NCBI RefSeq assembly: GCF_000585375.1
Contig: NZ_KK073874.1
Span: forward strand, 5,982,894 to 6,046,893
From: Cryptosporangium arvum DSM 44712
Lineage (GTDB): Bacteria > Actinomycetota > Actinomycetes > Mycobacteriales > Cryptosporangiaceae
DNA: 64,000 bases
Reading direction: 5' to 3'
The translations under genes were made by a program, and so were the position numbers. The notes under the pieces are model-generated. The model worked only from the letters and a program-made list of their open reading frames with translations, was not told where the DNA came from and did no database searches. This document shows, piece by piece, positions 1 to 64,000 of the stretch; the stretch's first letter is position 1; every line of letters starts with the position of its first letter.

Positions 1-95
1 CCGCTCCCCGGTCCGGCGGTGGCTTCGCGGTCACGGCGTGGCTGCCCGCGAGCGGCACCCCGTCCGTGCGGGACTCCAGGGAGGTGGCGCGGTGA
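1..95 (+). CDS. Sensor histidine kinase, C-terminal end only (cut by window start)
   Basis: Only the last 30 codons are in the window. The reading frame beginning at base 3 gives a tail with GGGFAVTAWLPA, which resembles the last beta-strand of the HATPase domain of NarL-partner (HisKA_3) kinases, and ends at TGA 93-95. The stop overlaps the GTG start of the downstream response regulator, so the two are almost certainly a co-translated two-component pair. The catalytic and sensor parts lie upstream of the window, so the signal sensed cannot be judged. Confidence 0.7.
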   Translation, partial: APRSGGGFAVTAWLPASGTPSVRDSREVAR

Positions 96-751
96 TCCGG
101 GTACTGCTCGTCGACGACCAGGAACTGGTGCGCAGCGGGCTACGGATGGTGCTCGACGCCCAGGACGGCCTGGTGGTCGTCGACGAGGCCGGGGACGGCC
201 AGGCCGCGGTCGAGCGCGTCCGGGCCGGCGGTGTGGACGTCGTCGTGATGGACGTGCGGATGCCACGGCTGGACGGCGTCGGCGCCACCGAGCGCATCGC
301 CGCGCTCCCCCAGCCGCCGCGGGTGCTCCTGCTGACGACGTTCGACCTCGACGAGTACGCGTTCGCCGGCCTGCGTGCCGGGGCGGCCGGCTTCCTGCTC
401 AAGGACGTGCCGACGAACGAGCTGGTCAGCGCGATCCGGGCCGTCCACGAGGGTGACGCGGTCGTGGCCCCGTCCACGACCCGGCGCCTCCTCGACCGGT
501 TCCTCCCGCACCTGCCGGGGCCGCAGGCCGAATCGGCCGACGTGTTCGCCGAGCTCACCGCCCGCGAACGCGAGGTGCTCGTGCTGCTCGCGAAAGGCCT
601 GTCGAACCTGGAGATCTCCGAGGCCCTGTTCCTCAGCGAAGGAACCGTGAAAACGCACGTCAGCCGGGTGCTGACCAAGCTCGGCGTCCGGGACCGGGTG
701 CAGGCCGTGGTGCTCGCGTACCAGTCGGGGCTGGTAGGTCTCGAGCGGTAG
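92..751 (+). CDS. NarL/LuxR-family two-component response regulator
   Basis: Predicted 219-residue DNA-binding response regulator. The N-terminal receiver domain (about residues 1-120) has the acidic pair VDDQ near residues 8-9, the probable phosphoacceptor Asp54 in VVMDVRMP and a conserved Lys in LLKDVP. The C-terminal GerE-type helix-turn-helix runs from LTAREREVL to about residue 215. I chose GTG 92 over the longer ATG at 38 because it is preceded by a purine-rich GGGAGG, overlaps the kinase stop, and puts the receiver domain at the N-terminus as usual. The ABC transporter genes start 80 bp downstream and may be its target, as is common for kinase/regulator/MacB-type clusters; that link is inference. 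Confidence 0.9.
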   Translation: MIRVLLVDDQELVRSGLRMVLDAQDGLVVVDEAGDGQAAVERVRAGGVDVVVMDVRMPRLDGVGATERIAALPQPPRVLLLTTFDLDEYAFAGLRAGAAGFLLKDVPTNELVSAIRAVHEGDAVVAPSTTRRLLDRFLPHLPGPQAESADVFAELTAREREVLVLLAKGLSNLEISEALFLSEGTVKTHVSRVLTKLGVRDRVQAVVLAYQSGLVGLER

Positions 752-830
752 TCGGGTACATCGCACGACCGATGCCGGACGCGACGAGAGCCAGACGATT
801 CACGCGTTCACACTTCGTAGCGTCGAGGGC

Positions 831-1570
<740 letters not shown>

Positions 1571-1571
<1 letters not shown>

Positions 1572-4060
1572 TGCTGCGCGTCGCGCTCACCCGGGTCCGC
1601 TACCAGTTCGGATCCCTCCTGCTCGTCTCGCTGGCGGTCGCGGCCGCGGTCGCGTTCATCGCGGCGTCGTTCACGTTGGGCGACGCCATCCGCGCCGCGG
1701 TCTACCGGGAAACCGCCGCCCAGGCCGCGCCGGTCGCCGCGCACGCCACCCCCGGGGACACGCCGTTCACCGGCACGCAGGTCCGGGCGGTGGCCGCGTT
1801 GCCGGGCGTCACCGCGGTCCAGCCGCGCGCGGACTTCGGCACGATCACGCTGCTGCAGTCCGACGGGACGGTCGTGCGCGTACCGGGGCAACCGATCCTG
1901 TCGGCGTTCGTTGCTCCCGTCGACCCGGCCCTGTCCGAGCACGAGCTGACCGCGGGCCGGTTCCCGGCGAAGCCCGGCGAGCTCGTCGTCCCGGCGTCGC
2001 TCGCCGACGACCGGGGCTGGAAGCCCGGGACGACCGTCCAGGTCCTGGACACCAAACGCGCCGCGCACCGCTTCACGATCACCGGCACCGTGGACGGCCG
2101 GGTGGAGGAGGGCGCCGCCGGTCTGCTCCCGGCTGACTACTCGTCGCTGCTGGGCGTGAGCGAGTGGTCCGCGCTCGACGTCACCGGCTCGGTCACTCCC
2201 GACGCCGTCCGGGCGGCGCTGGGTTCGGCCACCGTCGTCTCCGGCCCCGAATACGCCGACCAGCTGGCGTCCGCGCAACTCGGCGGCTCGATCACCGCGA
2301 TCATCGACGGGCTGAAGCTCTTCGCGTGGGTCGCGGTCGCGGTGGCCGTCGCGGTGGCCTACAACGCGTTCGGCATCGTGCTGGCGCAGCGCCGGCGCGA
2401 GGTGGCGCTGGTGCGGTGCGTCGGCGCCGGCCGCGGACAGGTGTTCCGCGCGACGATCGTCGAAGCGGGGGTCGCGGGCCTGGTCGCCGCGGTGGCCGGC
2501 TACGTCGCCGGACAGGGGCTGACGGCGGTCGCCACCTACGGGCTGACGTCGGCCGGGCTCGCGCCGGACAGCCTGCGGGTGACGTTCTCGCCCGTCGCCG
2601 CCGTGGTCGCGCTGATCGTCGGCGTCACGGTCTCGGTGCTCGCCGCCGTACTGCCGGCCTGGTCGGCGACCCGGGTAGCGCCGGTGCGGGCGCTGTCCGA
2701 CCAGGGCGAGCTGATCGAGGACGCCCGGGTGGGCCGGGTGCGGCTCGGCGCCGGGGTGCTGCTGCTCGCCACCGGGTCCGCGCTGGCCTGGTACGCGGCC
2801 GACCAGCGGGACAGCTGGACCGGGATCGGCGGTGGGTTCCTGGTCATGCTCGCGCTGCTGGCGCTCGGGCCGGTCGTCGTCGGGCCGCTGGTGCGCGTAG
2901 TCGGGTTCCCCGGGCGGATCGCCGGTGCGGCCGGACACCTGGCCGCCGCCAACGGCGCGCGCAACCCGCGGCGGACGGCGGCGGTGACGAACGCGCTGAC
3001 GATCGGCATCGGCCTGGCCACGGTCATGCTCGTCGGGTTCGCCTCGCTGGAGAAGACCGCGAACGCGCAGCTGACCGGGAGCTACTCGGCCGACTTCACG
3101 CTCACCAGCGTGGCGCCCGCGCCGGCCTCGCTCCCCACCGGGCTGGCGGCCGCGCTGGAGAAGAAGTCGCAACTGCAGGCGCCGGTGCCGGTGCGCTCCC
3201 ACGACGTCGACCGGATCACCGGCAAGAACGCGACGATCGGCACCAGCGTGCTCGCGCTCCCGCCGGACGCACTGCGCGCGCACCTCCCGGCGAAGTTCAC
3301 CCGCTCCGGCGACCTGCGCGACTTCGGTCCGGGCCGGGTCGTCGTCACCGCGCAGGCCGCGAAGGACCTCGGCGGTGTCACCGCCGGTGACACCGTGCGG
3401 GTGGGGAACACCGCGGTACGGGTCGCGGCGGTCGTCGACGGCGGGTACAGCTCGCCGTTCGGTCCGCTCACGTTCGACCCGTCGGACTTCGACCGCTGGT
3501 ACGGCTCCGCCGCCCCGACCGGCCTGCTGGTCTGGGGGAAGTCCGGTGTCGACGCCGCCGACGCCCGGGCCGCGATCGACGACTCGATCGCCGCGCTGCC
3601 CGACGTCGAGGTGCAGGACCTCGCCGGCCTGCTGGACGATCTGGAGTCGCAGATCAACGGCTACCTGATGGCCGGTGGTCTGCTGATCGGCATGGCGGTG
3701 TTCATCGCGGTGCTCGGCGTGATGGTGACGCTGACGCTGTCGGTGCTGGAACGCCGCCGGGAGATCGCGGTGCTGCGTGCCCTCGGTCTGACCCGGGGCC
3801 AGCTCTACACGACGCTGACGCTGGAAGGCGCGATCATGGCGCTGCTCGCGGCGGTGGTGGGCACGGCACTGGGCGTCGGCCTGGGGATCGCCGGCACGCT
3901 CGCGGCGTTCGGCGTCCAGGACGATCTGCTGATCGCGCTGCCGGTGCGGATGATCGCCGGTGTGCTGGTCGGGGCCGCGGTGATCGGTGTCCTGGCCGCG
4001 CTCCCGCCCGCCCGCCGGGCGTCACGGACCGCTCCGGTCGAGGCGCTGGCCACGGCCTGA
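1571..4060 (+). CDS. FtsX-like ABC transporter permease with duplicated FtsX domain
   Basis: An 829-residue integral membrane protein. The N-terminal segment begins MLRVALTRVRYQ followed by a transmembrane helix. A large extracytoplasmic MacB-type periplasmic-core-like region and a three-helix FtsX module follow (around residues 250-380, with the RRREVALVRCVGAGR motif). A second helix/extracellular region then leads into a second FtsX module near the C-terminus (ERRREIAVLRALGLTR). This double architecture and length are usual for actinobacterial MacB-like permeases. The start ATG 1571 overlaps the ATPase stop; a longer frame opening at 1199 lies inside the ATPase gene and was rejected. It forms the membrane half of the exporter. 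Confidence 0.92.
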
Positions 4061-4677
4061 CCGTTCGACCGGAACCGCACGGGGAGCGAAGCGGCGGGTC
4101 GCCGCTTCGAACTCCTCGTCGCTCACCCCCATGCTCACCAGGTCGGCCAGCGGGATCCCTCCGTCCGGACCGGCGAAGGTGTACCAGGGCTCCGCCGACG
4201 GCTCGACGCCCTGGTGGGGGTGGACGACGACCGAGTGGTTCGCCGACGCCACGATCGCGATGCGGTCGAGCTGATCCCAGGGGATCGCGACGGAGTCCGG
4301 GCCGTTGACCCCGGAGACGCCGTCCGGGTCGTCGGCGCCGCGGCAGCTCAACGTCTGGTACCCGTCCGGCTCCCGCCGCACGACGCTGACGTCGAACGTT
4401 CCGGCGCCCCGGTCGTACACCACGACGCAGTTCCCGACCAGCGCCGGCGTCACCCACCCGACGGCCGCGGCGGCCGGCGGAACGCCGACGCCACCAGGTC
4501 GGCGACCGGGAACACCCGGTCGCCGAGCCGCACATCCAGGTCGTCGATGCAGCGTTTCGGGTTCGGCTCGTACCGCGCCGGCACCAGCCGGGCGCTGTGT
4601 TCGGCCTCGCGGCCGACCAGCGAGGTCCTCCACGCGGCGACGCTAGTGAGGCGCGCCGTCCATCCACGAACCGGCGG
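4022..4677 (-). pseudogene. Decayed Hsp70-like gene remnant, frameshifted and internally deleted
   Basis: Two fragments of an actin-fold Hsp70-like protein lie in different frames on the minus strand. The 5' fragment (about 4474-4659) contains VGREAEHSARLVPARYEPNP and KRCIDDLDVRLGDRVFPV. The second (from about 4479 down) contains VVVYDRGAGTFDVSVVRREP. Both match the intact Hsp70 at 47735-49195 (VGRDAERNARVDPGRFEPNP, and IYDLGGGTFDATVVRR), but the roughly 60-70 residues that should lie between them are missing and the frame shifts at about 4474-4479. The phosphate-1 motif at the normal N-terminus is also missing. Downstream of the match, about 85 codons still read cleanly but do not look like Hsp70, so a short domain could survive. 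Its frame runs 39 bp into the permease 3' end. Confidence 0.65.
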
Positions 4678-4703
4678 CACAACTCCAGCCGATCGGGGCA
4701 GGG

Positions 4704-5939
4704 TCAGAGCACGATTCCGAGGAGCGCGTCGACCGTGGAGCGAACCAGCGCCGGAGCGGTGGGGTCCGGGCCGCCGTCGCGCAGGGCGGTCGCGGCCCAC
4801 TCGTCGACCGCGCGGATCGCGCCCGGGGAGTCGAGGTCGTCGGCGAGCCGCTCCCGTACCCGCGCCAGCAGGTCGATCGCCGACGGACCGGTGGCCAGTG
4901 CGGCCGCGTCCCGCCAGCGGGCCAGCCGGGCCTGGGCCTCGATCAGGGCGTCCGCGGTCCAGGAGCGGTCCGACCGGTAGTGCCCGGACAGCAGCGCGAG
5001 CCGGACCGCCATCGGGTCGACGCCGTCGCCGCGCAGCCGCGACACGAACACCAGGTTTCCGCGCGACTTCGACATTTTCTCGCCGTCGAGGCCGATCATC
5101 CCGGCATGGACGTAGTGCTTGGCGAACGGCCACTGGTCCGCGGCCGCCTCGGCGTGCAGCGCCGACATCTCGTGGTGCGGGAAGATGAGGTCGGAGCCGC
5201 CGCCCTGGACGTCGATGCCCAGCCCCAGGCGGTTGACCGCGATCGCCGCGCACTCCACGTGCCAGCCCGGGCGCCCCGGCCCGACCGGGGAGGGCCAGCG
5301 CGGCTCCCCGTCGCGGGCGCCCCGCCAGAGCAGCGGGTCGAGCGTGTTGCGCTTCCCGGGGCGGTCGGGGTCACCGCCGCGCTCGGCGAAGAACCGCGCC
5401 ATCGTGTCGGCGGAGTACCCCGACTCGTACCCGAACCGCCGGGCGGCCGCGACGTCCTGGTAGACGTCGCCGGTGCCGTCCTCGAGCCGGTACGCCACCC
5501 CGATCGACACCAGCTTCTCGACGAGCTCGGCGATCTCCTCGACGGCCTCGACGACCCCGACGTAGTGCGCCGGCGGGAGCACCCGCAGCGCGGTCATGTC
5601 CTCGCGGAACAGCGCGGTCTCGCGCATGCCGAGCACCACCCAGTCCTCGCCGTCGCGGTCGGCCCGCTCGAACAGCGGGTCGTCGACGTCGGTGACGTTC
5701 TGGACGTAGACGACCTCGTGGCCGTTGTCGCGCCAGACCCGGTTGACGAGGTCGAACGCCAGATAGGTGGCGGCGTGGCCGAGGTGCGTGGCGTCGTACG
5801 GGGTGATCCCGCAGACGTACATCCGGGCGACCGGCCCCGGCGACGTGGGCCGCACCTCGCGCGTGGCCGAGTCGTGCAGCCGCAGCGGCACGCCGGTTCC
5901 GGGGAGAAGGGGCACGTCAGGGTGCGGCCAGCTCTGCAT
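4704..5939 (-). CDS. mshC: Mycothiol biosynthesis cysteine ligase MshC
   Basis: A 411-residue class I cysteinyl-tRNA-synthetase-like enzyme that joins cysteine to GlcN-inositol in mycothiol synthesis (ATP-dependent, cytoplasmic). Signatures are [16 protein letters not shown], combining the first zinc-ligand cysteine and the HIGH-type motif, then the zinc-site segments [10 protein letters not shown] and [10 protein letters not shown], and KMSKSRGN as the KMSKS loop. The length is right for MshC and too short for a full CysRS, whose anticodon-binding domain is absent. The N-terminal [14 protein letters not shown] is characteristic of MshC orthologues. Mycothiol is the actinobacterial low-molecular-weight thiol. 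The usual partners (SCO1664-like, DUF3090, phosphatase) lie about 3.4 kb away, separated by an inserted block. Confidence 0.96.
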
Positions 5940-5984
5940 TCCCCGAGCGTAACCGGGATCGCGTCAATGCTGAACGACCGCTTT

Positions 5985-6000
5985 GCGGACGACCGTCCGC
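5985..6000. promoter_or_regulatory. Inverted repeat GCGGAC-N4-GTCCGC, upstream copy
   Basis: Perfect 6-bp arms (gcggac / gtccgc) around a 4-bp spacer, in the intergenic region between mshC and the divergent amidohydrolase gene. An identical-arm copy lies at 6090-6105, exactly 105 bp away, or ten helical turns. The spacing and form fit a dimeric repressor such as a TetR-family protein, but no TetR gene is in the window. Confidence 0.5.
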
Positions 6001-6089
6001 TGAATGGACATCAGGCGTGGCCAGACCCCAGGGGTTGACAGGTCACCTTTCCCGCACAAAGGTTCTCTCAGCAGCTCAGCGCTCACTGT

Positions 6090-6105
6090 GCGGACATACG
6101 TCCGC
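6090..6105. promoter_or_regulatory. Inverted repeat GCGGAC-N4-GTCCGC, proximal copy
   Basis: Second copy with the same arms and spacer ATAC, ending 39 bp before the ATG of the amidohydrolase. It is well placed to overlap that gene's promoter or transcription start, so it probably controls the amidohydrolase more directly than mshC. Operator function is inferred from the symmetry and duplication only. Confidence 0.5.
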
Positions 6106-6144
6106 CCAAAGTCAGTACCGGGACGACGAAGGAGTCGAACACCC

Positions 6145-7584
6145 ATGAGCGACCAGTTCCAGCCCGGCCGCCCGATCGTGCTGCGCGGCGGCACCGTCCT
6201 GCCGATGGACGCGTCCAAGTCCGTCCTGCGCGACACCGACGTGCTCGTCGTCGGCAACCGGATCGAGGCCATCGGGCCGAACCTGTCGGTGCCCGAGGGC
6301 ACCGCGGAGATCGACGCCCGCGGCGGCCTGGTGATGCCCGGCATGATCGACACCCACCGGCACATGTGGCAGACCGCGATGCGCGGCTACGGCGCCGACT
6401 GGACCCTCACCCAGTACTTCGTCTTCTACTACCTCCAGCACGGCAAGTCGTTCCGGCCCGAGGACATCTACGCGGGCAACCTGCTGTCCGCGATCGAGGC
6501 GCTGGACGCCGGGGTCACCACCACCGTCGACTGGTCGCACAACAACCACACCACGCAGCACGCCGACGCCGCGGTCGACGCCCTCGAGGCGATCCCGGGC
6601 CGGTTCGTGTTCGCGTACGGCAACATCCAGGGCGGCGCCTGGGAGTGGGCCACCCAGCCTGCGTTCCGCGACTTCGTCGAGCGCCGGATGCACCGCGGCG
6701 ACATGCTCGGCTTCCAGCTGGCGTTCGACGTCACCGGCGACCCGGCGTTCCCGGAGAAGGCCGCGTTCGAGGTCGCGCGGGAGCTCGGCGCCACCGTCAC
6801 CACGCACGCCGGGGTGTGGGGCGCCACGAACGACGACGGCATCCGGCTGATGTACGAGAACGGCTTCATGACGCCGGGCAACGTCTACGTGCACGCCGCG
6901 ACGCTCTCCGACGACTCGTACCAGCGCATCGCCGCGACCGGCGGCTCGGTGTCGGTCTCCACCGAGAGCGAGCAGAGCTGCGGGCAGGGCTACCCGCCCA
7001 CCTGGGTGCTGCGCAAGCACAACGTCCCGGTGTCGCTGTCGATGGACACCAGCGTCTGGTGGAGCGGCGACCTGTTCTCGGCGATGCGGGCCACGCTCGG
7101 CGCCGACCGCTCCCGCGAGCACCTCGAGGCGCACAAGAACGGCGACACCGTCACGCACTCGCACCTGCGCGCGGACCAGGTCGTGGAGTACGCGACCCGC
7201 GGCGGGGCGGCGGCGCTGGGCCGCGACGACCTGGGTCGGCTCGCGGTCGGCACGAAGGCCGACGTCGTGCTGATCAAGAACGACAGCTCGCCGGTGATGT
7301 TCCCGCTGCTGAACCCGTACGGGCACGTCGCGTTCCAGGCCCAGCGCGGCGACGTCCACACGGTCCTGGTCGACGGCAAGGTCGTCAAGCACGACGGCAA
7401 GCTGGTCGGGATCGACCTGGAGGCCGCGCGCACCGCGATCGCGTCGACCGTCGAGTACCTGCAGAACACGCTGGGCGCGGAGGCCTGGGAAGCCGGCATG
7501 AACCCCGACATCCCGGAGACCAAGGTGCTCGACAACCCGTACACCTACACCGACTACCGCAGCAGCTCCACCCACGGCAACTAG
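6145..7584 (+). CDS. Amidohydrolase-family deaminase/chlorohydrolase-like metalloenzyme
   Basis: A 479-residue member of the amidohydrolase superfamily, nearest in layout to the TrzN/AtzB/SAH-deaminase group (cytoplasmic, hydrolysing C-N or C-Cl bonds on heterocycles). The metal-site motif DTHRHMWQT follows the first beta-strand. Later metal or catalytic positions are TTHAGVWG, VYVHAATLSDD and the Asp in LSMDTSVWW. The C-terminal beta-sandwich closes with GTKADVVLI. ATG 6145 is preceded by GAAGGAG and removes a 47-codon upstream extension. Two identical-arm inverted repeats lie upstream. The next gene (LysR) is convergent, with overlapping stop codons. The substrate is unknown; the AtzB/TrzN names in this family are often over-assigned. 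Confidence 0.85.
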   Translation: MSDQFQPGRPIVLRGGTVLPMDASKSVLRDTDVLVVGNRIEAIGPNLSVPEGTAEIDARGGLVMPGMIDTHRHMWQTAMRGYGADWTLTQYFVFYYLQHGKSFRPEDIYAGNLLSAIEALDAGVTTTVDWSHNNHTTQHADAAVDALEAIPGRFVFAYGNIQGGAWEWATQPAFRDFVERRMHRGDMLGFQLAFDVTGDPAFPEKAAFEVARELGATVTTHAGVWGATNDDGIRLMYENGFMTPGNVYVHAATLSDDSYQRIAATGGSVSVSTESEQSCGQGYPPTWVLRKHNVPVSLSMDTSVWWSGDLFSAMRATLGADRSREHLEAHKNGDTVTHSHLRADQVVEYATRGGAAALGRDDLGRLAVGTKADVVLIKNDSSPVMFPLLNPYGHVAFQAQRGDVHTVLVDGKVVKHDGKLVGIDLEAARTAIASTVEYLQNTLGAEAWEAGMNPDIPETKVLDNPYTYTDYRSSSTHGN

Positions 7585-8477
7585 TCGGACGTGAGATCGG
7601 TGGTCGCGGCGAGCTCCGCGACCACCGACACCACGTTGCGGACCAGCGGCGTCTCGTCCCGCCAGATCACCACGGTCTCGGCCACCTCGCCCACCAGCGG
7701 GACGAACACCACGCCGCTGCCGCGCAGGCTGCGCGAGGACGCCGCCAGCCGGGTCACGCCGACCCCGGCGGCGACGAGCGCCAGCAGGTTCTGCACGCTG
7801 CCGCCCTCGGCCACGACACGCGGCGCGAAGCCGGCCGCGGCGAACTCGGCGTCGTAACGCAGGTGCCACGGCAGCCAGGAATCGCGCGGGGTGAGCACCC
7901 AGGGTTCGTCGTTCAGCTCCCCGAGCGCGACCGAGTCCCGCGCGGCCAGCGGATGGCCCACCGGTAGCACCGCGCACGCCGGCTCGGTGGCGATCACCCG
8001 CGTGCGGAGGTCGTCCACGCACGGCGGGCGCCCGAACCCCACGTCGTACCGACCCGCGCGCAGGCCGGTCACCATCTCCGCGATCGACACCGCGTCGGTC
8101 GTGAGGTCCCACTCGCCGAACCGTGTCCGCAGCGCCCGCACGACCGGGGGCAGCAGCGTGTTGGCCGCCGAGGCGAGGAACGCCAGGTCGACCCGGCCGA
8201 GCTCACCCCGGGCGGCGCGCGCGGCCGTCGCGACGGCCCGTTCGGCGCGCGCGAGCACCGCGCGCGCCTCCGGGAGGAACACCGCGCCGACCGCGGTCAG
8301 CCGGGTGCCCCGGGTGTCCCGGTCGAAGAGGCGGGCCTTCAACCGGCGCTCGAGCACGGCGATCTGCTGCGACAGCGACTGCTGGGCGAGGTTGAGCCGG
8401 GCGGCCGCCGCGGTGAAGCTCGACTCCTCGGCGACGGCCACGAAGTAGCGCAGGTGACGCAGCTCGAGGTCGCTCAC
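7581..8477 (-). CDS. LysR-family transcriptional regulator
   Basis: A 298-residue LysR regulator. The N-terminal winged helix-turn-helix has LRYFVAVAEESSFTAAAARL (residues 7-26) and LSQQIAVLERRL, followed by a periplasmic-binding-protein-like effector domain to the end. The GTG at 8477 (VSDLELRHLRYF) is preferred over an upstream in-frame start because LysR proteins normally begin a few residues before the first helix. It is divergent from the SDR gene with a 71-bp gap, the classic arrangement in which LysR controls both itself and the neighbour. The effector is not deducible. Confidence 0.88.
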   Translation of the reverse strand: MSDLELRHLRYFVAVAEESSFTAAAARLNLAQQSLSQQIAVLERRLKARLFDRDTRGTRLTAVGAVFLPEARAVLARAERAVATAARAARGELGRVDLAFLASAANTLLPPVVRALRTRFGEWDLTTDAVSIAEMVTGLRAGRYDVGFGRPPCVDDLRTRVIATEPACAVLPVGHPLAARDSVALGELNDEPWVLTPRDSWLPWHLRYDAEFAAAGFAPRVVAEGGSVQNLLALVAAGVGVTRLAASSRSLRGSGVVFVPLVGEVAETVVIWRDETPLVRNVVSVVAELAATTDLTSD

Positions 8478-8548
8478 AGGCTCGGACTGTAACCGCACCC
8501 GGCAATCGGTGTTGGTCGGCGGCACCCCGGAGCCCGCACCGTGGAGCC

Positions 8549-9364
8549 ATGCAGAAGACATGGTTGATCACCGGTTGCTCGTCCGGCTTCGGACGCGAGA
8601 TCGCGCTCGCGGCGCTCGCCGCCGGCGATCAGGTCCTCGCCGGCGCACGGAAGCCCGGCGTGCTCGCGGAACTGCGCGGCGGGAATCTGGAAACCGCCGC
8701 GCTGGACGTCACCGAGCCCGGCGCCGCCGAGCGGGCGGTAGCCGCCGCGATCGACACGTTCGGGCGGCTGGACGTGGTGGTGAACAACGCCGGGTTCGCG
8801 ATCGTCGGCGCGGTGGAGGAGACCACCGAGGACGAACTGCGGCACACGATGGAGGTGATGTTCTTCGGCGCAGCCGCGGTGACGAAAGCCGCGGTGCCGA
8901 TCCTGCGCGAGCAGGGCCACGGCACGATCGTGCAGATCAGCTCGATGGGCGGCCAGCTGGCCTTCGCGGGCGTCGGAGCGTACTGCGCGGCGAAGTTCGC
9001 GCTGGAGGGCTACTCCGAGGCCCTCGCCGCCGAACTCGAGCCCCACGGCGTGCGCGTGCTGATCGTCGAGCCGGGCGCGTTCCGCACCGGGCTCAACGGC
9101 GGCCGGATGATCGTGTCGGCACCCCTGGACGCCTACCGCGACACGGCCGGTGCGACCCGCGCCAACCTGGTGAACGACGACGGCGTGCAGCCCGGCGACC
9201 CGGCCAGGGCGGCCCGCATCATCGTCGACCTGGTCCACAGCGACGACGCACCGCTCCGCCTCCCGCTGGGTCGCGACGCGGTCGACGCCCTCCGCGCCCA
9301 CCAGAGCCGGCTGGCCGCCGACCTGGCCGAGTGGGAACACGTCAGCGTCGCGACGAGCTACTGA
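8549..9364 (+). CDS. Short-chain dehydrogenase/reductase (SDR)
   Basis: A 271-residue classical SDR oxidoreductase. The cofactor motif TGCSSGFG (residues 8-15), NNAG (about 81-84), the active-site SS in ISSMGG and the YCAAK catalytic Tyr-Lys pair are all present. Length and the EPGAFRTG segment resemble the oxidoreductase/retinol-dehydrogenase-like SDRs of actinobacteria. Divergent from the LysR gene, which probably regulates it. Substrate unknown; NADP preference is suggested but not proven by the basic residue in GARKPG after beta-2. Confidence 0.88.
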   Translation: MQKTWLITGCSSGFGREIALAALAAGDQVLAGARKPGVLAELRGGNLETAALDVTEPGAAERAVAAAIDTFGRLDVVVNNAGFAIVGAVEETTEDELRHTMEVMFFGAAAVTKAAVPILREQGHGTIVQISSMGGQLAFAGVGAYCAAKFALEGYSEALAAELEPHGVRVLIVEPGAFRTGLNGGRMIVSAPLDAYRDTAGATRANLVNDDGVQPGDPARAARIIVDLVHSDDAPLRLPLGRDAVDALRAHQSRLAADLAEWEHVSVATSY

Positions 9365-9371
9365 CCGGTGG

Positions 9372-10253
9372 TCAGAACGGCGGCCAGGGCACCACGTGAC
9401 GGCGGGAGTTGGGCCGGGGGAAGCGGCGGGAGCGCAGCAGACGGTCGACCCGCGCGACCGTCGTGTCGACCTCGGTGACGGTCAGGTGCTCCTCCAGCGC
9501 CTGACGCAGCGCCCCGTCGGAGCCCAGCTCGCCGCGCACCCGGTTCAGCGCCTCGACCTCGTCGTCGTCGAGCGGCTCGCCGCCCCACCCCCACAGCAGC
9601 GTCCGGAGCTTCGTCTCCTCGTGGAAACACAAGCCGTGGTCGACGCCGTACAGATGTCCCTCGGCGGTGAGCAGCAGGTGCCCACCCTTGCGGTCGGCGT
9701 TGTTGGTGACGGCGTCGAGCACGGCCAGCCGGCGCAGGCGCTGGTCGTCGGCGTGGGCCACGACCACGTCCCGGCCGCCGCCGTCGATGCCGCCGAACAC
9801 CGGGAACCAGCCCTTCGGGACCTTGTTCTCGGGCAGCAGGTCGACGAGGTCGTCGACGGACTCGGACTCGATCCAGAGCTGGCACATGCCGGGGCCGAAG
9901 GGCCCGTCACGCAGCAGGGTCGGTGGCACCAGGTCCCAGCCGAAGGCCTGGTCGACCAGGTAGGCGGAGACCTCGCGCCCGGCCAGTGTGCCGTCGGGGA
10001 AATCCCAGAGCGGGCGCTCACCGCGCACCGGCTTGTAGACGCACGCCGCGCTGACGCCGTTGGCGCTCACGGTCGCGAGGAGGGTCGCGTTGCTGGCGTC
10101 GACGAGGCGGCCTTCGATCGTCAGCTCACCGGTGGCCAGCAGGACGAGTGCTTCCGCCGGGTCCAGAGCCGCCGGCTGTTCTGCTGTGCTCAGCGCCGGT
10201 ACCCGTTCTGACGGGGGCAGACGTGCCCGCCGGCCTCCAGCGGCAGCCCGCAC
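9372..10253 (-). CDS. SCO1664-family protein (kinase-fold-like, mycothiol cluster)
   Basis: A 293-residue protein matching the SCO1664 family, whose fold is related to PI3/PI4-kinase-like proteins. Visible marks are the ACVYKPVRGERPLWDFPDG strand-loop, an LAVLDAVTNNADRKGGHLL segment resembling a kinase catalytic loop with Asn and Asp, and YGVDHGLCFH. Function is unknown; family members sit beside mshC, DUF3090 and a histidine phosphatase in many actinobacteria. The only in-frame start near the family N-terminus is GTG 10253, which overlaps the DUF3090 gene by 64 bp. The real start might be a little further downstream at a non-canonical codon. Confidence 0.85.
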   Translation of the reverse strand: MRAAAGGRRARLPPSERVPALSTAEQPAALDPAEALVLLATGELTIEGRLVDASNATLLATVSANGVSAACVYKPVRGERPLWDFPDGTLAGREVSAYLVDQAFGWDLVPPTLLRDGPFGPGMCQLWIESESVDDLVDLLPENKVPKGWFPVFGGIDGGGRDVVVAHADDQRLRRLAVLDAVTNNADRKGGHLLLTAEGHLYGVDHGLCFHEETKLRTLLWGWGGEPLDDDEVEALNRVRGELGSDGALRQALEEHLTVTEVDTTVARVDRLLRSRRFPRPNSRRHVVPWPPF

Positions 10254-10717
10254 AGCGGGCAGGGCGGACGCCCGGCGGCGACCACCCGCACGGCCCTGGC
10301 GACGAACGCCCTGGTCTCGTTGGCGGTGAGGCGCACCCGGAGGCTGTCGAGCTCGTCCTCCGTCTCCTCCTCGTCGTCGGATTGCGCGGTGGCTTCGACG
10401 ATGACCGTGGAGGACTCGGCGTCCCAGGCGAGCGAGAGTGTCCCGACCCGGAACTCCTCCTCCACCGGCGCCGTCAGCGGCGCGGTGTCGACGTCGTCGG
10501 GCTCGTCGCCGGTGTCGGCGCCGAGCCGGCGCTGGGCTTCCTCGAGCAACTCGACGAGCCGCTCCGCCAGCAGCGCCACCTGGGTCTTCTCGAGCACGAC
10601 GCTGACGGTGCGGCTCTCATCGGTGGCCTGCAGGTAGAACGTGCGGTCGCCGGGCTCCCCGACCGTCCCGGCCACGAACCTCTCGGGGCGTTCGAACGCG
10701 TAGACCTGACCTGCCAT
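10190..10717 (-). CDS. DUF3090 family protein
   Basis: A 175-residue protein of unknown function. It begins MAGQVYAFERPERFVAGTVG, typical of DUF3090. The C-terminus holds a potential zinc site, PPCPLCGLPLEAGGHVCPRQ (CxxC...HxC), preceded by an acidic stretch of Asp/Glu. It is the middle gene of the phosphatase-DUF3090-SCO1664 block that accompanies mshC in actinobacteria, so a role linked to thiol metabolism is plausible but undemonstrated. Expression is probably coupled to the downstream gene because the two overlap. Confidence 0.9.
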   Translation of the reverse strand: MAGQVYAFERPERFVAGTVGEPGDRTFYLQATDESRTVSVVLEKTQVALLAERLVELLEEAQRRLGADTGDEPDDVDTAPLTAPVEEEFRVGTLSLAWDAESSTVIVEATAQSDDEEETEDELDSLRVRLTANETRAFVARAVRVVAAGRPPCPLCGLPLEAGGHVCPRQNGYRR

Positions 10718-10768
10718 GCCTCGACCCTACGCGGTCCGGACGCGGGCTGCCTCCACGAGGTCCCCGCG

Positions 10769-11482
10769 TCAGACGGTGCCGGCGCCGCCGCCGACCACCG
10801 CGTCGGAATCGTCGGACGGCTCGGCGTCGCCGGCCGCTTTCGGCGGCGGGAGCAACCCGGTCAGATCGCCCCCGATGTCGTTGACCCGCACCACGAACGG
10901 CCGGGTTTCGGAGTACCGGACGATGCTCACCGAGCACGGGTCGACCACGATGCGCTGGAACAGATCGAGGTGCATGCCGTAGGCGTCGGCCAGGATCGCC
11001 TTGATCACGTCGCCGTGGCTGCAGGCGAGCCAGACCGCGTCCTTGCCGTGGGTCTCCTCGACCTTCGCGTTCCACTCGCGGACCGCCGCGACCGCCCGGG
11101 CCTGGGTGGCCGCCAGCCCCTCCCCCTCCGGCCCGGGGAACACCGCGGCCGACGGGTGCTGCTGGACGACCTTCCAGAGCGGTTCCTTCACCAGATCGGT
11201 GAGCTTGCGCCCGGTCCAGTCGCCGTACTTGCACTCCCCCAGCCGGTCGTCGATCACGGGGGCGATCTCCCGGTTCGCCCAGACCGGTGCCACGGTCTGC
11301 TGGCACCGGTCGAGCGGGCTGGCCACGATCGCCGCGAGCGGCACCGGGCGCAGCCGCTCGGCCACCGCGTCGGCCTGCGTGCGGCCGTGGTCGTCGAGGT
11401 TGACGCCGGGCGTCCAGCCGGCGAGCACCCCGCTGGTGTTCGCGGTACTCCGGCCGTGCCGCAGCAGCACCAGCGTCGGCAT
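10769..11482 (-). CDS. Histidine phosphatase superfamily protein (MSMEG_4193-like)
   Basis: A 237-residue phosphoglycerate-mutase-like phosphatase. The catalytic motif LLRHGRSTAN sits at the N-terminus, SPLDRCQQT supplies the second Arg, and ACSHGD the second catalytic His. ATG 11482 is used because it places RHG at residue 8, as in the family; a longer frame adds 14 residues. It lies between uppP and the DUF3090 gene on the same strand, the arrangement usual for this family in mycothiol producers. The substrate is unknown; phosphomutase activity is only an annotation tradition. Confidence 0.9.
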   Translation of the reverse strand: MPTLVLLRHGRSTANTSGVLAGWTPGVNLDDHGRTQADAVAERLRPVPLAAIVASPLDRCQQTVAPVWANREIAPVIDDRLGECKYGDWTGRKLTDLVKEPLWKVVQQHPSAAVFPGPEGEGLAATQARAVAAVREWNAKVEETHGKDAVWLACSHGDVIKAILADAYGMHLDLFQRIVVDPCSVSIVRYSETRPFVVRVNDIGGDLTGLLPPPKAAGDAEPSDDSDAVVGGGAGTV

Positions 11483-11526
11483 ACGTCCAACCTCATCCCG
11501 GGGAAAGCGAGTGGAAAAGCTCAACC

Positions 11527-12363
11527 CTACGTCGCCGAAATGACCCCGGTTCCGACCAGCAGCAGCACGATCGTGCCGAGCACCACCCGGTAGACGATGA
11601 ACACCGTGTAGCTGTGCTTGGCGATGAACTTCAGCAGCCAGCTCACCGAGGCGTATCCCACGACGAAGCTGACGAGGGTCGCGACGATCGTGTTCGCCCA
11701 GCCGACGCCGCCGGAGATCCGGTCGTACTCGGTGACGCCCTGCAGGATGCTCGCTCCGGTCAGGGCCGGGATCGAGAGCAGGAACGAGAGCTTGGTGATC
11801 GTCACCCGGTCGATGTCACGCAGCAGACCGGCGGACATCGTCGCGCCGGACCGGGAGACGCCCGGCACCAGCGCCGCGCACTGCGCGAGGCCCATGATCA
11901 GTGTGTCCTTCCAGGTGATGTCGGCCTCGTGGCGGCGCTGGGTGGCCGCCCGGTCGGCGAACCACATCACGCCGCTGAAGAGGATCAGCGCGGAGCCGAC
12001 GAACCAGAGGCTGCGCAGCGTCGTCTCGATCGCGTCCTGGAAGAGCAGCCCGACGATGATGATCGGGATCGACCCGATGATCACCGCGACGCCGAGCCGG
12101 AAGTCCGGATCGGTCTTGGGCCGCTTGCCGGCCAGCCCGGCGAAGAACCCGACGATCATCCGGATGATCGTCTCGCGCAGGAAGATGATCGTCGCCAGCA
12201 CCGCGCCGGACTGGATGATCACCGTGAACGCGGTGATGTCCGGGTCGTCGATGCGGTAGCCGAGCAGCTTCTCGATGATCGTCAGGTGCCCGGTGCTGGA
12301 GATCGGGAGGAACTCGGTGAAGCCCTCGACGGCGCCGAGGAGGATCGCTTCGAAGATGTTCAC
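11527..12363 (-). CDS. uppP: Undecaprenyl-diphosphatase UppP
   Basis: A 278-residue polytopic membrane enzyme (BacA/UppP family) that dephosphorylates undecaprenyl diphosphate to recycle the carrier lipid for peptidoglycan and glycan synthesis; it also gives bacitracin tolerance. Hallmarks are EGFTEFLPISSTGHL (residues 13-27) and PGVSRSGAT in the second repeat, with about eight hydrophobic helices. The GTG at 12363 overlaps the stop of the upstream oxidoreductase gene (GTGA), giving coupled translation. UppP is commonly found near mshC in actinobacteria. Confidence 0.95.
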   Translation of the reverse strand: MNIFEAILLGAVEGFTEFLPISSTGHLTIIEKLLGYRIDDPDITAFTVIIQSGAVLATIIFLRETIIRMIVGFFAGLAGKRPKTDPDFRLGVAVIIGSIPIIIVGLLFQDAIETTLRSLWFVGSALILFSGVMWFADRAATQRRHEADITWKDTLIMGLAQCAALVPGVSRSGATMSAGLLRDIDRVTITKLSFLLSIPALTGASILQGVTEYDRISGGVGWANTIVATLVSFVVGYASVSWLLKFIAKHSYTVFIVYRVVLGTIVLLLVGTGVISAT

Positions 12364-13418
12364 TGAGTCGGGGAGTCCAATCCGGCGAGGCGGTAGGCCT
12401 CGTCCACTGCCTGCAGGGTCTCGATGCCCGAGCGCTCGCCGGGGAAGGCCGCCACCGCGACCGTCGTCACTCCCGCGTCGGCCAGCGCACGCAGCCCCTC
12501 GGCGATCCGCTCGACCGGGCCGAGCAACGAGGTGCGGTCGAGGAACTCGAACGGGAGCGCGGCGTAGGCCCCCTCGTAGTCGCGCCGCAGGTACTTCTCC
12601 TGCACCTCGGCGGCCTCGTCGGCGTAGCCCATCCGGACCGCGAGCCGGTTGTAGAAGTTCTGTTCCCGGCTGCCCATCCCGCCGACGTAGAGCCCGGCGT
12701 ACCAGCGCACCGCGTTCGCGCACTCCTCCGGGTCGTCGCCGACGACGACCGGGACGGTCGCGACGACGTCGAAGTCCTCCATCGACTTCCCGGCCTTCTC
12801 GCGGCCGGCGCGCACCAGCTCGAGCTGCTCCGGCCCGAACTCGGTGGAGTAGAAGATCGCCAGCAGGCCGTCGGCGATCTCGCCGGCCAGCTCGAGGTTC
12901 TTCGGCCCGACCGCGGCCAGGTAGGTGGGGATGTGGTCGCGCACCGGGTGCACGGTCAGCATCAGCGCCTTGCCCGGCCCGTCCGGCAGCGGCAGCTGGT
13001 AGTGCGCGCCGTCGTACTTCACCCGGCGCTTGCGCTCCAGGGCCATCCGGACGACGTCGACGTACTCGCGGGTGCGCGCCAGCGGCTTGTCGAACCGGAC
13101 GCCGTGCCAGCCCTCGGAGACCTGCGGGCCGGAGACGCCCAGGCCGAGCCGGAACCGGCCGCCGGAGAGCGTGTCGAGCGTCGCGGCGGTCATCGCGGTC
13201 ATCGCCGGCGACCGGCCGGGGATCTGGAAGATGGCCGACCCGATGTCGATCTGTTCGGTCTGGGCCGCGACCCAGGCGAGCACGGTGGCCGCGTCCGATC
13301 CGTAGGCTTCCGCCACCCAGACCGACGACCAGCCGAGACGATCCGCTTCCCGGGCCAGTTCCAGGTTCGCGGCGTCGTTGCCCGCGCCCCAGTACCCGAG
13401 GTTCACCCCCAGTTTCAC
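12360..13418 (-). CDS. LLM-class F420-dependent oxidoreductase
   Basis: A 352-residue luciferase-like monooxygenase-fold protein. It has the TIM-barrel start MKLGVNLGYWG, WVAEAYGSDA, IGSAIFQIPGRSP, LGLGVSGPQVSEGWHG and a late segment LADAGVTTVAVAAFPG. These are typical of the LLM class F420-dependent enzymes of actinobacteria that transfer hydride via coenzyme F420 rather than FMN. First gene of a five-gene minus-strand run (this gene, uppP, phosphatase, DUF3090, SCO1664-like). Start GTG 13418. Substrate unknown. Confidence 0.9.
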   Translation of the reverse strand: MKLGVNLGYWGAGNDAANLELAREADRLGWSSVWVAEAYGSDAATVLAWVAAQTEQIDIGSAIFQIPGRSPAMTAMTAATLDTLSGGRFRLGLGVSGPQVSEGWHGVRFDKPLARTREYVDVVRMALERKRRVKYDGAHYQLPLPDGPGKALMLTVHPVRDHIPTYLAAVGPKNLELAGEIADGLLAIFYSTEFGPEQLELVRAGREKAGKSMEDFDVVATVPVVVGDDPEECANAVRWYAGLYVGGMGSREQNFYNRLAVRMGYADEAAEVQEKYLRRDYEGAYAALPFEFLDRTSLLGPVERIAEGLRALADAGVTTVAVAAFPGERSGIETLQAVDEAYRLAGLDSPTQ

Positions 13419-13510
13419 GTGCCACTCCCGTCTCGGTGTGAGGTCACGGCGCAGCGTAACGGCGGGTCGGTGCTCCGGTGTGGGGTGGGGCGACGGTAGC
13501 GTCCGCTGCC

Positions 13511-14479
13511 ATGGAACTGCGTGCCCTCGGCCACAGCGGGCTGATGGTGTCCCGGCTCGCGCTGGGAACGATGTCCTGGGGGCGGGACACTGAAGCGGAC
13601 GACGCCGCCGAGCAGCTCAAGGCGTTCACCGACGCCGGTGGGACGCTCGTCGACACGGCTGACGTCTACGCGGACGGTCGCGCCGAGGAGCTCCTGGGCG
13701 AACTGATCGGACCGGTCGTCCCGCGTTCCGCGGTGCAGATCGCCACCAAGGCGGTGGCGGTCCCGGCCCTGCGGCGGCGCGACGCGTCCCGGGGGCATCT
13801 GCTCTCGGCTCTGGACGCCTCGCTGGCGCGCCTGCGCACCGATCACGTCGATCTCTGGCAGCTGCACGCGTGGGACCCGCACACGCCGCTCGAGGAGACG
13901 CTCTCGGCCGTCGACATCGCGGTCAGCACCGGGCGGGCGCGCTACGTCGGCATGTCGAACTACACCGGCTGGCAGACCGCGAAGGCGGCCACCTGGCAGC
14001 TCGCGCACGGCCGCCCGCGGCTGATCTCCACCCAGGTCGAGTACTCGCTGCTCGAACGCGGCGTCGAGCGCGAGGTCGTGCCGGCCGCGCTGGATCTCGG
14101 GATCGGGCTGCTGCCCTGGTCGCCGCTCGGCCGCGGGGTGCTGACCGGCAAGTACCGGCACGGCACGCCGAACGATTCGCGGGGCGCATCGCCGCACTTC
14201 GAACGGTTCGTCGGCCGGTTCCTGGAGCACCGGTCGGCGCGGGTCGTCGAAGCGGTCGCGACCGCCGCCGACGGCCTCGGGGTCTCGCCGCTCGCGGTGT
14301 CGCTGGCCTGGATCCGCGACCGGCCGGCGGTGGCCGCGCCGGTCGTCGGCGCCCGCACGGTGGGGCAGCTGATGGGCTCGCTGCAGACCGAGTCGCTGAC
14401 GCTGCCGGCGGAGATCCGGCGCGCGCTCGACGACGTGTCCGCGCCCGAGTTCGGGTACCCGGAACGGGACGGTGGGTGA
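13511..14479 (+). CDS. Aldo/keto reductase
   Basis: A 322-residue NADPH-dependent aldo/keto reductase. It shows the family opening MELRALGHSGLMVSRLALGT, the catalytic Asp and Tyr in VDTADVYADG, the catalytic Lys in IATKAVAV and the DHVDLWQLHAWD strand carrying the active-site His. ATG 13511 is chosen because the family starts directly before LGxSGL; the 11-residue extension is not conserved-looking. Divergent from the LLM oxidoreductase. DUF5703 and M48 genes follow on the same strand, an arrangement seen in other actinobacteria. Substrate unknown. Confidence 0.92.
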   Translation: MELRALGHSGLMVSRLALGTMSWGRDTEADDAAEQLKAFTDAGGTLVDTADVYADGRAEELLGELIGPVVPRSAVQIATKAVAVPALRRRDASRGHLLSALDASLARLRTDHVDLWQLHAWDPHTPLEETLSAVDIAVSTGRARYVGMSNYTGWQTAKAATWQLAHGRPRLISTQVEYSLLERGVEREVVPAALDLGIGLLPWSPLGRGVLTGKYRHGTPNDSRGASPHFERFVGRFLEHRSARVVEAVATAADGLGVSPLAVSLAWIRDRPAVAAPVVGARTVGQLMGSLQTESLTLPAEIRRALDDVSAPEFGYPERDGG

Positions 14480-14519
14480 GTTCGCCGCCACCGCGCGGAG
14501 ATTGAGGCACTATGGCTGA

Positions 14520-14717
14520 GTGCCCCCAGATTACGAGTACGCACCGCTGCGGTTGCCACCCGGAACCGACCGGGTGTCCGCCCAGGTGGAGCTGACGATC
14601 CGGGCCGAGTACGGAGGCTGGGAGCTGGCGCGGGTCCGGCTCTACGCCGACGGCACTCGCAAGGTCGTCCTGCGCCGCCGCCGCACTGCTTCGTCCAGCC
14701 CCGCCCTGGCGACCTAG
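14520..14717 (+). CDS. DUF5703 family small protein
   Basis: A 65-residue protein starting at GTG 14520. The pattern YEYAPLRLPPGT followed by AEYGGWELARVRLYADGTRK and a basic RRRR tail matches DUF5703, a small cytoplasmic family of unknown function common in actinobacteria. It lies 40 bp after the aldo/keto reductase and 39 bp before the M48 peptidase, so the three may be co-transcribed. Confidence 0.8.
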   Translation: MPPDYEYAPLRLPPGTDRVSAQVELTIRAEYGGWELARVRLYADGTRKVVLRRRRTASSSPALAT

Positions 14718-14756
14718 TTCTAGGCTGGCCTCCGAGAGCTTCGAGGGAGGCCCCCG

Positions 14757-15752
14757 ATGACCATCGAGATCTCGACCGAACGCCGCCGGTTCCCCGGCGT
14801 CAGCCCCCGCGCCTACGAGCACCCCGCCGACCGCGGCGCGCTGGTCGCGCTACGCGCGGTACCCGGCCTGCCGTCCGTGCTGCGGGCACTGTCCGGGGCG
14901 GTCGGCGAACGCCGGGAGCGGCTCCTGCTGCTCGCCTCGGCGGTGAAGGTGACGACAAAACAGTTCCCCGAGGTGCACGCCCTGCGCCTGGAGTGCGCGG
15001 CGACGCTCGACATCAGCCCCGTGCCCGAGGTGTTCGTCCTGCGCAACCCGGAACCGATCGCGATGACGATCGGCATGGATGCGCCGTTCCTGGTGCTGAG
15101 CACCGGCCTGATCGAGCTGCTCGACACCGATGGGCTGCGGTTCACGATCGGCCACGAGATGGGCCACGTGCTCAGTGGGCACGCGGTCTACCGGACGCTG
15201 CTGCTGCACCTGACCAGCGCGTCGCTCAACCTGGCCTGGTTCCCGATCGGCTACTGGGGGCTGCGGGCGATCCGGCTCGCGCTCGAGGAGTGGTACCGCA
15301 AGTCCGAACTCTCCTGCGACCGGGCCGGGCTGCTCTGCGGCCAGGACCCGCAGGCGGCGCTGCGTACGCACGCGCTGATGGCCGGGGCGATGAGCACCGG
15401 CCCGGACGAGCTCGTCGACTTCCTCGCGCAGGCGGACGAGTACGACGACGCCGCGGACATCCGCGACAGCCTGCTCAAGCTCGGGCACCTGTCGGGACGT
15501 TCGCACCCGCTGCCGGCGCTGCGCGCGGCCGAACTGCAGCGGTGGGCGACCTCCGACGAGTACACGGCCGTGGTCGGGGGCGCGTACCCGCGCCGGGTCG
15601 ACGACCCGGACACGTCGTTCACCGCCGAGGTGAAGGCCGCCGCGGGCGCCTACCGGGACGCGGTGGCGTCGTCGAACGACCCGCTCGCCAAGCTCGTCAC
15701 GAAGGCCGGCGGAGCGGTGGCCGACGGCCTGCGGAGCTTCCGCAGGCCGTAG
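14757..15752 (+). CDS. M48-family zinc metallopeptidase
   Basis: A 331-residue HtpX/Ste24-related metallopeptidase. The HEMGH zinc motif is at residues 133-137, and the third ligand is probably the Glu in KSELSCDRAG, a standard M48 pattern. A hydrophobic stretch between them (LLLHLTSASLNLAWFPIGYW) could associate with the membrane, although HtpX-type N-terminal membrane helices are absent. GAGGGAGG precedes the ATG. The substrate is unknown; M48 enzymes often degrade misfolded or membrane proteins. A 12-bp-arm hairpin at the very 3' end probably terminates transcription. Confidence 0.9.
   Translation: MTIEISTERRRFPGVSPRAYEHPADRGALVALRAVPGLPSVLRALSGAVGERRERLLLLASAVKVTTKQFPEVHALRLECAATLDISPVPEVFVLRNPEPIAMTIGMDAPFLVLSTGLIELLDTDGLRFTIGHEMGHVLSGHAVYRTLLLHLTSASLNLAWFPIGYWGLRAIRLALEEWYRKSELSCDRAGLLCGQDPQAALRTHALMAGAMSTGPDELVDFLAQADEYDDAADIRDSLLKLGHLSGRSHPLPALRAAELQRWATSDEYTAVVGGAYPRRVDDPDTSFTAEVKAAAGAYRDAVASSNDPLAKLVTKAGGAVADGLRSFRRP
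15724..15750. terminator. Stem-loop overlapping the M48 gene 3' end
   Basis: Perfect 12-bp inverted repeat (acggcctgcgga / tccgcaggccgt) with a GCT loop, lying inside the last codons of the M48 gene and just before the convergent gene's stop. There is no strong T-run, as is common for actinobacterial terminators. Confidence 0.55.
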
Positions 15753-15759
15753 CCGGCCG

Positions 15760-16476
15760 CTACCAGAGGCGCGCCGCGGAGCCGTTCACCGGATCGCGGG
15801 GCGCCGGCACCGGTTCCTCGAGCGACTCCTCGTCGACGATCTCCTCGTCCATCCGGTAGAGCTGCACCTCGTCGGGGCTGAGCAGCAGCGGGTCGGCCCC
15901 GCCGGACGCCGGGGCGTCGGCGAAGGTCAGCGGCCGGTGCAGCGCGTTGACCAGCAGCACGCCGTTGCCGGGCACGAGGTCCTCGGGGTAGGCGTCGAGC
16001 GCGGCGACCGTGCCGTCACCGGCCTGCACCAGCTCGTTCACCGCTTCGCCGACGTCGGTGACCGGGCGGGCGGCGTGGGTGGAGTCCACCGCCGCCCACG
16101 ACGTCCGGCGCGCCTCGGTGGCCAGCGAGAGCAGCCGGGACGGTTCCGGGATCACGTAGTCGCGCCGGTGGCGCACCGACACCATGACCGCGCTGTCGCC
16201 GGCCGGTGCGCCGCCGGTCGGCCGGCTCGGGGCCGGGGGTGCGCCCGGCGCCGCCTCGGGTTCGGCGTCGGACTCCAGGTACTCGCAGTCCCAGGGGGTG
16301 ACCTCGTCGTAGATCTCGCTGATCAGGTCGTCGTAGCGGACCGTGGCGTTGTTCAGCGCCACGTAGGCACGCCAGATCCGTTCCTCGGGCGCACCGGCTC
16401 GCAGCACGGCGCGATGGTTCCGGGCGGCGCTGACGACCGCCTCCAGCGCCGCGTCGATCTGGGCTTCGGTAGACAT
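15760..16476 (-). CDS. Conserved hypothetical acidic protein
   Basis: A 238-residue protein of unknown function, with no signal peptide or membrane segment. The N-terminal part is helical in appearance (MSTEAQIDAALEAVVSAARN, then RIWRAYVALNNATVRYDDLI). A Pro/Ala-rich acidic linker and a beta-rich part (VMVSVRHRRDYVIPEP) follow, and the tail is acidic (MDEEIVDEESLEEPVP). ATG 16476 is preferred over a TTG at 16503 because a GGGAG lies upstream. It follows the M20 peptidase gene on the same strand by 23 bp and is likely co-transcribed with it. I do not recognise the family. Confidence 0.7.
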   Translation of the reverse strand: MSTEAQIDAALEAVVSAARNHRAVLRAGAPEERIWRAYVALNNATVRYDDLISEIYDEVTPWDCEYLESDAEPEAAPGAPPAPSRPTGGAPAGDSAVMVSVRHRRDYVIPEPSRLLSLATEARRTSWAAVDSTHAARPVTDVGEAVNELVQAGDGTVAALDAYPEDLVPGNGVLLVNALHRPLTFADAPASGGADPLLLSPDEVQLYRMDEEIVDEESLEEPVPAPRDPVNGSAARLW

Positions 16477-16499
16477 TCCTGAGCTCCCAGCGGCCGTGG

Positions 16500-17807
16500 T
16501 CAACTACGAGAGAGAAAGCGGTCCAGCACACGTACCCCGAAGCGTAGGCCGTCGATCGGCACCCGCTCGTCGACACCGTGGAACAGCGACGCGAAATCGA
16601 GATCCGCGGGCAGCCGGAGCGGGGCGAACCCGAAGCACCGGATGCCCAGCCGCGACAGCGCCTTGCCGTCGGTGCCCCCGGAGAGCATGTACGGCACCGG
16701 GCGCGCCCCCGGGTCCTCGAAGCGCAGCGCGTCGGCCATCGCGTCGACGAGCGCACCGTCGAACGTGGTCTCCAGCGGGATCTGCTCCATCGTCGGCTCG
16801 ACCGTGACGCCGGGGCCGGCGAGCTCGCGGATCGTCGCCAGGAACTCCCGCTCCTGCCCGGGCAGCACCCGCCCGTCGATCGCGGCGGTGGCCGAGCCGG
16901 GGATGACGTTCACCTTGTACCCGGCGTCGAGCATCGTCGGGTTGGCGGTGTTGCGCAGCGTCGCGCCGATGATGCGTGCGATCGGGCCGAGCTTCGCGAT
17001 GGCCAGCTCCGGCTCGTCGGGGTCGAACTCGATCCCGAGCGCGTCGCTCGCCTCCTCGAGGAAACGCCGGACGGTGTCGGTGAGCACGAGCGGGAACCGG
17101 TGGCGCCCGATGCGCGACACCGCCTCGGACAGCGTGGTGATCGCGTTGTCCTCGTGGGTGAACGAACCGTGGCCGGCTTGACCGGTGGCGGTCAGCCGCA
17201 GCCACTCGATGCCCTTCTCCGCGGTCTCGATCAGGTAGAGCCGCAGGTCGTCGGTGACGCTGACGGAGAACCCGCCGACCTCGCTGATCGCTTCGGTGCA
17301 CCCCTCGAACCACTCGGGGTGGTTCTCCACCAGCCAGTGCGCGCCGTGGACGCTGCCGGCCTCCTCGTCGGCGAAGAACGCGAGCGTGACGTCGCGCGGG
17401 GGCTTGCGGCCCTCGCGGGCCCACTGGCGCACCAGCGCCAGGATCATCGCGTCCATGTCCTTCATGTCGACCGCGCCGCGACCCCAGAGGTAGTCGTCGC
17501 GGATCTCGCCGGAGAACGGGTCGACCGACCAGTCGGCGGCGTTGGCGGGCACCACGTCGAGGTGGCCGTGCAGCACCAGCCCGCCGCGGCCGGGGTCACT
17601 GCCCTCGATGCGCGCCACGACGCTGGCCCGGCCGGGCTCGCTCTCGTAGATCTGTGCGGCGATGCCGACCTCGTCGAGCTTGGCCGCGACGTACTCGGCC
17701 GCCGCCCGCTCCCCCGCGCTGGTCGCGGTCTCACCGGTGTTCGTGGTGTCGATCCGGATGAGGTCGCGAGCGAGATCGACGACTTCTTCTTCGGCGCTGG
17801 GGCTCAT
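16500..17807 (-). CDS. M20/M25/M40-family metallo-dipeptidase
   Basis: A 435-residue zinc hydrolase of the M20 family (dipeptidase, deacetylase or carboxypeptidase-like; cytoplasmic). LVLHGHLDVVP carries the first metal His and the catalytic Asp, WGRGAVDMKD the bridging Asp, and FADEEAGS the catalytic Glu. A dimerisation insert follows (TATGQAGHGSFTHEDNA), and a late His is in SLFHGVDE. Members of this size in actinobacteria are usually annotated as M20/M25/M40 peptidases of unknown substrate. Divergent from nadE. Confidence 0.92.
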   Translation of the reverse strand: MSPSAEEEVVDLARDLIRIDTTNTGETATSAGERAAAEYVAAKLDEVGIAAQIYESEPGRASVVARIEGSDPGRGGLVLHGHLDVVPANAADWSVDPFSGEIRDDYLWGRGAVDMKDMDAMILALVRQWAREGRKPPRDVTLAFFADEEAGSVHGAHWLVENHPEWFEGCTEAISEVGGFSVSVTDDLRLYLIETAEKGIEWLRLTATGQAGHGSFTHEDNAITTLSEAVSRIGRHRFPLVLTDTVRRFLEEASDALGIEFDPDEPELAIAKLGPIARIIGATLRNTANPTMLDAGYKVNVIPGSATAAIDGRVLPGQEREFLATIRELAGPGVTVEPTMEQIPLETTFDGALVDAMADALRFEDPGARPVPYMLSGGTDGKALSRLGIRCFGFAPLRLPADLDFASLFHGVDERVPIDGLRFGVRVLDRFLSRS

Positions 17808-17923
17808 GCGCCCTTGATACCAGCCCCCGCCGACAACCGGTCGGCGCGAGCGCGCCGAGTTTGGCGGGCGCCGGGTGTGCCGATCACCAGGGCACCGACC
17901 GGCCTCTGCGAAACTGACTGCTG

Positions 17924-19966
17924 ATGGACTTCTACTCTGCTTACGACCAGGGCTTCTTCCGGGTGGCGTCGTGCACGCTGCACACCACCATCGCCGACCC
18001 CGCCGCCAACGCCGACGCCGTGCTCGCCACCGCGCGGGAGTGCCACGACGAGGGGGTGGGCCTCGCGGTGTTCCCGGAGCTCACGCTCTCGGGCTACTCG
18101 ATCGAGGACCTGCTGCTGTCGGACTCGCTCCTGGACGCGGTGGAGGACGCGATCAGCACGATCGCGGCCGCGTCGGCGGAGCTGCGCCCGGTGCTCGTCG
18201 TCGGCGCGCCGCTGCGCTACCGCCACCGGCTCTACAACACCGCGGTGGTGATCCACCGCGGCCGGGTCCTCGGCGTCGCCCCGAAGTCGTACCTGCCGAC
18301 CTACCGCGAGTTCTACGAGCGCCGCCATTTCGCCCCCGGTGACGACGTCCGCGGCGAGCTCCGGCTGGGCGGTGTCGACGTGCCCTTCGGGGCCGACCTG
18401 CTGTTCGACGCCGTCGACGTGCCCGGGTTCGTGCTGCACGTCGAGGTCTGCGAGGACATGTGGGTGCCGATCCCGCCCAGCGCCGAGGCGGCGCTGGCCG
18501 GGGCCACGGTGCTGGTCAACCTGTCCGGCAGCCCGATCACGATCGGGCGGGCCGAGGACCGGAAGCTGTACTCGCGTTCGGCCTCGTCGCGGTGCCTGGC
18601 CGCCTACGTCTACGCGGCGGCCGGTGAGGGCGAGTCCAGCACGGACCTGTCCTGGGACGGGCAGACGCTGATCTTCGAGAACGGCGTGCTGCTGGCCGAG
18701 AGCGACCGGTTCCCCGACGGTCCCCGCCGGGCGGTCGCCGACGTCGACCTCGACCTGATCCGCGCCGAGCGGCTCCGGATGGGGACCTTCGACGACAACC
18801 GCCGCCACCACGCCGCCCGCGTGGACGGCTTCCGCCGGGTGGACTTCGCGGTCGAGCCGCCCGAGGGCGACATCGGGCTGCGGCGGCCGCTGGCCCGCTA
18901 CCCGTTCGTCCCGGCCGACGCCTCCCGGCTTGAGCAGGACTGCTACGAGGCCTACAACATCCAGGTGTCGGGTCTGGAGCAGCGTCTCCGCGCGATCGGC
19001 GGGCCGAAGGTCGTCATCGGCGTCTCCGGCGGGCTGGACTCCACCCACGCGCTGATCGTCGCGGCCAAGGCGATGGACCGGCTGCACCGCCCGCGCACCG
19101 ACATCCTGGCGTTCACGATGCCCGGGTTCGCCACCAGCGACCACACCCGCAACAACGCGGTCGCGCTGGCCGAGGCGCTGGGCGTGACGTTCGAGACGCT
19201 CGACATCCGGCCGGCCGCGACGCAGATGCTCACCGACCTCGGTCACCCGTTCGGGCGGGGCGAGGAGGTCTACGACGTCACGTTCGAGAACGTCCAGGCC
19301 GGGTTGCGCACCGACTACCTGTTCCGGGCGGCCAACCAGCGCAACGGCATCGTGCTGGGCACCGGCGACCTGTCCGAGCTGGCGCTGGGCTGGTCGACCT
19401 ACGGCGTCGGCGACCAGATGTCGCACTACAACGTCAACGCGGGCGTCCCGAAGACGCTGATGCAGCACCTGATCCGCTGGGTCACCGCCTCCGGCCAGTT
19501 CACCGCCGAGGTCGACAAGGTGCTCCAGGCGGTCCTGGACACCGAGATCACGCCCGAGCTGGTCCCCACTCGTCAGGGTGAGGTGCCGCAGAGCACCGAG
19601 GCCAAGATCGGGCCGTACGCGCTGCAGGACTTCTCGCTCTTCCACGTCCTGCGCTACGGCTTCGGCCCGGCCCGGATCGCGTTCCTGGCGCTGCACGCCT
19701 GGCGGGACGTCGAGGCCGGCGAGTGGCCGCCGAACTACCCGCAGCAGCACCGCAACGCCTACGACCTGGCGGCGATCCGGCGCTGGCTCGAGGTGTTCGT
19801 GCAGCGCTTCTACTCGTTCAGCCAGTTCAAGCGGTCGGCGCTGCCGAACGGCCCGAAGGTGTCCGCGGGCGGGTCGCTCTCGCCGCGCGGCGACTGGCGG
19901 GCCCCGTCGGACGCGTCCGCCCGGACCTGGTTGGACGCGCTGCACCGCGACGTTCCGGAGTCTTGA
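17924..19966 (+). CDS. nadE: Glutamine-dependent NAD(+) synthetase
   Basis: A 680-residue two-domain enzyme making NAD from deamido-NAD, ATP and glutamine. The N-terminal CN-hydrolase (glutaminase) domain has the Glu-Lys-Cys triad: Glu52 in [10 protein letters not shown], a Lys in VAPKSYLP and the Cys in HVEVCEDMW. The C-terminal synthetase domain has the P-loop SGGLDST and the ATP/NaAD-binding segments [12 protein letters not shown] and [10 protein letters not shown]. The length and domain order are those of the actinobacterial (M. tuberculosis-type) enzyme, which uses glutamine through an ammonia tunnel. An NAD kinase gene lies 16 kb further on. Confidence 0.97.
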
Positions 19967-20012
19967 GTACCTGATCGTCCCTTCCTGGGGCATTCATCTC
20001 GGCCGAACGGTG

Positions 20013-20047
20013 GTCCTCTGTAGTCACTTCAGGTGATTACAGAGGAC
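20013..20047. terminator. Long stem-loop downstream of nadE
   Basis: Arms of 15 bp (20013-20027 and 20033-20047) around loop TTCAG, with one G-T wobble. It begins 47 bp after the nadE stop, which suits a transcription terminator. The near-perfect symmetry would equally suit a protein-binding site. No T-run follows. Confidence 0.5.
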
Positions 20048-20212
20048 ACTTCGGCTGCGCTCCGTCGCAGACGCCGGTGAACGGGCGGACCTCACGTGAA
20101 TCGACGTGAATGCCGTGGACGAACCCAGGGGGCGACGAACTGGACGCCGCGATTGTTACTCAGCGTTGATGGTGACGGCCGCCCTGGACCACGGAACAAT
20201 CGATCGGAACAC

Positions 20213-20228
20213 GCTACCGATTGGTAGC
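20213..20228. repeat. Short inverted repeat GCTACC-GATT-GGTAGC
   Basis: Perfect 6-bp arms with a 4-bp spacer, 37 bp before the AT-rich palindrome at 20265-20289. Possible operator half of a composite site; no direct evidence of function. Confidence 0.4.
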
Positions 20229-20264
20229 TCGACCCTCGCCTCCGCTCACGTTTTTTTGAATTCC

Positions 20265-20289
20265 ATTTAAAACGAGCTACGTTTTAAAT
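20265..20289. promoter_or_regulatory. AT-rich perfect inverted repeat
   Basis: ATTTAAAACG - AGCTA - CGTTTTAAAT, perfect 10-bp arms with a 5-bp spacer. Eight of ten bases in each arm are A or T, in a genome where such composition is rare, so chance occurrence is unlikely. A T7 run lies just upstream. The likely role is an operator or nucleoid/regulator binding site; it is too weak thermodynamically to be a good terminator. Confidence 0.5.
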
Positions 20290-21136
20290 AGGGTTCAACA
20301 ATTGCGACCTGTGGCCCTCTATAAGGTTCAGTTAATACGGACGGCATTCGACCGTAACTGTCCAGGCTCGAATTCCCCGAGAAGCGCTCCCGATCGCGGC
20401 GCGGAACGCCCGGATCGGCTCGACGGGAATTCGATCCGCAGCCACCGCGCCGAGCGAACGACCGGCCGTCGGAAGCAACACGCTCAGCGCCACGCAGTGG
20501 GCTGCGGAATGCCTAGGCCCCAATACCGGACCGGAAAGCCGGGAGCCCGCCGCAGAATCGGCCTTAGCGGCTCGGGAAACAACTCCGGCCGGCGAACCCG
20601 CACTCGAGCCGAACACCGGGAACAAGAGCGCGTCGGATCCATCCGGCGACCATTCGCCGGCGCGCACGGCGCCCGGAAAACCCAAAACCCCGACCGGTGC
20701 GCACACGCCCTGCGGGGGAGGGCGGTGCGGCCGGCCGGGGCCTGTCGTCCGCGCTACCGCGAAGTCGTTCGCGGGGTGCTCGCCGTAGCGCGGCGCGTTC
20801 CGGGTGGTGCGATAGTCCGTGTCCGCCCCGTCCTCGCCGGGCCGGCCGCCATCTTTCCTGGTCAGGTCAGAGGGGCCGTAGCCCGGCGAGAGGGGACGTC
20901 TGCGAACGGCGCGGGGGCCGTTCGGCGCCGGCGTCCACCGGGGTTCCGGGGGCCGGGGAGCTGCCCGCACTCGTGTTCACCTGGGCCGCGAGGGGCCGGT
21001 CCGGTGCGGAGTGCGCGGTCAGCGGTACTGCGCTCGTGGGGATGGGGCGCTGAATGGACCGAAGTGGTCAGCCGTGCTGCATGGCACTACTCCTTTGGGA
21101 ACGAAGGAATCGACGAAAAAGTGAGAAAGAAGATAT

Positions 21137-21247
21137 TCAGATGTGGCTCAGCGCGGAGGCAACAGCCGTTCCGCCGCCAGCGACTAATGCGACTGCGGCA
21201 AGAGCGACCGCGGTGGAAACAGAGGCAACGAGCCGTCCGATACGCAT
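21137..21247 (-). CDS. Small secreted-peptide precursor (36 residues)
   Basis: ATG at 21247 is preceded by AAGGAGAG at ideal spacing. The product is almost entirely a signal peptide: basic start MRIGRLV, a hydrophobic Ala/Val core, and a likely signal-peptidase site after TAVA or AVA, leaving only about six residues (SALSHI) before the stop. The gene is divergent from the LAL regulator gene, with which it shares the 21248-21610 intergenic region. A released short peptide could act as an extracellular signal, but it might instead be a decayed or leader peptide. No family is recognised. Confidence 0.5.
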   Translation of the reverse strand: MRIGRLVASVSTAVALAAVALVAGGGTAVASALSHI

Positions 21248-21576
21248 GATCTCTCCTTGATGGGGGAACCGAAAAATGAATTCGGGTGCCCTAGGGGTTT
21301 CGCAACACTTCGACGCGTCGTGTTCTCGAGCATTTTCGAGGACGGGAGTAACCATTCCATGCCTCGCCGTAATGGCAAGCCTCTTAAGGTAAAAGAAAGG
21401 TTCGCGTTTGTAGCCGGCGACGCCAGTCCGCTGTGCGGCGCAACGCTTGCGAGTCGACCGGGAAGCAATTCGGGCAAGAAACTCCCACTGGCCCGTTTCG
21501 CCGAGCTGCGTACTAAATGAGGTAGAGTTGAGCCGAACGACATGAGTTGTTCACGCGCTCCGGAACGTGACTCACT

Positions 21577-21604
21577 TGTTCACTCTCCGTCCGCGCCCTA
21601 TCCT
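21577..21604 (+). promoter_or_regulatory. Predicted promoter of the LAL regulator gene
   Basis: TTGTTC (21577-21582), a 16-bp spacer and TATCCT (21599-21604) form a plausible vegetative promoter. The -10 ends only 6 bp before GTG 21611, implying a leaderless transcript. The octamer TTGTTCAC occurs twice, at 21547 and 21577, 30 bp apart, suggesting an operator overlapping the promoter. Confidence 0.4.
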
Positions 21605-21610
21605 GGGTCA

Positions 21611-24463
21611 GTGACGATCTCTCCGGTCCCCGGTTCGTTGATCGGGCGTGACCCGGAGATCGCGAAGTTCGACCGGTGGATCACCGGTTGCCTCCAGGGC
21701 GACGGCCGCGCGGTCCTCATCGACGGCGAGCCCGGGATCGGCAAGTCCACGCTGATGCGAACGGTGTCCATCCAGGCCGCCGAAGCCGGCTTCACCGTCT
21801 ACCGTGGCGCGGGCGACGAACTCGGCCAGGCGCTGCCGCTGCTGCCGTTCCTCGACGCGCTCGAGGTCCGCGAGTCCACGACCGACCCGCGTCGCCGCTC
21901 GGTCCTCCGGCTGTTACGGGGCGACTTCTCGGCCGGCGGCTCGGTCGACGCGGTCACCGCGGCCTCCGAACAGCTGTTCGCTCTGGTCGAGCAGCTGTGT
22001 GAGCAGTCGCCCACGATGGTCGTCATCGACGACCTGCAGTGGGCCGACCCGACGACCGTCGCGCTCTGGGGCCGCCTGGCGAAGGCCGCCCGCCAGCTCC
22101 CCCTGCCGCTTCCGCTGTTCCTGCTCGGGCTCGCCCGGCCCACCCCGCAGGGCGACAGCCTCCGCGCGCTGCGGCGGGCGGTCGAACCGGGTGAGCTCGT
22201 CCGGCTGAGTCCACTGGCCAACGACGACGTGACGGCGCTGCTCACCAGCCTGACCGGCGCCCGGCCCGGTGCGCAGCTCTCCCGCCTCGCCGACGGTGCC
22301 GCCGGCAACCCGCTCTACCTCACCGAGCTCGTCGGCGCGCTCAGCCGCGGTTCCTACCTCACCGAGACCGAGCCGGGCACCGTCGACGTCACCTCCGGGT
22401 CGGCTCCGCGCACGCTCACCGCCGCGATCGCCGACCGGCTCGGGTTCCTGTCCGAGCAGGTCCGCAGCATCCTGCGCGCGGCGGCGCTGCTCGGGGTGCA
22501 GTTCGCGGTCGACGACCTGGCGCTGGTGCTCAAGCAGAGCGTCACCGAACTGCTCCCGTCGCTGGAGGAGTCCCTCTCCGCCGGCGTCCTCGCCGACACG
22601 CCCGAGGGCCTCGGATTCCGGCACCCGCTGATCCGCACCGCGCTCTACGAGGAGCTCCCGGCGTCGGTCCGGTCCGCGCTGCACCGCGACGCCGGCCGGG
22701 CGCTCGCCGCGGCGCACGCACCGGTCGAACGCGTCGCCCGGCAGCTGCTCTCGGCCGACAATCCCAACGGTCCCCGGCTCGGCCCGCTCGAGCCGTGGGT
22801 GCAGGACTGGCTGACCGAGGCCGGCCCGGCGCTCGTCGCGCAGGCGCCGCAGGCGGCCGCCGACTTGCTCCGCCGCGCCACTACCAGCTGGCCGGCCCGC
22901 CCTGCGGACGACTCGCTGTCCACAATGCTGGCCAACGCGCTGTTCCGGCTCGGCAATCCGCTGGACACGGTGGAGGTGGCCGTCTCGGCACTCGATCGAG
23001 TGACCGACCCCGACATCCTCGTCGAACTGCACTGGATCCACGCTCAGGCACAGCTGCAGGTCGGCGACACCCCCACCGCCCTCGAAGCGCTGCAGAAAGC
23101 GCTCGCCAATCCGAACCTCGGCGCGCTGCACCGCGCCCGCCTGCTGATTTCACTCGGACGCGCCCACCGGGTGGCCGGTCAGGTGAAGCTCGCGGAGAAA
23201 GCCGCCGAGCAGGCTCGCGCGCTCGCCATCGAGTCCAACGACCGGTGGGCGCTGGCGTGGGCGCTCCACTTGCTCTCGATCGCGAGCGTCACCGGCGGCG
23301 GCAGCGCGGAGAGCCTCGCGCTGTACGACAACGCCATTGCGGCTACCGGCGACGATCTAGCGCTCGTCGATCTCCGGCTGCTGGTGAAGATCAACCGCGC
23401 GATCTGGCTCGGCGACCTCGACCGGTACCCCGAGGCGCTGGAGGCGCTCCGCGAGGTGCGCGACGAGGCCGAGCGGGTCGGCAGCGCGATCCGGCTGGCC
23501 CAGGCCTACACGGGGCTGTGCGAGCTGTACTTCGAGAACGGCCAGTGGGACGACGCGCTGGCCGACCTGGACGCGGCGCCCGACGACGCGCGGGACCAGG
23601 CCTCGGCCTGCCAGCACCGGGGCATGGTGGCCGCGATCTACCTCCACCGCGGCGACACCGAGGCCGGTCTGCACAACCTCGCACTCTCCGAGACGCACGA
23701 GGAGTTGCTCGGCCTACGCGTCATCGCGGCGCCCGCATTGGCGCGGGCGCTCCGCTCCGAGCAGGCCAACCAGCCCGAGGAAGCGCTCGCGGGTCTGCTC
23801 TCCAACCTCACCGGTGAGGTCGAGGAGCTCGACGAGATGGAGGAGCTCCTCCCGGACGCGATGCGGCTGGCGGTGGAGTGCCACGACACCGAGGCCGCAG
23901 CGCACGTCCTGCGCTACGCCGAGGAAGCAGCCGCCCGCTCCGCGAACCCGCACCGGATCGGCACGGCGCTGTACTGCCGCGGGCTGCGCGACGGCGATCC
24001 GCAACAACTGCTCCAGGCGGCCGAGCAGTACCTCGTCGCCGGACGTCCGCTCTTCCGTGCCAACGCGCTGGAAGCCGCCGCCGCGCGCTTCGCCGAACTC
24101 GGGGAACGGGCCGAGGCCCGCACCGCGTTCAGCCGCGCGCTCGACGGCTACCAGGTCCTCGACGCGAAGTGGGACGCCGCCCGGCTGCAGAACCGGTTCC
24201 GGGAGTACGGCATCCGGCGTGCGCCGCGGGTCAAGCACCGCCAGGCCCGGTCCGGCTGGGACAGCCTGACCCCGACCGAGTCGAAGATCGCCGAGCTCGT
24301 CGTGCAGGGGATGTCGAACCCGCAGATCGCCGCGCAGCTGTTCCTCTCGCCGCGGACGGTGAGCACGCATGTCTCGCACATTCTGAGCAAGCTGGATCTG
24401 CGGTCACGGATTGACCTGGCGCGCGAAGCGGCGCTGCGCAGCGAGAACTCGCCGGACGCCTGA
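21611..24463 (+). CDS. LAL-type (large ATP-binding) LuxR-family regulator
   Basis: About 950 residues: an N-terminal AAA/STAND ATPase with Walker A DGEPGIGKST and Walker B VVIDDLQWAD, a long TPR-like helical middle, and a C-terminal GerE helix-turn-helix (LTPTESKIAELVVQGMSNPQ to the end). LAL proteins are signal-activated transcription factors, often acting on neighbouring or antibiotic-biosynthesis genes. GTG 21611 is favoured over ATG 21542 because the region between them holds a promoter-like sequence and the N-terminus then starts just before GSLIGRDPEI. It is divergent from the small secreted-peptide gene. A strong hairpin follows the stop. The effector is unknown. Confidence 0.9.
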   Translation: MTISPVPGSLIGRDPEIAKFDRWITGCLQGDGRAVLIDGEPGIGKSTLMRTVSIQAAEAGFTVYRGAGDELGQALPLLPFLDALEVRESTTDPRRRSVLRLLRGDFSAGGSVDAVTAASEQLFALVEQLCEQSPTMVVIDDLQWADPTTVALWGRLAKAARQLPLPLPLFLLGLARPTPQGDSLRALRRAVEPGELVRLSPLANDDVTALLTSLTGARPGAQLSRLADGAAGNPLYLTELVGALSRGSYLTETEPGTVDVTSGSAPRTLTAAIADRLGFLSEQVRSILRAAALLGVQFAVDDLALVLKQSVTELLPSLEESLSAGVLADTPEGLGFRHPLIRTALYEELPASVRSALHRDAGRALAAAHAPVERVARQLLSADNPNGPRLGPLEPWVQDWLTEAGPALVAQAPQAAADLLRRATTSWPARPADDSLSTMLANALFRLGNPLDTVEVAVSALDRVTDPDILVELHWIHAQAQLQVGDTPTALEALQKALANPNLGALHRARLLISLGRAHRVAGQVKLAEKAAEQARALAIESNDRWALAWALHLLSIASVTGGGSAESLALYDNAIAATGDDLALVDLRLLVKINRAIWLGDLDRYPEALEALREVRDEAERVGSAIRLAQAYTGLCELYFENGQWDDALADLDAAPDDARDQASACQHRGMVAAIYLHRGDTEAGLHNLALSETHEELLGLRVIAAPALARALRSEQANQPEEALAGLLSNLTGEVEELDEMEELLPDAMRLAVECHDTEAAAHVLRYAEEAAARSANPHRIGTALYCRGLRDGDPQQLLQAAEQYLVAGRPLFRANALEAAAARFAELGERAEARTAFSRALDGYQVLDAKWDAARLQNRFREYGIRRAPRVKHRQARSGWDSLTPTESKIAELVVQGMSNPQIAAQLFLSPRTVSTHVSHILSKLDLRSRIDLAREAALRSENSPDA

Positions 24464-24512
24464 CGGCGCCCGGCGAGTGCGGCGTTCCCGGAGACGGTCC
24501 CCGGAGACGGTT

Positions 24513-24545
24513 CAGCCGGGGATCACCCCTCGTGATCCCCGGCTG
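24513..24545. terminator. Bidirectional stem-loop terminator
   Basis: Perfect 14-bp arms (cagccggggatcac / gtgatccccggctg) with a 5-nt loop, between the convergent LAL and DUF6328-like genes. It is well placed to end both transcripts. Confidence 0.75.
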
Positions 24546-24573
24546 TGCCGTCCCTCGGTCCCCGCGATGGGCT

Positions 24574-26319
24574 TCAGTGGTGTTTCGGGCCGGGCGTGTG
24601 GGGCGGTGTCACCCGGGCCCGGCCGACGACACCGTCGGTGTTCTCGTCGCCCAGCACCGGGATCGAACCGGTGTCGGTGAGACCGACCGGCGCGGGGCCT
24701 GCCACGGCGGGGCCGGCAATGGCAGGTCCGGCCGCGCCGGCCGGGGTCGATGCGGCCAGCGACTGGCCGGGCCGGTCCGAGCTGTAGGGCCCGGCCGGGG
24801 TCGGTGCGGCCTCCCCGCCCGGGGCGGGGAGGCCGGTGGGGGCCGGGCCGAGCGGGAGAGCGACGCCGAACTGCGTGACGCCCTCGTCGGCCCGGCCGTG
24901 CTGCATGCCGTCGCCGGACCGGCCGTGCTGCGTCCCGGGTTCCGGGCCCAGCAGCGGCACCTCGCCGGTGTGGTAGACCGACGGCAGGTCGGTCAGCGAG
25001 ATCCCGTGGTGACGCCCGGCGCGGGCGGTCCACCCGGAGCCGTCGGGCTGCTGGGCGGCGGCACCGTCGAACGTGTTGCCGTACGGGCCGGTCTGTCCCA
25101 GCGCGATCGGACCCAGCGGGTCGATCGCCGCGTACGGGCCGGTCGGGACGTCAGCTCCGCCGATGGGGTCCCCGGGGCCGGAGCGGGCGCTGCCGACGCT
25201 GCCGACGGGGCCGCTGACTGGGCCGGGGGCGCCGCCCGGGGCCGGTGCGCTCTGGCCATAGGCGCCGCTCACCGGCATCGGACCCCACGCTCCGCTCACC
25301 GGCATCGCCGGACCGGCGCCGTAGGCACCGCTGACCGGGGCCGACGGTGATCCGTACGCGCCGCTCACCGGCGCGGCCGGGGTCGGGCCGGGAAAAGGGC
25401 CCCCGTGGTCGTTCCCACCGTTCGCACGGCGCGGGGGGTACGGGCCGTTGGGGCCCGTCGCCGCACCGGGCTGCGGCGACGGGCGGTCGTAGCCGAGGGC
25501 CGGCAGCCGGCCACCGGGGTACCCCAGCTGGTCCGAACCCGCCCGGGGCGGCTGCGGCGTCGGCATCATCGGCAGCCGCGGCGCGGGCCAGGTGGGGCCG
25601 GGACGCAGCTGCGGGGGGTGCGGCCCGGGCAGGAGCCGCTCCTGACCGGCCACCATCCGTGGCTTCAGCGCCGGGGCGCCCACCGGAGCCGGAGCACCCA
25701 GCGCCCGGGCCAGATGATCTCCGTTCACCCGCTCGCTCCGCACCCGCTCGCTGCGGAGCTTCTCGCTAGCGACCTCCAGTGCCACGATCGTGGCCTCCTT
25801 CCGACGTCGTTTCTGTCCTCGCCGGGTCCATCCCGGAGCGAAGTACCACCAGGTCAGGAACCACAGCAGGGTGCCACCGGTGATGGGGAGCGCGAACGAG
25901 GTGCCCATGACGACGTCGAGGATCAGCAGCAGGACGCCGTTGACCGCGAGCATCATCAACGTGACACCCCAGAACGCGAACCGGCTCGACGCCTTCACCA
26001 GCTGCGCCTCGAGCCGGCGCCGGAAGACCAGCCGGTGGAACGGGGCCGGGGCGATCAGCAGGCAGGTGGCGCCCGCGACGAGCACCAGGCTCACCACGTA
26101 GACCATCCGCTGGAAGCGGGTCGTCTCGTCGAACCCGCTCGTGAACGCCAGCGTGAGCAGGAACACGAGCAGGAGCTGCGTGCCGATCTGGGCGGCGCGG
26201 GTCTCCTGCAGGATCTCCAGGTAGTTCCGGTGCCACCGCTGGGTCGGGGTTTCCTGCGTCCGGGGGTCCCGTCTTTCGTTCCGGTCCGACGAGCGGCCCG
26301 TGGTCAGTTCCGCAGACAT
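24574..26319 (-). CDS. DUF6328-type membrane protein with long Pro/Gly-rich repeat tail
   Basis: A 581-residue protein. Residues 30-170 resemble DUF6328: RWHRNYLEILQETRAAQIGT, then four hydrophobic helices (LLLVFLLTLAFTSGF, YVVSLVLVAGATCLLIAPAP, GVTLMMLAVNGVLLLILDVV, PITGGTLLWFLTWWYF). A basic segment GQKRRRKEATI leads into about 380 residues of low-complexity Pro/Gly/Ala tail with recurring PVSGAYG/PVSGAWG and TGPY units, far longer than the usual DUF6328 protein. ATG 26319 follows GGAAGGGCGGGG. A 30-nt element 53 bp upstream is repeated before the SMR-like operon, suggesting co-regulation. Function unknown. Confidence 0.75.
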   Translation of the reverse strand: MSAELTTGRSSDRNERRDPRTQETPTQRWHRNYLEILQETRAAQIGTQLLLVFLLTLAFTSGFDETTRFQRMVYVVSLVLVAGATCLLIAPAPFHRLVFRRRLEAQLVKASSRFAFWGVTLMMLAVNGVLLLILDVVMGTSFALPITGGTLLWFLTWWYFAPGWTRRGQKRRRKEATIVALEVASEKLRSERVRSERVNGDHLARALGAPAPVGAPALKPRMVAGQERLLPGPHPPQLRPGPTWPAPRLPMMPTPQPPRAGSDQLGYPGGRLPALGYDRPSPQPGAATGPNGPYPPRRANGGNDHGGPFPGPTPAAPVSGAYGSPSAPVSGAYGAGPAMPVSGAWGPMPVSGAYGQSAPAPGGAPGPVSGPVGSVGSARSGPGDPIGGADVPTGPYAAIDPLGPIALGQTGPYGNTFDGAAAQQPDGSGWTARAGRHHGISLTDLPSVYHTGEVPLLGPEPGTQHGRSGDGMQHGRADEGVTQFGVALPLGPAPTGLPAPGGEAAPTPAGPYSSDRPGQSLAASTPAGAAGPAIAGPAVAGPAPVGLTDTGSIPVLGDENTDGVVGRARVTPPHTPGPKHH

Positions 26320-26371
26320 AGCAACCCCGCCCTTCCTTCGCTGGGAGAAGACTCGTCTAGCGCGAGTCGGA

Positions 26372-26401
26372 AGACATCGGTCGACTGACGTAGCCGCGAA
26401 G
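26372..26401 (-). promoter_or_regulatory. Shared 30-nt upstream element, copy 1
   Basis: This stretch is identical at 29 of 30 positions to 29717-29746; on the plus strand it contains GACATCGGTCGACTGACGTA. Both copies precede minus-strand genes by 50-80 bp, which suggests a common activator site or promoter. A secondary GTACGT hexamer lies 59 bp away here and 49 bp away in copy 2, a difference of one helical turn. Confidence 0.6.
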
Positions 26402-26532
26402 GAGCGCCCGCGGACGGGGCACCGGCTGACGTACGTAGGGGTCCGGGGCGCAGCCACAGACCGGGCACAGTGGACTGTCTGACACCCGGACGTCGCCGGC
26501 GGACGGACGGTGGGACACCCAGTGGCGCATGG

Positions 26533-27513
26533 TCACACCGCCGCTTCGAGCCGGCGCTGCCCGTACCCGGTGGACACGGCGGTCGCGCCGGACGGGAACG
26601 GCGCGTCGATCGGCCGGTACATCGGCCGCGGGCCGGGTTTGCGCCGCGGGAAATACCGGTGGTAGATCTCCAGCCGGGCCGAGGCGGTCGGCGGCACCAT
26701 GCCGGCCCGCCCGAACGAGTGCAGGATCGCCTGGTGGAGAACCCGAGCGGCTTCCTGGAGCGCGAAACCCTCGGCGCGGGCGCCCTCCGGCGCCAGACAG
26801 CGGGCGATCATCGGCAGCGCGTTGTAGCGGTTCTGGTCGGCGAGCTCCCGGGCCGCGATCTCGAACGCGACGTAGAAGCCGGAGAACGCGACCGGGTAGG
26901 CGAGCACGTCGGTGAAGTGCAGCCGGTGGCGTGCCAGCGCGGGCACCGCGTACCAGCGCAGGCCGAGCTGGGCGAACCAGGCGTAGCCGGGGTGCTCCAG
27001 GTTGACCTCGAGCACGCGCTCGGGCGACAGCTCGTAGGCGATCACCGGCCCGCCGTGCACGCGCAGCAGCAACGGCAACACGTCGAACGGACCGGGCAGG
27101 AGCCGGCCGCCGTCCACCGGGCGCCCGCCCGGCCAGCCGGCCCGCAGCGCGAGCGTGGTCAGCTCGAGGTGGCGTGGATCGCCCAGGATCGATCCGTCCG
27201 CCTGCTGGTAGCCGGCATAGCCGACGAGCTGCTCGTTGAGGATCTCCACCGCCGGGTCGAGCACGGTGGCCACCGAGCGGATCTTCCCGTCCCGGGTGGC
27301 GACCCGGAGGTGTTCGGCCAGCCCGGAGGCGACCGCGTCCGGGTCGGTGACGCCACGCAGATCACGGACCTGCAGGCCGCGCCAGCGCAGGCGGCCGATC
27401 CCCTTGTCGGCGTTCGCCCAGGCAACCCTGGCCGCCCAGGCGAGTTGCTCGGTAGTCGGAATGGTCGGACCGGTGAGCTGCCCCCGGTCGGCCGCGGCGA
27501 GGTCGATTCGCAC
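26533..27513 (-). CDS. Nitric-oxide-synthase-oxygenase-like protein lacking the haem cysteine
   Basis: A 326-residue protein that follows the bacterial NOS oxygenase pattern. Matching blocks are GIGRLRWRGLQVRDLR (38-53), EHLRVATRDGKIR (67-79), LNEQLVGYAGYQQADGSILG (92-111), PFDVLPLLL (142-150), GLRWYAVPAL (184-193), SGFYVAFEIAARELADQNRY (211-230, the substrate-Glu helix; Glu218) and LHQAILHSFGRAG (259-271). In NOS the haem thiolate comes from Cys in RCIGR; here the sequence is KGIGR with Gly38 at that place, and no cysteine is nearby. The C-terminal pterin/dimer segment (WxWLIPP, ATHIFHR in known enzymes) is absent or replaced. Normal P450-like chemistry is therefore unlikely. GTG 27513 has GGAGGTG upstream. 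Last gene of a three-gene operon. Confidence 0.75.
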   Translation of the reverse strand: MRIDLAAADRGQLTGPTIPTTEQLAWAARVAWANADKGIGRLRWRGLQVRDLRGVTDPDAVASGLAEHLRVATRDGKIRSVATVLDPAVEILNEQLVGYAGYQQADGSILGDPRHLELTTLALRAGWPGGRPVDGGRLLPGPFDVLPLLLRVHGGPVIAYELSPERVLEVNLEHPGYAWFAQLGLRWYAVPALARHRLHFTDVLAYPVAFSGFYVAFEIAARELADQNRYNALPMIARCLAPEGARAEGFALQEAARVLHQAILHSFGRAGMVPPTASARLEIYHRYFPRRKPGPRPMYRPIDAPFPSGATAVSTGYGQRRLEAAV

Positions 27514-27538
27514 TTGGCACCTCCGTCGGTGGTCGGAC

Positions 27539-29074
27539 TCAGTCGCGCAGGACGCAGACCGTGGCGAGCGTGGGGTCGGCCGAGCCGTGGATGTGCATTC
27601 CGCTCGCGACCGCGCGGGTCAGCGCGGCGACGGCGTCGCCGTCGAGGCACTCACCGGGCATGACCGCGGGGACGCCCGGCGGGTACGGCGTGATGGGTTC
27701 GGCGCTGGTGCGCCCGACGGCCCGCTCCAGCGGGACGGTCTCGGTCGCGGCGAAGTGGGCCTCGCGCGGGGTGCAGACCTGGGTGCGCGGCGCCAGCAGC
27801 GCCTCGACCAGCCGGCCGTCCCAAGCCGGGCGCAGCAGCCGGCGCGGACGGCAAGACAGCGTCCGCAGCGCGGTGACCAGCGCGTCCACGACGTCCGGCG
27901 AGGTGCACGTGGTGATCGCGACGAACAGGTTGCTCTCGTCGGCGCCCTCCACGGCCACCGCCGGGTGCAGCAGCCCGCTGGTGCCAAGGCCGGGGCCGGG
28001 CGTCCGGAGCAGCCTCTCGATCTCGAGACCGGTGAGGCCCAGCCCGGCGACGCTGATGACCAGGCGCAGCGGGTCGAACCGCTCGGCCGGGACGCCGAGG
28101 TCCTCGGCTTCGGCCACCCGGACACCGGGGATCGCGGCCAGCCGCCGGCGGGCGTTCGCGACCAGTTCCAGGGTCCGGTCGAGCAGGGTGCGGCCGCGGC
28201 TGACCATCGTCCGGCGGGCGTCGTCGATGCTCGCGAGCACCGGCAGCAGCGGGCTGGTGGTCTGGGTCATCTGGACCACGCGGCTGATCCGGTCGGCCTC
28301 GAACCGGTCGCCCCTGGTGAAGATGATCGCGGCTCCGGACGGCGCGGCGAGCATCTTGTGCGCGGACGTGACCGACACGTCGGCGCCGACCGAGATCGCG
28401 TGCGCCGGCAGGTCGGGGTGGAACGGCAGGTGCGCGCCCCAGGCCTCGTCGACCATCAGCGGGGTGCCGTGGCGGTGGGCCACGTCGGCGAGCGCGCGGA
28501 CGTCGGAGCACGCGCCGGCGTACCCCGGGCTGACCATGCTCACCAGCCCGGCCCGGTGGCCCTGGGCGGACAGCCCGGTCAGCGTCTCGTCGAGCGCGGC
28601 CGGATCGATGCCGAGGCTGATGCCGAAGCCGCCCTCGTCGAGGCGCGGGGTGACCCAGTGCGGCGTCGCGCCGGAGAGGACCAGGCCGGCCAGCGTGGAC
28701 GTGTGGCTGTCGCGGGCGACGACGACGTGCTGGCTCGGCTGGGCCAGATGGACCGCCCGGTTGCCTCCGGACGAGCCGTCGAGCAGGAACAACGCGGTGT
28801 CGGCGCCCCAGGCGGCCGCGGCGAGCGCCTCGGCCTCGCGGCGGGCGTTCGTCGCGTCCGCGGGGGTCAGCCAGACGTCGGAGGCCAGGAACGTGTTCCC
28901 CAGCAGGGCGCGCAGGCCGGTGCCGACCGTGCGTCCGCCGGCGTGGCCGGGGACGTGCAGCGCGCCGGTCTCCAGGCCTCGGTAGTGGAGGATCGCGTCG
29001 ACCAGCGGGGCCGCGCTGTGGGCCGCGTCGAAGAGGACGGGCCGATCTCCGGAGGGCAGGGCAACGGCGGTCAT
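27539..29074 (-). CDS. Orn/Lys/Arg-decarboxylase-family PLP enzyme
   Basis: A 511-residue fold-type I PLP enzyme of the short (SpeA/YaaO-like) Orn/Lys/Arg decarboxylase family. GALHVPGHAGG (38-47) is the family N-terminal motif. DGSSGGNRA binds phosphate, His124 in RDSHTS should stack on PLP, Asp209 in VDEAWGAH pairs with the pyridine nitrogen, and Lys240 in TSAHKML is the Schiff-base lysine. A C-terminal domain with PYPPGVPAVMPGE is also typical. The activity could be arginine, lysine or ornithine decarboxylation, or a related reaction. Its ATG overlaps the stop of the SMR-like gene (ATGA), and the NOS-like gene follows after 25 bp, so all three are one operon. Confidence 0.88.
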   Translation of the reverse strand: MTAVALPSGDRPVLFDAAHSAAPLVDAILHYRGLETGALHVPGHAGGRTVGTGLRALLGNTFLASDVWLTPADATNARREAEALAAAAWGADTALFLLDGSSGGNRAVHLAQPSQHVVVARDSHTSTLAGLVLSGATPHWVTPRLDEGGFGISLGIDPAALDETLTGLSAQGHRAGLVSMVSPGYAGACSDVRALADVAHRHGTPLMVDEAWGAHLPFHPDLPAHAISVGADVSVTSAHKMLAAPSGAAIIFTRGDRFEADRISRVVQMTQTTSPLLPVLASIDDARRTMVSRGRTLLDRTLELVANARRRLAAIPGVRVAEAEDLGVPAERFDPLRLVISVAGLGLTGLEIERLLRTPGPGLGTSGLLHPAVAVEGADESNLFVAITTCTSPDVVDALVTALRTLSCRPRRLLRPAWDGRLVEALLAPRTQVCTPREAHFAATETVPLERAVGRTSAEPITPYPPGVPAVMPGECLDGDAVAALTRAVASGMHIHGSADPTLATVCVLRD

Positions 29075-29637
29075 CGGTTCGCCGTCCTTTCACCGATGAC
29101 CGCCGTGCCGCCGGGCGCGCCGGACGGGCCGGCGCTCGGGGTGGGGGCGATCGAGACGGATTTGGTGGGCTTTCCGTTGGGCGCGAAGATCATGTAGGCC
29201 ATCAGGGCGAAGATCGCGGCCATCGCGAACCACTTCCCGGTGGGCACCACGACGCCGTTCGCGACTTTGTCCATGATCAGGACCCCGACCTGGACGCCGA
29301 CGATCCAGCCGAGCGTCACGGTGCCGAGCTCGGCCCAGTGGAGGCTCGCGGCGTAGACGGCGAACACTCCCAGGAAGGCGATCGCGCCGGCCGACCACCA
29401 GAGCTGGTGCCCGTCGGCCATGTAGCGGATCGCGCAGTAGCTGCCGATCAGGTCCAGGCCGGTCAGCGCGACCATCGCGACGAGCCCCATCGGGGAGAAC
29501 TCGATGAAGCTCTTGCCGGCCACGATCGGTTCGGCCAGCACGGACGCCACGGTCGGCTCGGTCAAAGCCGCGGGGAGACGGAAGACGTCAACGGCGGCTG
29601 GTGCCGACGCGGCGGTCAAAGTCGAATACATGGCCAT
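29071..29637 (-). CDS. Small four-helix membrane protein, SMR/EmrE-like
   Basis: A 188-residue protein with a soluble N-terminus of about 48 residues, four transmembrane helices (51-155) and a Pro/Ser-rich tail. The membrane part can be aligned by eye with small multidrug resistance (SMR) transporters. LDLIGSYCAIRYMADGHQLW corresponds to the EmrE segment around Glu14 with Asp62 replacing the Glu, and LGTVTLGWIVG puts Trp111 at the EmrE Trp63 position. SMR proteins are proton-coupled exporters of cations, including guanidinium (Gdx). The 188-residue length exceeds the usual 105-110. First gene of the operon with the decarboxylase-like and NOS-like genes; the 30-nt element lies 80 bp upstream. 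Identity is moderate and needs profile searching. Confidence 0.55.
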   Translation of the reverse strand: MAMYSTLTAASAPAAVDVFRLPAALTEPTVASVLAEPIVAGKSFIEFSPMGLVAMVALTGLDLIGSYCAIRYMADGHQLWWSAGAIAFLGVFAVYAASLHWAELGTVTLGWIVGVQVGVLIMDKVANGVVVPTGKWFAMAAIFALMAYMIFAPNGKPTKSVSIAPTPSAGPSGAPGGTAVIGERTANR

Positions 29638-29716
29638 CAGCGCTCCACTTCCTCACGGACTCGGCCCCGGCGGGTGTGTCCGTCGCTGTGAATACGCTCG
29701 CCCACTCTGCGTAATG

Positions 29717-29746
29717 AGACATCGGTCGACTGACGTAGACGCGAAG
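29717..29746 (-). promoter_or_regulatory. Shared 30-nt upstream element, copy 2
   Basis: Identical at 29 of 30 bases to 26372-26401, with an inner GTCGAC palindrome. It sits about 80 bp upstream of the SMR-like gene start in the otherwise empty interval 29638-29922. Its presence before both minus-strand units implies a shared regulator. Confidence 0.6.
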
Positions 29747-29922
29747 CGCGCAGCGCGGCCGTGCCGTACGTCTGCGGGAATTGCATTGCAGAGTCGGCGG
29801 TTCTACGGCGATCCGATGGGTCGAACGGTGGAGCGTGCGGTGGCCGCTCGGCGTGAGCGTGGAGGGAGCAGCAGGAGCACGCACGCGCCCGCCGGAAAGT
29901 TCAGACCGGTAGGGTCTGGCCG

Positions 29923-30378
29923 ATGTCCACCACGCCCCCACCGACGGCCGTCCGGTCGGTCGCGATCGCGCTGATCGTCGTCGGCGCGCTCGACCTGGTG
30001 TTCGCCGTCCTCGCGTGTTGCGGCCGGGTCGCGCGGCTCGGTCAGAGCGGCGACACCAACTTCACGTCCGACGCCGAGGCCGCCGGGTTCCTCACCTACA
30101 CGCTGCTGGCCGTGGCCTCGCTGCCGATCGGCGCCCTGGTCCTGACCGCGGGTGTGCTGCTGCTGCGGGGCCGGTCCCGGACGCTCGGCCAGGCCGGCGC
30201 GATCGCCGCGATGGTGCCGGTGTCCTGCTGCTTCCCGGTCGGCATCCCGGTCGGTATCTGGGCGCTGACGGTGCTCAAACGCGACGACGTCCGGGCGATG
30301 CTCGACCACCCCGGCGGCCCTCCCCCGGGCCCCGGCGGCTACCCGCCGCCCGGGGGTTACCCGCCGCCCGGGTACTGA
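29923..30378 (+). CDS. Small membrane protein with Pro/Gly/Tyr-rich tail
   Basis: A 151-residue hypothetical protein. A hydrophobic helix (SVAIALIVVGALDLVFAVLA) is followed by a loop and two or three more helices (LLAVASLPIGALVLTAGVLL, AAMVPVSCCFPVGIPVGIWA), then a cytoplasmic tail of PPGPGGYPPPGGYPPPGY. Such tails are frequent on actinobacterial DUF4190-like membrane proteins. It is divergent from the SMR-like operon and convergent with the MCP gene. Function unknown. Confidence 0.7.
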   Translation: MSTTPPPTAVRSVAIALIVVGALDLVFAVLACCGRVARLGQSGDTNFTSDAEAAGFLTYTLLAVASLPIGALVLTAGVLLLRGRSRTLGQAGAIAAMVPVSCCFPVGIPVGIWALTVLKRDDVRAMLDHPGGPPPGPGGYPPPGGYPPPGY

Positions 30379-30386
30379 CCGCCGGG

Positions 30387-31934
30387 TCAGGAGGTCTCGA
30401 AGGCCTGGGCCATCCGGGCCTGGTCCTCCAGCACCTCGTTGATCCGCGCCTGCACCGTGTCGAGCTCGCCGATCGTCTGGCTGGTCGCGTGGATGCCGGC
30501 GGCGACCTGCTGGCTGCTCGCCTGGATCCCGGTGATCTGGTCGGACACCTTCTGGGTCGCCTCCGCGGTCTCCCGGGCCAGCTCCTTGACCTCGTTCGCG
30601 ACGACCGCGAAGCCCCGCCCCACCTCCCCCGCGCGCGCCGCCTCGATCGTCGCGTTGAGCGCCAGCAGGTTCGTCTGCTCGGCGATGCCGCTGATGATGC
30701 GGATGACGTCGCCGATCGCCTGGGACGCGTTGCCGAGCGCCTCGACCTCGGTGGTCATCGCGCTGGCGCCGCGCATGGCCTGCTCGCCGACCGAGCTGGC
30801 GTCCATCGACGCCCGGCGCAGCTCGTTGATGCTGCCCAGCAACGCCTGGGCCTTCTCGTAGTCGTGCTCGGCCCGGCGCAGCATCTGCATCCGCTGCGAC
30901 ACCAGCAGCTGGACGTTGCGCAGCGCCGCGGCCCGCGACGGCGAGAGCTCGATCTCCCGCGTCGTGAAGAAGTCCATCGTGCCGAGGATCCGGTCGCCGT
31001 CGAGGATCGGGAAGCAGACGCCGGACTTCACCCCGGCGCGCTGGGCGGCCGGTGCGCGCACGCAGTCGGTCATCTCCGCGAGGTCGCGGACGAACACCAG
31101 GTCCCTGGCCTTCCAGGTGCGGCCGGAGAGGCCGACGCCCTCGGCGAACGTCGCGGCCAGCGTCACCTTGCGGAACTCGTCGCCGGCCGAGCCCGACTCG
31201 ACCTTGAAACGCAGGACGTTCTCCTGCTCGTCGAGCTGCCAGAACGAGCCGTAGGCCCAGCCGAACGCGGACCGCACGGTGTCCAGGGCCACGCGCAGCG
31301 CGGAGTCCTGCTCGGTCGCCTCGCCGATCTTCGTGACGACGGTCGTCACCGCCTCGCGGTCCTCGAGCGTCTCCCGGAGCGCGGCGGCGGCGATCGCGTT
31401 GTTGCGCGCGATCAGCGCGATGCGGGTGATCGCGGCCCACTTGTCGCTGCTGAACGCGGGCAGCGGGTCACGGCCGAAGAACTCCAGCACGGCGACGACG
31501 GTCCCGCCCTGCAGCAGCGGCACCGACGCGGCGTGCATCATGCCGGCCCGGTGGGCCGCGCCCCAGCGCAGGCACCGGTCGCCGGCGTGCGGGTCCTCGC
31601 TCGTCATCACCGGCCGGCGGTTGTTCACCGCGACGCCGAGCAGGCCGGCGTCCGGGGGGATGCTCGCCGACCCGCCGATCGCGGCCTGCAGCGTGCTCGA
31701 GAGCTCGCCGTACTCGGCGCTGAGCGAGTACTGGCCGCTCGGCTCCTTCGACCACCAGGCCCCGTAGGCGAGGTTGAGGGCCTGGACCAGCTCCCGGACG
31801 ATCTTCGCGCTGGCGTCCTCGAGGCTCTCGACGCCCTCCCCGAGCGCGGACAGGACCCGCTCGAGCGCCTCGACGTCGCGCGGCACGACGAACGCCGTGG
31901 TGGGGCCTGCGTCCGACCGGGAGAACCAGCCCAT
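30387..31934 (-). CDS. Soluble GAF-domain methyl-accepting-type signalling protein
   Basis: A 515-residue protein without membrane segments. Two GAF-like sensor domains (about 30-180 and 205-350, the second containing [19 protein letters not shown]) precede a coiled-coil methyl-accepting signalling domain. The conserved hairpin tip is [20 protein letters not shown] and [20 protein letters not shown]. The signalling domain is short and the first methylation helix is reduced. No che or flagellar genes are nearby, so it may feed a distant chemotaxis array or another pathway. GAF ligands (gas, redox or small molecule) cannot be inferred. Confidence 0.88.
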
Positions 31935-31992
31935 GCCGTGCCTTTCCCTGAGAGCGCCACTCAGGTGTCAGTTCGGCGGCGTACTCCGTCAC

Positions 31993-32817
31993 TCAAGGCA
32001 AATCACAACCTTGTTCCCACCGCTTCGCACCCGTTCCGGTCCGGAGGCCGGTGGCGACGAGCACGCACGCCACCGCGAGCAGCGCGGGGGCGGTGGGCGA
32101 ACCCTCGGTGCCGAGGGCGGCCCACTGGGCGACGGCCAGCAGAAGGGCCAGGGCCAGGGCGCCGAGTACGGCGCCGGCGAGCCACCGGGGGCGGACGTCG
32201 GGCGGGCCCACCCGGGCGAGCCAGAGCGTCACCGCGGCCAGCCCGAGCGCGACCGGCCAGGTCCAGCCGGCCAGCCACGGCAGCAGCCCGGCCACCACGA
32301 GCAGGCCGATCTCACGCACGTCCCAGGACGGGCGCCGCAGGTCACGCAGCCAGCCCGGCCGGGCCAGCCCCACCCCGGCGAGCGCGAGCGCGGTGGCCGC
32401 CGCCCCGACCGCATCCGCCCCCGGCACGAGCGGAGCCGCCGCCAGCACCGCGGCGGTCGCGTCGACGGCGGCTCCGCTCGTGCCCGGGGTGTCCCGGTCG
32501 GAGCCGGTCTCGCTCAGCCGGACCCGGTACCCGGGGCCGGCCTGGTCGCCGCTGAGCACCTGCGTGCCGGTGGCCCCGGAGGGCTCCTGCGGTAGCGACC
32601 CCAGCGCCGACAGCCCGAACCAGACCCCCGCCGCCAGCAGCAGCGGCACCGCCAGGGACACCCGGCCCCACCGGTGCCAGGCCACGCACGCGACCAGCCC
32701 GAGCAACGCGGGCGACACCAGCCGGCAGACCACCAGGTCGAGCACGAGCAGGACACCGAGCACCAGGGCGGCGGCGAACACCAGTCGGCCCGGCCGGACG
32801 GTACGGGGGGCGGTCAC
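31993..32817 (-). CDS. Polytopic membrane protein of unknown function
   Basis: A 274-residue Ala/Leu-rich membrane protein. It has two or three N-terminal helices, an extracytoplasmic loop (QEPSGATGTQVLSGDQAGPG) and five to six further hydrophobic segments to the C-terminus. I do not recognise a family. Its ATG overlaps the stop of the FAD monooxygenase gene by 4 bp, so the two are co-translated. Confidence 0.7.
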   Translation of the reverse strand: MTAPRTVRPGRLVFAAALVLGVLLVLDLVVCRLVSPALLGLVACVAWHRWGRVSLAVPLLLAAGVWFGLSALGSLPQEPSGATGTQVLSGDQAGPGYRVRLSETGSDRDTPGTSGAAVDATAAVLAAAPLVPGADAVGAAATALALAGVGLARPGWLRDLRRPSWDVREIGLLVVAGLLPWLAGWTWPVALGLAAVTLWLARVGPPDVRPRWLAGAVLGALALALLLAVAQWAALGTEGSPTAPALLAVACVLVATGLRTGTGAKRWEQGCDLP

Positions 32818-34235
32818 GGCACGGGACTGTAGTGGCTCCCGTCCAGTTCCGTGTCCAGGTAGCCGCGCACCGCGGCGGCGTCGTCGGCCAGCAGACCGAT
32901 GTACCCGTCCGGCCGCACGACGACGTAGCCACCGGCCTCCGGGTCGATTCCGTAGGACTCGTACGCCGCGGTCGCTCCGGTGTCCAGCTCGACGGCGTGA
33001 TCGAGAGCCGGAGCGGGACGGAAGGCGAGGACGCTCGCGTGCGGACCGCGGAAGCGGTCGAACAGCGTGCCGCCCGGGAGGGGCGCGTCCGGGGCACGGT
33101 CACCGGCGCGCAGCACGCCCGGCGCGCGGCGGGTGTCGACCGACAGCGTGCTGTCGCGGTAGTGGAGGTCGAGCTGGTCGGTGTCGCGGCCGCGGCGAGG
33201 CGCGTCCTGGGAGCCACGGAGGAGCAGCGTGGAGAGGCCGAGCACGTCGGCGGCGACCGGCTGACGCTCGGCCTGGTAGGTGTCGAGCAGGTCGGCGGAC
33301 GCGCCGGCGAGGACGGCCGCCAGCTTCCACCCCAGGTTGTAGGCGTCCTGCACCCCGGTGTTGAGGCCCTGTCCGCCGGCCGGGGAGTGCGCGTGCGCGG
33401 CGTCGCCGGCCAGGAACACGCGGCCGTCGCGGTAGCGCGCGGCGAGCCGGATGTTCACCCGGTAGAGCGAGCGCCAGGTGACGGCTTCGAGCACCAGGTC
33501 GTCGCGGCCGCTGCGTTCGGTGACGAAGCGCTGCAGGTCGCCGGGCTCCTCGTCGGGGGCGAGCGGCGCGGTGAGCTGGAAGGTGTCGGTACCGGGCAGC
33601 GGGCAGAGGCCCAGCGTCAGCTCCTGGGTGGCCAGGTCGCCCCAGATGTGCCAGTGGTCGCGGTCGAGCCGGCCGTCCGGGAACCGCACGTCGGCGAGCG
33701 CCATGCGCTCGGTCTCGTACGTGTCGCCGAGGAAGGGGATGCCCAGCGCCCTGCGGACCGTGCTGCGGCCGCCGTCGGCGCCGACCGCGTACCGCGCGCG
33801 GATGCCCGCGGCGGTGACCCCGTCGTCGTCCTGGGTCAGGTCGGAGACGGCCGTCCCGTACTCGACCTCGACGCCGAGCGCGGCCAGGCGATGACGCAAC
33901 GCCTGCTCGGTGAGCTGCTGGGGCAGCATGACGATGCTCGGGTACGGGACGTCGGCGCCGGCCGCGCGTGGTTCGCCGAGCGTCCCCTCCCAGACGACGG
34001 TGTCGCCGCGGTAGGCACGCATCGGGGGGTAGGGGGCTGCGGTCGCGAGGACCTCGTCGATGACGCCGAGGTCGTCGAAGACCTCCTGGGTGCGGGGCTG
34101 GATGCCCTTGCCGCGGGAGGCCTGGACGGGGCCGGGGGCGGCGTCGACGATGCGGACGGGCACACCGCGGCGGGCCAGGTCGATGGCGAGGGTGAGGCCG
34201 GTCGGGCCGGCTCCGATCACGAGTACGTCGGTCAT
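32814..34235 (-). CDS. FAD-dependent aromatic monooxygenase
   Basis: A 473-residue class A flavoprotein monooxygenase of the PgaE/RdmE/rifampin-monooxygenase type. The FAD motif GAGPTGLTLAIDLARRG is at the N-terminus, the DG motif is in VGADGGRSTVRRALG, and the second FAD/GD motif is FLAGDAAHAHSPAGGQGLNT. A thioredoxin-like C-terminal domain is present but short. These enzymes hydroxylate aromatic polyketides, phenols or antibiotics with NAD(P)H and oxygen. ATG 34235 is chosen over an in-frame GTG six bases upstream. Substrate unknown; no polyketide genes are in the window, so resistance or catabolism are equally possible. Confidence 0.9.
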   Translation of the reverse strand: MTDVLVIGAGPTGLTLAIDLARRGVPVRIVDAAPGPVQASRGKGIQPRTQEVFDDLGVIDEVLATAAPYPPMRAYRGDTVVWEGTLGEPRAAGADVPYPSIVMLPQQLTEQALRHRLAALGVEVEYGTAVSDLTQDDDGVTAAGIRARYAVGADGGRSTVRRALGIPFLGDTYETERMALADVRFPDGRLDRDHWHIWGDLATQELTLGLCPLPGTDTFQLTAPLAPDEEPGDLQRFVTERSGRDDLVLEAVTWRSLYRVNIRLAARYRDGRVFLAGDAAHAHSPAGGQGLNTGVQDAYNLGWKLAAVLAGASADLLDTYQAERQPVAADVLGLSTLLLRGSQDAPRRGRDTDQLDLHYRDSTLSVDTRRAPGVLRAGDRAPDAPLPGGTLFDRFRGPHASVLAFRPAPALDHAVELDTGATAAYESYGIDPEAGGYVVVRPDGYIGLLADDAAAVRGYLDTELDGSHYSPVP

Positions 34236-34382
34236 GCGCACACCGTCGCGGCACCCGCTGGCGAAACGCTGGCAGAGCGCTGACGGTGACGGCGGTCACA
34301 CCCCGTATTTCCCGGCGATCTCGCGGGTCTGTGTCCGTGAAAGCGCGCCACGGAGCGCGACGAACGTGGAGAGGGGAACTCC

Positions 34383-35840
34383 GTGACCAGCAAAGAGATC
34401 GTGATCGCACCCAGGCCGGTGCCGTACGGCTCCGCCGCCGCCGACCTGAGCGACGAGCCGTTCGCCATCCGGATGGCCGCCCGCCTCGGCGACGCCAAGC
34501 GCTCGGTGGACCGCTTCGTCCACGAGGTCCGCTACCGCCCCCCGCGCGCCCGGACCGCCCGGATGCTGGTGCTCATCCCGGCGCACAACGAGGAAGCGAC
34601 GATCGCCAAGACGCTCGACGCGCTGCTCACCCAGTCCCGGGTGCCCGACCGGATCGTCGTCATCGCCGACAACTGCACCGACGACACCGAGAAGATCGCC
34701 CGCCGCTACCGCGGGGTGACGGTCATGCGGACCGTCGACAACCACGACCGCAAGGTCGGCGCGCTCAACCAGGCCTGGCGCCGCTGGCAGGCCGGCTACG
34801 ACTTCATCGCCGGCATCGACGCCGACACGCAGCTGGCGCCCGACTGCCTCCAGCACCTGGAGGAGGAGCTCGCCAACACGCCCCGCGCCGGCGGCGTCAT
34901 GGCGCGGTACACCTTCGACCAGCGCCTGGGCACGACGCCGATGGCCCGCCTGCTGATCCGCCTGCAGCGCATGGAGTTCGCCGGCTGGACGATGGACGCG
35001 CTGCAGAAGAACCGCACCACCTACGTCCTCGGCGGCCAGGCGTCGCTGTTCAACGCCGACGCCTTACGGCGAGTCACCGAGCGCAACAACACCCCGGGCC
35101 CGTGGGACGCGTCCGCGCAGGTCGAGGACATGCAGCTCACCGGCGACCTGCGCGGCATGCGGTACGAGACGCTGGTCTCCCCGAACGCCCGGGCGCACGC
35201 CGGCGCGATGCTCACGTTCCGCTCGCTCTGGGCGCAGCGCCGCAAGTGGGACGAGGGCATGGCGCGCCTGCTCGCCAAGCCGCAGCTGTCCAAGTGGACC
35301 GCGACCCTCTGGCGTCAGCAGCTCTCGCTGCTCTCCAACGGCGTCACCCGGCTGCTGTTCCTCTTCCTGCTGACGTTCTCGCTGATGGTGCACCAGTTCG
35401 TCTGGTCCTGGTGGTGGCTCACCCCGACCGTGGTCGCGTCGCTGCTCAACGCCCGGGTCGCGTGGACGATGCCCAACCGCACGATGGGTGACGTGGTCAC
35501 CGCGATGCTGCTGCTCCCGGTCGAGGCGTACCTCTGGTTCCGGCTCGCCTGCACCACCGCGTCCTGGTCGAACGTGCTGGCCGGCATCAAGCGGGACGGC
35601 TGGGAGGACCAGGCCCGCGCCGAGCGCGGTGCCTCCAACGGCCCGGGCCGCATCATCACCGCGGTCGCGATCGTGGCGGTGCTCGCCGGTCTGACGGTCT
35701 TCGGCTGGCTGCACGCCCCGCTGTGGCTGCAGGAGCGGGTGCTGACCGTCGGGTGGTCGCTCCTCGCGGTGGTGACCGTGCTCCAGACCCTGATGATGAT
35801 GATCCGCCTGGTCCGCCCCTCGCGCGGCTACCGCCCCTGA
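34383..35840 (+). CDS. Membrane glycosyltransferase, GT2 family
   Basis: A 485-residue processive-type GT2 enzyme. The nucleotide-binding start MLVLIPAHNEEATI, the ADNCTDDTE loop, the DxD-like GIDADTQ, the acceptor motif AQVEDMQLTG and the RRKW motif (AQRRKWDEGM, corresponding to QxxRW) are all present. At least four hydrophobic helices follow from about residue 320. Such proteins polymerise or transfer sugars at the cytoplasmic membrane (BcsA/HasA/IcaA-like fold). GTG 34383 follows GGAGAGGGG. Product polysaccharide unknown. Three hairpins follow the stop codon. Confidence 0.9.
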   Translation: MTSKEIVIAPRPVPYGSAAADLSDEPFAIRMAARLGDAKRSVDRFVHEVRYRPPRARTARMLVLIPAHNEEATIAKTLDALLTQSRVPDRIVVIADNCTDDTEKIARRYRGVTVMRTVDNHDRKVGALNQAWRRWQAGYDFIAGIDADTQLAPDCLQHLEEELANTPRAGGVMARYTFDQRLGTTPMARLLIRLQRMEFAGWTMDALQKNRTTYVLGGQASLFNADALRRVTERNNTPGPWDASAQVEDMQLTGDLRGMRYETLVSPNARAHAGAMLTFRSLWAQRRKWDEGMARLLAKPQLSKWTATLWRQQLSLLSNGVTRLLFLFLLTFSLMVHQFVWSWWWLTPTVVASLLNARVAWTMPNRTMGDVVTAMLLLPVEAYLWFRLACTTASWSNVLAGIKRDGWEDQARAERGASNGPGRIITAVAIVAVLAGLTVFGWLHAPLWLQERVLTVGWSLLAVVTVLQTLMMMIRLVRPSRGYRP

Positions 35841-35849
35841 GATGAACTT

Positions 35850-35891
35850 CCCGCTCCGGCCCGGCCGTCCCCTCCGCCGGGCCGGAGCGGG
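35850..35891. terminator. First of two tandem related GC stem-loops after the GT2 gene
   Basis: Perfect 16-bp arms (35850-35865 / 35876-35891, cccgctccggcccggc and its complement) with a 10-nt loop CGTCCCCTCC. Very stable; probably terminates or protects the GT2 transcript. Confidence 0.6.
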
Positions 35892-35898
35892 AGACAGG

Positions 35899-35940
35899 CC
35901 GACCCCGGCCGGGCCGTCCCCTCCGCTCGGCCGGAGTCGG
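35899..35940. terminator. Second tandem related GC stem-loop
   Basis: 13-bp arms with one mismatch (35899-35911 / 35928-35940) enclosing almost the same loop core (GGCCGTCCCCTCCGC) as the preceding hairpin. It appears to be a duplication of that stem-loop in which the arm bases have changed while pairing is retained. Confidence 0.5.
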
Positions 35941-35948
35941 AAGTATCG

Positions 35949-35981
35949 AAAGCCCCCGCACCGTTCCGGTGCGGGGGCTTT
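35949..35981. terminator. Bidirectional intrinsic terminator
   Basis: AAAGCCCCCGCACC - GTTCC - GGTGCGGGGGCTTT: 14-bp perfect stem with A/T edges on both sides, located between the convergent GT2 and nadK genes. The form is classic rho-independent on either strand. Confidence 0.88.
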
Positions 35982-35987
35982 CGCCGT

Positions 35988-36863
35988 TCAGCCGGCGTAG
36001 GAGGCGCCGTCGACCAGGCCGAGCTTGCGGCGGACGCGCTGGTAGAACGTGGCTTCGCCGAGGCGGACGACGCGGGCGGCGTCGGGATCGGTACGCAGGT
36101 CGAGCCGCGTACCGGGTTCGGCGGTGCCGGCGACGATCCCGTCGACCTCGACCGCGAGGGACCCGCTGCCCTCCTCGACGGTGAGCGCCAGGCTCTCCGC
36201 GCAGTCGAGCACCACCGACCGGTTGAACGCGGAGTGCGGCGCCGACGGCGTCACGACCAGGCCCTTCACCGTCGGGGAGATGATCGGGCCACCCGCGGAG
36301 AAGCTGTACGCGGTGGACCCGGTCGCGGTGGCCACCACGAGCGCGTCGGCGGCGTAGCGCAGGAACGGCTGGCCCCCGACGCTCAGCTCGACCGACGCGA
36401 GGCCGTGGCCCGGCGTGCGGACCAGCGCGATGTCGTTGAACGCGAGCAGGTGCTCGGACCACTCGGGCACCGACGCGGTCACCGCCGACCGCGGCTCGAC
36501 GCGGTACTCCCCCGCGTCGATCTGCCCGAGCGCGGTCGCCAGGTCGGGCACGTCGACCTCGGCCAGGAACCCGAGCCGGCCCAGGTTGACCGGCAGGATC
36601 GCGCCGTGGTGACCGTGCATCATCCGCATCGCGCGCAGCATCGTGCCGTCGCCGCCGAGGCTGATGACGAGGTCGCTGGCGGCCGCCAGCTCGTCGGTGT
36701 CCACCGGCACCGCGGCGCAGTCGATCCGCTTGACCTCGTCCTTGAGACCGAGCACCTCGACGCTCTTGCTCTTGGCCCAGTCGACGATCGTTTCGATCGC
36801 CTGCTGGGATTCACGGGCCGGGTGCAGGACCAGGCCGACCTTGCGCAGAACGCCCACGCGCAC
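35988..36863 (-). CDS. nadK: NAD kinase
   Basis: A 291-residue ATP/polyphosphate-NAD kinase that phosphorylates NAD to NADP. The diagnostic GGDGT motif (SLGGDGTMLRA) and the NE/D pocket FNDIALVR are visible, followed by the TGSTAYSFSAGGPI glycine-rich site and HSAFNRSVV. Length and tail (FYQRVRRKLGLVDG) match actinobacterial NadK. GTG 36863 is used; another GTG two codons downstream is possible. The gene follows the methyltransferase gene by 3 bp on the same strand. Confidence 0.96.
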   Translation of the reverse strand: MRVGVLRKVGLVLHPARESQQAIETIVDWAKSKSVEVLGLKDEVKRIDCAAVPVDTDELAAASDLVISLGGDGTMLRAMRMMHGHHGAILPVNLGRLGFLAEVDVPDLATALGQIDAGEYRVEPRSAVTASVPEWSEHLLAFNDIALVRTPGHGLASVELSVGGQPFLRYAADALVVATATGSTAYSFSAGGPIISPTVKGLVVTPSAPHSAFNRSVVLDCAESLALTVEEGSGSLAVEVDGIVAGTAEPGTRLDLRTDPDAARVVRLGEATFYQRVRRKLGLVDGASYAG

Positions 36864-36866
36864 AGC

Positions 36867-37637
36867 CTACGGCCGCGCCTTGGCCGCGACGACGAAAACC
36901 CGGCGGAACGGGTACCGGACGTGCCCGCCGGTGACCGGGTAGTCGGCGTGCAGCCGCTCGTCGAGGGCGGCGGCGAGACCGGCGTACTCGTCGGCCGGTA
37001 GCGCCGCGACGACCGGGCGGAGCGTGGTGCCCTCCAGCCAGGTGCGCACCGGGTGGGCGTCGCCGTCGGCGGGGAGGTGGTGCAGGTAGGTGGTCTCCCA
37101 GGCGTCGACGACGCAGCCCGGCAGACGCTCGGCGTAGCCGGCCGGGTCGAGGACGGGGCCGGGTTCGTCGGTGGTGAGGTTCCGCTCGGCCTTGAGCTCG
37201 CGGACGGTGGCGTGGGAGGGCGCGTGGTAGTTGCCGGGAACCTGGACGGCGAGCCAGGCTCCGGGGCGCAGGTCGGTGGCCCACCTCGTCAGCAGGTCGG
37301 GGTGGCGCGGGATCCACTGGAGCATCGCGTTGCTGATCACGACGTCGTCGGTCACGCTCGGGCGCCAGGTGGTGGCGTCGGTCACGCCGAACGTCAGCCG
37401 GTCACCCGCCGGAGCGCCGGCGATCATGGCCGCGGAGGAGTCCAGGCCGGTGATCCTCGCCGCCGGGTAGCGGTCGGCGAGCGACGCGGTGAGCGTGCCC
37501 GGCCCGCAGCCGAGGTCGACGACCGAGCGGACGTCGCCGGGCTCGGCACCGATCCGGGCGACGAGTTCGAAGAAAGGGCGCGCGCGTTCGGGCGCGCGCC
37601 GCAGGTAGATCGCTGGATCCCACTGGACGAATGCCAT
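36867..37637 (-). CDS. tam: Trans-aconitate 2-methyltransferase-like SAM enzyme
   Basis: A 256-residue SAM-dependent methyltransferase. The N-terminus MAFVQWDPAIYLRRAPERAR and the motif VVDLGCGPGTLTASLADRYP are characteristic of Tam, which methyl-esterifies trans-aconitate. The motif ISNAMLQWIPRHP and the later QVPGNYHAPSH also fit Tam. It is divergent from a membrane-protein gene (35 bp apart) and immediately upstream of nadK. Activity is likely by family resemblance. Confidence 0.88.
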   Translation of the reverse strand: MAFVQWDPAIYLRRAPERARPFFELVARIGAEPGDVRSVVDLGCGPGTLTASLADRYPAARITGLDSSAAMIAGAPAGDRLTFGVTDATTWRPSVTDDVVISNAMLQWIPRHPDLLTRWATDLRPGAWLAVQVPGNYHAPSHATVRELKAERNLTTDEPGPVLDPAGYAERLPGCVVDAWETTYLHHLPADGDAHPVRTWLEGTTLRPVVAALPADEYAGLAAALDERLHADYPVTGGHVRYPFRRVFVVAAKARP

Positions 37638-37672
37638 TGGAGAGGTCCTCCCGACGGTTCTACGCTGCCGGT

Positions 37673-38767
37673 ATGGGGTGGCGGCCCGACGAAGCGCCCC
37701 GGGGCGACGGCCCCGGGGACGATGATCTCGCGCTGCCGCGACCGTGGGACGCGGGGCCTCCTCCGCCGGAACCGGACCTGCTCGAGTCCGGGGGTGGTGC
37801 GGAGCGGGATCCGGTGCGGGTCCGGCGCCTCCCGGTGCGGTTACCCCGTCTCCGGCTGCCGGTGCTGTCCCCGGCGGCGGACGACGCGCCCGGCGCGGTG
37901 CGGCGGTTCTCCCTTCGGCGCCGGCCGGTGGTCGCGGTGCTCGTGGGGGCGGTGCTGGGCGGGCTGCTCGTGCACGGGTACGACGACCGGCTGGCCGAGC
38001 AGGCCGAACGGGACACGATCGCGCTCTCCGCCCGGGTCGTCCCGATCGACACCCCGGGCGGACAGGGCCGCGACTCCTGGCTGCTGCGACTCGTCGTCGC
38101 CAATCGCGGCGCGACCACGTTGACGCTGCGCTCGGCCGCGCTCGCCGACACCCCGCTCCGCTCCGCCCTGCGCTCGGTCAGCGAGAACGTCACGCTCCCG
38201 GCCGGCAAGGAGGCCTGGGTCTCGATGGACGTCTCCGGCGCCTGCGCCGGCGGCGGGCTCACCCGCCCGCCCACCGCCATCGACGCGGTCGTCAGCGCCC
38301 GCGACCGGGGTGAGCGCACGGTGCGCATCGACCTCTCCGACGACACCTCGCTGCTGCTCAGCTCGGCCCGCCAGACCTGCCTGGACGCCAACTTCGCGCT
38401 GTGGGCCGCCGCGGAGGAGGCCGGGCCGGCGCGCCTGGACCGCAACGGCCTCTCGATCCCGGTGCGGTTCCGGTCGAACCGGAGCCCGGCCTGGGAGGTG
38501 AGCGCCGTCCGCAACGCCGGTTCCGGCCTGGCCGCCACCGTCGCCGCGAACCTGCCGATGCGCTTCACCGACGGCGTGACCCCGGCGACGACCGTGCGCT
38601 GGACGATCACCGACTGCGTGCAGGCCAAGGCGCTCGGCTACACCGACCTGCGGTTACGCACGACGCTGACGCTGTCGGGCGCCACCCGCTCGATCGAGGT
38701 CACGACGACGCTCAGCGCGGCGCTGTCCGAAGCGGTCTCGGTGTTCGTCCGGCACACCTGCACGTGA
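37673..38767 (+). CDS. Single-pass membrane protein of unknown function
   Basis: A 364-residue protein. A Pro/Arg-rich cytoplasmic N-terminus precedes one helix (RPVVAVLVGAVLGGLLVHGY, about residues 81-100). A large extracytoplasmic region with beta-sandwich character and three Cys residues follows (GACAGG, ARQTCLD, ITDCVQ), plus a C-terminal RHTCT that could form disulfides. I do not recognise the family. ATG 37673 begins MGWRPDEAPRG. Its stop codon directly abuts the stop of the convergent LuxR-like gene. Confidence 0.7.
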   Translation: MGWRPDEAPRGDGPGDDDLALPRPWDAGPPPPEPDLLESGGGAERDPVRVRRLPVRLPRLRLPVLSPAADDAPGAVRRFSLRRRPVVAVLVGAVLGGLLVHGYDDRLAEQAERDTIALSARVVPIDTPGGQGRDSWLLRLVVANRGATTLTLRSAALADTPLRSALRSVSENVTLPAGKEAWVSMDVSGACAGGGLTRPPTAIDAVVSARDRGERTVRIDLSDDTSLLLSSARQTCLDANFALWAAAEEAGPARLDRNGLSIPVRFRSNRSPAWEVSAVRNAGSGLAATVAANLPMRFTDGVTPATTVRWTITDCVQAKALGYTDLRLRTTLTLSGATRSIEVTTTLSAALSEAVSVFVRHTCT

Positions 38768-39313
38768 TCAGCGGCGCTTGACGTACTCGATGACCGCCTG
38801 CCGGGTGGTGCGCACGTTCAGCGCCTCGCGGGCGGCGGCGATCCGGCGGTTGGCGGTGCGCAGGGACAGGAACTCGGCGGACGCGGCGGCGGCGATCGAG
38901 TCCCCGGCCGCGAGCCGGTCGAGCAGGGCCCGCTGCTCGGCGGTGAGCGGCAGCCCGTCGTCCGCGGCGGCCGGCTCGGCCGTCGTCGCGGCCCCGTCGC
39001 CGTCCCCGGTCTGCGGTGCCCGGCGCACCGGGCCGATGCGCGTGAGGTCGGCCAGCAGCGCCTGGCCGGTCGGGCTCTCGGCGTCGGCCACCGCCACCAC
39101 CCCCGCGCCGCGGGCCGCGGCCAGCACCGCGCCGGCCACCGCGTCGTCGTCGGCGACCGGGCCGGTCACGACCGTGCGTGACGCGGTGAGGTCCCAGGGC
39201 TCGTCCGGGACGCCGAGCCCGGTGCGCACCGACCAGCCGTCCGCGGCCAGACGCCGCACCACGGCGGCCAGGTCGGTGGCCGACCGCAGCACGTAGAGCG
39301 GCCGCCCGCTCAC
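38768..39313 (-). CDS. Small LuxR-type helix-turn-helix protein
   Basis: A 181-residue protein. The N-terminal two-thirds resemble a degenerate receiver/Rossmann-like fold (VVAVADAESPTGQALLADL). The C-terminal 60 residues form a GerE-like helix-turn-helix (LPLTAEQRALLDRLAAGDSI, SLRTANRRIAAAREALN). No clear phosphoacceptor Asp is seen. Its ATG overlaps the stop of the larger LuxR gene by 4 bp, so both regulators are made together and may act as a pair. Confidence 0.75.
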   Translation of the reverse strand: MSGRPLYVLRSATDLAAVVRRLAADGWSVRTGLGVPDEPWDLTASRTVVTGPVADDDAVAGAVLAAARGAGVVAVADAESPTGQALLADLTRIGPVRRAPQTGDGDGAATTAEPAAADDGLPLTAEQRALLDRLAAGDSIAAAASAEFLSLRTANRRIAAAREALNVRTTRQAVIEYVKRR

Positions 39314-41910
39314 TCGGCACCGGCCAGCACGAGGGTCGCGGCCTCGGTGCGCGTGCGAGCGCCGAGCTTGCGCATGCCCGCGCGGACGTGCGTCTCGACG
39401 GTCTCCCGGGAGATGCCCAGCTGCCCGGCGATCCGGCGGGTGGGTTCGCCCGCCGCGACCAGGGCCAGCACCTCGCGCTCACGGGCGGTGAGCGTGCGGG
39501 TACGGGTGCGGTCGATCGTCGCGCGGCGCACCGAGTAGCGGCGCAGCGCGCGGTGCACCCGGCCGAGCAGCACGGTCAGCCCGGCGTGCTCGGCGTACTT
39601 CTCCGCGGCCAGCAGTGGGGGGAGCGCGCGGTCGGCGTCCGGCGTGGAGAGGCCGGCCGCGAGCAGGCAGCGGATCTGTTCCCGCAGCGCGCTGCCCTGC
39701 CACAGGGCCGCCGCGGCCTCGAAGGCGGTGGCCGGCGGCGTGTGCTCGACCACCGTGCCGTCCTCCACGCCCGCCCAGGCCGACAGCGTCGCACGCACCG
39801 GCAGCAGCCGGTGCCCTCCGCCGGTCAGGTCGGCGTCTCCCCGTTCCTCGGCGGCGGAGCGGAGGTCATGGCGGGCCCACCGGGTCGTGACCGCGCCCAG
39901 GCCACCGGCGAGCGAGCCGCTGGCCGGTGCGTCGTCCGGCTCGAGCGCCCGGTCGGGCTGACCGTCGAGCCAGGACACCTCGCGGTCGACCCAGCGCACG
40001 ACCTCGGGCCCGGGGCCGCGGCCGGTTCCGGCGGCGCGGCCGGCCGGGTCGCGGTCCAGGCGGGTGCGTGCCGGGGCCAGCGCGCCGGTGTCGGCCAGCG
40101 CGAGCGACGCCGCGGCCAGCGCGTAGCTGCGGGCCTGCGCGGGCAGGGTGCGGTCGAGCAGGTCGACGGCGCCCCGCACCACCGTGTCGAGGTCGGCCCC
40201 GAGCAGCGCGCCGCACCAGAGCTCGGTGGCCGCGAACCGGGTCTCCCAGCTGTAGGCGAGCTGGCCCGCGCACGCGGCGCGGTACTGACCGGCGACGCTG
40301 CCGGCCTCGGTGATCCGGCCGTCGGCCAGCAGGTGCTCGGTGAGCAGCCAGCCGCTCCACCAGGCGTCGACCGGCCGGCCGTCGGCCAGGGCCGCGCTCG
40401 CCGCCGCGGTGAGGCCCTCGATCCAGCCGTCCCGCCGGTCGCGGGCCGCCAGCGCGGCGAGCCCCACCCGGACCGCCGGGAACCCGGCGAGCTCCCCCGG
40501 CACGGCCACCGCGCGCGCCGCGGCCCCGGTGGCGTCGGCCGACAGCGCGGCCAGCAGCGTCACCCGCGTGTGCTCGGCCCGCAGCACGTCCGGCGCACCG
40601 GCCGCCGGCACCGCGCTCACCGCCGCGAGGGCCTCCCCGGCCGTCCCGGCCTGCAACGACGCTTCGGCACGCAGCACCGCCGTGCGCACCCGGTCGCCGA
40701 CCGGCAGCGGCTCGGCCGACGGATCGGGAAGGACGCGGCGGCAGGCGGTGGTGTCGCCGGCGGCCAGCGCGGCCTCGGCCGCCTCCAGGCGCAGGGAGAC
40801 CAGCGAGCGCGGGCGCCCGCCGTCGGAGTCGGTGGGCACCCCACCGGCCGCGACCGCCGACTCCACCGCCAGCAACAGCGCCGCCGCGCGGTCGCCCACC
40901 GTGGCCGCGGCACGCACCGCCCCCAGCGCCGTGCGGTAGGCGGACACCGCGTCGCCGCCGGCCGCGCGGTGCCGCGCGGACTCCAGACCGGGGAGCAGGT
41001 CGGCCAACCGGCGGTGCAGCCCGGTCCGCTCGGTCACCGGCAGCACGGCCGCGGCCACCTCGGCGAGGTACCGGGGCCGGGGCACCACCAGGTCGCCGTC
41101 CACTGTGACCCAGCCGGCCTCGGTCAGCTCGGGTACACCGGGCCCGAGCAACGCCGGCGACGCGGGGCGGCCGAGCAGGCCCAGCGCGGCCAGCGCGGTC
41201 CGGGCCGGCCGCGGCAGATCCGCGACCGCGGCCGCGACCGCCCGGTCGAGCGCCCCGGTCGCGCTGTCCTCGTCGCTGATCCCCGGCTCCGCCTCCCCGG
41301 CCGAGACCGACGCCAACCCGCCGGCCACGGCCCGCGCCGCCAGCACCCGGATCGCGAGCGGATTCCCGCCGGCCCGCGCGAGCACCGCCGCCAGCAGCCG
41401 CTCGTCGAGCGTCGGCGCCACCTGCCGGGCCAGCTCCCGCGCCGCGGCCGGATCCAGGCCGGGCAGCACGGTCCACCGGACGGCCGCCGCCCGCAGCGCG
41501 GCTTCGGTCTCCGGCGGTAACCCGCCGGGCGTCCGGATCGCGATCAGCACGCGGCTGACGTCGGCCAGGAGCGGGAGCACAGCCAGTGACAAAGGGTCGG
41601 CGTGATGCACGTCGTCGACCACCAGGAGACCTTCGCCGACGCGGGCCCGCACCGCCTCGGCGGCGAGCGGAACGTCACGCTCGGGCAGGCGGGCGCGCAC
41701 CGCGCGGGACAGCGCCATGCCCGGGAGGTGACGCAGAGTGGCCAGACCACCACCGGTGAACACCGGGCCGCGGAACCGCGCGGCCAGCGAGCGCAGCGCG
41801 GTCGTCCGGCCGATCCCCGGTCCACCGGCCAGAACCACGAGCCCGGGCCGTCTCAGCGGGGCATCGGGGCCGTCCTGGATCGCCGGCGTTCCCCCGTCGG
41901 CGTCGAACAC
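39310..41910 (-). CDS. LAL-type LuxR regulator with altered Walker A
   Basis: An 866-residue LAL-like regulator. The N-terminal P-loop reads GGPGIGRTTAL, so the usual invariant Lys of GxxxxGK(S/T) is Arg. Walker B is LLVVDDVHHADP. A long Ala/Leu-rich helical repeat region follows. The C-terminal GerE domain starts at LTAREREVLALVAAGEPTRR and has ISRETVETHVRAGMRKL. Loss of the P-loop Lys may weaken ATP binding or hydrolysis, so it may have become nucleotide-independent. Translationally coupled to the smaller regulator. Confidence 0.87.
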   Translation of the reverse strand: MFDADGGTPAIQDGPDAPLRRPGLVVLAGGPGIGRTTALRSLAARFRGPVFTGGGLATLRHLPGMALSRAVRARLPERDVPLAAEAVRARVGEGLLVVDDVHHADPLSLAVLPLLADVSRVLIAIRTPGGLPPETEAALRAAAVRWTVLPGLDPAAARELARQVAPTLDERLLAAVLARAGGNPLAIRVLAARAVAGGLASVSAGEAEPGISDEDSATGALDRAVAAAVADLPRPARTALAALGLLGRPASPALLGPGVPELTEAGWVTVDGDLVVPRPRYLAEVAAAVLPVTERTGLHRRLADLLPGLESARHRAAGGDAVSAYRTALGAVRAAATVGDRAAALLLAVESAVAAGGVPTDSDGGRPRSLVSLRLEAAEAALAAGDTTACRRVLPDPSAEPLPVGDRVRTAVLRAEASLQAGTAGEALAAVSAVPAAGAPDVLRAEHTRVTLLAALSADATGAAARAVAVPGELAGFPAVRVGLAALAARDRRDGWIEGLTAAASAALADGRPVDAWWSGWLLTEHLLADGRITEAGSVAGQYRAACAGQLAYSWETRFAATELWCGALLGADLDTVVRGAVDLLDRTLPAQARSYALAAASLALADTGALAPARTRLDRDPAGRAAGTGRGPGPEVVRWVDREVSWLDGQPDRALEPDDAPASGSLAGGLGAVTTRWARHDLRSAAEERGDADLTGGGHRLLPVRATLSAWAGVEDGTVVEHTPPATAFEAAAALWQGSALREQIRCLLAAGLSTPDADRALPPLLAAEKYAEHAGLTVLLGRVHRALRRYSVRRATIDRTRTRTLTAREREVLALVAAGEPTRRIAGQLGISRETVETHVRAGMRKLGARTRTEAATLVLAGAE

Positions 41911-42113
41911 CGCATTTCCTCCCGCACTGAACCGATCTGATCCCCCTGTCCGAACCCTGGCTGGTGTGGCACGAAGTAGGGATGGTGCGGCCGAAGGATA
42001 TGCCTAGGGTCAGTGCTGCGAATCCCGCACAGTCAAACCCCCGACACAGGTCCCGGCAGGTCTGCCTTTGCGGGCCACCCTGAACGGGTCCCTTCGACAG
42101 GAGGATGTTTCCC

Positions 42114-42605
42114 ATGAGCGACGGAACCGACGCCAACTTCGACGCCGGCGCACCGGACGACGCGCAGGCGGTCGACTACAACCAGGACGGCCAGGAGGAC
42201 GGCTACCTGGTGACCAACAGCGACGGTTCGCAGTACGAGGTTCTCGACACCGACGGCGACGGTGCGTACGACACCGTTCTGGTCGACACCGACGGCGACA
42301 ACGCCGCGGACGCGGTGGGCGTCGACACCGACGGTGACGGTGTGATCGACGCGGTGGCGGTCGACACCAACCACGACGGTGTCGCGGACTACGCGGCGGC
42401 CGACACGGACGGTGACGGCGTCATCGACACCGCGGTGGCCGACACCGACGGCGACGGCACCGCTGACGTCGCGTACCAGGACACCAACGGCGACGGCACC
42501 GCCGACGTCGCGTACTCCGACACCGACGGTGACGGCGAGTTCGACACGCAGACCCAGGCCCCGGCCGGCACCCAGACCGGTGCCCCGGACCTGGCCAGCG
42601 CCTGA
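42114..42605 (+). CDS. Acidic DxDxDG repeat protein (putative calcium-binding)
   Basis: A 163-residue protein, no signal peptide. From about residue 45 it contains seven to eight 13-residue repeats of the form DTDGDGVIDAVAV. Each has a DxDxDGxxD calcium-loop pattern like thrombospondin type-3 or dockerin/EF-hand loops. ATG 42114 has CAGGAGG at good spacing; an ATG nine bases upstream is too close. It is the first gene of the run with two dynamin-like GTPases and a GrpE-like protein, the position that iniB occupies in mycobacterial iniBAC. It is not glycine-rich like IniB. Calcium binding is inference. Confidence 0.8.
   Translation: MSDGTDANFDAGAPDDAQAVDYNQDGQEDGYLVTNSDGSQYEVLDTDGDGAYDTVLVDTDGDNAADAVGVDTDGDGVIDAVAVDTNHDGVADYAAADTDGDGVIDTAVADTDGDGTADVAYQDTNGDGTADVAYSDTDGDGEFDTQTQAPAGTQTGAPDLASA
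42244..42553 (+). repeat. 39-bp degenerate tandem repeats encoding DxDxDG units
   Basis: About eight in-frame 39-bp units with the core GACACCGACGGCGACGG and third-position drift, inside the acidic repeat-protein gene. The coding phase is preserved throughout, so selection appears to be on protein sequence. Confidence 0.75.
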
Positions 42606-42692
42606 TCAACCCGGCTGCCGGGCCCGTGGGTCACCGCGGGCCCGGCAGCGGCATGATCAAGGAAAAGCACCGAACACTTCAGGGAGCAGACA

Positions 42693-44195
42693 GTGGCGCC
42701 AGGTCCGCTGAGCCAGCGCGTGGCCGGACTCTGCGGGGAGGTCGGTCCCCGGCTCGGAGGCGGCACCGGCGTAGCGGTCGCGGACCTGTCCCGACGGCTC
42801 GGCGAGCCCCTGCGGGTCGCGATCGCCGGACGACTCAAGGCCGGTAAGTCGACGCTCGTCAACGCGCTGATCGGCCGCCGGGTGGCGCCCACCGAGGTCG
42901 GCGAGTGCACCCGGCTGGTGACGCAGTTCCGGTACGGGCCGGCCGACCGGGTCGACGTGGTCCGCCGCGACGGGCTGCGCGTCAGCCTGCCGCTGGACGA
43001 GTCGGGGATGATCCCGCAGCGGCTCGGCATCCCCCGCCAGGAGGTGTCCTACGTCGACGTCACGCTGGCCAGCGACCGGCTGCGTGACCTGACGGTCGTC
43101 GACACCCCCGGCCTGAGCTCGACCAACTCCCAGGTCAGCGCGGGCACGCGGCGGTTCCTGTTCAACGACAACCCGGTCGACGACGACCTCGACTCGGACT
43201 CGCAGAGCGCGCTCTCCGGGGCCGAGGCGATCATCTACGTGTTCACCCAGTCGGTCCGTGAGGACGACCTGGAGGCGCTGGAGGCGTTCCGCTCGATCTC
43301 CGCGCGGCTGTCGTCGAACCCGATCAACTCGCTCGGCCTGTTCAACAAAGTGGACAAACTGGGCGGCGGGGGTGACCCGTGGCCGGTCGCCGGCCCGCTG
43401 GCCGAGACGCAGGCCCAGGCGCTGCGCCGCCAGGTCGCGGACGTGGTGCCGGTCGTCGGCCTGCTCGCCGAGACCACCGAGGCCGGGCGGCTGACCGCGG
43501 CGGACTGCGAGAGCCTGCGCGCGCTGGCCGCGCTGCCCGCGGTGGACCGCGCGGTGCTGATGGCCTCGGTCGACCTGTTCACGACCCGCGAGTGCGAGGT
43601 GCCGGCCGAGCAGCGCGAACGCCTGCTGCGCCTGCTCGACCTCTACGGCATCCAGTTCGCGGTCGCGTCGCTGGCCGCCGACTCGACGCTCGCGACCGGC
43701 GAGCTGATCCGCCGGCTCTACCGCGCGTCCGGGTTCCCGCGCGTGCGCCAGACGCTCGACCAGGCGTTCCGCTGGCGCACCGACGCGATCAAGGCCGGCT
43801 GGGCGCTGACGACGCTGGAGCAGATCGCCGCGCGCGCCGAGCGTCCGGCCGACCGCGAGCTGCTCCGGGACGCGGTGGAGCGCCTCCTCCAGCAGCCCGA
43901 GTACCACCAGCTGCGGCTGCTCGAGGTGGCGCAGCAGGTCACCACCGGCGCCGTCGAGCTCCCGGCCGGGATGGAGTCCGAGCTCACCCGGCTCGCGCTC
44001 TCCGACGACCCCGGCTGGATCCTGAACCTGGCCGGTGCGCCGGTCCCCCAACTCGCGCAGGCCGCGCTCGAGGCCGCCACCCGCTGGCGGACGTTCGCGG
44101 TGGCGAGTGCGAGCCCCGCTCAGGCGCGGATCGCCCACGTGGCGCACCGCGGCTTCTACCTGCTGTCCCAGCGCGTCCGCGCGAACGCGTCCTGA
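42693..44195 (+). CDS. Dynamin-like GTPase (IniC-like)
   Basis: A 500-residue bacterial dynamin-family GTPase. G1 is GRLKAGKS (46-53), G2 probably the Thr in GECTRLVT, G3 DTPGLSS and G4 NKVD in GLFNKVDKL. The C-terminal half is helical. No clear transmembrane paddle is seen, as in IniC and DynB-type small partners. Dynamin-like pairs in actinobacteria (IniA/IniC, DynA/DynB) act on the cytoplasmic membrane in fusion, vesicle release, sporulation septation or drug tolerance. GTG 42693. A second, larger GTPase gene lies two genes downstream. Confidence 0.88.
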   Translation: MAPGPLSQRVAGLCGEVGPRLGGGTGVAVADLSRRLGEPLRVAIAGRLKAGKSTLVNALIGRRVAPTEVGECTRLVTQFRYGPADRVDVVRRDGLRVSLPLDESGMIPQRLGIPRQEVSYVDVTLASDRLRDLTVVDTPGLSSTNSQVSAGTRRFLFNDNPVDDDLDSDSQSALSGAEAIIYVFTQSVREDDLEALEAFRSISARLSSNPINSLGLFNKVDKLGGGGDPWPVAGPLAETQAQALRRQVADVVPVVGLLAETTEAGRLTAADCESLRALAALPAVDRAVLMASVDLFTTRECEVPAEQRERLLRLLDLYGIQFAVASLAADSTLATGELIRRLYRASGFPRVRQTLDQAFRWRTDAIKAGWALTTLEQIAARAERPADRELLRDAVERLLQQPEYHQLRLLEVAQQVTTGAVELPAGMESELTRLALSDDPGWILNLAGAPVPQLAQAALEAATRWRTFAVASASPAQARIAHVAHRGFYLLSQRVRANAS

Positions 44196-44219
44196 CCTCC
44201 CCGAACGGAGTACCCCACC

Positions 44220-45080
44220 ATGCCGACCAGCTTCGTTCGGCTCATCGTGGCCGGGCTGACCCTAGTCCTGGCCGTGCTCACCGGACTGGTCACCGGTATG
44301 GCCGCGGGCGGCGACGGTAGCGACTGCGGCGAGGGTCAGACCCCGGCGTCCACCGTCTCGTCGGCCCCGGCGAACGGTCCGTCGACCGGTCCGACGACGG
44401 CGGGCGGCGGACCCGTCGGTGACGCCTCGCCGTCCGACGACGGCGGCAAACCCAACGTCGACGTGCCCGGCGGCACCCCTCCGGAGGACGGTGGGCTGCC
44501 CGGCGTCAACGAAGCGCTGACGCTCAACGACGACGGCTGCGGCAACCAGGCCATCGACCCGCTGACCGCGCTCTTCGGCTTCCTCGGGGCGTTGCTGGCC
44601 GGGGGGATCGTCGCCGGGATCGCGCTGTTCGTGCCGCGCACGGACACCCCCGCGGCCGCCGCCGCGCAGCCGGTCTCCAGCGGGGCGTACGGGGGCTACA
44701 GCCCGCCGGTGCCGCAGCCGGTCAGCTCCGGCCACTCCACCGGCTCGCACGCCGTGCTCACCGACGCCCCTCCGGAGACCGGCCGGCTCACCCGGGACCG
44801 CAAGACGCTCGTCGAGACCGCGATCTACGTTCGTGACCGGGCGACCAGCAAAGCCATCGCCGACCGCCTGGCCTGGGCGCTGAACGAGGTCGGCGTCGTC
44901 GAGGACCGGCCGGCCGGCGAAGCGTTCGACACCGCCAGGCACGAGGCCGGCGGCACCACCCCGACCACCGACCCGGCGCTCTCCGGCACGATCGCGGCGG
45001 TCGAGATCTCCGGGTACACCGACCGGGGGCAGATCGTCCGCGCGCCGGTCGTCACGGTCTACCAGTCGGAGGCCCGATGA
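44220..45080 (+). CDS. Membrane-anchored GrpE-like nucleotide exchange factor
   Basis: A 286-residue protein. An N-terminal helix (VRLIVAGLTLVLAVLTGLV), an extracytoplasmic Gly/Pro/Ser/Asp-rich segment, a second helix (LFGFLGALLAGGIVAGIALF) and a PVSSGAYGG linker lead to a C-terminal GrpE-like domain. The latter shows LNEVGVVEDRPAGEAFDTAR, HEAGGTTPTTDPALSGTIAA and GYTDRGQIVRAPVVTVY, matching the beta-wing of GrpE (GVExID..GE.FDP..HEA ... GTVAEV..GY...R.LRPA.V). The long N-terminal GrpE coiled coil is missing. GrpE releases ADP from Hsp70, and an Hsp70 gene lies at 47735-49195. Its stop overlaps the next GTPase gene (ATGA). Confidence 0.75.
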   Translation: MPTSFVRLIVAGLTLVLAVLTGLVTGMAAGGDGSDCGEGQTPASTVSSAPANGPSTGPTTAGGGPVGDASPSDDGGKPNVDVPGGTPPEDGGLPGVNEALTLNDDGCGNQAIDPLTALFGFLGALLAGGIVAGIALFVPRTDTPAAAAAQPVSSGAYGGYSPPVPQPVSSGHSTGSHAVLTDAPPETGRLTRDRKTLVETAIYVRDRATSKAIADRLAWALNEVGVVEDRPAGEAFDTARHEAGGTTPTTDPALSGTIAAVEISGYTDRGQIVRAPVVTVYQSEAR

Positions 45081-47044
45081 CCACCCCCGCCGCCAAGCCC
45101 GACCCCGCGGCCGCGCTGCGCGCGGTCGAGGAGCAGATCCGCGGTGCGATCGACACCGGCCTCGGGCACCTGCGCCGCCTCGACCCCGACCTGGCCGCCG
45201 ACATCGACCAGATCCGCCGCGCCGAGGCCACCCAGCCGACCGTGGTCGTCGTGGGCGAGACCAAGCGGGGCAAGAGCTCGCTGATCAACGCGCTGCTGGC
45301 GACGCCGAACCTGTCCCCCGTCGACGCCGCGGTGGCGACCAGCGCGTACCTGGAGTTCTCGGCCGGTGACCCGCCGCGGGCGCTGGCCCACGTGCCGGGC
45401 GACACGATGCCGCACCCGCTCGGGCTCAACGCGCTGCGTGACTGGGGCACGGTGCTGGGCACGCTGCCCGACGGCCGGCGCCCGCCGCAGCGCATCCAGG
45501 TGTTCCACACCGCGCCGCTGCTGCAGAGCATCACGCTCATCGACACCCCCGGCGTCGGCGGGCTCGACTCGACCCACGCCGAGATCGCGCTGGACGCGGT
45601 CGCCCGGGCCACCGCGCTGCTGTTCGTCGTCGACGCGTCGTCGCCGTTCTCCAAGCCCGAGCTGGACTTCCTGCTGGAGGCCAGCAAGCGGGTCAACCTG
45701 GTGATGTTCGCGCTGACCAAGACCGACGCGTTCCCCGGCTGGCGCACGGTGCTCGACGACGACAAGGCGCTGCTGCACACCCACGCGCCCCGGTTCGCGC
45801 AGTCGGCGTTCTTCCCGGTGTCGGCCCGGCTGGCCGAGCTCGCCGACCAGATGCCGATCCCGGAGGCCGCCGAGGAGGTGCGCAAGGAGTCACGCATCGC
45901 CGACCTGCGCACCGCGCTGGCCCGCCAGGTCGCGGTGCGCAACGGGGTGCTGGTGCAGGCCAACCTGCTGCGCACGGTGCGCTCGGAGCTCGTCGGCCTG
46001 GACACCCAGATCGGCGAGAAGATGCGCGCGGTCGACCCGGACCCGGGTCAGGCCGAGAAGCTCAAGGCCGAGCGGGCGGAGTTCGTCCAGCGCAAACGCA
46101 AGGACGCCCGCACCTGGACGCTGACCCTCAACACCGAGGTGCAGCGGGCCAGGGTCGACTCGACCGCACTGCTGCGCAACGAGATCAGCAAGGCCCAGGA
46201 CCACTACCTGACGATCGTCGAGAAGGCCAACGGGGAGCGGATCAAGCGCCTGCCGACCGACATCGACCAGGCCCTGCAGGCGATCGCGCTGCGGCTCTCG
46301 GCCGAGATGGAGCGCCGTTTCCGGGTGATCGGCGCGCAGATCCTGCGCGAGGTCTTCTCCGACGCCGAGCTGTCGCAGATCCTGGCCCGGCTGAACGCCC
46401 GGCTGCGCTCGGTCGCGTCGGCGCGGCCCCAGCGCGACGGCGCCGGTGGCGACAACGCGCTGGTGATCACCGGTGCGGTGGGTACCGCGTCGCTCCTGGG
46501 CAACCTGAGCGCGACCGGTGCCGGTGCGCTGCTGGCCGGTACCGCGGCCGGGTTCGCGGTGCCGGTGATCGGCCTCGGCGTCGGCCTGGCCGCGGGTGCG
46601 TTCATGCTCTACCGCCGCCGGGTCGGCAACGACCGGCAGGCCGCGAAGATCTGGCTGCGTGAGGTGCTGAACGAGGCCAGGGCGTCGATCGCCGAGGAGA
46701 TCTCGCACCGCTTCACCGACCTGCAGTTCGCGCTGACCGTCGCGCTCGACGAGGCGGTGGAACGGCGGGTCGAGCAGCTCGACGCGCAGATCGCCGAGAT
46801 CGACAAGGCGCTGGCCGACGACAAGGCCAACCGGGCGAAGAAGCGCACCGCGCTGCAGACCGACCGGGACGCGATCCGGACGCGGATCAAGTCGCTGGAC
46901 GAGGTGCTCGGCAAGGCGAAGGCGGCGACGAAGATCACGGTGCCGACCGGTGCGCCGAAGGCGGCGGCGCCGAAGCCGGCCGCGGCTCCGGCGGGCGGCG
47001 GGGCCGCCGGCCAGGCGGCGCAGGCCGCGGCCGGGAAGGCGTGA
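45077..47044 (+). CDS. Dynamin-like GTPase with membrane paddle (IniA-like)
   Basis: A 655-residue dynamin-family GTPase. G1 is GETKRGKSS (60-68), G3 LIDTPGVGG and G4 LTKTD. After the GTPase domain a long helical bundle flanks a hydrophobic insert (about residues 470-515: VITGAVGTASLLGNLSATGA, FAVPVIGLGVGLAAGAFML), which should be the membrane-inserting paddle. The C-terminus is coiled coil, then an Ala/Pro/Gly tail. This resembles IniA or the DynA subunit. It starts at ATG 45077 overlapping the GrpE-like gene and presumably works with the smaller GTPase upstream. Confidence 0.9.
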   Translation: MTTPAAKPDPAAALRAVEEQIRGAIDTGLGHLRRLDPDLAADIDQIRRAEATQPTVVVVGETKRGKSSLINALLATPNLSPVDAAVATSAYLEFSAGDPPRALAHVPGDTMPHPLGLNALRDWGTVLGTLPDGRRPPQRIQVFHTAPLLQSITLIDTPGVGGLDSTHAEIALDAVARATALLFVVDASSPFSKPELDFLLEASKRVNLVMFALTKTDAFPGWRTVLDDDKALLHTHAPRFAQSAFFPVSARLAELADQMPIPEAAEEVRKESRIADLRTALARQVAVRNGVLVQANLLRTVRSELVGLDTQIGEKMRAVDPDPGQAEKLKAERAEFVQRKRKDARTWTLTLNTEVQRARVDSTALLRNEISKAQDHYLTIVEKANGERIKRLPTDIDQALQAIALRLSAEMERRFRVIGAQILREVFSDAELSQILARLNARLRSVASARPQRDGAGGDNALVITGAVGTASLLGNLSATGAGALLAGTAAGFAVPVIGLGVGLAAGAFMLYRRRVGNDRQAAKIWLREVLNEARASIAEEISHRFTDLQFALTVALDEAVERRVEQLDAQIAEIDKALADDKANRAKKRTALQTDRDAIRTRIKSLDEVLGKAKAATKITVPTGAPKAAAPKPAAAPAGGGAAGQAAQAAAGKA

Positions 47045-47051
47045 GGGCACG

Positions 47052-47684
47052 ATGGACGGTCACGTGGGCGACGACTTCCCGGACGACTTCGAGGCCGACG
47101 AGCCGGAGGACCTCCCGGACGACGGGGCGCTGCCGGGCGTAGGCGACACCGCCTGGGAGCACGAGACCGCCGATCTCGACGACCCCGACGACCAGGCCGA
47201 CGACGCACCGTGGGCGCCCGGCCCGGCCGAGACCCTCGACCTCACCGACGAGGACTTCGCCGCCGCGGCCGAGCCGGATCTCCCGGCGGACACGCCGGAC
47301 GACCCCGATCCGTCGGACCACCCGGACGTTCCCGGGGTCGGCGACGACTCCCCGGTCGGCCTCGGCGCCGACCCCGACGCCCCGGTGGCCGACTCCGGCG
47401 ACCGGGATTGGCTCGACCTGCCCGACCTGGCCGACGTCGAGGTACCGGAGCCGGCGGGCGGGCCGCCGTGGGTCGACACCGGCCTGCTGGGCGACTCCGA
47501 CGGCGTTCCCGGCGCCGGCGACCCGGTACCGGCGACGCCGGAGGGTGGCGCGGAGGACCTGCGGGCCGCGCTCGGTGAACCCCCGCCGGTGGGCGACCCG
47601 ACCGGCGACGCGTACCGGGACCTCGTCGGCAGCGACGACCCCGCGGTGCGCAACCTGGCCCGCCTCTGGGGACCGCCGGCCTGA
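47052..47684 (+). CDS. Strongly acidic low-complexity protein, end of the dynamin operon
   Basis: A 210-residue Asp/Glu/Pro/Gly-rich protein with no membrane segment or recognised domain. It opens MDGHVGDDFPDDFEADEPED, and a conserved-looking end (DPTGDAYRDLVGSDDPAVRN) might be a short helix. ATG 47052 is seven bases after the GTPase stop, so co-transcription is clear. Its acidity is comparable to the repeat protein at the start of the operon. An intrinsic terminator follows directly. Function unknown. Confidence 0.75.
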   Translation: MDGHVGDDFPDDFEADEPEDLPDDGALPGVGDTAWEHETADLDDPDDQADDAPWAPGPAETLDLTDEDFAAAAEPDLPADTPDDPDPSDHPDVPGVGDDSPVGLGADPDAPVADSGDRDWLDLPDLADVEVPEPAGGPPWVDTGLLGDSDGVPGAGDPVPATPEGGAEDLRAALGEPPPVGDPTGDAYRDLVGSDDPAVRNLARLWGPPA

Positions 47685-47689
47685 ACCAG

Positions 47690-47722
47690 AAAAAGCCGCC
47701 GAGCGATGCTCGGCGGCTTTTT
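47690..47722. terminator. Bidirectional intrinsic terminator
   Basis: Perfect 15-bp stem (AAAAAGCCGCCGAGC / GCTCGGCGGCTTTTT) with a 3-nt loop, between the dynamin operon and the convergent Hsp70 gene. Both strands end with a T5 run. Confidence 0.92.
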
Positions 47723-47734
47723 CGTGCGCAGCGG

Positions 47735-49195
47735 TCAGTTACTGCCGATCGCCAGGCACAGGATGATGAAGAACCCGAGCAGCAGCACCAGGGCGACGAT
47801 CAGCGTCACCACGACCGCCGGCTCCTGGTACCAGCTCTTCTTCACCGTCGCCGGCTTCGGCGGCATGCCCGCGGCCGGACGGGGCGGCATCGGGTTGTTG
47901 ACCCGCGGCGGCATCGGCGTGCGCATCGGCCCGGCCGGGCTGGCCGGTGGCCCCGACAGCGGACGGGCCTGCACGTGCGGCGGCGGCGCGCTCACCGGGC
48001 GGGCGGGCGCGCTGACCGGACGCCCGGCACCCGCACCGGACACCTGCGGGCCGGTGGTGCGCAGCGGCGGCCCCGAGCGCGGCGGCACCGGGGCCGACAC
48101 CGGGCGGCCGGTGGGGGCGGCGCCCTCGCCGGGCAGCGACCCGACCCGGAGGCTGCCCTCGGCCACGACCGTCTCGGGCTGCTCGAGCGCCGTGGGGGCC
48201 ACCTGGAGCTGGCTGTGGATCAGGTGCGCGGCCAGCGGGATGCGGCTGGACCCGCCGACCAGGAAGATGCCGACGAGATCACGCGGGTTCAGGTGCGCCT
48301 CGGTGATCGTGGTCGTGAGGCAGTTCACGGTCCGCTCGAGGTAGGGGCGGATCAGGTGCTCGAGCTCGTCGCGCGTCAGGTGCGCGTCGATCTCCATCGC
48401 CGGCAGGTGGATGTCGGCGCTGGTGGTGCGCGAGAGCATCTCCTTGGCGCCGCGCACGTCCTCCCAGAGCATCCGCCGGTTGCGGCGGTCGGTGGCGTCC
48501 AGCGGGTTCTGCAGGCGCTGCCAGAAGTCACCGTTGGTGCGGGAGTACACCTGCCCGAGGTGCTCGATCACCGCGTGGTCGAAGTCGACGCCGCCGACGT
48601 CGGGCAGGCCGCCCTCGGCCAGCACCTCGAAGCCGGCCGCGGTGCGCCGCACCACGGTGGCGTCGAACGTGCCGCCGCCCAGGTCGTAGATCGCCAGCGA
48701 CCGGCCGATCGGCACCGACGTCTGCAGCTCGGCGGTGAAGTAGGAGGCCGCGGCGACCGGCTCGGCGATCAGCTTCGGACGCGGTAACCCGGCGCGGACG
48801 GCCCCCTCGATCAGCACGTTGCGCCGCCGCTCCGCCCACCGCGCCGGGTGCGTCATCCGCACCTCGTCGGGCAGCGAGCCCAGCTGGCGCCGGGCCTCGG
48901 TGGCCACGGTGCCGAGCACGGTCGCGAACACGTCGGGAACCGGCATCTCCCGGTCGCCCAGGAAGATCGTCCCGTCGTCGACCCGCCGTTTCGGGTTCGG
49001 CTCGAAGCGCCCGGGGTCGACCCGCGCGTTCCGCTCGGCGTCCCGGCCCACCACCATCCGGCCGTCGGTACCGAGGTACACCGCGGACGGCAGCAATGGT
49101 GAACCGTCGAACAACAACGGTCGAACCCGACCGTCAGGCGTGCGGAGCATCGCCACAGTGTTCGACGTGCCGAAGTCGATGCCCAGCACGCGCAT
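47735..49195 (-). CDS. Hsp70-family ATPase with C-terminal membrane anchor
   Basis: A 486-residue protein. The actin-fold ATPase domain (1 to about 370) has phosphate-1 LGIDFGTSNTVAM (4-16), phosphate-2 IYDLGGGTFDA (169-179) and the adenosine motif FLVGGSSRIP. It does not continue into a normal peptide-binding domain. Instead a Pro-rich linker with repeated PVSAP/PLSGP units leads to a terminal helix (VVVTLIVALVLLLGFFIILC), anchoring it in the membrane with the ATPase in the cytoplasm. ATG 49195 follows GGGGGAG. It converges on the dynamin/GrpE operon, and a degraded paralogue lies at 4022-4677. The role is probably nucleotide-dependent regulation of the membrane GTPases, by context only. Confidence 0.88.
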   Translation of the reverse strand: MRVLGIDFGTSNTVAMLRTPDGRVRPLLFDGSPLLPSAVYLGTDGRMVVGRDAERNARVDPGRFEPNPKRRVDDGTIFLGDREMPVPDVFATVLGTVATEARRQLGSLPDEVRMTHPARWAERRRNVLIEGAVRAGLPRPKLIAEPVAAASYFTAELQTSVPIGRSLAIYDLGGGTFDATVVRRTAAGFEVLAEGGLPDVGGVDFDHAVIEHLGQVYSRTNGDFWQRLQNPLDATDRRNRRMLWEDVRGAKEMLSRTTSADIHLPAMEIDAHLTRDELEHLIRPYLERTVNCLTTTITEAHLNPRDLVGIFLVGGSSRIPLAAHLIHSQLQVAPTALEQPETVVAEGSLRVGSLPGEGAAPTGRPVSAPVPPRSGPPLRTTGPQVSGAGAGRPVSAPARPVSAPPPHVQARPLSGPPASPAGPMRTPMPPRVNNPMPPRPAAGMPPKPATVKKSWYQEPAVVVTLIVALVLLLGFFIILCLAIGSN

Positions 49196-49288
49196 GAGGC
49201 TCCCCCTTTCGCCGATTACCCTATCGGTGCCGTACGACAGGCCGGATGGGCATCGTCGGTTCCCCGACGCACGGCGATACTGACACGC

Positions 49289-50047
49289 GTGCCACTCCCG
49301 TTTCTCGACGCTCCCCGTCCCCTCGCGTTCGCTCACCGTGGTGGCGCGGCCCGGGGGCTCGAGAACACGATGACGGCGTTCGCCCACGCGGTCGAGGCCG
49401 GCTACCGCTACGTCGAGACCGACGTCCACGCGACCGCCGACGGCGCGCTGGTGGCGTTCCACGACCGGACCCTCGACCGGGTCACCGATCGCACCGGCCG
49501 GATCGGCGCGCTCCCGCTGAGCGAGGTGCGCGCCGCCCGGATCGGCGGTACCGAGCGGGTCCCGCTCTTCGACGAGCTCCTCGAGACCTGGCCGTCGCTC
49601 CGGATCAACATCGACGTCAAGGCCGACGCCGCGGTGGCTCCGCTGGCCGAGGCGCTCGCCCGCCACCGGGCCCACGACCGGGTGTGCATCGGCTCGTTCT
49701 CCGATCGACGATTGGCACGGTTCCGGGGGCGATGCCCGTCGGTCGCGACGTCGCTCGGCCCCCGGGACGTGGCCCGGCTGCGGGTGGCGTCGCTGACCGG
49801 CGGGCGTCCGCGGTTCGCGCCCGGCGTCTGCGCGGCGCAGGTACCGATCCGCCACCGCGGCGTCCGCGTCGTCGACGCCCGGTTCGTCGCCGCCGCCCAC
49901 CGTCTCGGCCTGCAGGTGCACGTCTGGACCGTCGACGACGAGGCCACCATGCTGTGGCTGCTCGACCTCGGGGTGGATGGCATCATGACCGACCGGATCG
50001 ACGTCCTGCGTGACGTCCTCACCGCCCGCGGCCACTGGGCCGCCTGA
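49289..50047 (+). CDS. Glycerophosphodiester phosphodiesterase
   Basis: A 252-residue cytoplasmic GDPD that hydrolyses glycerophosphodiesters to glycerol-3-phosphate. AFAHRGGA carries the first active-site His and Arg, ENTMTAF and ETDVHAT the metal-binding Glu residues, and FHDRTLDRVTDRTG the second His. Further support comes from INIDVK and VHVWTVDD near the end. GTG 49289 fits the family start and has no long extension. It is divergent from the Hsp70 gene. Confidence 0.93.
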   Translation: MPLPFLDAPRPLAFAHRGGAARGLENTMTAFAHAVEAGYRYVETDVHATADGALVAFHDRTLDRVTDRTGRIGALPLSEVRAARIGGTERVPLFDELLETWPSLRINIDVKADAAVAPLAEALARHRAHDRVCIGSFSDRRLARFRGRCPSVATSLGPRDVARLRVASLTGGRPRFAPGVCAAQVPIRHRGVRVVDARFVAAAHRLGLQVHVWTVDDEATMLWLLDLGVDGIMTDRIDVLRDVLTARGHWAA

Positions 50048-50062
50048 ACGATCAGGACGCCC

Positions 50063-51406
50063 GTGACGGAATCTCGGTCCACCACGCAGGAACGCCGCGG
50101 CTGGTACTTCTACGACTGGGCGATCTCGGCGTACAACACCACCGTCATCACGGTCTTCCTCGGTCCGTACCTGACGTCGCTGGCCGAGCGCGCGGCCGGC
50201 TGCTCCGACGAGGGTTCGACCTGCGTCGACCTGCACCCGCTCGGCATCCCGGTCGCGCCCGGCTCGTTCTTCGCCTACGTGCTGTCGCTGTCGGTGATCG
50301 CGCAGGTGCTGGTGCTGCCGCTCGTCGGTGCCTACGCCGACCGGTCCTGGCACAAGAAGCGGCTGCTCGCCTGGATCACGGCGCTCGGGGCGACGGCGAC
50401 GATCGCGATGGTGTTCGTCACCGGCGACCGCTACCTGCTCGGCGGTGCGCTCCTGGTGGTCTCCAACGTGCTGTTCGGCGCGGCCGAGACGGTCTACTAC
50501 TCCTACCTGCCGCAGATCTCCGACCCGGACGAACGGGACGCGGTGAGCAGCCGCGGCTGGGCGATCGGTTACCTCGGCGGCGGGCTGCTGCTGCTGTTCA
50601 ACGTCATCGCGGTGCTCGTCGGCGACGGCCTGGGCTGGTCGACCGGTGAGATCGCGCGCTGGAGCATCGTCTCGGCCGGGGTGTGGTGGGCGGTGTTCGC
50701 GATCTTCGCGATCCGCCCGCTGCGCGACCGTCCGCCGGTGGAGACGTCCCGGAGCCGCTCGGTCTTCGCCGGCTTCGGCCAGCTGGCGCGGACGCTGCGC
50801 GAGCTCGGCAGCCTGAAGCTGACGCTGCTCTTCCTCGTCGCCTACTTGATCTACAACGACGGCATCCAGACCGTGATCACGCTCTCGGCCACGTACGCCA
50901 CCGAGGAGCTGGAGCTCGAGCAGACCGCGCTGGTGCCGACGATCCTGATGATCCAGTTCCTCGCGTTCGGCGGCGCGCTGCTGCTGGGCGCGCTGGCGAA
51001 GCGGATCGGCGCCTGGAAGGCCATCCTGCTCAGCCTCGTGCTGTGGACGTTCGTGCTGGCGGCCGCGTACTTCGTGCCGGCCCGCGCCCCGCTGCCGTTC
51101 GTGGCGCTGGGGGCGGCGATCGGGCTCGTGCTCGGCGGTAGCCAGGCGCTGTCGCGGTCGCTGTTCAGCCAGCTGATCCCGGCCGGCAAGGAAGCGGAGT
51201 ACTACGGGCTGTACCAGATCAGCGACAAGGGCACGAGCTGGATGGGGCCGCTGCTGTTCGGCCTGGCCTACCAGCTCACCGACAGCTACCGGGTGTCGAT
51301 CCTGTCGCTGATCGTGTTCTTCGTGGTCGGGTTCCTGGTGCTGGCGGCCGTGCCGATCCGCCGGGCCATCGTCGAGGCCGGGAACACCCCGCCTAAGCTG
51401 CTCTAG
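50063..51406 (+). CDS. MFS transporter, UMF1/Atg22-like family
   Basis: A 447-residue polytopic protein with about 12 helices. WYFYDWAISAYNTTVITVFL at the N-terminus is the UMF1/Atg22 hallmark, followed by the MFS loop GAYADRSWHKKRLL and LGGSQALSRSLFSQLIP in the C-terminal half. Substrates of bacterial members are unknown; yeast Atg22 exports amino acids from the vacuole. The gene starts 16 bp after the GDPD gene, and its stop shares a base with the thymidine kinase start, so the three form an operon. Confidence 0.9.
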   Translation: MTESRSTTQERRGWYFYDWAISAYNTTVITVFLGPYLTSLAERAAGCSDEGSTCVDLHPLGIPVAPGSFFAYVLSLSVIAQVLVLPLVGAYADRSWHKKRLLAWITALGATATIAMVFVTGDRYLLGGALLVVSNVLFGAAETVYYSYLPQISDPDERDAVSSRGWAIGYLGGGLLLLFNVIAVLVGDGLGWSTGEIARWSIVSAGVWWAVFAIFAIRPLRDRPPVETSRSRSVFAGFGQLARTLRELGSLKLTLLFLVAYLIYNDGIQTVITLSATYATEELELEQTALVPTILMIQFLAFGGALLLGALAKRIGAWKAILLSLVLWTFVLAAAYFVPARAPLPFVALGAAIGLVLGGSQALSRSLFSQLIPAGKEAEYYGLYQISDKGTSWMGPLLFGLAYQLTDSYRVSILSLIVFFVVGFLVLAAVPIRRAIVEAGNTPPKLL

Positions 51407-52038
51407 TGTCTGGAACTCTCCGCTTCTTCTACGGGCCGATGGACTGCGGGAAGTCGACGCTCGCGTTACAGATCAACCACAACCACGCCCGGCAGGGACG
51501 TCACGGGTTGCTGCTCACCAAGCTCGACCGGGCCGGGTCGGCCCGGATCTCCAGCCGGGTGGGGCTCACCGCGAACGCGACCGAGGTCGACGCGACGACC
51601 GATCTGCACGAAGTGGTGCGGGCCGAGTGGCGGGCGGGCCGGCGCGTGGACTACCTGATCTGCGACGAGGCCCAGTTCTACGAGCCCGAGCAGGTCGAGC
51701 AGGCCGCCGACCTGGCCGACCGGGCCGGCATCGACGTCTACGCGTTCGGGCTGGCCACGGACTTCCGCAGCGAGCTGTTCCCGGGCAGCCGAAGGTTGTT
51801 CGAGCTCGCCGACGAGCTGATCCGGCTGCAGGTCGAGGTGCCGTGCTGGTGCGGGCGCCCCGGTCAGCAGAACGCGCGGGTGGTGGACGGCACCGTGATC
51901 CGCACCGGTGACCAGATCCTGGTCGCCGACACCGACGAGGCCGAGGTGCGCTACCAGGTGCTCTGCCGCCGCCACTACCGGGACGGCGACCTCGGCCCGG
52001 CCGTGGCGTCCGCGGGCCAGCTGGCGGTGCCGCTCTAA
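51406..52038 (+). CDS. tdk: Thymidine kinase
   Basis: A 210-residue type II thymidine kinase (dT + ATP to dTMP). P-loop GPMDCGKST (10-18), catalytic DEAQFYEPEQ, lasso-type region and the zinc-site pair CWCG with a later LCRRHY. The start GTG overlaps the upstream TAG (TAGTG). Cytoplasmic nucleoside salvage. The gene converges with the MarR gene, overlapping it by 4 bp. Confidence 0.95.
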   Translation: MSGTLRFFYGPMDCGKSTLALQINHNHARQGRHGLLLTKLDRAGSARISSRVGLTANATEVDATTDLHEVVRAEWRAGRRVDYLICDEAQFYEPEQVEQAADLADRAGIDVYAFGLATDFRSELFPGSRRLFELADELIRLQVEVPCWCGRPGQQNARVVDGTVIRTGDQILVADTDEAEVRYQVLCRRHYRDGDLGPAVASAGQLAVPL

Positions 52039-52547
52039 GGAGCCAGCTCGGCGACCGCCTGGCACGTGTTGTGCAGCGGGTCGGCCGAGTTGGCGTGCCC
52101 GGCCAGCCGCTGCAGCAGGGCGCGGAACGTGCCCTGCTCGGCCTCGGGGAGCGCCTCGAGCAGGTGCGCCTCGACGTCGCAGAGCCGCCCGTCGAGCTCG
52201 CGGAGCAGTTCCCGGCCCTGATCGGTGGCGACGATGCGCCGCGCCCGCCGGTCCGCGGGGTCGGGCTGCCGCGTGACCAGGCCGGCCTTCTCCAGGTCGT
52301 CGAGCAGGTACGTCATCACCGTGCGGTCGACGCCGAGCTGGTGGGCCAGCGCGAGCTGCGTGCCGGGGGTGTCGCGCACCGACGTGGCGAGCACCTGGTA
52401 GCCGCGGGGGCCGCCGGGGACGCCCTCCAGGGCCGCGGCGCTGGCTTTCGCGTAGGCGCGGAACAGCACCCCGAGGGCCCATCCCAGGTCGTCTCCGATG
52501 GGGATGGTCGGGCTTTCGGGGGCGGGGACCGCGGCCATGGGACACAT
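52035..52547 (-). CDS. MarR-family transcriptional regulator
   Basis: A 170-residue winged-helix regulator. The recognition part is TQLALAHQLGVDRTVMTYLL followed by DDLEKAGLVTRQPDPADRRA, a classical MarR helix and wing (DxRxR). ATG 52547 has GGAG seven bases upstream; ATG 52538 is an alternative. It is divergent from the azoreductase gene, as expected for a MarR repressor responding to quinones or other electrophiles. No obvious redox Cys pair is present: one Cys is in RLCDVEA and another in NTCQAV near the C-terminus. Confidence 0.9.
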   Translation of the reverse strand: MCPMAAVPAPESPTIPIGDDLGWALGVLFRAYAKASAAALEGVPGGPRGYQVLATSVRDTPGTQLALAHQLGVDRTVMTYLLDDLEKAGLVTRQPDPADRRARRIVATDQGRELLRELDGRLCDVEAHLLEALPEAEQGTFRALLQRLAGHANSADPLHNTCQAVAELAP

Positions 52548-52590
52548 CGTACGGCTCCGGGGAAGTCTCATCGACTGGATCACAGACGGG

Positions 52591-52618
52591 TTGTCATTCA
52601 GATCGTCTGCTGTACATA
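52591..52618 (+). promoter_or_regulatory. Predicted promoter and operator region of azoR
   Basis: TTGTCA (52591-52596), 16 bp, TACATA (52613-52618) reads as a promoter for the azoreductase. The palindromes CAGATCGTCTG and TGTACA lie inside it, suitable for the divergently encoded MarR repressor. Confidence 0.45.
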
Positions 52619-52677
52619 CTATCTCCGCAACAGCTCAGTGGTGAGACAACACATCTGTCCTTGTTCGAGGAGTTCTC

Positions 52678-53337
52678 GTGACCCTGTTCCGCCTTGACGC
52701 CAGCATCCGTGCCGAGGGTTCGGTCAGCCGGGCGGTCGCCGACACCGTGCAGTCCGCCTGGCGCGCCGAGCACCCCGACGCCCGCGTGATCCACCGCGAC
52801 CTGGGCCTCGACCCGCTGCCGTCGACCACCTGGGCGACCGCCCTCGGCGCCGGCATGACCCCGGCCGAGAACCGCACCGCCGGCCAGAACGAGGCCCTCG
52901 CGACCGCGGCGACGCTCGCCGACGAACTCGTCGCCGCCGACGCGTTCCTGCTCGCGATCCCGCTCTACAACTACGCGATCCCGCACCACGTGAAGCTGTG
53001 GATCGACACGCTGATCACCACCCCGGCGTTCGCCCCTGGCGGGCCCTCGGCGATCGCCGGACGCCCCGCGGTGCTGGTGACCGTGCGCGGCGGTGGCTAC
53101 GGCCCGGGAACACCGCGCGAAGGCTGGGACCACAACACGCCCTACCTGCGCCGCGTGTTCGCCGACATGTGGGGCCTGGACCTCTCGATCGTCGAGACCG
53201 AGCTGACGCTGGCCGAGGCCAACCCGGCCATGGCCGAACTGCGCCCGCTGGCCGCGCAGCTCCTCCAGGCGGCCCACACCACCGCCGAGGAGCAGGGCCA
53301 GAACCTGGCCAAGCGGGTCCTGAGCGCGGCCCGCTGA
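52678..53337 (+). CDS. azoR: FMN-dependent NADH azoreductase
   Basis: A 219-residue flavodoxin-like quinone/azo reductase. It shows LFRLDASIRAEGSVSRAVAD (phosphate-binding loop), IPLYNYAIPHHVKLWIDTL and VTVRGGGYGPGTPREG, which are typical of AzoR/FMN-binding sites. The enzyme reduces quinones and azo compounds by two electrons using NADH. GTG 52678 follows GAGG. Regulation by the divergent MarR gene is likely. Confidence 0.92.
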   Translation: MTLFRLDASIRAEGSVSRAVADTVQSAWRAEHPDARVIHRDLGLDPLPSTTWATALGAGMTPAENRTAGQNEALATAATLADELVAADAFLLAIPLYNYAIPHHVKLWIDTLITTPAFAPGGPSAIAGRPAVLVTVRGGGYGPGTPREGWDHNTPYLRRVFADMWGLDLSIVETELTLAEANPAMAELRPLAAQLLQAAHTTAEEQGQNLAKRVLSAAR

Positions 53338-53393
53338 GAATCGGCGCGGCCGGAGAGGCGATCTCGCGCTCGTCCGGCCGCGCCGCCGTCGGC

Positions 53394-54833
53394 TCAGGAC
53401 TTCGGCGGTTGCGCCGCCGCCTCCAGAAGACGGAGCCAGACCTCGGAGATGGTGGGGAAGCTGGGCACGGCGTGCCAGAGGCGGGCCAGGGGAACCTCGC
53501 CGACGATCGCGATCGTGGCCGCGTGCACGAGTTCGGCCGCGGTGGCCCCGACGAACGTGGCGCCGACGATCACCTCGCGCTCGACGTCGATCACGAGCTT
53601 CGCCCGGCCGAGATATCCGTCGGCGAAGAGCGACGCCCCGGCCACCTGCGCCAGGTCGTACTCGACCGCCCGCACCGGCCGCCCGGCGTCGCGCGCCTCG
53701 GCCTCGGTGAGCCCCACCGCCCCGACCTCGGGGTCGGTGAACACGGCCTGTGGCACCGCCGCGTGGTCCGCGGTGGCGGCGTACGGGCTCCACGGCGTGG
53801 GCTCGGCGGCGTCGCCACCGGCCCGCGCGACGATCGCCGCGCCGCACGCCCTGGCCTGGTACTTGCCCATGTGCGTCAGCAGCGCCCGCCCGTTGACGTC
53901 GCCCGCCGCGTAGAGCCAGTCGACGCCGACGACGCGGCAGCTGTCGTCGACCTGGAGGCCGGAAAAGCCGGCCACCTCGAGGCCGAGCCCGTCGACGGCG
54001 GGCACCCGGCCGGTCGCGACCAGGATCTCGTCCGCGCGGACCGCGCGGGTCGCGTCGGCGTCCGCCAGTTCGATCCGGACGCCGACCTCGTCGCGCTCGA
54101 CCGCGGAGACCGTCGCGCCGAGCCGCACGTCGACACCCGCGGAGCGCAGGCCGGTGAGCACCAGCTCACCCACGAACGGCTCGAACCGGGGCAGGAGGCT
54201 CCCGCCCCGGGCGATCACCGTCACCCGGCTGCCCAGCGAGGCGAACGCGGTGGCCATCTCGCAACCGACGACGCCACCGCCGAGCACCGCGAGCTCGTCG
54301 GGGACCGCGGTCGCCGACGTCGCGTCCCGGCTCGTCCACGGGTCGGCCTCGGCCAGGCCGGGCAGGTCTGGCACCGCCGGCTTGCTGCCGGTGGCGATCA
54401 CGACGGCCTGGCGGGCGGTGACCCGGCGGCTACCGCCGTCGCGGGTGCGGATCTCGACCTGCCGCTCCCCCACCAGCCGTGCGGTGCCGCGGACCAGCGC
54501 GATGCCGGCCGAATCGAGCCAGCCGACCTGCGAGTCGTCGGACCAGTTGGAGGTGAAACCGGTGCGGCGGGCGAGCACCTGCTCGGGGTTCGGACCGCCG
54601 CGGACCGCGGTGGCCGCGCCGTCGACGCGCCGGGCGTCGGCGAGGGCGGCGGCCGGACGCAACAGCGCCTTACTCGGGATGCAGGCCCAGTACGAGCATT
54701 CACCGCCGACGAGTTCCCGCTCGACGACGACGGCACTCAGACCGCCGCGGACGACCTGGTCGGCCACGTTCTCCCCGACCGGTCCGGCACCGACGACGAT
54801 CACGTCGTACTCGTCCCCGCCCGACACCGCCAT
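53394..54833 (-). CDS. Flavoprotein disulfide reductase family oxidoreductase
   Basis: A 479-residue class I pyridine-nucleotide disulfide oxidoreductase. FAD motif VVGAGPVGENVA at the N-terminus, redox pair in GGECSYWACIPSKALLRP (CxxxxC, as in lipoamide dehydrogenase and mercuric reductase), NADPH-binding AVLGGGVVGCEMATAFASLG, second FAD motif YAAGDVNGRALL and the C-terminal HAVPSFPTISE where His and Glu form the catalytic dyad. ATG 53394-54833 is preferred over a longer frame. The substrate disulfide is unknown; mycothione reductase or a lipoamide-like role are possible, but neither gene context nor tail is diagnostic. Confidence 0.88.
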   Translation of the reverse strand: MAVSGGDEYDVIVVGAGPVGENVADQVVRGGLSAVVVERELVGGECSYWACIPSKALLRPAAALADARRVDGAATAVRGGPNPEQVLARRTGFTSNWSDDSQVGWLDSAGIALVRGTARLVGERQVEIRTRDGGSRRVTARQAVVIATGSKPAVPDLPGLAEADPWTSRDATSATAVPDELAVLGGGVVGCEMATAFASLGSRVTVIARGGSLLPRFEPFVGELVLTGLRSAGVDVRLGATVSAVERDEVGVRIELADADATRAVRADEILVATGRVPAVDGLGLEVAGFSGLQVDDSCRVVGVDWLYAAGDVNGRALLTHMGKYQARACGAAIVARAGGDAAEPTPWSPYAATADHAAVPQAVFTDPEVGAVGLTEAEARDAGRPVRAVEYDLAQVAGASLFADGYLGRAKLVIDVEREVIVGATFVGATAAELVHAATIAIVGEVPLARLWHAVPSFPTISEVWLRLLEAAAQPPKS

Positions 54834-54941
54834 GCTCGCCGCCTGTCTCTCCGTAGTCGCCGGCCGGGGTTGTACGGCCGAGCGCACGGTAGCGGATCCC
54901 GGCGGCGGTCACTGCACGTGACGCCCGCCCCTGGCGCGCCG

Positions 54942-55009
54942 CGGCGGGGTCTGTGCTCGTCGGCGGGGTCTGTACTCGTCGGCGGGGTCTGTACTCGTCG
55001 GCGGGGTCT
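54942..55009. repeat. 19-bp tandem repeat, 3.6 copies
   Basis: Unit CGGCGGGGTCTGTACTCGT, starting at 54942, 54961, 54980 and partly 54999, with one base change in the first copy (TGTGCTC). It lies between the flavoprotein gene start and the downstream end of the next minus-strand gene. Nothing suggests a coding role; probably replication slippage. Confidence 0.85.
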
Positions 55010-55038
55010 CGTGGGCCGGCGGCGCGCCGGTGGGTGGG

Positions 55039-55449
55039 TCAGGGGCGACGGGTGGCGGCCCAGAGGGAGGCGCCGACGGCGGCGACCGCACCGGCCGCGG
55101 CCGCGTAGGCCCCGAGCTTCGCGACCCGGCCCTGGCGGGCCGCGGTGATCAGCGTCACCGCGTCGGCCCCGTCGGACAGCGCCGACGCGAGGAGCCACGG
55201 CTGCGGACTCCGCCCGCGCACGACCGCGTAACTCGTGCCGAGTGCGATGGCAATCTCCCGACTTGCGAACATTTGGGTGATAAACGTCGCTCGTGCCGCC
55301 GTGGCGCTATCGATACCCAGTCCCCGGGGAAGCGCAGTAGGCTGGACGGTGGACACGGCGCCGACGGCCAAGCGGAGAAGCGCGACCGCGAGGACGATCT
55401 GCCGGGACCGATCGGCGGTGGGGAATCCAACCTCGCCGGTGTGCTCCAC
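55039..55449 (-). CDS. Small membrane protein of unknown function
   Basis: A 136-residue protein with three to four hydrophobic helices: IVLAVALLRLAVGAVSTVQP, FITQMFASREIAIALGTSYA, WLLASALSDGADAVTLITAA and LGAYAAAAGAVAAVGASLWA. GTG 55449 is chosen because AAGGAGG lies six bases upstream. A longer frame starting at 55509 lacks a ribosome site. The layout recalls DUF4267-like proteins, but I am not sure. It is divergent from rbpA. Confidence 0.75.
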   Translation of the reverse strand: MEHTGEVGFPTADRSRQIVLAVALLRLAVGAVSTVQPTALPRGLGIDSATAARATFITQMFASREIAIALGTSYAVVRGRSPQPWLLASALSDGADAVTLITAARQGRVAKLGAYAAAAGAVAAVGASLWAATRRP

Positions 55450-55592
55450 GCGTGTCCTCCTTGTAACGAGTTGCCGCATACGCGCATGCGGTGGTGTGCT
55501 GCTGGGCACATAAGTCAGCGACGGCGGAATCTTCTGTCCGTCATCGTCGTTGGTACCGGTGGCTGACCGCAGACGCCAGGGGGTTGATGCAG

Positions 55593-55937
55593 ATGGGTGA
55601 GCGCACGCTGCGCGGTAGTCGGCTCGGAGCCGTAAGCTACGAGACCGACCGCAACACGGAGCTGGCGCCCCGCCAGCAGGGAGAGTACCTGTGCCCGCGT
55701 GGTCACCGGTTCACGGTCCCTTTCGCCGCCGACGCGGAAATCCCGATCACGTGGGAATGCCGGGCCGACGGTACCGTGGCGCGAATCATCGACGGTGACG
55801 AGCCCGAGGCCAAGAAGGCCAAGCCGCCGCGTACGCACTGGGACATGCTCCTGGAGCGTCGCACGGTCGCCGAGCTCGAGGAGGTCCTGGCCGAGCGCCT
55901 GGAAGTCCTTCGAGGTCGGCGGAGCCGCTCCGCCTGA
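55593..55937 (+). CDS. rbpA: RNA polymerase-binding protein RbpA
   Basis: A 114-residue actinobacterial transcription factor that binds sigma and core RNA polymerase to stabilise the open complex. The N-terminal MGERTLRGSRLGAVSYETDR is the diagnostic RNAP-interacting tail. A zinc-type core (LCPRGHRF ... WECR) and the sigma-interacting C-terminus (PPRTHWDMLLERRTVAELEE) follow. ATG 55593 gives the usual MGER start; ATG 55587 adds two residues. The fourth zinc-ligand Cys seen in some homologues is absent here. A strong terminator follows. Confidence 0.96.
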   Translation: MGERTLRGSRLGAVSYETDRNTELAPRQQGEYLCPRGHRFTVPFAADAEIPITWECRADGTVARIIDGDEPEAKKAKPPRTHWDMLLERRTVAELEEVLAERLEVLRGRRSRSA

Positions 55938-55945
55938 CCAATGAT

Positions 55946-55986
55946 CACGAGAACCCGCCGTCCCATCGGGGCGGCGGGTTCTCGTG
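55946..55986. terminator. Bidirectional intrinsic terminator after rbpA
   Basis: 15-bp arms (CACGAGAACCCGCCG and its complement) with an 11-nt loop. It sits between the convergent rbpA and fxsA genes. Confidence 0.88.
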
Positions 55987-55988
55987 TG

Positions 55989-56510
55989 TCAGCGATCGAG
56001 CTCGCCGTCGATCACGGTGCCACGGCCGGGCGCGAACTCCCGCGGCGGCACCGGCTCGCCCTGCCCGGGAGCGGCGGCGTCCGCCTTCACCCGGCGCGAC
56101 CGCACCTGCATCGGGCCGAGCAGCGCGCTGCTGACGTCCGGCGGCATCCGGCGCACGGCCGAGCGCAGGACCAACCGCCCGGCGAGCGCCCGGATCGGCG
56201 GCACCAGCAGCAGCAGGCCGACGACGTCGCTGATCAGGCCGGGCAGGATCATGAGCAGGCCGCCCGCCAGCACGACCGCCCCTTCGGCGGTCTCCTTCGC
56301 CGGGGTGCGCCCGGCCGCGGCGGCTTCACGCAGCGCCCGGAACGCCCGGGCGCCCTCCCGGCGCAGCAGCCAGCTGCCGAGTAGCGCGCTGCCGACGAGC
56401 AGCAGGAACGTCCATCCGAGCCCGACCTCCTGGCCGACGCGGACGAGCAGGGTGATCTCCACGGTGGCGGCCACGATCAGTACGACGAACGCGGCGAGAA
56501 GGGCTCGCAT
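55989..56510 (-). CDS. fxsA: FxsA family membrane protein
   Basis: A 173-residue protein with three to four helices. The FxsA core pattern is present: VEITLLVRVGQEVGLGWTFL, SALLGSWLLRREG and ILPGLISDVVGLLLLVPPIR. A cytoplasmic charged tail follows. E. coli FxsA affects phage F exclusion, but the general role is unknown. It follows ppm1 and lnt on the same strand after about 50 bp and may be part of that operon. Confidence 0.9.
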   Translation of the reverse strand: MRALLAAFVVLIVAATVEITLLVRVGQEVGLGWTFLLLVGSALLGSWLLRREGARAFRALREAAAAGRTPAKETAEGAVVLAGGLLMILPGLISDVVGLLLLVPPIRALAGRLVLRSAVRRMPPDVSSALLGPMQVRSRRVKADAAAPGQGEPVPPREFAPGRGTVIDGELDR

Positions 56511-56562
56511 GTTTCCAGCGTACGGCCGGCCCGCCGCACCGGCCGAAACTCTCAGCAGCCTC

Positions 56563-57366
56563 TCAGCGCAGCTTGTCGATCGCCTTCCGGGCCGTGTCGA
56601 GGCGCGCCTGCACGCCCCACAGACCGACCCGCCACAGCGCTTCCCGGACGATGTCCGAGCTCATCTTGCTGTGCCCGCGCTCCCGCTCGGCGAACGTCAC
56701 CGGCACCTCGACGACCCGGTAGCCGGCGCGCCAGGCCCGGTACACCATGTCGATCTGGAAGCAGTACCCCTGGGACGCGACCCCGGCCAGGTTCTCCGGT
56801 GCGATCACCTCGGCGCGGTAGGCGCGGAACCCGGCCGTGCTGTCCTTCACCGGGATGCTCAGCGCCAGCCGCGTGTACAGGTTCCCGACGTGCGAGATCA
56901 TCACCCGCGACATCGGCCAGTTGACGATCTTGCCGCCCGGCACCTTGCGTGAGCCGATCACGACGTCGGCGTCGCGCAGCGCGTTGAGCAGCCGCGGCAG
57001 CTCGTCCGGGTCGTGCGATCCGTCGGCGTCCATCTCCACCATGACGTCGGCGCCGTGCTCGGCCGCCCAGGCGAACCCGGCGAGGTACGCCGCGCCGAGC
57101 CCCTCCTTGCTGGTGCGGTGCAGCACGTGCACGCGCGGATCGGCGGCGGCCATCTCGTCGACGATCTCGCCGGTGCCGTCCGGGGACCCGTCGTCGGCCA
57201 CCAGCACCTCGACCTCGGGCACCGCGCGGCGGAGCCGGGTGACGATCGGCCGGATGTTCTCGGCCTCGTTGTAGGTCGGGATGACGACGACCACGTTCCC
57301 CAGGCCGGGATACTCCTCGCGGTTCGAGGCCGGGCCGGTGTCCTGCTCCATCTTCTCGGCCGTCAT
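56563..57366 (-). CDS. ppm1: Polyprenol monophosphomannose synthase
   Basis: A 267-residue GT2 enzyme transferring mannose from GDP-mannose to polyprenyl phosphate, giving the donor for lipoglycan and protein O-mannosylation at the membrane. NVVVVIPTYNEAENI begins the nucleotide domain, ADDGSPDGTGEI and VEMDADGSHDP supply DxD-type metal ligands, and VTFAERERGHSKMS is typical of DPM1-like enzymes. ATG 57366 is 5 bp after the lnt stop. In mycobacteria Ppm1 and Lnt domains are fused; here they are separate adjacent genes. Confidence 0.94.
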   Translation of the reverse strand: MTAEKMEQDTGPASNREEYPGLGNVVVVIPTYNEAENIRPIVTRLRRAVPEVEVLVADDGSPDGTGEIVDEMAAADPRVHVLHRTSKEGLGAAYLAGFAWAAEHGADVMVEMDADGSHDPDELPRLLNALRDADVVIGSRKVPGGKIVNWPMSRVMISHVGNLYTRLALSIPVKDSTAGFRAYRAEVIAPENLAGVASQGYCFQIDMVYRAWRAGYRVVEVPVTFAERERGHSKMSSDIVREALWRVGLWGVQARLDTARKAIDKLR

Positions 57367-57371
57367 CGGTG

Positions 57372-59861
57372 TCAGCCTTCCTCCGTCGTTCGTCCCACGC
57401 CGGCCGCTCGACGTCGCCGCAGCGCAGCGGCCGCGAGCAATGCGGCTCCGCTGAGCGTGCAGAACGCCGCTTCCGGCCACTGGCCCACTGCGGTGGCCAG
57501 CGTACGGTCCTCTGACAACGCAAGTGACCGGATCAGCGTTCCGGCCGAGAAGAGACCCGCGTGGTCGTAGATGTGCCCGTTCGGGCCGATTGTGGCGGAG
57601 ATCCCGCTGGTCGACGCGACGACCGCCCACTTCCCGTGCTCGACCGCACGCAGCCGCGCCATCGCGACCTGCTGCGGGCTCTCGCCGCTCAGGCCGAACG
57701 TGGCGTTGTTGGTCTGGACCGCGAGGATCTGCGCACCGGCGTTCACGGTGTCGGCCACCAGGTGGTCGTAGGCGACCTCGAAGCAGATCACGTCGCCCAC
57801 CTGGACCGTGCCCGCGGTCGTCGTCGGCATGCCGACGGTGCCGATCTCGGTGCCGGCCTTGAAGTCGCGACGGACCAGGTCGACCTTCGTCGTGATCTTC
57901 CGGGCGAGCGACCGCATCGGGATGTACTCCCCGAACGGCACCGGGTGACGCTTCTCGTAGCGGTCGGTCGGGCCCTCACCGGGCACCCAGACCAGCCCGG
58001 CGTTGGTCAGGTACTCCCCCGGCCCGCGCAGCACCGCGCCGACGAGGATCGGCGCCTTGATCGCGGAGGCCGCCTCGTCGATCTCCGCACGGGCGTCCTC
58101 GTTGACCAGCGGGTCGATGTCCGAGGCGTTCTCCGGCCAGATGACCAGGTCGGGCTGGGCGGCCCGCCCGGCCGCGACGTCCTTCGCGAGCGTCAACGTG
58201 CGCGTGACGTGGTTGTCGAGCACCGCGCGACGCTGAGCGTTGAAGTCGAGCCCGAGGCGCGGAACGTTGCCCTGGATCACGGCGACGGTGATCTTCTGCC
58301 CGTCGGCGGTCGGCGTCGGCACGAACCAGGCCGCGAGCAGGACGACGCCGACCGCCCCGAGCCACGCCGCCGCCCGGATCCCGGCCCGCCGCCCAGAAGC
58401 CGACATCCCGGCGGTGGGGGTGTTCGGCGGGGCCGCGAGCAGGTGACGTGCGAGCCGGTGATCGGTCAGCGGCCAGCGGCGCCACAGAGCGGCGACGAGC
58501 AATCCCCCCAGCGCGGCGGTAGCGAACGTGACGAGGGGCGCACCGGCGATCGAGGCCAGGTGCAGCAGCGGGCCGTCGGTCTCGGCGAACGCGAGCCGCC
58601 CCCACGGGAAGCCCCCGAACGGCCAGCGCCCACGCACCGCCTCCTGGGTGACCCACCCGGCCCCGACGACCACCGGCCAACTCCAGCGGTACCGATCCAC
58701 GAGCCGCGAACTCCCGGCGAGCACCGCCCCGAGCCCGGCGACGTACGCCGCCTCCACGGCCCCCAGCAGATAGACGAACGCGTCGCCGACGTAGATCCCG
58801 ACCCAGTCGAGCAGGACGACGAAGAACACGAGACCGTGCAGCAGCCCGAGCCACGCCCCACGCCGCGCCCGCTGACGGTGCACCGCGACAGCCAGCATCG
58901 CGACCGCGACCGGCGCGAGCCACCACAGGTCGTGCGGCGGGAACGCCGGAACGAGCAACGCCCCGGACGCGACAGCCAGGAGCGCAGCGACCCAGCCCCG
59001 CAGCGGCGGCCGCTCCGGATCCACGGCCCCCTTGCTCCAGGGCCGCCACCGCCCACTGCGCCCGCCCGCCTCCACGACCGCGCCCGGCTCCTCATCAACC
59101 GGAGAGTCGGTGGCCGAAGCGGCCGGGACCGTGGCTGTGGCGGCCGGGGCATCAGCGGCTGGCGCTGCGGCGACCGGCGCTACGGCGGCCGGGATTGTGG
59201 CCGTGGCGGCCGGGGCATTAGCGGCTGGCGCTACGGCGGCCGGCGCTACGGCGGCTGGCGCTGCGGCGGCTGGCGCTGCGGCGGCCGGGACCGTGGCCGT
59301 GGCGTCAGCGGCCGGCGCTGCGGCGGCCGGCGCTACGGCGGCCGGGGCATCAGCGGCTGGCGCTTTGGCACCCGGCGCTGTGGAGGCTGGGGCTGATGGG
59401 GGCGAAGCCGCAGAGACCGAGGTTTCGTCGGCTGAAGTGTCGACGGCCGGAGCTACCTCCCCCGGAGCCTCACCGGCCGAAGCTCCACCGGCCGGATTGC
59501 CGCTGCCGGGGGCAGCCGTGGCCAGAGCCGCGTCAGCCAGCGCGCCAGTGGCCGGTGCTGCGCCGTTCGAAGCAGCGCCGTTCGAAGCAGCGCCGTTCGA
59601 AGCTGCGCCGTTCGAAGCAGCGCCGTTCGAAGCAGCATCCGCCGGGGCGTCGACGGCCGGGGTCTTATCGGCCGGGGCCGTAGCGGTCGGGGTGCCGGTT
59701 GGCGGGAGCGCGGTGGCTGGGACCGCCTCGGTGAGGGGCTCGGGGGTTTGCGAGGTCCCGACGGCGCTCGGGTCGGCTCCGGCGGGAGCAAGGGGATCGG
59801 GGGGCGGGGCGGGAACCACGGCGGCGGGCGAACCGCTCTCCGCGTCACTTCGTGGCAGCAC
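57372..59861 (-). CDS. lnt: Apolipoprotein N-acyltransferase with long Ala/Pro-rich N-terminus
   Basis: An 829-residue protein. The C-terminal 530 residues form a normal Lnt: six to seven helices (PLRGWVAALLAVASGALLVP onward), then a nitrilase-like periplasmic domain with the Glu-Lys-Cys triad in IWPENASD, EKRHPVPFGEYIP and VICFEVAYD. Lnt N-acylates mature lipoproteins. The preceding 300 or so residues are low-complexity Ala/Pro/Thr/Val, including five SNGAA units and many PAAVAPAA-type repeats, presumably a disordered cytoplasmic tail. GTG 59861 has GGGAGGGAGG upstream, so the tail is probably translated. Such an extension is unusual. It is translated with ppm1. Confidence 0.92.
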   Translation of the reverse strand: MLPRSDAESGSPAAVVPAPPPDPLAPAGADPSAVGTSQTPEPLTEAVPATALPPTGTPTATAPADKTPAVDAPADAASNGAASNGAASNGAASNGAASNGAAPATGALADAALATAAPGSGNPAGGASAGEAPGEVAPAVDTSADETSVSAASPPSAPASTAPGAKAPAADAPAAVAPAAAAPAADATATVPAAAAPAAAAPAAVAPAAVAPAANAPAATATIPAAVAPVAAAPAADAPAATATVPAASATDSPVDEEPGAVVEAGGRSGRWRPWSKGAVDPERPPLRGWVAALLAVASGALLVPAFPPHDLWWLAPVAVAMLAVAVHRQRARRGAWLGLLHGLVFFVVLLDWVGIYVGDAFVYLLGAVEAAYVAGLGAVLAGSSRLVDRYRWSWPVVVGAGWVTQEAVRGRWPFGGFPWGRLAFAETDGPLLHLASIAGAPLVTFATAALGGLLVAALWRRWPLTDHRLARHLLAAPPNTPTAGMSASGRRAGIRAAAWLGAVGVVLLAAWFVPTPTADGQKITVAVIQGNVPRLGLDFNAQRRAVLDNHVTRTLTLAKDVAAGRAAQPDLVIWPENASDIDPLVNEDARAEIDEAASAIKAPILVGAVLRGPGEYLTNAGLVWVPGEGPTDRYEKRHPVPFGEYIPMRSLARKITTKVDLVRRDFKAGTEIGTVGMPTTTAGTVQVGDVICFEVAYDHLVADTVNAGAQILAVQTNNATFGLSGESPQQVAMARLRAVEHGKWAVVASTSGISATIGPNGHIYDHAGLFSAGTLIRSLALSEDRTLATAVGQWPEAAFCTLSGAALLAAAALRRRRAAGVGRTTEEG
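59111..59397 (-). repeat. Degenerate Ala/Pro repeat array within lnt
   Basis: Imperfect units of 12-48 bp such as GCGGCCGGCGCTACGGCG are repeated with in-frame variation, encoding PAAVAPAA and PAAATATV motifs. The repeats are all in the 5' part of lnt and keep the reading frame. Confidence 0.75.
59565..59639 (-). repeat. 15-bp tandem repeat, five copies, within lnt
   Basis: Unit GTTCGAAGCAGCGCC (plus strand) repeated five times with very few changes, encoding (A/S)NGAA-like pentapeptides on the minus strand. The multiple-of-three unit maintains the frame, so copy-number change would be tolerated. Confidence 0.88.
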
Positions 59862-60423
59862 CGAACCTCCCTCCCGACCCGGGAGGGGTCGTGTCCTGGC
59901 AACGATTGTGCCCACTCCCCCGGCAATCCGGGGCCGGGTGGGGCGACCAATGCGACCCACCCCACTGTGGTATCGCCGCCAGAACAGCCACAGGGGCGCG
60001 GCGTGCACGCCGCGCCCCTGCTTCGGAGTTCCCCGACCGGTACGGGAGGAGTTCGGGAGGACCTTCGGACCGACTGCGGAGCGGCTGGCTGCCTGCTACG
60101 CCAGACGTTGTCTACTGACCCTCCGTCACCACCATCACCGCGACCTGGCACCGGCCGCGACCGTCGTCGTCCCGCCACCCTTCGCCGGCTGGACCTGGCC
60201 CCTGCGGTGGCGCCACCGCGTTTGCCCAGCTAGCGAAGGCACGTTCCGTCGCCGTCCGATGCCCGAGGAAGTTACTTGGACACCGTAATTGCCGTCCGTC
60301 TCCTGTCAATACCGGCTTTCGCCGACAGTACGGACATCATGCCTGGTCAACCGCAGCGAAGGGAAATTTGCCCCGCTGAATCAGACAAAACAGACAATGG
60401 GCGTGTCATCGTCCTCCGTGGCC
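59862..60423. other. Intergenic region upstream of lnt
   Basis: 560 bp without a convincing gene. It contains a 30-bp palindrome (59991-60020) and, at 60275-60400, a lower-GC patch that could include promoters. Translations of open frames here lack ribosome sites and recognisable domains. Confidence 0.6.
59991..60020. terminator. 30-bp perfect palindrome
   Basis: CAGGGGCGCGGCGTG followed by its exact complement, 15-bp arms without a loop. In RNA it would fold into a very stable hairpin with a small forced loop, so a terminator or processing site for the upstream amidohydrolase transcript is likely. It could also be a symmetric protein-binding site. Confidence 0.5.
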
Positions 60424-62019
60424 TCACTCGCCGGTGAACACCGGGGCACCGCGGACGACCGTGCGCAGACAGCGTGGGGGGATCGCTCCTTCGCTCAGCG
60501 CGGGCAGGCCCTGGATACCGGCGCGGGGGTCGGTGCTCCACCGGGCGACCCGGTCGTCGGGCGCTTGGATGACGAGCTCCTCCACGGCCCAGACCGCGAA
60601 CGACGCCACCGCCCCGGGGACCAGCATGCCTCCGTCGTCGCGGCCGAGCGCGCGCCAGCCGCCCCGGGTGTGCGCGGCGAACGCCGCCCGGACGCTTATC
60701 GCGTGGCGCGGATGGTGCGGGAACGCGGCCGCGCGGACGGTGCCCCACGGGTCGAGCGGCGACACCGGAGCGTCCGAGCCGAAGGCCAGCGGGACCCCGA
60801 CGCCGGCCAGGGCCGCGTACGGGTTCAGCGTTTCGGCCCGCTCCGCACCGAGCCGCTGGACGTACATGCCGCCGGGACCGCCCCACGCGGCCTCGAACGC
60901 CGGCTGCATGCTCGCCACGGCCCCGTAGTTGACCAGGGCCTTGATCAGCGCGGCGTCGAGCATCGAGGCGTGCTCGACGCGGTGCCGGCCGACACGCAGC
61001 TTGTCGAGACCGACGGTGCCCGCGGCCAGCGAGAATCCCTCGGCGACGGCGGCGAGCGCCCGGTCCCCGATGGCGTGAAAGCCGGCCTGGGTGCCGTGGC
61101 GCACCGAGTCCACCAGGTGCTCGGCGATCTGATCGGCGTCGGCGTAGAGGTGGCCGTTGGTGTTCGGGTCGTCGGCGAAGGGCGCGGAGAGCGCGGCCGT
61201 GCGGGAGCCGAGCGCCCCGTCGACGTAGAGGTCGCCCCCGGCGCCGACCGCGCCGAGTTCGCGGGCCTTCGCCGCCGCGCGCCACTCGCCCCAGTAGCCG
61301 AAGACGTCGGGGCCGGGCTCGTCGGCGGCCAGCGCCAGGAGGCCGGTGAAGTCGTCCTCGCCGCCGATGTCGGGCCCGCCGCACTCGTGCAGCGCGACGA
61401 TTCCCCGCGAGGCGGCGTGCGCGCGGGTGGCGCGCTGGGCGTCGGCCCGCTGGGCGGGGGTGACCGACGCCAGCGCGATGCCGCGGACGGCGTGGTGGGC
61501 GTCGCGGGTGACCGGCTGATCGGCGTCGTAACCGGTCAGGCCGGTGAGGCCGGGCACGGTGGACCGCAGCGCGCTCGACGCGGCGGCCGAGTGCACGTCG
61601 ACCCGAGCGAGGTAGACCGGGCGGTCGCCCGCCGCCCGGTCGAGCTCGGCCGTGGTGGGCGCGCGTCGCTCCGGCCACGCGCTCTCGTCCCAGCCGTGCC
61701 CCAGGACGACGCCGGGATGCTCCGCGACGTGGCGGGCGACCGCGTCCAGCGCCGCGGTGAGCGACGGGGCGCCGGTGAGGTCGAGGCCGAGCAGGCCGAT
61801 GCCGGTCTGCGTCGTGTGCACGTGGGCGTCGACGAAGCCCGGCACGACGAGCGCACCCTCCAGGTCGACGACCTCGTCGGCCCCGAACGCGGCGGCGTCG
61901 GCCGCATCGTCGGAGCCGACGAACAACACGCGGTCACCCTCGACCAGCAGCGCGGTCGCGAAAGGATCCGCGGGACTGTAGACCTCGCCGTTGCGGTAGA
62001 GCGTCGCCATGGGGGTCAT
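60424..62019 (-). CDS. Amidohydrolase (YtcJ-like metal-dependent hydrolase)
   Basis: A 531-residue amidohydrolase family 3 protein. GFVDAHVHTTQ carries the first metal pair, HGWDESAWPE is typical of YtcJ-like enzymes, and GFHAIGDRALAAVA and RVEHASMLDAA give later metal-site His. FGSDAPVSPLDPW supplies the catalytic Asp. ATG 62019 is preceded by GGGGAG; ATG 62010 is another option. The C-terminal domain GALVPGAVASFAVW-like end closes the fold. Substrates of YtcJ-like enzymes are mostly unknown. The next minus-strand gene upstream encodes a membrane protein. Confidence 0.88.
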   Translation of the reverse strand: MTPMATLYRNGEVYSPADPFATALLVEGDRVLFVGSDDAADAAAFGADEVVDLEGALVVPGFVDAHVHTTQTGIGLLGLDLTGAPSLTAALDAVARHVAEHPGVVLGHGWDESAWPERRAPTTAELDRAAGDRPVYLARVDVHSAAASSALRSTVPGLTGLTGYDADQPVTRDAHHAVRGIALASVTPAQRADAQRATRAHAASRGIVALHECGGPDIGGEDDFTGLLALAADEPGPDVFGYWGEWRAAAKARELGAVGAGGDLYVDGALGSRTAALSAPFADDPNTNGHLYADADQIAEHLVDSVRHGTQAGFHAIGDRALAAVAEGFSLAAGTVGLDKLRVGRHRVEHASMLDAALIKALVNYGAVASMQPAFEAAWGGPGGMYVQRLGAERAETLNPYAALAGVGVPLAFGSDAPVSPLDPWGTVRAAAFPHHPRHAISVRAAFAAHTRGGWRALGRDDGGMLVPGAVASFAVWAVEELVIQAPDDRVARWSTDPRAGIQGLPALSEGAIPPRCLRTVVRGAPVFTGE

Positions 62020-62072
62020 TGTGCTCCCCGCCACCGACAGTTCCCGCCCGGCGTCGGACCGCGTGGGCCGGG

Positions 62073-62660
62073 TCACGCCGCGGCGACCACCGAGGGCGCC
62101 GGGGCGGGCGACGGCGCGCGCCAGAGCGTCCACGAAAGCCCGAGAATCCCGGCCGAGCCGAGCAGGAAGCCGACCGAGACCACGAGGTCGGGGACCGCGC
62201 CGCGCAGCGCAGCGAGCACGAACCCGACCGCGTACAGCGCCACCGCCCAGCGGGGGAAGGACCGCCAGGACACGATCGCGAACAGCACCACACCCAGCGC
62301 GAACACCGCGGCGATCACCAGGAAGCCCGCCCGGGGCCGGCCCTCCAGGAGCGCCTCGACCTCGGTCGTCGAGAGGTCGCTGAACAGGAAGTGGCTCGCG
62401 AACTCGCCGACCAGCAGGCCCGCCACACCGGCCAGGTTGAGCGCGTAGGCGACCAGGCCGAGCGTGCCCGCGGTGTGCCGCTGCCAGAGGTAGAGGCCGG
62501 TGAGGGCGAAGAGCGCGAGCACCGCAGGCACCGGCGCGATGCTCTCGGTGACGGCGTTCTCCGGTACGAGGTCCTCCCGGCGGAGGTCGTTGAACAGCAG
62601 CAGGACGCCGGTGAGCAGGCCGGCGGCACCGGCAAGGCGGTAGCGGGCGGAGTCGGTCAT
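62073..62660 (-). CDS. Six-helix membrane protein of unknown function
   Basis: A 195-residue protein with about six helices: GAAGLLTGVLLLFNDLRRED, PVPAVLALFALTGLYLWQRH, LGLVAYALNLAGVAGLLVGE, FLVIAAVFALGVVLFAIVSW, WAVALYAVGFVLAALRG and VVSVGFLLGSAGILGLSWTL. No family is recognised. It lies just upstream of the amidohydrolase gene and just downstream of the divergent histidine kinase. Confidence 0.75.
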   Translation of the reverse strand: MTDSARYRLAGAAGLLTGVLLLFNDLRREDLVPENAVTESIAPVPAVLALFALTGLYLWQRHTAGTLGLVAYALNLAGVAGLLVGEFASHFLFSDLSTTEVEALLEGRPRAGFLVIAAVFALGVVLFAIVSWRSFPRWAVALYAVGFVLAALRGAVPDLVVSVGFLLGSAGILGLSWTLWRAPSPAPAPSVVAAA

Positions 62661-62826
62661 CGGGAGGCTCCTTGTTCTCGAGGGGCCTCGACGGTAAAGA
62701 CGCGGCGACGTCCGGCGGCAGTGTCACCGGACGCATCCCGGCGCCGTCCGGCACGGGCACCCGTGACTAACGACCTATGCCGTTCGACGGATTCTCCGCA
62801 GGTCCCGGGCCGTTTAACGTGAAGGC

Positions 62827-64000
62827 ATGCGGCTGGCTCGGGTGGCATCCACGTTGTACGGCACCGTGCTGGCCGGCGGGCTGTACTTCGGGGTCGCCGG
62901 GTTGGCGCCGGTCGTCGCGTGGCGGGCCGCGGTGTTCGTCGCCGGGCTACTGGCGTTGGTCGCGCTCGAACGCGCCGGCCGGGCCACGCTGCTCGGCCGG
63001 GCGGCGTTGATCGTCGTCGTGGTCGCGGCCGACACGTCCGGGCTCGCGCGGGTCCTGTTCCTGCTGGTGCCGTTCGCCGTCTACCTGACCCGGGGCCGGC
63101 GGGCCGGTCACCTGGCCGCCGCGGGCTGCGGGGTGGCGCTCGTCGGGTGGTGGACGGTGGCCGACCCGGGCTGGCCGTCCGACCGGGAAGCGCTCGGTGA
63201 CCTGGTGATGTTCACGGTCGGGCTGGTGCTGGCGGTGGCCATGGCCGCGGCCACGGTGGCGGCGGACGCCGACCGCGCCCGCGCCGAGCGGCTGGTGGAC
63301 GAGCTGGCCGCGTCCCAGCAACGGGTGGCCGCGCTCGCCGCGGCCGACGAACGCAACCGGGTCGCGCGTGACCTGCACGACAGCCTGGGTCACCACCTCA
63401 CCGCGGTGACGATCCAGCTGGAAAAGGCCACCGCTTACCGGGCCCGGGATCCCGACGTCGCCGACCAGGCGGTCGTCGACGCGCGCGCCTCGGCACGAGA
63501 GGCTTTGGCCGACGTCCGGCGCTCGGTCTCCGCCCTGCGCGCACCGCCGCCCGGGCCCGTGCGGACCGAGCGACAGGGCTTGGAGCCGCTGATCGACCCG
63601 GTCGGGGCCGGCGCGGCGGGATCGCTGGTGCTGCGTCTGGACGAGCTGGTGGCGCGGCTGGGGTCGACGGGGGTAGCGGTCACCTGCGGTGTTGTCGGCG
63701 ACGAGCGATGTTCGGCCCCGGTCGAGGACGTGCTGTTCCGCGTCGCGCAGGAGGGCCTCACGAACGCGCTGCGGCACTCGGGTGCGGGTTCGGTCTCGGT
63801 GGCCGTCCATTTCGCTGCTGACGCCACGACGCTGACCGTTCGCGACGACGGCTCCGGTCTCCGCTCTCCGATTCCGGCGGCTGTCGCTCACTCGAGCGGC
63901 GCTGATCGGACGGCGGTCGGCGCTGATCGGGCGGCGGTCGGCGCCGATCGGGCGGTGGGCGACGCTGATCGGGCGGTGGGCGGCGCGGAGGCATCGCTCA
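62827..64000 (+). CDS. Sensor histidine kinase (HisKA_3 type), cut by window end
   Basis: 391 codons visible, continuing past the window. N-terminal membrane domain of five to six helices, then the dimerisation/phosphoacceptor motif DERNRVARDLHDSLGHHLTA with His184, and an HATPase domain (N-box FRVAQEGLTNALRHSGA, G1 VRDDGSGL). This is the NarX/DesK family that pairs with NarL-type regulators; the partner gene should lie just beyond. Near the end a 21-bp repeat encodes ADRAVG units in what should be the nucleotide lid. ATG 62827. Confidence 0.9.
   Translation, partial: MRLARVASTLYGTVLAGGLYFGVAGLAPVVAWRAAVFVAGLLALVALERAGRATLLGRAALIVVVVAADTSGLARVLFLLVPFAVYLTRGRRAGHLAAAGCGVALVGWWTVADPGWPSDREALGDLVMFTVGLVLAVAMAAATVAADADRARAERLVDELAASQQRVAALAAADERNRVARDLHDSLGHHLTAVTIQLEKATAYRARDPDVADQAVVDARASAREALADVRRSVSALRAPPPGPVRTERQGLEPLIDPVGAGAAGSLVLRLDELVARLGSTGVAVTCGVVGDERCSAPVEDVLFRVAQEGLTNALRHSGAGSVSVAVHFAADATTLTVRDDGSGLRSPIPAAVAHSSGADRTAVGADRAAVGADRAVGDADRAVGGAEASL
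63898..63978 (+). repeat. 21-bp in-frame repeats in the histidine kinase gene
   Basis: Four units of about GGCGCTGATCGGGCGGCGGTC, the third shortened to 18 bp, coding GADRAAV-like peptides. They lie between the G1 box and the expected G2 box of the ATPase domain and would lengthen the ATP lid. Confidence 0.75.

Follow-up and report, generated by a model that had tools for sequence, protein, structure and literature searches.

What use would an operon have for an NOS-family protein that has lost the cysteine by which an NOS holds its haem? The question is raised by three minus-strand genes in a window of 64,000 nucleotides from Cryptosporangium arvum DSM 44712, whose genome is a single contig of 9.2 Mb. 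These genes encode a four-TM membrane protein, an Orn/Lys/Arg-type PLP decarboxylase and a protein of the NOS family (Table 1). The genes of the membrane protein and the decarboxylase share a 4-bp overlap, creating the arrangement ATGA, and the NOS-like gene starts at a GTG codon at position 27513, which is 25 nucleotides past the decarboxylase stop and is preceded by a GGAGG Shine-Dalgarno sequence. The ORFs, the overlap and the short gap bear out the coupling of three minus-strand genes that an earlier note on this DNA had described. A further gene, for a small membrane protein that matches no Pfam family, is divergent from the operon (positions 29923-30378 of the window) and is found at the same place in all four genomes of the genus, which is one of soil-type actinomycetes.

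Table 1. Genes and promoter elements of the locus; positions are counted from the first nucleotide of the window
Feature	Position	Strand	Remarks
Four-TM membrane protein gene, 188 aa	29071..29637	-	ORF; first in operon
Orn/Lys/Arg-type PLP decarboxylase gene, 511 aa	27539..29074	-	PF01276 and PF03711
NOS-family protein gene, 326 aa	26533..27513	-	PF02898; haem Cys is Gly38
DUF6328 membrane protein gene, 581 aa	24574..26319, likely ATG at 26319	-	PF19853, 149.7 bits from corrected start
Element copy 1, CTACGTCAGTCGACCGATGTC	29718..29738	-	~80 nt upstream of trio operon
Element copy 2, CTACGTCAGTCGACCGATGTC	26373..26393	-	~55 nt upstream of DUF6328 ATG
LAL-type regulator gene	21542..24463	+	PF13191, TPR PF13424, PF00196; convergent with DUF6328

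Sequence and predicted structure leave no doubt that the third protein of the operon is a true member of the NOS family. Residues 19-271 match the Pfam NO_synthase family (233.6 bits, E 4e-69), the protein matches 81 NOS sequences of the PDB (E 1e-49), and an AlphaFold2 model with a pLDDT of 76 aligns with solved NOS haem domains, including that of eNOS, at a Z of 28 over ~290 residues. The NOS fold that had been proposed is thus upheld by Pfam, by PDB sequences and by comparison of the predicted fold. The motif W-R-N-x-x-R-C-x-G-R, in contrast, has become W-A-N-A-D-K/R-G-I-G-R, with Gly at the position of the haem-ligand Cys in four of four genus orthologues, whereas Cys is kept in all other aligned members of the family (~130 sequences, of which 112 are canonical). 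The loss of the haem-binding Cys, as suggested by the earlier note, is therefore real. In addition, a pterin/dimer segment of ~33 residues with DHH...ADWxW has been deleted, such that both Trp columns are gone, and VPP and HRY, just downstream of the deleted segment, are retained. All told, 52 of the 88 near-invariant NOS columns are retained in all four orthologues, and 36 are changed.

Most of the residues expected in the arginine pocket are nonetheless among those kept, namely Gln95, Tyr188, Tyr214, Glu218 and Asp226, whose roles we take to be those assigned from established NOS structures. Two positions in the pocket have been altered, with Gly or Ser in place of the Arg98-equivalent and Phe in place of the active-site Trp, and these changes could reflect a different ligand. 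Because the haem Cys and the pterin site are both absent, synthesis of NO by this protein is unlikely, as judged from its sequence.

Other departures from the canonical motif are found elsewhere in the family. In family f14, C-terminally shortened NOS paralogues form a separate clade, and lie beside genes for a trmB-like methyltransferase and an ABC transporter. In these proteins W-R-N-x-x-R-C-I-G-R is replaced by L-R-D/E-S-G-W-C, with the Cys kept, and some of them (L046, L049 and L051) are also without the substrate Glu. Kinship of the NOS-like protein with these shorter paralogues was considered and rejected, since they keep the Cys and belong to a separate clade; the losses in the two groups are therefore independent. 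Another NOS gene, in G033 (C23:80628-81694), is split by a frameshift, in a genome that is 74% complete, and the split may be an assembly error.

In the case of the second gene, the earlier reading of a PLP enzyme of the amino acid decarboxylase family was confirmed by PF01276 (147 bits, E 8e-43), by PF03711 (40 bits) and by the active-site residues, with AdiA, LdcC and LdcI as relatives in the PDB. The enzyme is intact: all of the 71 columns that are near-invariant among 35 actinobacterial homologues are kept, including K240 (PLP), H124 and D209, and it is predicted from these residues to be active. It shares all 71 positions and a C-terminal PYPPGVP motif with the short actinobacterial Orn/Lys/Arg decarboxylases, but differs from them in its identity of 34-41% to other actinobacterial members and in its operon with an NOS-like gene. 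In the search for decarboxylases, 4 of 38 candidates were scored, and we make no claim that the enzyme of the trio is unique in the genome. Since the gene content further includes members of the ureohydrolase family and one of the agmatine-deiminase family, use of agmatine by the organism is possible.

The membrane protein had been taken for an SMR-like cation exporter, and here the earlier note fared less well, as only the four-TM topology could be recovered. Four TM segments are predicted by hydropathy and by a low-confidence model, and Asp62 in TM1, which is kept across the four-TM family, can be likened to the TM1 Glu of SMR proteins by topology only. The protein has no match to a Pfam or PDB profile, and none to the SMR family of Pfam (PF00893) at E<=10. 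When aligned by hhalign with 20 SMR proteins, taken from these genomes and related ones, it gave E-values of 0.2-0.4, which do not improve on those of shuffled controls, whereas in the identical test SMR subgroups recognised each other with E-values from 5e-5 to 3e-18. With the controls working, Pfam, PDB profiles and hhalign speak against an SMR identity, and SMR membership is not supported by the sequence, with the qualification that the query profile was thin (Neff 1.7) and leaves room for distant homology. The single-sequence AlphaFold model (pLDDT 49) is too poor to be of use, and its Foldseek matches are meaningless. Three true SMR genes are found elsewhere in the same genome. Orthologues of the four-TM protein are present in four of four genus genomes, with paralogues elsewhere in two, and a small number of genomes from another family hold relatives. 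One solo paralogue, ~57% identical, is located beside an aldo/keto reductase gene (7899-8351 of the locus at 4.379 Mb of G000).

The linkage of the three neighbours extends to other genomes, with the trio adjacent in four of four genomes of the genus and together in none of the others sampled. This adjacency is modest evidence, however, because the LAL and DUF6328 flanks are likewise adjacent to the trio in all four genomes, and overall synteny in the genus is high. The trio was not found in the sampled genomes of the order and the phylum, a statement that covers the part of the candidates scored in first-look filtering, and no orthologue of the NOS-like gene was found among the candidates scored in 396 genomes of the phylum. 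An alignment-based query matched 80 canonical NOS, and a DNA-pattern scan with the single NOS protein matched none. The sole other genome of the family carries a canonical NOS, and the homologues of the decarboxylase outside the genus sit in other gene contexts.

How the operon might be controlled is suggested by the 21-bp element CTACGTCAGTCGACCGATGTC, which occurs twice, with zero occurrences expected by shuffling. At <=3 mismatches there are exactly two copies per genome in four of four genus genomes, always at the same two sites, and control matches number 0. The element is a 14/18 palindrome and has been preserved in each of the eight promoter regions. Since a longer reading frame of DUF6328 would enclose the element, the ATG at 26319 is the likely start of this gene. 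Among 393 genomes outside the genus, 13 matches at <=2 mismatches were found, one of which is directly upstream of DUF6328 (family f14, G191). There, the element matches at 18/19 positions, DUF6328 is convergent with a full-length homologue of the LAL protein that is 48-49% identical (C1:138000-153000), and the trio is absent from this place. By our own estimate, the chance of this coincidence of element, DUF6328 and LAL gene is ~0.0007. The element was not found at four plasmid-borne DUF6328 genes that have no LAL gene among their annotated neighbours. The neighbouring LAL protein is thus a candidate regulator that probably reads the element, an assignment for which the comparison outside the genus is one genome. 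No paper on DUF6328 was found in the literature searched. DUF6328 as a second transcription unit, the dedicated element that it shares with the trio, and the LAL regulator are all new relative to the earlier note.

We tentatively propose that the locus is a small, dedicated regulon of the stress type that is controlled by the LAL protein and forms an amine, and in which a haem-free protein of NOS fold serves as a decarboxylase partner that binds an arginine-like ligand. Upon a stress-type signal, the LAL protein would switch on the trio operon and DUF6328 via the private operator, and the decarboxylase would form an amine from one of the basic amino acids arginine, ornithine and lysine. The NOS-fold protein, no longer a maker of NO, would bind arginine or a related ligand without a thiolate-ligated haem, and may partner the decarboxylase as a ligand sensor or as a substrate-holding subunit, a link drawn from the operon. 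The membrane proteins would have their role in the envelope, where they may move the amine. That the NOS fold has itself been turned into a haem-free partner or regulator of an amino acid decarboxylase, binding arginine or an amine within a LAL-controlled regulon, is possible but doubtful.

It may instead be that the genes have shared regulation and no shared pathway, with the NOS-fold protein serving as a structural or binding component that has nothing to do with arginine. We regard this as somewhat unlikely. Genes for universal stress protein, Hsp20, STAS and sigma-B-type (SigB/F family) proteins are common beside DUF6328, as would be expected of a stress regulon, and the 36 changed columns, together with a stem branch of 2.37 changes per column for the NOS-like group, versus a typical 0.2-0.7 elsewhere in the tree, also argue for such a role. 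The five residues of the arginine pocket argue against it, albeit weakly, given the high identity within the genus. The long stem, when combined with present purifying selection (dN/dS of 0.12-0.19 among the genus orthologues of the NOS-like gene, and similar for the decarboxylase), fits functional change rather than decay. A decaying relic that is retained in the operon would explain why the catalytic ligand and the cofactor segment are both gone, but it is barely credible for a gene that is open in four of four genomes, is 86-89% identical among them, and has a strong Shine-Dalgarno sequence and a conserved promoter element in addition to this selection; pseudogene status is ruled out by the dN/dS values.

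Two further readings would give the operon a more familiar chemistry. The NOS-like protein could be a re-purposed haem oxygenase or peroxygenase, with haem bound via another or an exogenous ligand, whose substrate is an amine or amino acid that the decarboxylase produces or consumes. The coupling of the two genes is consistent with this, as are the features of the haem and substrate pocket that are kept, namely Trp32 (the haem-stacking Trp), I-G-R, Phe210 and Gly212, along with Tyr214 and Glu218. However, no Cys, Met or Tyr is found within 16 residues of Gly38 in any of the four orthologues, and the sole nearby His (position +10) is not conserved among them. The pterin/dimer segment is deleted, and no reductase, ferredoxin or transferase genes are present in the conserved neighbourhood of the trio, making this reading quite unlikely. 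Alternatively, the decarboxylase would make an amine and an SMR-type, Gdx-like exporter would remove the product, in line with the four TM segments, the acidic residue in TM1 and a product that would be a cation. We consider export of guanidine or amine in this manner very unlikely, given the lack of an SMR signal in searches that recovered the controls, the genuine SMR genes elsewhere in the genome, and a search for guanidine riboswitches that found none, with three Rfam matches far below the gathering scores. Of the arginine or guanidino-compound pathway with export that the earlier note had envisaged, the retention of most of the arginine pocket keeps the arginine or guanidino part possible, and guanidinium export finds no backing in the SMR tests or the riboswitch search.

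NOS is normally defined by a thiolate-ligated haem and a pterin. If the lineage described here has given up both, while strong purifying selection maintains its fold and substrate pocket, it would uncouple the binding of substrate from the chemistry of oxygen in this fold and hint at a second career for it. The locus is also a compact test system, made up of one operon, one candidate regulator and one private operator with two copies in each genome. In the papers searched, which lie outside the subscription literature, neither a Cys-less NOS nor the same gene set is reported, in keeping with the earlier remark that no described system with this three-gene combination is known, and none of them describes a use of the NOS fold that is not catalytic.

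Known systems provide a likeness for each component. The SMR proteins EmrE and Gdx share four TM helices and an acidic residue in TM1 with the membrane protein, which, unlike them, has long N- and C-terminal tails, shows no detectable sequence relation, and forms a small family of its own, paralogues of which occur in the genus. The neighbouring regulator has the AAA_16 ATPase, TPR and C-terminal LuxR HTH of the LAL (large ATP-binding LuxR, MalT-like) regulators; it differs in its proposed target element, which each genome has at a single locus. Among actinobacterial NOS homologues that lie beside metabolic genes, as does that of the trio, are those of biosynthetic clusters (TxtD, RufN, PtnF and Laj3), which are NO-making haem enzymes found beside NRPS/PKS and P450 genes, with Laj3 assayed as a canonical NOS (PMC10831120). 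The NOS-like protein of the trio, in contrast, has neither such partners nor a haem ligand. The bacterial NOS that have been characterised are likewise haem enzymes that form NO. The oxygenase-only enzymes bsNOS and gsNOS (PF02898) have the same fold, 40-50% identity over ~260 residues, the Glu, Tyr, Asp and Gln of the arginine pocket, and VPP and HRY on the C-terminal side in common with the NOS-like protein. The latter differs from both in having Gly for the haem Cys, Ala-Asn for the preceding Arg-Asn, a deletion of DHH...ADWxW, Gly or Ser for the Arg98-equivalent, and Phe for the active-site Trp.

Follow-up and report, generated by a model that had tools for sequence, protein, structure and literature searches.

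A nitric oxide synthase-fold protein with glycine in place of the axial cysteine is encoded with an Orn/Lys/Arg-type decarboxylase in Cryptosporangium

The stretch of DNA that we analysed (the window; 64,000 nucleotides of contig NZ_KK073874.1 from Cryptosporangium arvum DSM 44712) encodes a nitric oxide synthase (NOS) oxygenase-like protein, hereafter NOSL, in a unit with a decarboxylase gene (OKR) and a gene for a membrane-type protein (MEM). The features of this locus, given in window positions, are as follows.

29071..29637, minus strand: MEM, a four-helix membrane-type protein of 188 aa, with a 4-nt overlap with the start of OKR
27539..29074, minus strand: OKR, an Orn/Lys/Arg-type PLP decarboxylase of 511 aa (PF01276, 7.7e-43, and PF03711), with Lys240 of the SAHK motif at 28355-28357
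27520..27524, minus strand: GGAGG ribosome-binding site of NOSL, common to the four genomes of the genus that were examined
26533..27513, minus strand: NOSL, a NOS-oxygenase-like protein of 326 aa with a GTG start (PF02898, 4.2e-69; NOS fold)
27382..27420, minus strand: axial-ligand motif W-A-N-A-D-K-G-I-G-R-L-R-W (canonical form W-R-N-x-x-R-C-I-G-R-L-Y-W), with the codon of Gly38 at 27400-27402
26926..26928, minus strand: His196, aligned with a residue that is Met in 58/58 canonical rows (iNOS Met349)
26860..26862, minus strand: Glu218, which corresponds to the Glu that binds the guanidinium group in NOS, aligned with eNOS Glu361 and found in 4/4 genus members
26695..26700, minus strand: junction of residues 272-273, the site of ~33 absent residues (HHTES...WSW, the pterin segment)
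26653..26697, minus strand: retained C-terminal strand, VPPTASARLEIYHRY

The order MEM - OKR - NOSL, with NOSL last, and the 4-nt overlap between MEM and OKR were found in all four genomes of the genus. The gap between OKR and NOSL amounted to 25, 61 and 62 nt in three of them and was short in the fourth, where its length depends on the choice of the GTG. The ribosome-binding site and the GTG start of NOSL were identical in the four genomes; in one of them (G001), the second in-frame GTG is the one behind the conserved site, the first overlapping with the upstream gene. Neither a promoter-like site nor a terminator on the minus strand was detected in a consensus scan of positions 26200-29950. 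The genes that flank the unit (LuxR-type, DUF6328) are conserved across the genus as well. Shared transcription is therefore no proof of shared function, and gene order provides modest evidence. The operon with OKR, which the original prediction had not included, is the strongest clue to the function of NOSL.

OKR matched arginine decarboxylase 6q6i (phmmer, 1.5e-25) in both motif stretches, and its PLP lysine motif SAHKML (K240) and C-terminal PYPPGxP motif, RTSAEPITPYPPGVP, were invariant in 4/4 genomes. It has the PF01276 and PF03711 domains and the SAHK lysine motif in common with the Orn/Lys/Arg decarboxylases, but forms a divergent branch, with 35-45% identity to the full-length homologues found. 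Such homologues occur elsewhere in the order, and two genomes (G002 and G003) have second copies. Among the NOS loci compared, an OKR-type decarboxylase was present only beside NOSL, and the genome of a sister genus (G004) contained no match to OKR.

MEM belonged to no Pfam family. The possibility that it is an exporter of the small multidrug (SMR)/guanidinium type was dropped, as no such family was matched by eight members at E values up to 10. A PDB profile search with MEM gave chance matches only, and its model (pLDDT 52) was too poor for a structure search. Paralogues of MEM without its C-terminal extension, belonging to no known family, were found elsewhere in the genome of the window, in G001 and in G020 (L120, 4899-5351 on the minus strand; L121; L122; L123).

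NOSL is the sole PF02898 gene of the C. arvum genome, as determined by a profile search of that genome. The NO_synthase profile aligned with residues 19-271 (profile positions 46-295 of 362) with a score of 233.6 bits, the cut-off being 22.7, while an NCBIfam search gave no match. The best 60 of the 81 PDB matches obtained with phmmer were NOS alone, with human eNOS on top (1.1e-49). These results bear out the original prediction, which had recognised several NOS blocks, had read KGIGR for RCIGR and had placed Glu218 in the substrate helix: in the phmmer alignment Gly38 faced the axial Cys of the eNOS motif RCVGR, and Glu218 the substrate Glu. The predicted fold was also that of NOS. An AlphaFold2 model made with a 33-row alignment had a mean pLDDT of 74.7 and a pTM of 0.73; it was confident in the middle of the protein and weak for residues 1-15, 38-41 and 275-326, the axial loop 38-41 having a pLDDT below 50. 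The best 50 structure matches listed by Foldseek were all NOS oxygenase domains (query TM-score 0.69-0.72), and the 50 listed by VIA-align, which included the B. subtilis and Geobacillus enzymes, had Z values of 25.4-26.2 over 269-277 residues; the structural match to NOS that had been proposed as a check was thus obtained.

Compared with the bacterial NOS oxygenases of B. subtilis (1m7v) and Geobacillus (2flq), NOSL has the same fold over ~275 residues (VIA-align Z 25.5-25.9), the substrate Glu, the adjoining pocket residues, and the Trp and the I-G-R of the axial motif. It differs from them by a Gly in place of the axial Cys, a His in place of the invariant pocket Met, and the absence of the WSW/pterin segment and of the N-terminal helix. 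The same differences separate it from mammalian eNOS and iNOS, with which it shares the fold and 36-39% identity over ~265 residues in the Foldseek rows; in addition, it has neither the reductase nor the calmodulin parts of eNOS, iNOS and nNOS. At the position of iNOS Tyr341, NOSL also has a Tyr (Y188), whereas 54 of the 58 canonical actinobacterial rows have a His.

The C-terminal pterin region, which had been described as missing, is only in part so. About 33 residues, which in relatives comprise HHTES...WSW, are absent between AGM(272) and VPP(273), but the strand beyond them (VPP...IYHRY) is retained, with an unrelated tail rich in Pro and Arg after it. WSW presumably contains, as its second Trp, the equivalent of Trp457 of iNOS. 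The titles of PDB entries 1jwj and 1jwk designate Trp457 as the tetrahydrobiopterin site. Neither this segment nor the N-terminal helix is present in any of the four genus members; the helix is absent because translation of NOSL begins after the GGAGG, which lies immediately downstream of the OKR stop codon. Two residues were considered as substitutes for the axial ligand. Lys37 was rejected, since residue 37 is K in two genomes and R in the two others. The only obvious candidate for an alternative ligand would be His196, a residue that the original prediction had not pointed out and that is present in 4/4 genus members; the idea that it might form a metal pair with His199 was unsupported, because residues three apart on a strand probably face different sides.

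Much of the arginine pocket has been kept. The alignment indicated that Q95, Y188, P191, Y214, E218, R222, D226 and R229 are retained, as are the haem-stacking W32, I39-G40-R41, F210, G212 and much of the distal pocket. The Glu is the residue whose guanidinium-binding role is ascribed to Glu592 in nNOS (PMC6120233). Among the residues that line the iNOS pocket, one study mentions Met349, Trp366, Tyr367, Gln257 and Glu371 (PMC3472740), and another includes Met349 among docking contacts (PMC9696633). The changes observed in the NOSL pocket were R193K/R, R260G/S, V346L, M349H, N364S, W366F, T370F and D376E (iNOS numbering); the pocket may therefore take a ligand other than arginine. Charged or His residues peculiar to the NOSL subfamily are D36, D86, E90, H153, H196, H199 and E223. 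Within the genus, conservation of the pocket did not exceed that of the remaining positions (22/24 invariant positions versus 215/250; Fisher p 0.75).

The replacement of the Cys is not an accident of one genome. NOSL was present in 4/4 genus genomes examined with K/R-G-I-G-R in each, the three other proteins being 85-88% identical to that of C. arvum; the Gly, whose conservation among homologues had been proposed as a check, thus proved constant in the genus. In the sole other member of the family examined outside the genus (G004), we found a full NOS with R-C-I-G-R. A profile built on the four NOSL sequences matched 87/397 genomes of the order, with 708-727 bits for the four NOSL and 226 for the next best; in the phylum, it matched 9/396 genomes, the best besides the window's own scoring 214.8. 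We aligned 83 NOS rows, obtained by removing identical cores from 113 domain rows that came from a retrieved subset of NOS matches. The axial column contained Cys in 77 of them, Gly in four (the NOSL rows), and a gap and a Thr in one each, these last two being frame fragments. The canonical set of 58 was obtained by leaving out 25 rows (4 with Gly, 14 with truncations and 7 that were fragmentary or anomalous).

A degenerate DNA pattern for the axial motif, applied to 84,980 species, matched four stretches, none of them in a NOS frame, and so disclosed no other non-Cys axial motif of the kind that it covers. In place of the Cys codon it accepts every codon whose first base is not T, and hence misses Ser TCN, Tyr, Phe, Trp and Leu TTR, as well as motifs that have been rearranged; with a Cys codon, the same pattern recovered 57 of 63 distinct canonical-like rows. 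A 45-aa frame in L124 scored 11.8 bits (E 0.002), which reflects the 14-residue motif region itself, standing between stops. Inside these limits of the scan, the Gly form is restricted to one genus. Plasmid records with NOS matches numbered 14, all with less than 60% identity.

Several irregular genes were encountered in this survey. The NOS-like genes of L007/L011 (G035) and L092 (G572) are split across two frames and are either frameshifted or assembly errors, and a canonical NOS match in L034 (G184) reads through one TAG. A divergent NOS-like protein that has kept the Cys is encoded in genome G1004 (L084, 623-2460, and L099; PF02898, 1.8e-63); it begins inside the 3' end of a gene for a bacterial-globin domain (PF01152, 1.1e-21).

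Pairwise dN/dS across the four genomes was 0.12-0.21 for NOSL and 0.12-0.19 for OKR. NOSL is under purifying selection as strong as that acting on OKR. In the tree, from which four fragment rows were omitted, the NOSL stem branch had a length of 2.71 changes per column (support 100/100) and was followed by short tips; its placement among canonical NOS received only moderate support (88/89), and long-branch effects may have influenced it. NOSL would thus have changed in a single long burst and been constrained thereafter.

A second group of truncated NOS-like proteins was found in another family of the same order (f14, which we take to be Pseudonocardiaceae). Its 13 rows (L006, L086-L091, L093-L098) formed a clade of their own (100/100), apart from NOSL. 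Both groups are devoid of the WSW/pterin segment, but the f14 proteins retain the Cys (in W-C-P, W-C-T or W-C-G) and have lost the stacking Trp (replaced by Leu or Val) and the I-G-R. Like NOSL, some of them adjoin the gene of an enzyme of small-molecule metabolism: a TRZ/ATZ-family amidohydrolase gene directly follows the NOS-like gene in the seven W-C-P members (L006, L086-L091), as in L006, where the NOS-like gene (1423-2442) and the amidohydrolase gene (90-1418) both lie on the minus strand. No amidohydrolase was found within the short flanks examined of the six W-C-T/W-C-G members. Some genomes of this clade carry a canonical NOS besides. The f14 clade being separate from NOSL, the pterin segment was lost at least twice, each time in partial linkage with enzymes that metabolise amines or amidines.

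Oxygen activation of the established NOS type is impossible without a protein thiolate and pterin. NOSL, which has lost the thiolate ligand of the haem together with the N-terminal helix and the pterin segment, would make no NO by the NOS mechanism, and it is very probably not a thiolate-type NO synthase. Since the Glu that binds guanidinium has been kept, along with most of the pocket for arginine, binding of arginine or of a similar guanidino compound has most likely persisted, a proposal whose chances we put at somewhat better than even. As NOSL is translated from a unit with OKR and MEM, its most likely partner is OKR, and a guanidino pocket remaining beside a decarboxylase of the arginine/ornithine/lysine kind favours a partner that binds substrate or product. 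NOSL might accordingly be an arginine-responsive or product-binding companion of the decarboxylase, a pseudoenzyme that has kept substrate binding; we tentatively consider it a non-redox partner of OKR. The first interpretation, of a protein that may bind arginine without haem, use a different ligand or be a regulatory pseudoenzyme, is in part supported, in that the loss of the thiolate Cys and of the pterin segment is confirmed and the retained substrate residues make arginine binding plausible. Taken as a whole, the interpretation of NOSL as a NOS-fold pseudoenzyme that binds a guanidino ligand, works with OKR and does not synthesize NO has, in our estimation, a probability of about 45%. A point against the haem-free form of this interpretation is that W32, the I-G-R and the distal pocket have been kept, although they are not obviously needed without a planar cofactor.

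The same residues (W32, I39, G40, R41, F210, G212, Y214 and E218) would be explained if NOSL were a natural cavity haem protein, with haem held between W32 and the distal strand. The Gly would then leave the proximal site open to a small molecule or water; alternatively, His196 would be the ligand, from the distal side. Such a protein would be a sensor, a peroxidase or an NO-binding protein rather than an NO synthase. The exchange of a Met found in all canonical rows for a His in all four NOSL, at a position listed among iNOS pocket residues (PMC3472740), is consistent with this idea, but the poorly predicted axial loop, the loss of the segment that packs on the haem edge together with the pterin, and the probable orientation of His196 and His199 towards different sides make it rather unlikely.

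We regard as less likely again that NOSL is a new enzyme, whose NOS pocket would take the substrate or product of OKR and, with another cofactor or a metal, convert it to a new guanidino or amine metabolite. The operon with the decarboxylase, the long stem branch before divergence with strong constraint after it, and the seven charged or His residues new to the subfamily would fit this scheme, but NOSL contains no recognisable metal or nucleotide motif. It is very improbable that NOSL still makes NO by means of another thiolate or axial residue nearby: the fold and the substrate Glu remain, but there is no Cys in the motif, residue 37 is K or R, C239 (the only subfamily-specific Cys) is far along the chain from the axial motif, and the pterin segment is absent. 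A decaying pseudogene or an assembly error, which the joint loss of several canonical features might have suggested, was rejected, as the same Gly and the same deletion occur in full-length frames in four separately assembled genomes, with low dN/dS and a conserved ribosome-binding site.

The NOS fold is known. Our search of the open-licence PMC literature disclosed no NOS-fold protein that is under selection without the axial Cys and is encoded in a decarboxylase operon, no other NOS homologue devoid of this Cys, no NOS beside an arginine decarboxylase and no relevant work on the genus. A NOS-guided mining study retained homologues with more than 45% identity (PMC10831120); the best canonical row being 45% identical to NOSL, a search of this type would probably miss it.

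The axial cysteine is treated as defining for NOS, and here a selected lineage, represented by four genomes, does without it beside an arginine-type decarboxylase. As NOSL scores 233.6 bits on PF02898 without this Cys, the Cys should be checked before PF02898 matches are annotated as NO synthases. NOSL also offers a natural test of what the remaining fold can do, be it guanidino binding, the binding of haem without a thiolate, or another chemistry. That a NOS fold relieved of haem-thiolate oxygen chemistry now serves arginine-type decarboxylation, either as its dedicated partner or as a new enzyme with a switched cofactor, is a view that we hold with reserve, as it is on balance doubtful. If it is true, it would mean, together with the f14 clade, that NOS-fold proteins without the pterin segment were drawn into guanidino or amine metabolism without NO on at least two occasions.
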